Below, piece by piece: positions 1 to 10,800 of a stretch of DNA of 10,800 nt. The DNA comes from an uncultured Eubacterium sp. (lineage in GTDB: Bacteria > Bacillota > Clostridia > Lachnospirales > Lachnospiraceae): NCBI GenBank assembly GCA_905236295.1, contig CAJOQF010000016.1:1-10800 (forward strand), read 5' to 3'. The notes below the pieces were generated by a model. The model had not been told where the DNA came from, did not search any database, and saw nothing but the letters and a program-made list of their open reading frames with translations. A program made the translations under genes and the position numbers. Positions within the stretch are counted from its first letter, which is position 1; every line of letters starts with the position of its first letter.

Positions 1-18
1 TGTCAACTATTTTTTCAG

Positions 19-57
19 AAAAAAAGACCCCTATACCATTTCTGGTATAAGAGTCTT
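19..57 (-). terminator. Leftward intrinsic terminator with GAAA tetraloop
   Basis: Read on the minus strand, a 15-bp stem (AAGACTCTTATACCA pairing with TGGTATAGGGGTCTT) closes a GAAA tetraloop and runs straight into a run of seven or more T. Two positions are G-U pairs that form only in minus-strand RNA; on the plus strand they become C-A mismatches, so the direction is clear. No minus-strand gene is visible to its right, which makes its client unknown. Confidence 0.8.
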
Positions 58-84
58 ATTGTCGTCACACTTAACTTAATGACA

Positions 85-110
85 TTGTGCGTGACGCACG
101 GGCATTTTTT
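85..110 (+). terminator. Possible weak rightward terminator
   Basis: A short stem (TTGTGCG with CGCACGG, TGA loop, two G-U pairs that form only in plus-strand RNA) is followed after three bases by six T. It could end a transcript entering from left of the window, insulating pyrE from it. The stem is short and the T run is slightly offset, so this is tentative. Confidence 0.35.
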
Positions 111-195
111 CGTGTCTATTTTTCTAGACTGCCACAAATATAACCATGGAATTTTGAAATAATGTAAAGAGTGTCTTAAAGGCACAAAAGCTGTG

Positions 196-224
196 TTGAA
201 TTTAACTCTTGATGGTGATATACT
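196..224 (+). promoter_or_regulatory. Extended -10 promoter of the pyrE-pur-ldt operon
   Basis: TTGAAT (196-201) and TATACT (219-224) are separated by exactly 17 bases, and the -10 box is preceded by TGA, giving the TGn extended -10 element. Transcription should start near 230-232, leaving a leader of about 30 nt. No room remains for an attenuator or riboswitch between the start site and pyrE, and I see no PyrR-type or purine-riboswitch leader, so any control is likely at initiation. Confidence 0.8.
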
Positions 225-244
225 ATGAAAGCATATCTAAAAAA

Positions 245-253
245 GAGAGGTGG
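245..253 (+). promoter_or_regulatory. Ribosome binding site that fixes the pyrE start
   Basis: GAGAGGTGG lies 7 nt before the ATG at 261, a good spacing and near-consensus match. The earlier in-frame ATG at 225 has no such site and falls between the -10 box and the predicted transcription start, so it would not be in the mRNA. Confidence 0.8.
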
Positions 254-260
254 ATGCGGC

Positions 261-941
261 ATGGAAAGCTACAAAAAGGAATTTATAGAATTTATGGTGG
301 AGAGTGACGTACTGAAATTTGGCGATTTTACGCTAAAGAGCGGGCGAAAGTCTCCATTTTTTATGAACGCGGGAGCGTATGTGACCGGAGGACAGCTCAA
401 GAGACTCGGAGAGTATTACGCAAAGGCTATACACGAGAATTTTGGGGATGATTTTGATGTACTGTTCGGACCGGCATACAAGGGGATACCGCTTTCAGTG
501 ATCACTGCGGTCGCATACCATGATCTCTACGGCAGGGAGGGTCGTTACTGTTCAAACCGCAAGGAGGTAAAGGATCACGGAGACACAGGCATTTTGCTTG
601 GAAGCAAGCTTAATGACGGTGACAGAGTGGTTATGATAGAGGACGTGACTACCTCCGGCAAATCGATCGAGGAGACATATCCGATAGTTACATCGCAGGC
701 AAAGGTTGAGATCGTCGGACTCATGGTCTCATTAAACCGTATGGAAGTGGGGCTTTCAGGGAAGATGTCTGCTCTCGACGAGATAAAAGAAAAATACGGA
801 TTTGAAGCCAGGGCTATCGTCACAATGGAAGAAGTGACTTCACATCTCTACAACAGGGAATGCCTTGGAAAAGTAGTTATAGATGATACGATAAAGACTG
901 CGATTGATGAGTACTACAAGCAGTATGGAGTGTCTAAATGA
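261..941 (+). CDS. pyrE: Orotate phosphoribosyltransferase
   Basis: PyrE joins orotate to PRPP to give orotidine 5'-monophosphate, the fifth step of pyrimidine synthesis, in the cytoplasm. The 226-residue product is of normal family length. It has the N-terminal substrate region KSGRKSPFF (about 26-34), FGPAYKGIPL (69-78), a flexible lysine-rich catalytic loop RKEVKDHGDTG (about 100-110), and the PRPP-binding signature VVMIEDVTTSGKS (123-135) with its two acidic residues. The start at 261 is preferred over the in-frame ATG at 225 because of the ribosome binding site and promoter positions, and because MESYKKEFIEF fits the usual family N-terminus. Its stop overlaps the next start (ATGA), implying translational coupling. 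It is the first gene of the operon and the only pyrimidine gene in the window. Confidence 0.96.
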   Translation: MESYKKEFIEFMVESDVLKFGDFTLKSGRKSPFFMNAGAYVTGGQLKRLGEYYAKAIHENFGDDFDVLFGPAYKGIPLSVITAVAYHDLYGREGRYCSNRKEVKDHGDTGILLGSKLNDGDRVVMIEDVTTSGKSIEETYPIVTSQAKVEIVGLMVSLNRMEVGLSGKMSALDEIKEKYGFEARAIVTMEEVTSHLYNRECLGKVVIDDTIKTAIDEYYKQYGVSK

Positions 942-2998
942 ATATAGTTGATATAGATAATGAGATCGTTGGTGAGCGCTTCGAACTGATAAAGGAGCGC
1001 ATAGGCGAAATCGCAAAAGATTGTAAAGACTCGGGCAGATTCGCGGACTATTTTACAAGGACAGCATCGTTTATCACTCTTGTGATCGATGTTTACGAAA
1101 AAGTTAAAAACGGTTTTTTCGAGACGGCGTCAGCGGATGCGATAAAGGAAATCCACGATTCCTTATATGAGGATATCCTGGGTGAGGCATATGAGAACAG
1201 CTATGCCAATCCGGAGTATGCCGTCAGGAAGCTCGGTGAAGAATTTGGACCGATACTTGGCATGCTTCTGTATGAGATGAGAGGCATGATCGCCTACGCA
1301 TATGAGGGCAGAAAACACAATATTACGATCCTCTGTGAGCTTTTCGTACAGATTTACAATCTTTTTGAGGATGAGAATGTTTCTTACGACGAGGTGAGGG
1401 AGGCAATCTATTATTTCTTCTTTGATTATTCCGAAGTCTTTGCTGCGGACAGCGTTATGTCAATGATCGATCCGAAGCGTGATTTCTTCAAGAGGATAAT
1501 AATGGATTCCGATCTGAGCGACACGAAATATCTTTATAAGTACGGTTCATATATCGGGGAAAACGAGCTCGGTATAAGCCGCTATCTTGCCGCTCTCGAT
1601 GATGAGACGATAAAGACGATGGCAGATACCTTCACCGGCGGATATATAAAGGGATTCGAGGTCACAAACAAGCCTCTTCATAAAAAGAAAACCTGTATGA
1701 TATATTATCCGATAGGCTTTGAGAGAGTCATCAAAAAGGCTATCGAAAACTTTGAAAAACAGGGTCTTGATGTGTGTATCTTCAGGGAAAAGAATTCTTC
1801 CTGCGAGAGTGCGTCAACCGTAAAGAACGGAGCCTACTCCACATCGCCAAACAGGCAGTACGACTATGACCATCAGTTTGACATGGCGTTCTACTTCGAC
1901 AAGACCTATGCAAGGCGCAGAAACGAAGTTAAGCATGACGTCTTTGTCAAGAACAGGGAGCTCGCCTCATATCAGGCAGGCCCGGCGGTCATGGAGGTGT
2001 TCGGTGAATCACTGTTCTCGCCGAAGAATAAGCCGCAGAGGAAACGTTTTGACGAGAAACAGCAAGCGCTTTTTGTGGAGTATATGAATGACTCCGCAAG
2101 GATAACAAACGAATACATTATCGGTGATGAGAGATCATACACCATAATAGCATTTCCTCTTCCTGAGATCGGAGAGAGATTCGCCGATATATTTGCGGAT
2201 ACGATAAAGCTTAACACTCTTGATTACAACAAATACCACAGGATTCAGGAGTGTATAATAGATGTTCTCGACAAGGGTGATTTTGCCCATATACTCGGAA
2301 CAGGAAAAAACAAGACAGACCTAAAGGTCAATCTTTACAAACTCACCGATCCGGATTCACAGACCATATTTGAAAACTGTGTTGCGGATGTAAATATTCC
2401 GGTGGGAGAGGTGTTTACGTCCCCGGTGCTTGCGGGTACAACGGGCAAGCTCCATGTCAGCAGAGTCTTTCTAAACGGACTCGAGTACAGGGAACTTGAG
2501 ATTGATTTTAAGGACGGAATGATAACCGACTACACCTGCAAAAACTTTGATGACGAGGACAAGAACAAAGAGATCATAAAGGAAAACATTCTTCACAGTC
2601 ACGACACGCTGACGATGGGAGAATTTGCGATAGGAACAAACACCGTTGCCTATAAAATGGCGAGAGATTACGGGATAGAGGCGCTGCTTCCGATCCTCAT
2701 TGCAGAGAAGACAGGACCGCATTTTGCGGTGGGAGATACGTGCTATTCTCATAGCGAAGACGTGCGTGTATTCAATCCAAACGGCAAGGAGATAGTTGCC
2801 AGGGATAACGAACACACCCTTATAAGAAAAAGTGATCCAAAGGAGGCTTATTATAATTGTCATACGGATATCACGATCCCGTATGATGAGTTGGGGTCTA
2901 TCACGGTCACCGCAAAGGATGGAACGCAGTATGACATTATCCGTGACGGACGGTTTGTTGTTCCGGGCACGGAAGAGTTAAACGAGCCTATTTCGTAA
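938..2998 (+). CDS. M29-family aminopeptidase with helical N-terminal extension
   Basis: The C-terminal two thirds (from about residue 230) align by eye with M29 metallo-aminopeptidases (AmpS/AmpT/PepS), two-metal enzymes that remove N-terminal amino acids. Candidate metal and catalytic residues are all present: E491 in GEVFTSP, E562 in GEFAIG, H595 in GPHFAVG, Y603, and H642 and D644 in the HTD motif. TGKNKTDLKVNL matches the family's conserved GTDL segment. At 686 residues it is far longer than the usual roughly 400. The first 230 residues form a predicted all-helical region that I do not recognise, and about 20 extra residues lie between the Y603 and H642 ligands. There is no signal peptide, so it is cytoplasmic. 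The start has GGAG 7 nt upstream and overlaps the pyrE stop; purE follows 16 nt after its stop. Its natural substrate, and why it sits among nucleotide genes, are unknown; peptide turnover is inferred only. Confidence 0.82.
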   Translation: MNIVDIDNEIVGERFELIKERIGEIAKDCKDSGRFADYFTRTASFITLVIDVYEKVKNGFFETASADAIKEIHDSLYEDILGEAYENSYANPEYAVRKLGEEFGPILGMLLYEMRGMIAYAYEGRKHNITILCELFVQIYNLFEDENVSYDEVREAIYYFFFDYSEVFAADSVMSMIDPKRDFFKRIIMDSDLSDTKYLYKYGSYIGENELGISRYLAALDDETIKTMADTFTGGYIKGFEVTNKPLHKKKTCMIYYPIGFERVIKKAIENFEKQGLDVCIFREKNSSCESASTVKNGAYSTSPNRQYDYDHQFDMAFYFDKTYARRRNEVKHDVFVKNRELASYQAGPAVMEVFGESLFSPKNKPQRKRFDEKQQALFVEYMNDSARITNEYIIGDERSYTIIAFPLPEIGERFADIFADTIKLNTLDYNKYHRIQECIIDVLDKGDFAHILGTGKNKTDLKVNLYKLTDPDSQTIFENCVADVNIPVGEVFTSPVLAGTTGKLHVSRVFLNGLEYRELEIDFKDGMITDYTCKNFDDEDKNKEIIKENILHSHDTLTMGEFAIGTNTVAYKMARDYGIEALLPILIAEKTGPHFAVGDTCYSHSEDVRVFNPNGKEIVARDNEHTLIRKSDPKEAYYNCHTDITIPYDELGSITVTAKDGTQYDIIRDGRFVVPGTEELNEPIS

Positions 2999-3014
2999 CC
3001 AGAAAGGAGTAATC

Positions 3015-3521
3015 ATGGCAAAAGTAGGAATAGTAATGGGAAGCGACTCGGATATGCCTATCATGGCAAAGGCAGCCGAGATACTTGATAAACTTGAGAT
3101 AGAATATGAGATGACCATCATCTCCGCACACAGAGAGCCGGACATCTTCTTCGAGTATGCAAAGACAGCTGAGGAGAAGGGATTTAAAGTTATAATCGCA
3201 GGAGCCGGAATGGCAGCACACCTTCCGGGAATGTGCGCGGCAATCTTCCCGATGCCTGTCATTGGAATCCCGATGCACACCACATCGCTCGGAGGAAGAG
3301 ATTCACTCTATTCTATAGTACAGATGCCGTCGGGCATACCTGTTGCGACAGTTGCCATAAACGGAGGAGCAAACGCCGGACTTTTGGCAGCAAAGATACT
3401 TGCCACCTCAGATGATGCCCTGCTTTCAAGACTTAAGGCATATTCGGAGGATTTAAAGGCGCAGGTTCAGGCCAAGGATGCGAAATTACAGGAAGTTGGA
3501 TATAAAAATTATACTAAATAA
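3015..3521 (+). CDS. purE: N5-carboxyaminoimidazole ribonucleotide mutase, class I PurE
   Basis: PurE makes 4-carboxy-5-aminoimidazole ribonucleotide in purine synthesis. The 168-residue protein shows MGSDSD (8-13), SAHREPD (37-43) with the catalytic histidine H39, and the class I motif GAGMAAHLPGM (63-73) with H69, followed by SLYSIVQMPSGIPVATVAI. The SAHREP form replaces the more common SAHRTP. The AAHLPGM motif argues against the CO2-using class II enzyme, whose motif differs. No purK partner is next to it. AGGAG lies 5 nt before the ATG. Downstream the gap to purM carries inverted repeats, the only sizeable gap in the operon. Confidence 0.95.
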   Translation: MAKVGIVMGSDSDMPIMAKAAEILDKLEIEYEMTIISAHREPDIFFEYAKTAEEKGFKVIIAGAGMAAHLPGMCAAIFPMPVIGIPMHTTSLGGRDSLYSIVQMPSGIPVATVAINGGANAGLLAAKILATSDDALLSRLKAYSEDLKAQVQAKDAKLQEVGYKNYTK

Positions 3522-3523
3522 TA

Positions 3524-3575
3524 TGGCTTAGAGTGGCAAAGCCACCGACCGGTCACTGAGCCTGTGCGAAGTGAC
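3524..3575. repeat. REP-like double inverted repeat between purE and purM
   Basis: This intergenic stretch is packed with dyads: GTGGC-AAA-GCCAC (3533-3545), nested in TGGCTT/AAGCCA (3524-3543); the perfect palindrome GACCGGTC (3547-3554); and GTCACT/AGTGAC (3552-3557, 3570-3575) enclosing GAGCCTGTGCGA. The last hairpin resembles, from memory, the interspersed bacterial motif CACTTCGACAGGCTCAGTG with one extra base. It lacks a T run, so it is not a terminator. It may be a dispersed element, an RNA-stabilising structure or a processing site affecting purE versus purM levels. Confidence 0.6.
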
Positions 3576-3595
3576 ACAAGTAGAAAGGAGAAATA

Positions 3596-4621
3596 ATGGA
3601 TTATAAAGATTCAGGAGTAGATATAGAGGCGGGATACCGTTCCGTGGAACTGATGAAAAAGCATGTAAAAGAGACGATGAGACCGGAGGTGCTCGGAGGT
3701 CTCGGAGGCTTCTCAGGAGCTTTTTCCGCTGCGGCTTTCAAGGATATGGAGCATCCGATCCTTATGTCGGGAACAGACGGAGTCGGCACCAAGTTAAAGC
3801 TTGCTTTTTTGATGGACAAGCATGATACGATAGGAATAGATTGCGTGGCAATGTGCGTGAACGATATCGCATGCGCAGGCGCAAAACCGCTGTTTTTCCT
3901 CGATTATATTGCCTGCGGCAAGAACTTCCCGGAAAAGATCGCCACTATAGTATCGGGTGTGGCAGCAGGATGTAAGATGTCACACGCAGCTCTTATCGGC
4001 GGAGAGACCGCTGAGATGCCGGGCTTCTATCCGGAGGACGAGTATGACCTTGCCGGATTTGCTGTCGGCGTTGCAGATGAGAAGGACATTATAAACGGAA
4101 AGTCTCTCAAGGCCGGTGATGTCCTTGTAGGTATGGCTTCATCAGGAGTTCATTCAAACGGATTCTCGCTTGTAAGAAAGATATTCACAATGGATGAGAA
4201 AACATTAAACACTCATCATGACGAGCTCGGAAGAACTCTCGGAGAGGCACTCTTAGAGCCGACCAAGATCTATGTCCGGGCTTTGGAAGGCGTACAGGAA
4301 GCGGGCGTCAGGATCAAGGCTTGCAGCCATATCACAGGCGGTGGATTCTATGAGAATATTCCGCGTATGCTGATCGATGGCACAAGAGCTGTGGTAAACA
4401 AAAACAGTTATGAGATGCCGGCACTCTTTAAGCTTATGCAAAAAGAGGGAAATATCTCCGAGCAGATGATGTACAACACTTACAACTGCGGAATCGGAAT
4501 GGTGCTTGCCCTTGATCCGGCAGATGTTGATACTGCAATGAAAGCTATAAAGGACGCCGGAGAGACAGGATATGTCATCGGTGAGATCAAAGCCGGAGAA
4601 AAAGGAGTAGAGTTATGCTAA
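3596..4621 (+). CDS. purM: Phosphoribosylformylglycinamidine cyclo-ligase (AIR synthetase)
   Basis: PurM closes the imidazole ring: it converts FGAM and ATP to 5-aminoimidazole ribonucleotide. The 341-residue protein has the usual family length and motifs: the N-terminal GGFSGAF segment (37-43), [10 protein letters not shown] (59-68), [18 protein letters not shown] (87-104) and GGETAEMPG (135-143), with [15 protein letters not shown] in the second domain. These cover the ATP-binding interface of the PurM/PurL/HypE/SelD superfamily dimer. AAGGAG sits 5 nt before the ATG. The 3' end overlaps purN by 7 nt, so translation of the two is probably coupled. Confidence 0.97.
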
Positions 4622-5241
4622 GGATCGCGGTGCTCGTATCGGGCGGAGGTACAAATCTTCAGGCGATAATCGATTCAATAGAATCAGGAAAGCTTACAAA
4701 TGTCGAGATTGCAAGAGTCATATCAAACAACAAAAATGCAGGCGCTTTGGAGAGAGCGAAAAAGCATGGTATAGATGCTCTCTGCGTTTCACCTAAGGAC
4801 TATGACGACAGAGCACTCTTTAATAAGGCGCTCATAGCCGCCGTAGATGATGCAAAGGTGGATCTTGTGGTTTTGGCGGGATTCCTCGTGGTGATTCCTC
4901 AGGAGATGATAGTAAAGTATCGCAATCGTATTATCAATATTCACCCGTCACTCATACCTTCGTTCTGCGGAACAGGTTATTACGGATTGAAGGTTCACGA
5001 GGGTGCGCTTGAAAGAGGAGTCAAGGTCACGGGAGCCACAGTCCATTTTGTGGACGAGGGTACCGATACCGGCCCTATCATTTTACAAAAGCCCGTCGAG
5101 GTTTTAGATGACGATACGCCAAAGAGCCTGCAGCAGAGAGTTATGGAACAGGCTGAATGGGTGATCCTTCCAAAGGCGATCGGTCTTATAGCCGATGGCT
5201 TGGTTGAGGTAGTAGATAATAAAGTTAGAATAAGGAGATAG
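4615..5241 (+). CDS. purN: Phosphoribosylglycinamide formyltransferase (GAR transformylase)
   Basis: PurN transfers a formyl group from 10-formyltetrahydrofolate to GAR, the third step of purine synthesis. The 208-residue product begins with the substrate-binding loop [12 protein letters not shown] (7-18). The catalytic triad of the family is visible: N108 and H110 in [10 protein letters not shown], and D151 in [10 protein letters not shown]. The segment after HPSLIPSF reads [15 protein letters not shown], a variation on the folate-loop region that I associate with clostridial PurN. GGAG lies 7 nt before the ATG inside purM. The purD ribosome binding site is inside the end of this gene. The usual neighbour purH is absent. 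Confidence 0.96.
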
Positions 5242-5244
5242 AAG

Positions 5245-6516
5245 ATGAAGGTTCTTATAGTTGGAAGCGGCGGAAGAGAGCATGCTATCGCAGAATCCGT
5301 AAAGAGAAGTCCGAAAGTTGACAAGATTTATTGTGCGCCGGGCAATGCCGGAATAGGACAGATTGCCGAGTGCGTCGACATCAAAGCAATGGAGTTTGAC
5401 AAGCTTGTTGATTTCGCAAAGAGTGAAGGTATCGACCTTACGATAATCGGAATGGACGATCCGCTTGTTGGAGGAATTGTCGATGAATTTGAAAAGGCAG
5501 ATCTCCGCGTGTTCGGACCGAACAAGGCAGCAGCCATACTCGAGGGCAGCAAGGCGTTTTCAAAGGATCTTATGAAAAAATACAATATTCCGACTGCAAA
5601 GTATGAAAACTTTACCGATGCGGACGAGGCATTGAAATACATCGAGGCAGGCAAATTTCCTGTTGTGTTGAAAGCCGACGGTCTTGCTCTCGGAAAAGGC
5701 GTGCTTATCTGCAACAATCTTGACGAGGCAAAGGAAGGCATCAAGACCATCATGCAGGACAAGAAGTTCGGCGACGCCGGCAACACTATGGTTGTTGAGG
5801 AGTTTATGACCGGACGCGAGGTTTCGGTTCTCTCGTTTGTCGACGGAAAGACCATTAGGATAATGACTTCGGCTCAGGATCACAAGAGAGCCGGCGACGG
5901 AGATACCGGATTGAATACCGGAGGAATGGGCACATTCTCGCCGAGTCCGTTCTACACAAAAGAAGTTGATGAATTCTGCAAAAAATATATATTCCAGGCG
6001 AGTGTCGATGCTATGGCTACCGAGGGAAGAGAGTTTAAGGGCATAATCTTTTTCGGACTTATGCTTACCGAGGACGGCCCCAGAGTGCTTGAGTACAATG
6101 CGCGATTCGGCGATCCTGAGGCACAGGTTGTTCTCCCGCGTATGAAGAACGACATCATCGATGTCATCAATGCCTGCATCGATCAGACTCTGGATCAGGT
6201 TGAGCTTGAGTTTGAAGACAATGCGGCAGTTTGTGTGGTATTGGCTTCAGACGGATACCCTGTCAAATATGAAAAGGGCTTTGAGATCAAAGGTCTTGAG
6301 AAATTCGATGACAAGGATGGCTACTATTGCTTCCACGCCGGCACCAGACTCGATAACGGAAAGATCGTTACAAACGGTGGACGAGTGCTTGGAGTTACGG
6401 CAAAGGGCGAGAATCTTAAGGCGGCAAGAGCAAATGCTTACGAGGCTACCAAATGGATTGACTTTGAAAACAAATACATGAGAAATGATATAGGAAAGGC
6501 GATCGACGAGGCTTGA
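5245..6516 (+). CDS. purD: Phosphoribosylamine-glycine ligase (GAR synthetase)
   Basis: PurD ligates glycine to phosphoribosylamine using ATP, the second purine step; its product is the substrate of PurN just upstream. The 423-residue protein is full length. It has the N-terminal nucleotide-sugar site GSGGREHA (7-14), the ATP-grasp elements KADGLALGKGV (143-153) and VVEEFMTGREVS, the glycine-rich AQDHKRAGDGDTG (from 210) with NTGGMG, and the metal-binding EYNARFGDPE (283-292). The start is 3 nt after the purN stop, with AAGGAG 7 nt upstream of the ATG. A 7-bp hairpin straddles its stop codon. Confidence 0.97.
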   Translation: MKVLIVGSGGREHAIAESVKRSPKVDKIYCAPGNAGIGQIAECVDIKAMEFDKLVDFAKSEGIDLTIIGMDDPLVGGIVDEFEKADLRVFGPNKAAAILEGSKAFSKDLMKKYNIPTAKYENFTDADEALKYIEAGKFPVVLKADGLALGKGVLICNNLDEAKEGIKTIMQDKKFGDAGNTMVVEEFMTGREVSVLSFVDGKTIRIMTSAQDHKRAGDGDTGLNTGGMGTFSPSPFYTKEVDEFCKKYIFQASVDAMATEGREFKGIIFFGLMLTEDGPRVLEYNARFGDPEAQVVLPRMKNDIIDVINACIDQTLDQVELEFEDNAAVCVVLASDGYPVKYEKGFEIKGLEKFDDKDGYYCFHAGTRLDNGKIVTNGGRVLGVTAKGENLKAARANAYEATKWIDFENKYMRNDIGKAIDEA

Positions 6517-6524
6517 TGATCGCC
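6498..6524 (+). other. Hairpin across the purD stop codon
   Basis: GGCGATC (6498-6504) and GATCGCC (6518-6524) form a 7-bp perfect stem with a 13-nt loop holding the end of purD and its TGA. No T run follows, so it is not an intrinsic terminator. It could stabilise the upstream mRNA or limit entry to the next gene, whose own ribosome binding site is poor. Chance is also possible. Confidence 0.35.
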
Positions 6525-6535
6525 GTTAACAAGAG

Positions 6536-7921
6536 ATGAAAAACAAACGTATGAGTAAAGGTAAAAAGCTGGGTATTCTTATTCTTGCAATTGTTATAGT
6601 GCTTGCGATTGTTTACATTGCGTTATCTGTCTTTTTTACAAAGCATTATTTTATAGGCACCGTCATCGGTGATATAAAGTGCAGTGGAAAGTCTTTAGAG
6701 GGATTGCAGGAAACGATTACCCGGACAATAGATGAGTACAAACTTACCATAAACGAGCGCGAGGGAGTGACGGAGACTCTCGAGGGCAAGAGCATAAACC
6801 TCGCTCCGGATTTTGAGGCGAATAACGATCTGCAGGAAATCCTCGATAATCAGAACGGATTTGCGTGGTTATTCAACACCTTCAGGGATAATGTTTATCA
6901 GGCAGATACAGTGGTGACATTTGACGGAGTTGAGGAGGCGCTTGCCTCGCTTGATTGTGCTGATGAGAGCAAGTACAAGGAACCGGTAGATGCACATATT
7001 TCCGACTATGACAACGGATACAGCATCGTGGAAGAGGAGCTTGGAACTACGGTAGACAAGGAGAAACTTGTAAAAGCTGTTGAGGGTGCGGTTTCAAACC
7101 TTTCGGATACTTTAGATCTTGATACGGCGGGAGTATATGTTGAGCCCAAGCTGTATTCTGACAGTGAAGAACTGGTATCTGCTCTGGAGACAGCCAATAA
7201 ATATGCCAAAGCTAAAGTGACCTACACCTTCCCGGGGACGGATTCGGTCGTGCTTGAAGGCGCTGACGTCGCAGCGTTGATCACCATAGACGGAACCGAT
7301 GTCACAGTAGATCAGGACAAGGTTACAGAGTGGCTTCGAGGTCTCTCACATGATCACAATACTATCTTCTCGACGAGGGAGTTTACCACCACAGCCGGCA
7401 AGACAATAGAGGTCTCAGGCGGCGACTATGGCTGGTGGATGAACAACGCAAAAGAGAGGGAATTGTTGACGGAAAATATTAAAAACGGTGAGACTGTGGA
7501 GAAAGAACCGGAGTATTACCAGCGTGCGGCAGTTTACGGCGACAACGACTACGGCAATACTTACGTTGAGGTTGACTTAAAGAATCAGCATATGTATTTC
7601 TACAAGTCGGGAAGTCTGGTGCTTGAGTCAGACTGTGTGACCGGCAACCCGAACAGAGGCAACGGAACTCCGAAGGGTACATACGGAATAACCTATAAGG
7701 AGAGGGAAGCCACCCTCGTCGGAGAAGACTATGAGACGCCGGTTGAATACTGGATGCCGTTTAACGGAAACATAGGTCTTCACGATGCAAGCTGGAGAAA
7801 TGAATTTGGCGGGAATATATATAAGGAGAGCGGCTCGCACGGCTGTGTAAATCTTCCGCCGAGCGTGGCAAAACAGCTCTATGAAGTTATCTCAAAGGGC
7901 GATCCGGTCTTTGTATATTAA
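6536..7921 (+). CDS. Membrane-anchored L,D-transpeptidase (YkuD domain)
   Basis: This enzyme class makes 3-3 peptidoglycan crosslinks, and its members often resist most beta-lactams. The 461-residue protein has a short basic N-terminus, one membrane segment (about 12-33), an extracellular middle region of two peptidoglycan-binding-like modules (PG_binding_4 type, about 60-330), and a C-terminal YkuD catalytic domain (341-461). The active-site signature is complete: H416 in GLHDASW, and SHGCVN with H435 and nucleophile C437. Length and cysteine position are close to Enterococcus faecium Ldtfm (466 residues, C442, from memory). The start lies 19 nt after purD; the only SD-like bases (AAGAG) touch the ATG, and an upstream in-frame stop excludes an earlier start, so translation may depend on coupling to purD. 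It is the last gene of the operon. Confidence 0.92.
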   Translation: MKNKRMSKGKKLGILILAIVIVLAIVYIALSVFFTKHYFIGTVIGDIKCSGKSLEGLQETITRTIDEYKLTINEREGVTETLEGKSINLAPDFEANNDLQEILDNQNGFAWLFNTFRDNVYQADTVVTFDGVEEALASLDCADESKYKEPVDAHISDYDNGYSIVEEELGTTVDKEKLVKAVEGAVSNLSDTLDLDTAGVYVEPKLYSDSEELVSALETANKYAKAKVTYTFPGTDSVVLEGADVAALITIDGTDVTVDQDKVTEWLRGLSHDHNTIFSTREFTTTAGKTIEVSGGDYGWWMNNAKERELLTENIKNGETVEKEPEYYQRAAVYGDNDYGNTYVEVDLKNQHMYFYKSGSLVLESDCVTGNPNRGNGTPKGTYGITYKEREATLVGEDYETPVEYWMPFNGNIGLHDASWRNEFGGNIYKESGSHGCVNLPPSVAKQLYEVISKGDPVFVY

Positions 7922-7929
7922 GGCTCAAG

Positions 7930-7945
7930 TAGGAAAATTTTCCTA
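7930..7945. promoter_or_regulatory. 16-bp perfect palindrome after the transpeptidase gene
   Basis: TAGGAAAATTTTCCTA is a perfect dyad 8 nt after the transpeptidase stop. It overlaps a poor -35-like TTCCTA (7940-7945) that is 18 nt from a TATGAT (7964-7969). It could be an operator for a dimeric regulator, an extra 3' stem of the operon transcript, or chance in an AT-rich spacer. A promoter here would have to read through the terminator just beyond. Confidence 0.35.
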
Positions 7946-7977
7946 TATAAACAAAAGAATAATTATGATAGAATTTT

Positions 7978-8011
7978 GGCACAGTTTTCATAACTGTGTC
8001 ATTTTCTTTTT
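7978..8011 (+). terminator. Intrinsic terminator of the operon
   Basis: GGCACAGTT (7978-7986) pairs with AACTGTGTC (7992-8000), one G-U pair, around a TTCAT loop, and is followed by ATTTTCTTTTT. It closes the pyrE-to-transpeptidase transcript. No convincing promoter for the downstream surface-protein gene is seen between here and 8054. Confidence 0.85.
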
Positions 8012-8063
8012 AAATCCCAATTAATAAAACCGAATAGTATTATGCCCTTCGACGGAGGTTAGT

Positions 8064-9500
8064 ATGGGAAAAAAACGTGAATTTAAACCGCTAGTTATAG
8101 GCGCAACAACAGCCATAGTGGCAGCGATTGGAACAGTGGGGATAATGTCTTCTGTTGTGGTACCTGCGTACACAGAAGCAAAGACTGCAGAGATCGAAAA
8201 GGATGCGCAAAAGCTGAAGGAAGTAATGCAGGCTGCATCCGAGCCCGAAGAAAGCTCAGTGGCGGAAAACACAGAGGCTATTGAGACGAACACTTATGAT
8301 ATGAACGCTTATGATGGGAAAACTTATGGTACGAATGCTTATGATGACGGGCAGGAACCGGAAGACGGGCTTGTGTTAAAAGATTTTGAGGAAGACCCAC
8401 CGAGTGTCAGCGAATACGTTGTCGAGCCTGATAAAGAGGAGACTGAGATTGCGGAAAAAATCTCGGCAAACAAATCCGATAAGAGCGGTCGTTTGAATTC
8501 CGTTGTCACGGATATAGCGAATATGGATACAGGGACGACGGAAGTGGTAAAAAAAGCTGTGACCGTAAAGGAAGCTGTCGATGACAGCGATGTTTCGGTT
8601 ATAAAGAAACTGACCTTAAAAAGCCGTGTCTCAAAGGTTGAAAAGAATTATAAAAAACTCAAGAAAGCGATGACAGCGGCTTTAAATGCGTATGTAAGAT
8701 CGGATAAAAAGGCTACCGAAAAGCTTCAGAAAAAGATGACGAAAAACGCCACAGCTCTGAGTAAAGCAAAGAAAAAACTTGATGCGGCGGTGCTATCTCT
8801 TGATACAAATTCCAAGGATGTGGAGGGGCTTAAGACAAAGCTTGAGGAGTATTCAAAAAGCGCTGTGACATCGGTTCGGGTCGATCAGATGAAAAACGAG
8901 ATTCTTGCGTCGGTTAATGATGCAAAGTATGTAAGTAAGGATGAGCTTGCGGCACTCGAGAGCCTTGTAAACAAATCGCAGAAACTGACAGATACGGAGA
9001 TTGAAAATCTAAAGAAGCTTATAAATCAGGGGCAGTCGGACTCTACAAAGTCACAGGTAAGCAATGTGAGCGGGGAGAGTACGGACACTGTTACGGGGCT
9101 TACGACATTAAAAGAAGCATTCTATAAATATATAAATGACAACGATGCTAATATAAAGGAACTGAAAGACAATTCGACAGCCCAGGGCAAGAGCATTGAC
9201 GAGCTGAAAACTGAGTCGAAGCAACAGAAAGAGGAGATAAGTTCAATAAAGAGCACGGCGGATTCACAAAAAGAGGCGATAGATGCGATAAAGAGTACGG
9301 CGGATTCTCAAAAAGAGGCGATAGATGCGATAAAGAGTGACGCCGACTCTCAGAGAGAGACGATAAACGCAATAAGCGGGAATATTCAACAAGTTTTAAG
9401 TGAAAGCCTCGGCGACTGCACGCTCAGTTATAAAAACGGACATTTCTATATCACTTACTCGGAAGGGGGTGCCGATTCAGTATCAAAAAAATTGGATTGA
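8064..9500 (+). CDS. Membrane-anchored coiled-coil surface protein, frame-0 part
   Basis: I do not recognise a named family. The 478-residue product starts at an ATG with GGAGG 5 nt upstream. Residues 9-34 form one hydrophobic segment after a basic start, a signal anchor or uncleaved signal peptide. Residues 50-125 are acidic and low in complexity, with a two-copy TY-x-x-NAYD repeat. Residues about 190-350 are lysine-rich with heptad spacing, and residues 367-450 are 14-residue tandem repeats, predicted coiled coil. It ends with GDCTLSYKNGHFYITYSEGG and SVSKKLD. The stop lies 6 nt after an in-phase A_AAA_AAA run, where a -1 shift would join it to the next frame. A structural or adhesive surface role is inferred. 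It follows a terminator, so is a separate transcription unit. Confidence 0.75.
   Translation: MGKKREFKPLVIGATTAIVAAIGTVGIMSSVVVPAYTEAKTAEIEKDAQKLKEVMQAASEPEESSVAENTEAIETNTYDMNAYDGKTYGTNAYDDGQEPEDGLVLKDFEEDPPSVSEYVVEPDKEETEIAEKISANKSDKSGRLNSVVTDIANMDTGTTEVVKKAVTVKEAVDDSDVSVIKKLTLKSRVSKVEKNYKKLKKAMTAALNAYVRSDKKATEKLQKKMTKNATALSKAKKKLDAAVLSLDTNSKDVEGLKTKLEEYSKSAVTSVRVDQMKNEILASVNDAKYVSKDELAALESLVNKSQKLTDTEIENLKKLINQGQSDSTKSQVSNVSGESTDTVTGLTTLKEAFYKYINDNDANIKELKDNSTAQGKSIDELKTESKQQKEEISSIKSTADSQKEAIDAIKSTADSQKEAIDAIKSDADSQRETINAISGNIQQVLSESLGDCTLSYKNGHFYITYSEGGADSVSKKLD
8292..8351 (+). repeat. Two-copy 30-bp coding repeat
   Basis: Two imperfect 30-bp units beginning ACTTATG at 8292 and 8322 encode TYDMNAYDGK and TYGTNAYDDG. 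They lie in the acidic linker just outside the membrane segment. Copy number may vary between strains. Confidence 0.7.
9162..9413 (+). repeat. Six 14-residue (42-bp) coiled-coil repeats
   Basis: The 42-nt period is exact: units start at 9162, 9204, 9246, 9288, 9330 and 9372. The two copies at 9246 and 9288 encode the same peptide, IKSTADSQKEAIDA, and differ at only a few bases; the outer copies (LKDNSTAQGKSIDE, LKTESKQQKEEISS, IKSDADSQRETINA, and a degenerate last one) are diverged. Fourteen residues equal two heptads, so the block extends a parallel coiled-coil stalk. Recent duplication of the central copies is likely. Confidence 0.85.
9461..9500 (+). promoter_or_regulatory. Candidate -1 frameshift site, A_AAA_AAA with SD-like stimulator
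   Basis: Seven A (9485-9491) lie in frame 0 as tcA AAA AAA, the phase needed for tandem -1 slippage. Upstream, AAGGGGGTG (9463-9471) can pair with the 16S anti-SD with one G-U pair and ends about 14 nt before the heptamer, similar to the dnaX arrangement. The frame-0 stop is 6 nt after the run. The -1 frame is open from 9434 and continues for about 400 codons. I see no strong stem at the usual distance downstream; a 5-bp TGCCG/CGGCA pair at 9519-9547 is too far and weak. Confidence 0.5.
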
Positions 9501-10690
9501 CAAACATAAAACTCTATCTGCCGGGAAGTAATGAATATGTAGCGGCAACAGTGCAGACGGTCTCGCGCCGCGGAGGGGATTATGTTGTTGAATATATAGA
9601 TAATACAGGTACCCTGTCGAAGCTGAACGGCAAAAAACTGAACGATACATTTAAATACATAGATGCCTCGCAAAAAGAGGGTTATAAATTCCTCGGGTGG
9701 GAGACCGGGAAAAATTCCGGAAATATGGTGTCGATGACATATGATGATCAGTCTCAAAAATACTCGCATGATATAAGCGAAGGAATGACATTGTATCCCG
9801 TGTTTAAAGATTGCGACAAACCTAAGCTGTCAGTGGAGATCAAGACGGGATGGAATGAAAAATGCGTAGTCAGTGCATCCGCAACCGATGGTGGATCGGG
9901 AGTGAGAGGATATTACATTGGCTATCAGAATCCGGACGAGGAATATGTTGAGTACAGCAAGGAAGCATCAAAGGAGATAACAGACAGCGGGTTGCTCTAT
10001 GTGGCTGCGATCGATAATGAGGGAAATACACTCTCTACAGAAATCGATCTAAGGAAACTGACCTACAACGTTGTTGTATCGGATACAAAATATAACAAGA
10101 CTTACACGCTGATTGCGAATGTGGGTGAAACACTGGATTTTAAAGAACTCGCACCGCCTAACTGCAGCCTGAAGACCTTAGAGACGGCGATGGGGGATAC
10201 GGTATCCGATGGATATGTTGTATCGGATAATATGAGATTCTACGCCGTATATGAGGAGGATAAGCACACCTTCGGAAAGTGGCATACCGCAGTGATGCCG
10301 ACATGTGTGACAGATGGAGAAAACCACAGGGTATGTGAGGTCTGCGGCGAGGTTGATAAAGACGTGATTCCGGCACAGGGGCATGTTTTTGGAGATAAAT
10401 GGGCGGAGGTTACGCCTATGATTTGTTCAGAGCATGACGGTGAAAGACAGCGCAGATGCGAGATGTGTGAGGAGGTCGAAAAAGAGATCATTCCTATGAA
10501 GGATAATCATGAGATGTCGGAATGGAAACTTTCGAGCACAGCGGTATCTAAGGATGGACTTGTGATTGAATACTTTACAAAGAAATGCTTGAATTGCAAA
10601 TATACGATAAAGACAGGATTTACCACAGAGTATGATGTGGAGAGCTATGAGGCGCTCGCTCCGGAGTTGAAGCCTGTTTCCAGACCGTAA
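9497..10690 (+). CDS. InlB/Ig-like and CxxC-repeat surface module, -1 frame
   Basis: This frame codes 397 residues from a TTG that overlaps the previous stop (TTGA). It has no signal peptide, no membrane segment and no usable ribosome binding site; the nearest SD-like bases are 27 nt upstream. The content is of the secreted type. An InlB B-repeat/Flg_new-like module spans about 35-105 (GYKFLGW at 62-68, LYPVFKD at 99-105). An Ig-like stretch (ATDGGSGVRGYYIG ... VAAIDNEGN) covers about 108-190, and a second InlB-like half ends in FYAVYEE. Three cysteine repeats follow (C270/C280/C283, C310/C321/C324, C364/C367). No LPXTG or sortase signal is present. It is most simply the C-terminal part of the preceding protein reached by a -1 shift (875 residues fused). 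Alternatives are reinitiation at the TTG, or a broken gene. Confidence 0.65.
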   Translation: MTNIKLYLPGSNEYVAATVQTVSRRGGDYVVEYIDNTGTLSKLNGKKLNDTFKYIDASQKEGYKFLGWETGKNSGNMVSMTYDDQSQKYSHDISEGMTLYPVFKDCDKPKLSVEIKTGWNEKCVVSASATDGGSGVRGYYIGYQNPDEEYVEYSKEASKEITDSGLLYVAAIDNEGNTLSTEIDLRKLTYNVVVSDTKYNKTYTLIANVGETLDFKELAPPNCSLKTLETAMGDTVSDGYVVSDNMRFYAVYEEDKHTFGKWHTAVMPTCVTDGENHRVCEVCGEVDKDVIPAQGHVFGDKWAEVTPMICSEHDGERQRRCEMCEEVEKEIIPMKDNHEMSEWKLSSTAVSKDGLVIEYFTKKCLNCKYTIKTGFTTEYDVESYEALAPELKPVSRP

Positions 10691-10693
10691 AAC

Positions 10694-10718
10694 TGATATC
10701 TAAGGATGTTTGATATCT
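10694..10718. repeat. Paired TGATATCT repeats upstream of the right-edge promoter
   Basis: TGATATCT occurs at 10694-10701 and 10711-10718, a 17-bp period. The core GATATC is self-complementary, so the pair can also be read as an inverted repeat. They sit just upstream of the -35 box at 10729 and could bind a regulator of the next gene. Confidence 0.35.
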
Positions 10719-10728
10719 CAATTGTAAG

Positions 10729-10758
10729 TTGACTTGCAGGTGTAAAGTTTTGTATTAT
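10729..10758 (+). promoter_or_regulatory. Promoter for the gene beyond the right edge
   Basis: TTGACT (10729-10734) and TATTAT (10753-10758) are 18 bases apart. Predicted transcription start is near 10765, giving a leader of about 30 nt before the expected start codon. Confidence 0.6.
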
Positions 10759-10790
10759 AAAGGGTGGTAAAAAAGAGATATAGTATAAGA

Positions 10791-10796
10791 CGGAGG
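10791..10796 (+). promoter_or_regulatory. Ribosome binding site of the next gene
   Basis: CGGAGG lies 4 bases from the window end and repeats the GACGGAGG site used at 8051-8058. The start codon must lie at or just past 10801; no coding sequence of that gene is in the window. Confidence 0.6.
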
Positions 10797-10800
10797 CAAA

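Follow-up and report, generated by a model that had tools for sequence, protein, structure and literature searches.

A gene in the window (the whole stretch of DNA that was analysed, 10,800 nucleotides, which is the entire contig C16 of G000, a fragmented MAG of 387 contigs that is 79.87% complete) probably gives rise to two membrane-anchored surface proteins, a stalk with and a stalk without an extracellular head, by dnaX-like programmed -1 frameshifting that would be stimulated by an internal SD-like element. The bacterium that carries the gene is probably a gut inhabitant. The anatomy of the site, its recurrence in three genera, the conservation of codons around it in two of the loci and the absence of the slip site from a relative in which two genes serve can all be read in the sequences. 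From these features we infer the shift itself, its ribosomal origin, the ratio of the products, the export of both forms and the role of the head.

Both products would share the N-terminal anchor and the coiled-coil stalk. Most ribosomes would read AAA AAA in frame 0 and reach the stop two codons on, giving a headless stalk of 478 residues that ends in a conserved motif. A minority would stall at the slip site as the internal SD-like AGGGGG pairs with 16S rRNA, slip back one base on A_AAA_AAA and carry on in the -1 frame, giving a stalk of 875 residues (counted in codons) whose extracellular head contains an InlB-type repeat together with Ig-like and CxxC modules.

The proposed frameshift site and its predicted products

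The features of the gene are as follows.

8064..9500, + strand: frame-0 ORF of 478 aa, with a Lys-rich N-terminus, one hydrophobic segment and a long helical/coiled-coil stalk (from the translation; topology and coiled coil by eye)
8094..8171 (approximate limits), + strand: hydrophobic N-terminal segment, a putative membrane anchor or signal (from the translation)
9411..9497, + strand: conserved C-terminal motif of the short product, GDCTLSYKNGHFYITYSEGGADSVSKKLD, common to P0004-P0008, L055 and G287 (alignment A4)
9464..9469, + strand: internal SD-like AGGGGG, whose anti-SD duplex ranks in the top 2.7% of the local slots
9485..9491, + strand: slippery heptamer A_AAA_AAA, the proposed -1 shift site, which L055 and G287 have in the same phase
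9498..9500, + strand: frame-0 stop TGA, two codons past the slip site, overlapping the TTG at 9497-9499 (TTGA)
9491..10690, + strand: -1 ORF, the 399-residue C-terminal extension of the predicted long product, with a first domain similar to G457 gene 2 and L065
9581..9733, + strand: List_Bact/InlB-B-type repeat (Pfam Flg_new; 20.9 bits against a gathering cut-off of 27)
9857..10030, + strand: Ig-like/OmpL47-type domain (21.2 bits against a curated cut-off of 40)
10255..10590 (approximate limits), + strand: Cys-rich CxxC modules near the C-terminus of the predicted long product, with similar stretches in relatives and in the L068 half

The first-pass annotation had proposed a shift at this position on the basis of an in-phase A_AAA_AAA, an SD-like stimulator upstream of it, a frame-0 stop right after it and a -1 frame open on both sides, and all four elements were recovered. 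The codons read TCA AAA AAA TTG GAT TGA, with the heptamer in frame-0 phase, the SD-like element lies 17/16 nt upstream, and the -1 frame, after a stop at 9431-9433, stays open to 10690, that is for 401 codons from the slip. The TTG at 9497 is the first -1-frame start codon past the slip, the next being a GTG 18 codons on. By itself the heptamer is unremarkable and not rare in this Lys-rich stalk gene: the frame-0 ORF holds five in-phase X_XXY_YYZ heptamers, three of which are A7. Past the four others the -1 frame shuts within 3-11 codons, and only at 9485-9491 is it open for 401. What speaks against chance is that the arrangement as a whole recurs in other genera.

For the frame-0 ORF only sub-threshold matches were found in Pfam. 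The InlB and Ig names that had been given to the head domains hold loosely, both scores being below the curated cut-offs in the window. A strain variant of the -1 ORF, C223 (94.8% over 381 nt; the MAG mixes strains), differs at 3, 3 and 11 sites at -1-frame codon positions 1, 2 and 3, respectively.

Putatively recoded relatives in two other genera

The gene is rare, with three loci known. Besides the window, the same anatomy was found in L055 (from a Roseburia MAG) and in G287 (another genus, about 100% complete), which makes three genera. In all three, an anchored stalk ends in a common motif with ..V[ST]KKLD, and exactly seven A in the same phase are followed by TTG GAY. The frame-0 stop comes after two (window) or five (L055 and G287) further codons, and the -1 ORF spans 401 (window), 654 (L055) and 495 (G287) codons. 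Conservation of the A7 with the frame-0 stop in relatives, the test that the first-pass annotation itself had suggested, was thus observed in two other genera. An eighth A, one of its two contrary cases, was looked for and seen in none of the three loci, and the other, a second gene standing by itself, occurred only in G457, a relative that lacks the slip site.

Using the definition of an SD-like element in PMC4066793 (excerpt), we found one upstream of the slip site in all three loci, at 17/16 nt in the window, 14 nt in L055 and 15/14 nt in G287. Its duplex with the anti-SD falls in the top 2.7%, 6.7% and 4% of the local slots, respectively. A strong downstream fold (60 nt) was found only in G287 (2nd percentile of local windows); the folds, calculated without pseudoknots, were at the 62nd percentile in the window and the 28th in L055. 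A downstream stem-loop or pseudoknot is frequent, and not obligatory, in bacterial -1 frameshifting.

From GAD to LD the window and L055 have 9 degenerate residues in common and use the same codon for all 9, against 2 of 14 identical synonymous codons just upstream of that stretch, a contrast with a one-sided Fisher p of 6.7e-5 for a boundary that was picked after looking. Such an excess around the site was absent for window-G287 (p 0.70) and for L055-G287 (p 0.14), and the spacer of G287 codes for different residues; the GCCGATTCAGTA spacer is conserved in two of the three loci. TTG accounts for 9% of the Leu codons in eight genes of the window, yet it stands at the site in all three loci.

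The heads differ between the loci. The -1 half on the contig of L055 (L065) and that of G287 (L068) align at the junction from the first residue (7.8e-4), and L065, starting at its first residue, matches gene 2 of G457 over 677 positions (1.7e-164, 38% identical); the alignment of the junction itself rests on these two comparisons. Pairwise, the -1 half of the window resembles G457 gene 2 only from residue 25 and L065 only from residue 64, and it resembles L068 only in the CxxC part (blastp 1.6e-7) and in marginal pieces. Flg_new scores above the gathering cut-off in L065 (94.6) and in G457 gene 2 (82.3), and no Pfam family matched L068. The terminal motif of the stalk also ends five more protein clusters (P0004-P0008), which were compared as proteins only.

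A split gene pair and searches for further relatives

In G457 (on C35), which lacks the slip site, two overlapping genes take the place of the putatively recoded one. Gene 1 encodes the anchor, the coiled coil and a related C-terminal motif, with AGA CAA where the others read AAA AAA. The end of gene 1 overlaps with gene 2, whose product has a signal-like N-terminus of its own (by eye) and carries the same head domains from KEVGYC on. On visual inspection gene 2 seemed to have a homologue of the stalk motif ahead of the junction, but hhalign gave an E-value of 0.35 and the top hits shown by hmmsearch were all shuffled sequences; since both tests failed, this homology is not claimed. The structure prediction for residues 1-420 of gene 2 was poor (mean pLDDT 49.9).

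Searches for orthologues of the second half returned little. A protein search, with candidates limited to about 698 aa so that long in-frame forms would be hidden, gave only the sequence itself and one CxxC-repeat protein; a search of genome contigs, which reaches close relatives only, gave none; and among relatives 11 of 60 matched apart from the genome of the window itself, always in the CxxC part. No relative of P0006 was found in phages, plasmids and viral contigs, the slip-core pattern was absent from the viral contigs, and A3 had no match among solved structures. Pattern matches L050, L051, L053, L054, L056-L060 and G529/L069 were set aside as chance or unrelated, as were seven other A3 matches, of which the four that were read (L074, L075, L077 and L080) are List_Bact-repeat proteins without a stalk. 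Gene order was compared in G003 only, where the ykuD gene beside purD is followed by an HTH gene, with no stalk gene. In the literature we found no description of such frameshifting in surface stalk genes.

Alternative explanations

The same two products would arise if RNA polymerase slipped on the A7 and added one A to some transcripts, with standard translation then giving the long form. We consider this unlikely, although RNA polymerase is prone to slip on A-runs, Antonov et al. 2013 treat poly-A dnaX in this way and arguably also shorter runs, the shortest having seven A (PMC3711429, excerpt), and neither the window nor L055 has a strong downstream fold. The same excerpt connects realignment with runs of more than seven A (An, n > 7), and the values for its cassettes were 10% with 7 A, rising to 63% with 11 A, whereas the run is exactly seven A, and not longer as programmed transcriptional realignment would have it, in all three loci. 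Slippage of the polymerase also has no need of SD-like elements at ribosomal spacing (3 of 3 loci) or of the conservation between the window and L055. Improbable is a pair of separately translated proteins, with reinitiation after the frame-0 stop at the overlapping TTG (TTGA 9497-9500, window) or GTG (GTGA, L055). These stop-start overlaps, and the two overlapping genes of G457, would suit it, but G287 has no ATG, GTG or TTG in the -1 frame for 83 codons past the slip though that frame aligns with L065 from the first residue (rarer start codons are possible). Moreover, the start codons of the window and L055 lie downstream of the -1 peptide KKIGL, and the reinitiated product would have neither signal nor anchor for its secreted-type domains, unlike the separate gene of G457 with its signal-like N-terminus.

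Phase variation, in which the tract would change between A7 (short) and A8 (long) by slippage during replication and so switch single cells, seems to us quite improbable. For a phase-variable tract a run of seven A is short. Surface genes may have homopolymers of variable length, and Antonov 2013 (excerpt) counts many of the large frameshift clusters among surface or secretory proteins, but all three loci are in the A7 state, and both the SD-like elements and the conservation round the site would serve no purpose. That the frame break stems from a sequencing or assembly error is very unlikely because the identical slip site stands at the identical place in two other genera. The MAG is fragmented and mixes strains, as C223 shows, but the same break, base and phase in the nearly complete G287 and in an independent Roseburia MAG contradict error as well as a decaying gene, and the third-position bias of the -1 ORF relative to C223 also speaks against them; this is the least probable of the readings.

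Programmed -1 frameshifting by the ribosome, which we favour, has several known examples. The dnaX gene of E. coli, which shifts on A_AAA_AAG, also has an upstream SD-like stimulator. The window gene is like dnaX, including the reversed two-ORF form (e.g. of Chlorobium), in its A-rich in-phase heptamer and its two predicted products with a common N-terminus. In reversed dnaX the stop past the slip site lies in frame 0 and the shift leads to the long form, as proposed for the window gene (PMC5009743 and PMC3711429, excerpts). Unlike dnaX, the window gene encodes a surface stalk and not a DNA polymerase, its heptamer ends in AAA, and a strong fold is found only in G287. The carboxysome gene cso2/csoS2 is made in a short and a long form. 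It resembles the window gene in encoding a structural protein with -1 frameshifting, but has a complex 3' stem-loop, apparently without an SD stimulator, and the proteins are unrelated (PMC5009743, excerpt). As is proposed for the window gene, neighbouring ORFs are joined by a -1 frameshift on poly-A in the fs-genes of magnesium chelatase (Antonov et al. 2013, PMC3711429, excerpt), where an A_AAA_AAA cassette gave 10% shifting. In contrast to the stalk gene, of which the relative in G457 is split, they have fused relatives and do not encode a surface protein.

Implications for a possible stalk family

It is about an even matter whether these loci represent a family of surface proteins, encoded by single genes in differing housekeeping surroundings of related bacteria, in which a conserved recoding cassette (SD-like element, A_AAA_AAA, TTGGAY and stop, with the spacer described above in two of the three loci) would set the ratio between headless and headed forms. 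Within this family reading, recoding and gene splitting would be interchangeable ways to set the ratio, since a split pair replaces the recoded gene in one relative, and the pair in G457 would provide a natural contrast for why recoding fixes the ratio. To our knowledge, few chromosomal, non-mobile bacterial gene families have conserved programmed frameshifting (dnaX, prfB, copA and csoS2). Magnesium chelatase is another chromosomal frameshift family (PMC3711429, excerpt). At loci like the one in the window, gene callers would show a complete coiled-coil protein and a signal-less orphan. If true, a case in surface proteins would carry programmed frameshifting to the architecture of the cell surface.

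Proposed slip site and reading frames

The window spans the complete contig C16 (10,800 nt) of G000, a fragmented metagenome-assembled genome (MAG) whose gene content and relatives suggest Lachnospiraceae as its family. A slippery A7 in phase, a frame-0 stop just after it and a -1 frame open across the slip site had been described in the first-pass annotation, and we found all three in the window:

8064-9500, forward strand: frame-0 ORF (478 aa), C-terminal end ...GGADSVSKKLD
9485-9491, forward strand: seven A, giving A_AAA_AAA in the frame-0 phase
9498-9500, forward strand: stop of the frame-0 ORF
9431-9433, forward strand: stop in the -1 frame, which is open thereafter as far as 10690

Of the five in-phase X_XXY_YYZ heptamers in the gene, three are A7. 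The -1 frame stays open for 401 codons at the heptamer at 9485-9491 but meets a stop 3-11 codons after each of the remaining four, so that the heptamer alone is unremarkable and its setting is remarkable. The further in-phase A7 lie at 8069-8075 and 8549-8555 (-1 frame shut after 3 and 11 codons, respectively); an SD-like sequence is also in range of the former and is probably the ribosome binding site of the gene itself.

Conservation of the arrangement

The same anatomy, with the A7 and frame-0 stop that were to be looked for in relatives, was found at two other loci. A degenerate DNA pattern of the stalk motif gave two records in the genome contigs searched, one set aside as a chance match and the other a contig of an uncultured Roseburia MAG (L055), where the frame-0 ORF ends in DGHFYITYEKEGADSVTKKLDYAE and a stop, the A7 has the phase seen in the window and the -1 frame runs for 654 codons without a stop. 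L055 represents yet another genus, since its genus search lists neither the window's genome nor the third case, G287. The latter (30 contigs, about 100% complete, same family as the window, different genus) was retrieved with a motif profile; its frame-0 ORF ends in DGHFYITYGEGEKAVTKKLDYVD and a stop, the A7 is present and a stop-free -1 frame extends for 495 codons. The gene surroundings differ: the window gene follows a YkuD gene (family search) and, by overlap with another contig of its genome (C223), precedes what is presumably a molybdopterin-type gene, the L055 gene is flanked by what we take from the sequence to be glmS and a peptidoglycan-binding-like gene, and the G287 gene by presumed dprA and topA.

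Compared with other local slots, the SD-like element upstream of the slip site has an anti-SD duplex energy among the best 2.7% in the window, 6.7% in L055 and 4% in G287. From GAD to LD, window and L055 use identical codons for 9 of 9 shared degenerate residues, and for 2 of 14 in the stretch immediately upstream (Fisher test, one-sided, 6.7e-5, with a boundary picked after inspection); no such excess at the site was found for window versus G287 (3/5 vs 9/15, p 0.70) or L055 versus G287 (4/6 vs 4/14, p 0.14). A strong fold downstream of the slip site occurs only in G287 among the three.

A relative of L055 (G457) carries a split, two-gene version (contig C35, 3897-8098, minus strand). Its stalk gene ends in GHFYAEYFGGEDEISRQLDYVSQGGM and a stop, with AGA CAA where the others have AAA AAA, and gene 2, the start of which overlaps that stop, has its own signal-like N-terminus. 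From KEVGYC onward, gene 2 aligns over 677 positions with the -1 half of L055, beginning at residue 1 of that half (38% identity, 1.7e-164), and over 171 positions with that of the window, beginning at residue 25 (28%, 2.4e-12). A stalk motif upstream of the junction in gene 2 was tested and found no support. Beyond the head, gene 2 has a long C-terminal region in common with the L055 -1 half.

Multiple alignment unites the four second halves from the junction onward, with K1, G4 and L10 invariant near the start. In pairwise comparison, similarity between the second halves of L055 and G287 spans the first 85 residues of the former and the first 78 of the latter (24%, 7.8e-4). The window half resembles that of L055 no earlier than from residue 64 (2.7e-4), its match to G287 lies mostly in the CxxC region (1.6e-7), and its first 24 residues have no pairwise match to the other halves. 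List_Bact repeats are above cut-off in the L055 half and in G457 gene 2 and have no match in the G287 half; the InlB-type domain earlier assigned to the window half is there only as a sub-threshold match.

Distribution of the stalk family

No orthologue of the -1 half (399 residues) was found among proteins of similar length, in the genome contigs searched or in 60 relatives besides its own genome, where 11 relatives match, all of them in the CxxC part alone. The frame-0 half retrieved P0004, a 367-residue protein with the same terminal motif; the last 46 residues of P0004, in a search of proteins up to about 640 aa, gave six clusters (P0003-P0008, P0003 being the window's own), which were the full set of candidates, and all six end at KKLD or at most three residues beyond. 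Their listed members number 1, 1, 91, 4, 12 and 165, and P0005 (91) and P0008 (165) are anchored coiled-coil proteins with the motif at the end, for which reason the stalk family, rarely carried by species representatives, may yet be common in metagenomes. In overlapping genome samples that count in the known members, the motif is matched in 2 of 397 family genomes (the window's own and G287; the same two of 397 at a completeness limit of 98), in 2 of 62 genomes of the L055 genus (L055's own and G457) and in 2 of 395 relatives of G287. One of the last, G529, has a short match only, judged to be chance. A stricter DNA pattern, which is unable to match G287, matched 5 of 397 genomes, the window's own alone with the true motif. 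Against four genomes of the window's genus, the frame-0 half recovered its own gene and, in G003, a single weak match of coiled-coil type.

Translation and mechanism

The 3' part of the gene recurs as a variant at the end of C223 (against window 10420-10800; 94.8% identity over 381 nt, flank included), which indicates that the MAG mixes strains. The 17 differences within the ORF fall 3/3/11 on -1-frame codon positions 1/2/3, as expected if that frame is translated, though they are few. The variant lacks the TAA of 10688-10690, and its ORF is two codons longer.

Programmed -1 ribosomal frameshifting fits this gene best, judged from its sequence. A ribosome slipping at the A7 would make the long product, and otherwise the stop directly after would yield the short one. 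This resembles the reversed dnaX arrangement, in which the stop follows the site in frame 0 and shifting gives the long form (PMC5009743; PMC3711429). Transcriptional slippage on the A7 is less likely, in view of the constant seven A across loci and of the SD-like elements. The head could in principle be started independently of the stalk in the window and L055, where stop and start overlap (TTGA and GTGA, respectively); however, ATG, GTG and TTG are all absent from the -1 frame of G287 for 83 codons past the slip, and a head started in this way would be without anchor or signal.

In literature that leaves out most subscription journals, we found no earlier description of such a frameshifted surface protein in Lachnospiraceae, Firmicutes, Roseburia or gut bacteria, nor a match to the terminal motif string. 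With ribosomal frameshifting, the natural expectation is that headed stalks would be a minority of the product, because an A_AAA_AAA cassette gave 10% shifting (PMC3711429); from its domain type, the head may serve in adhesion or ligand binding.
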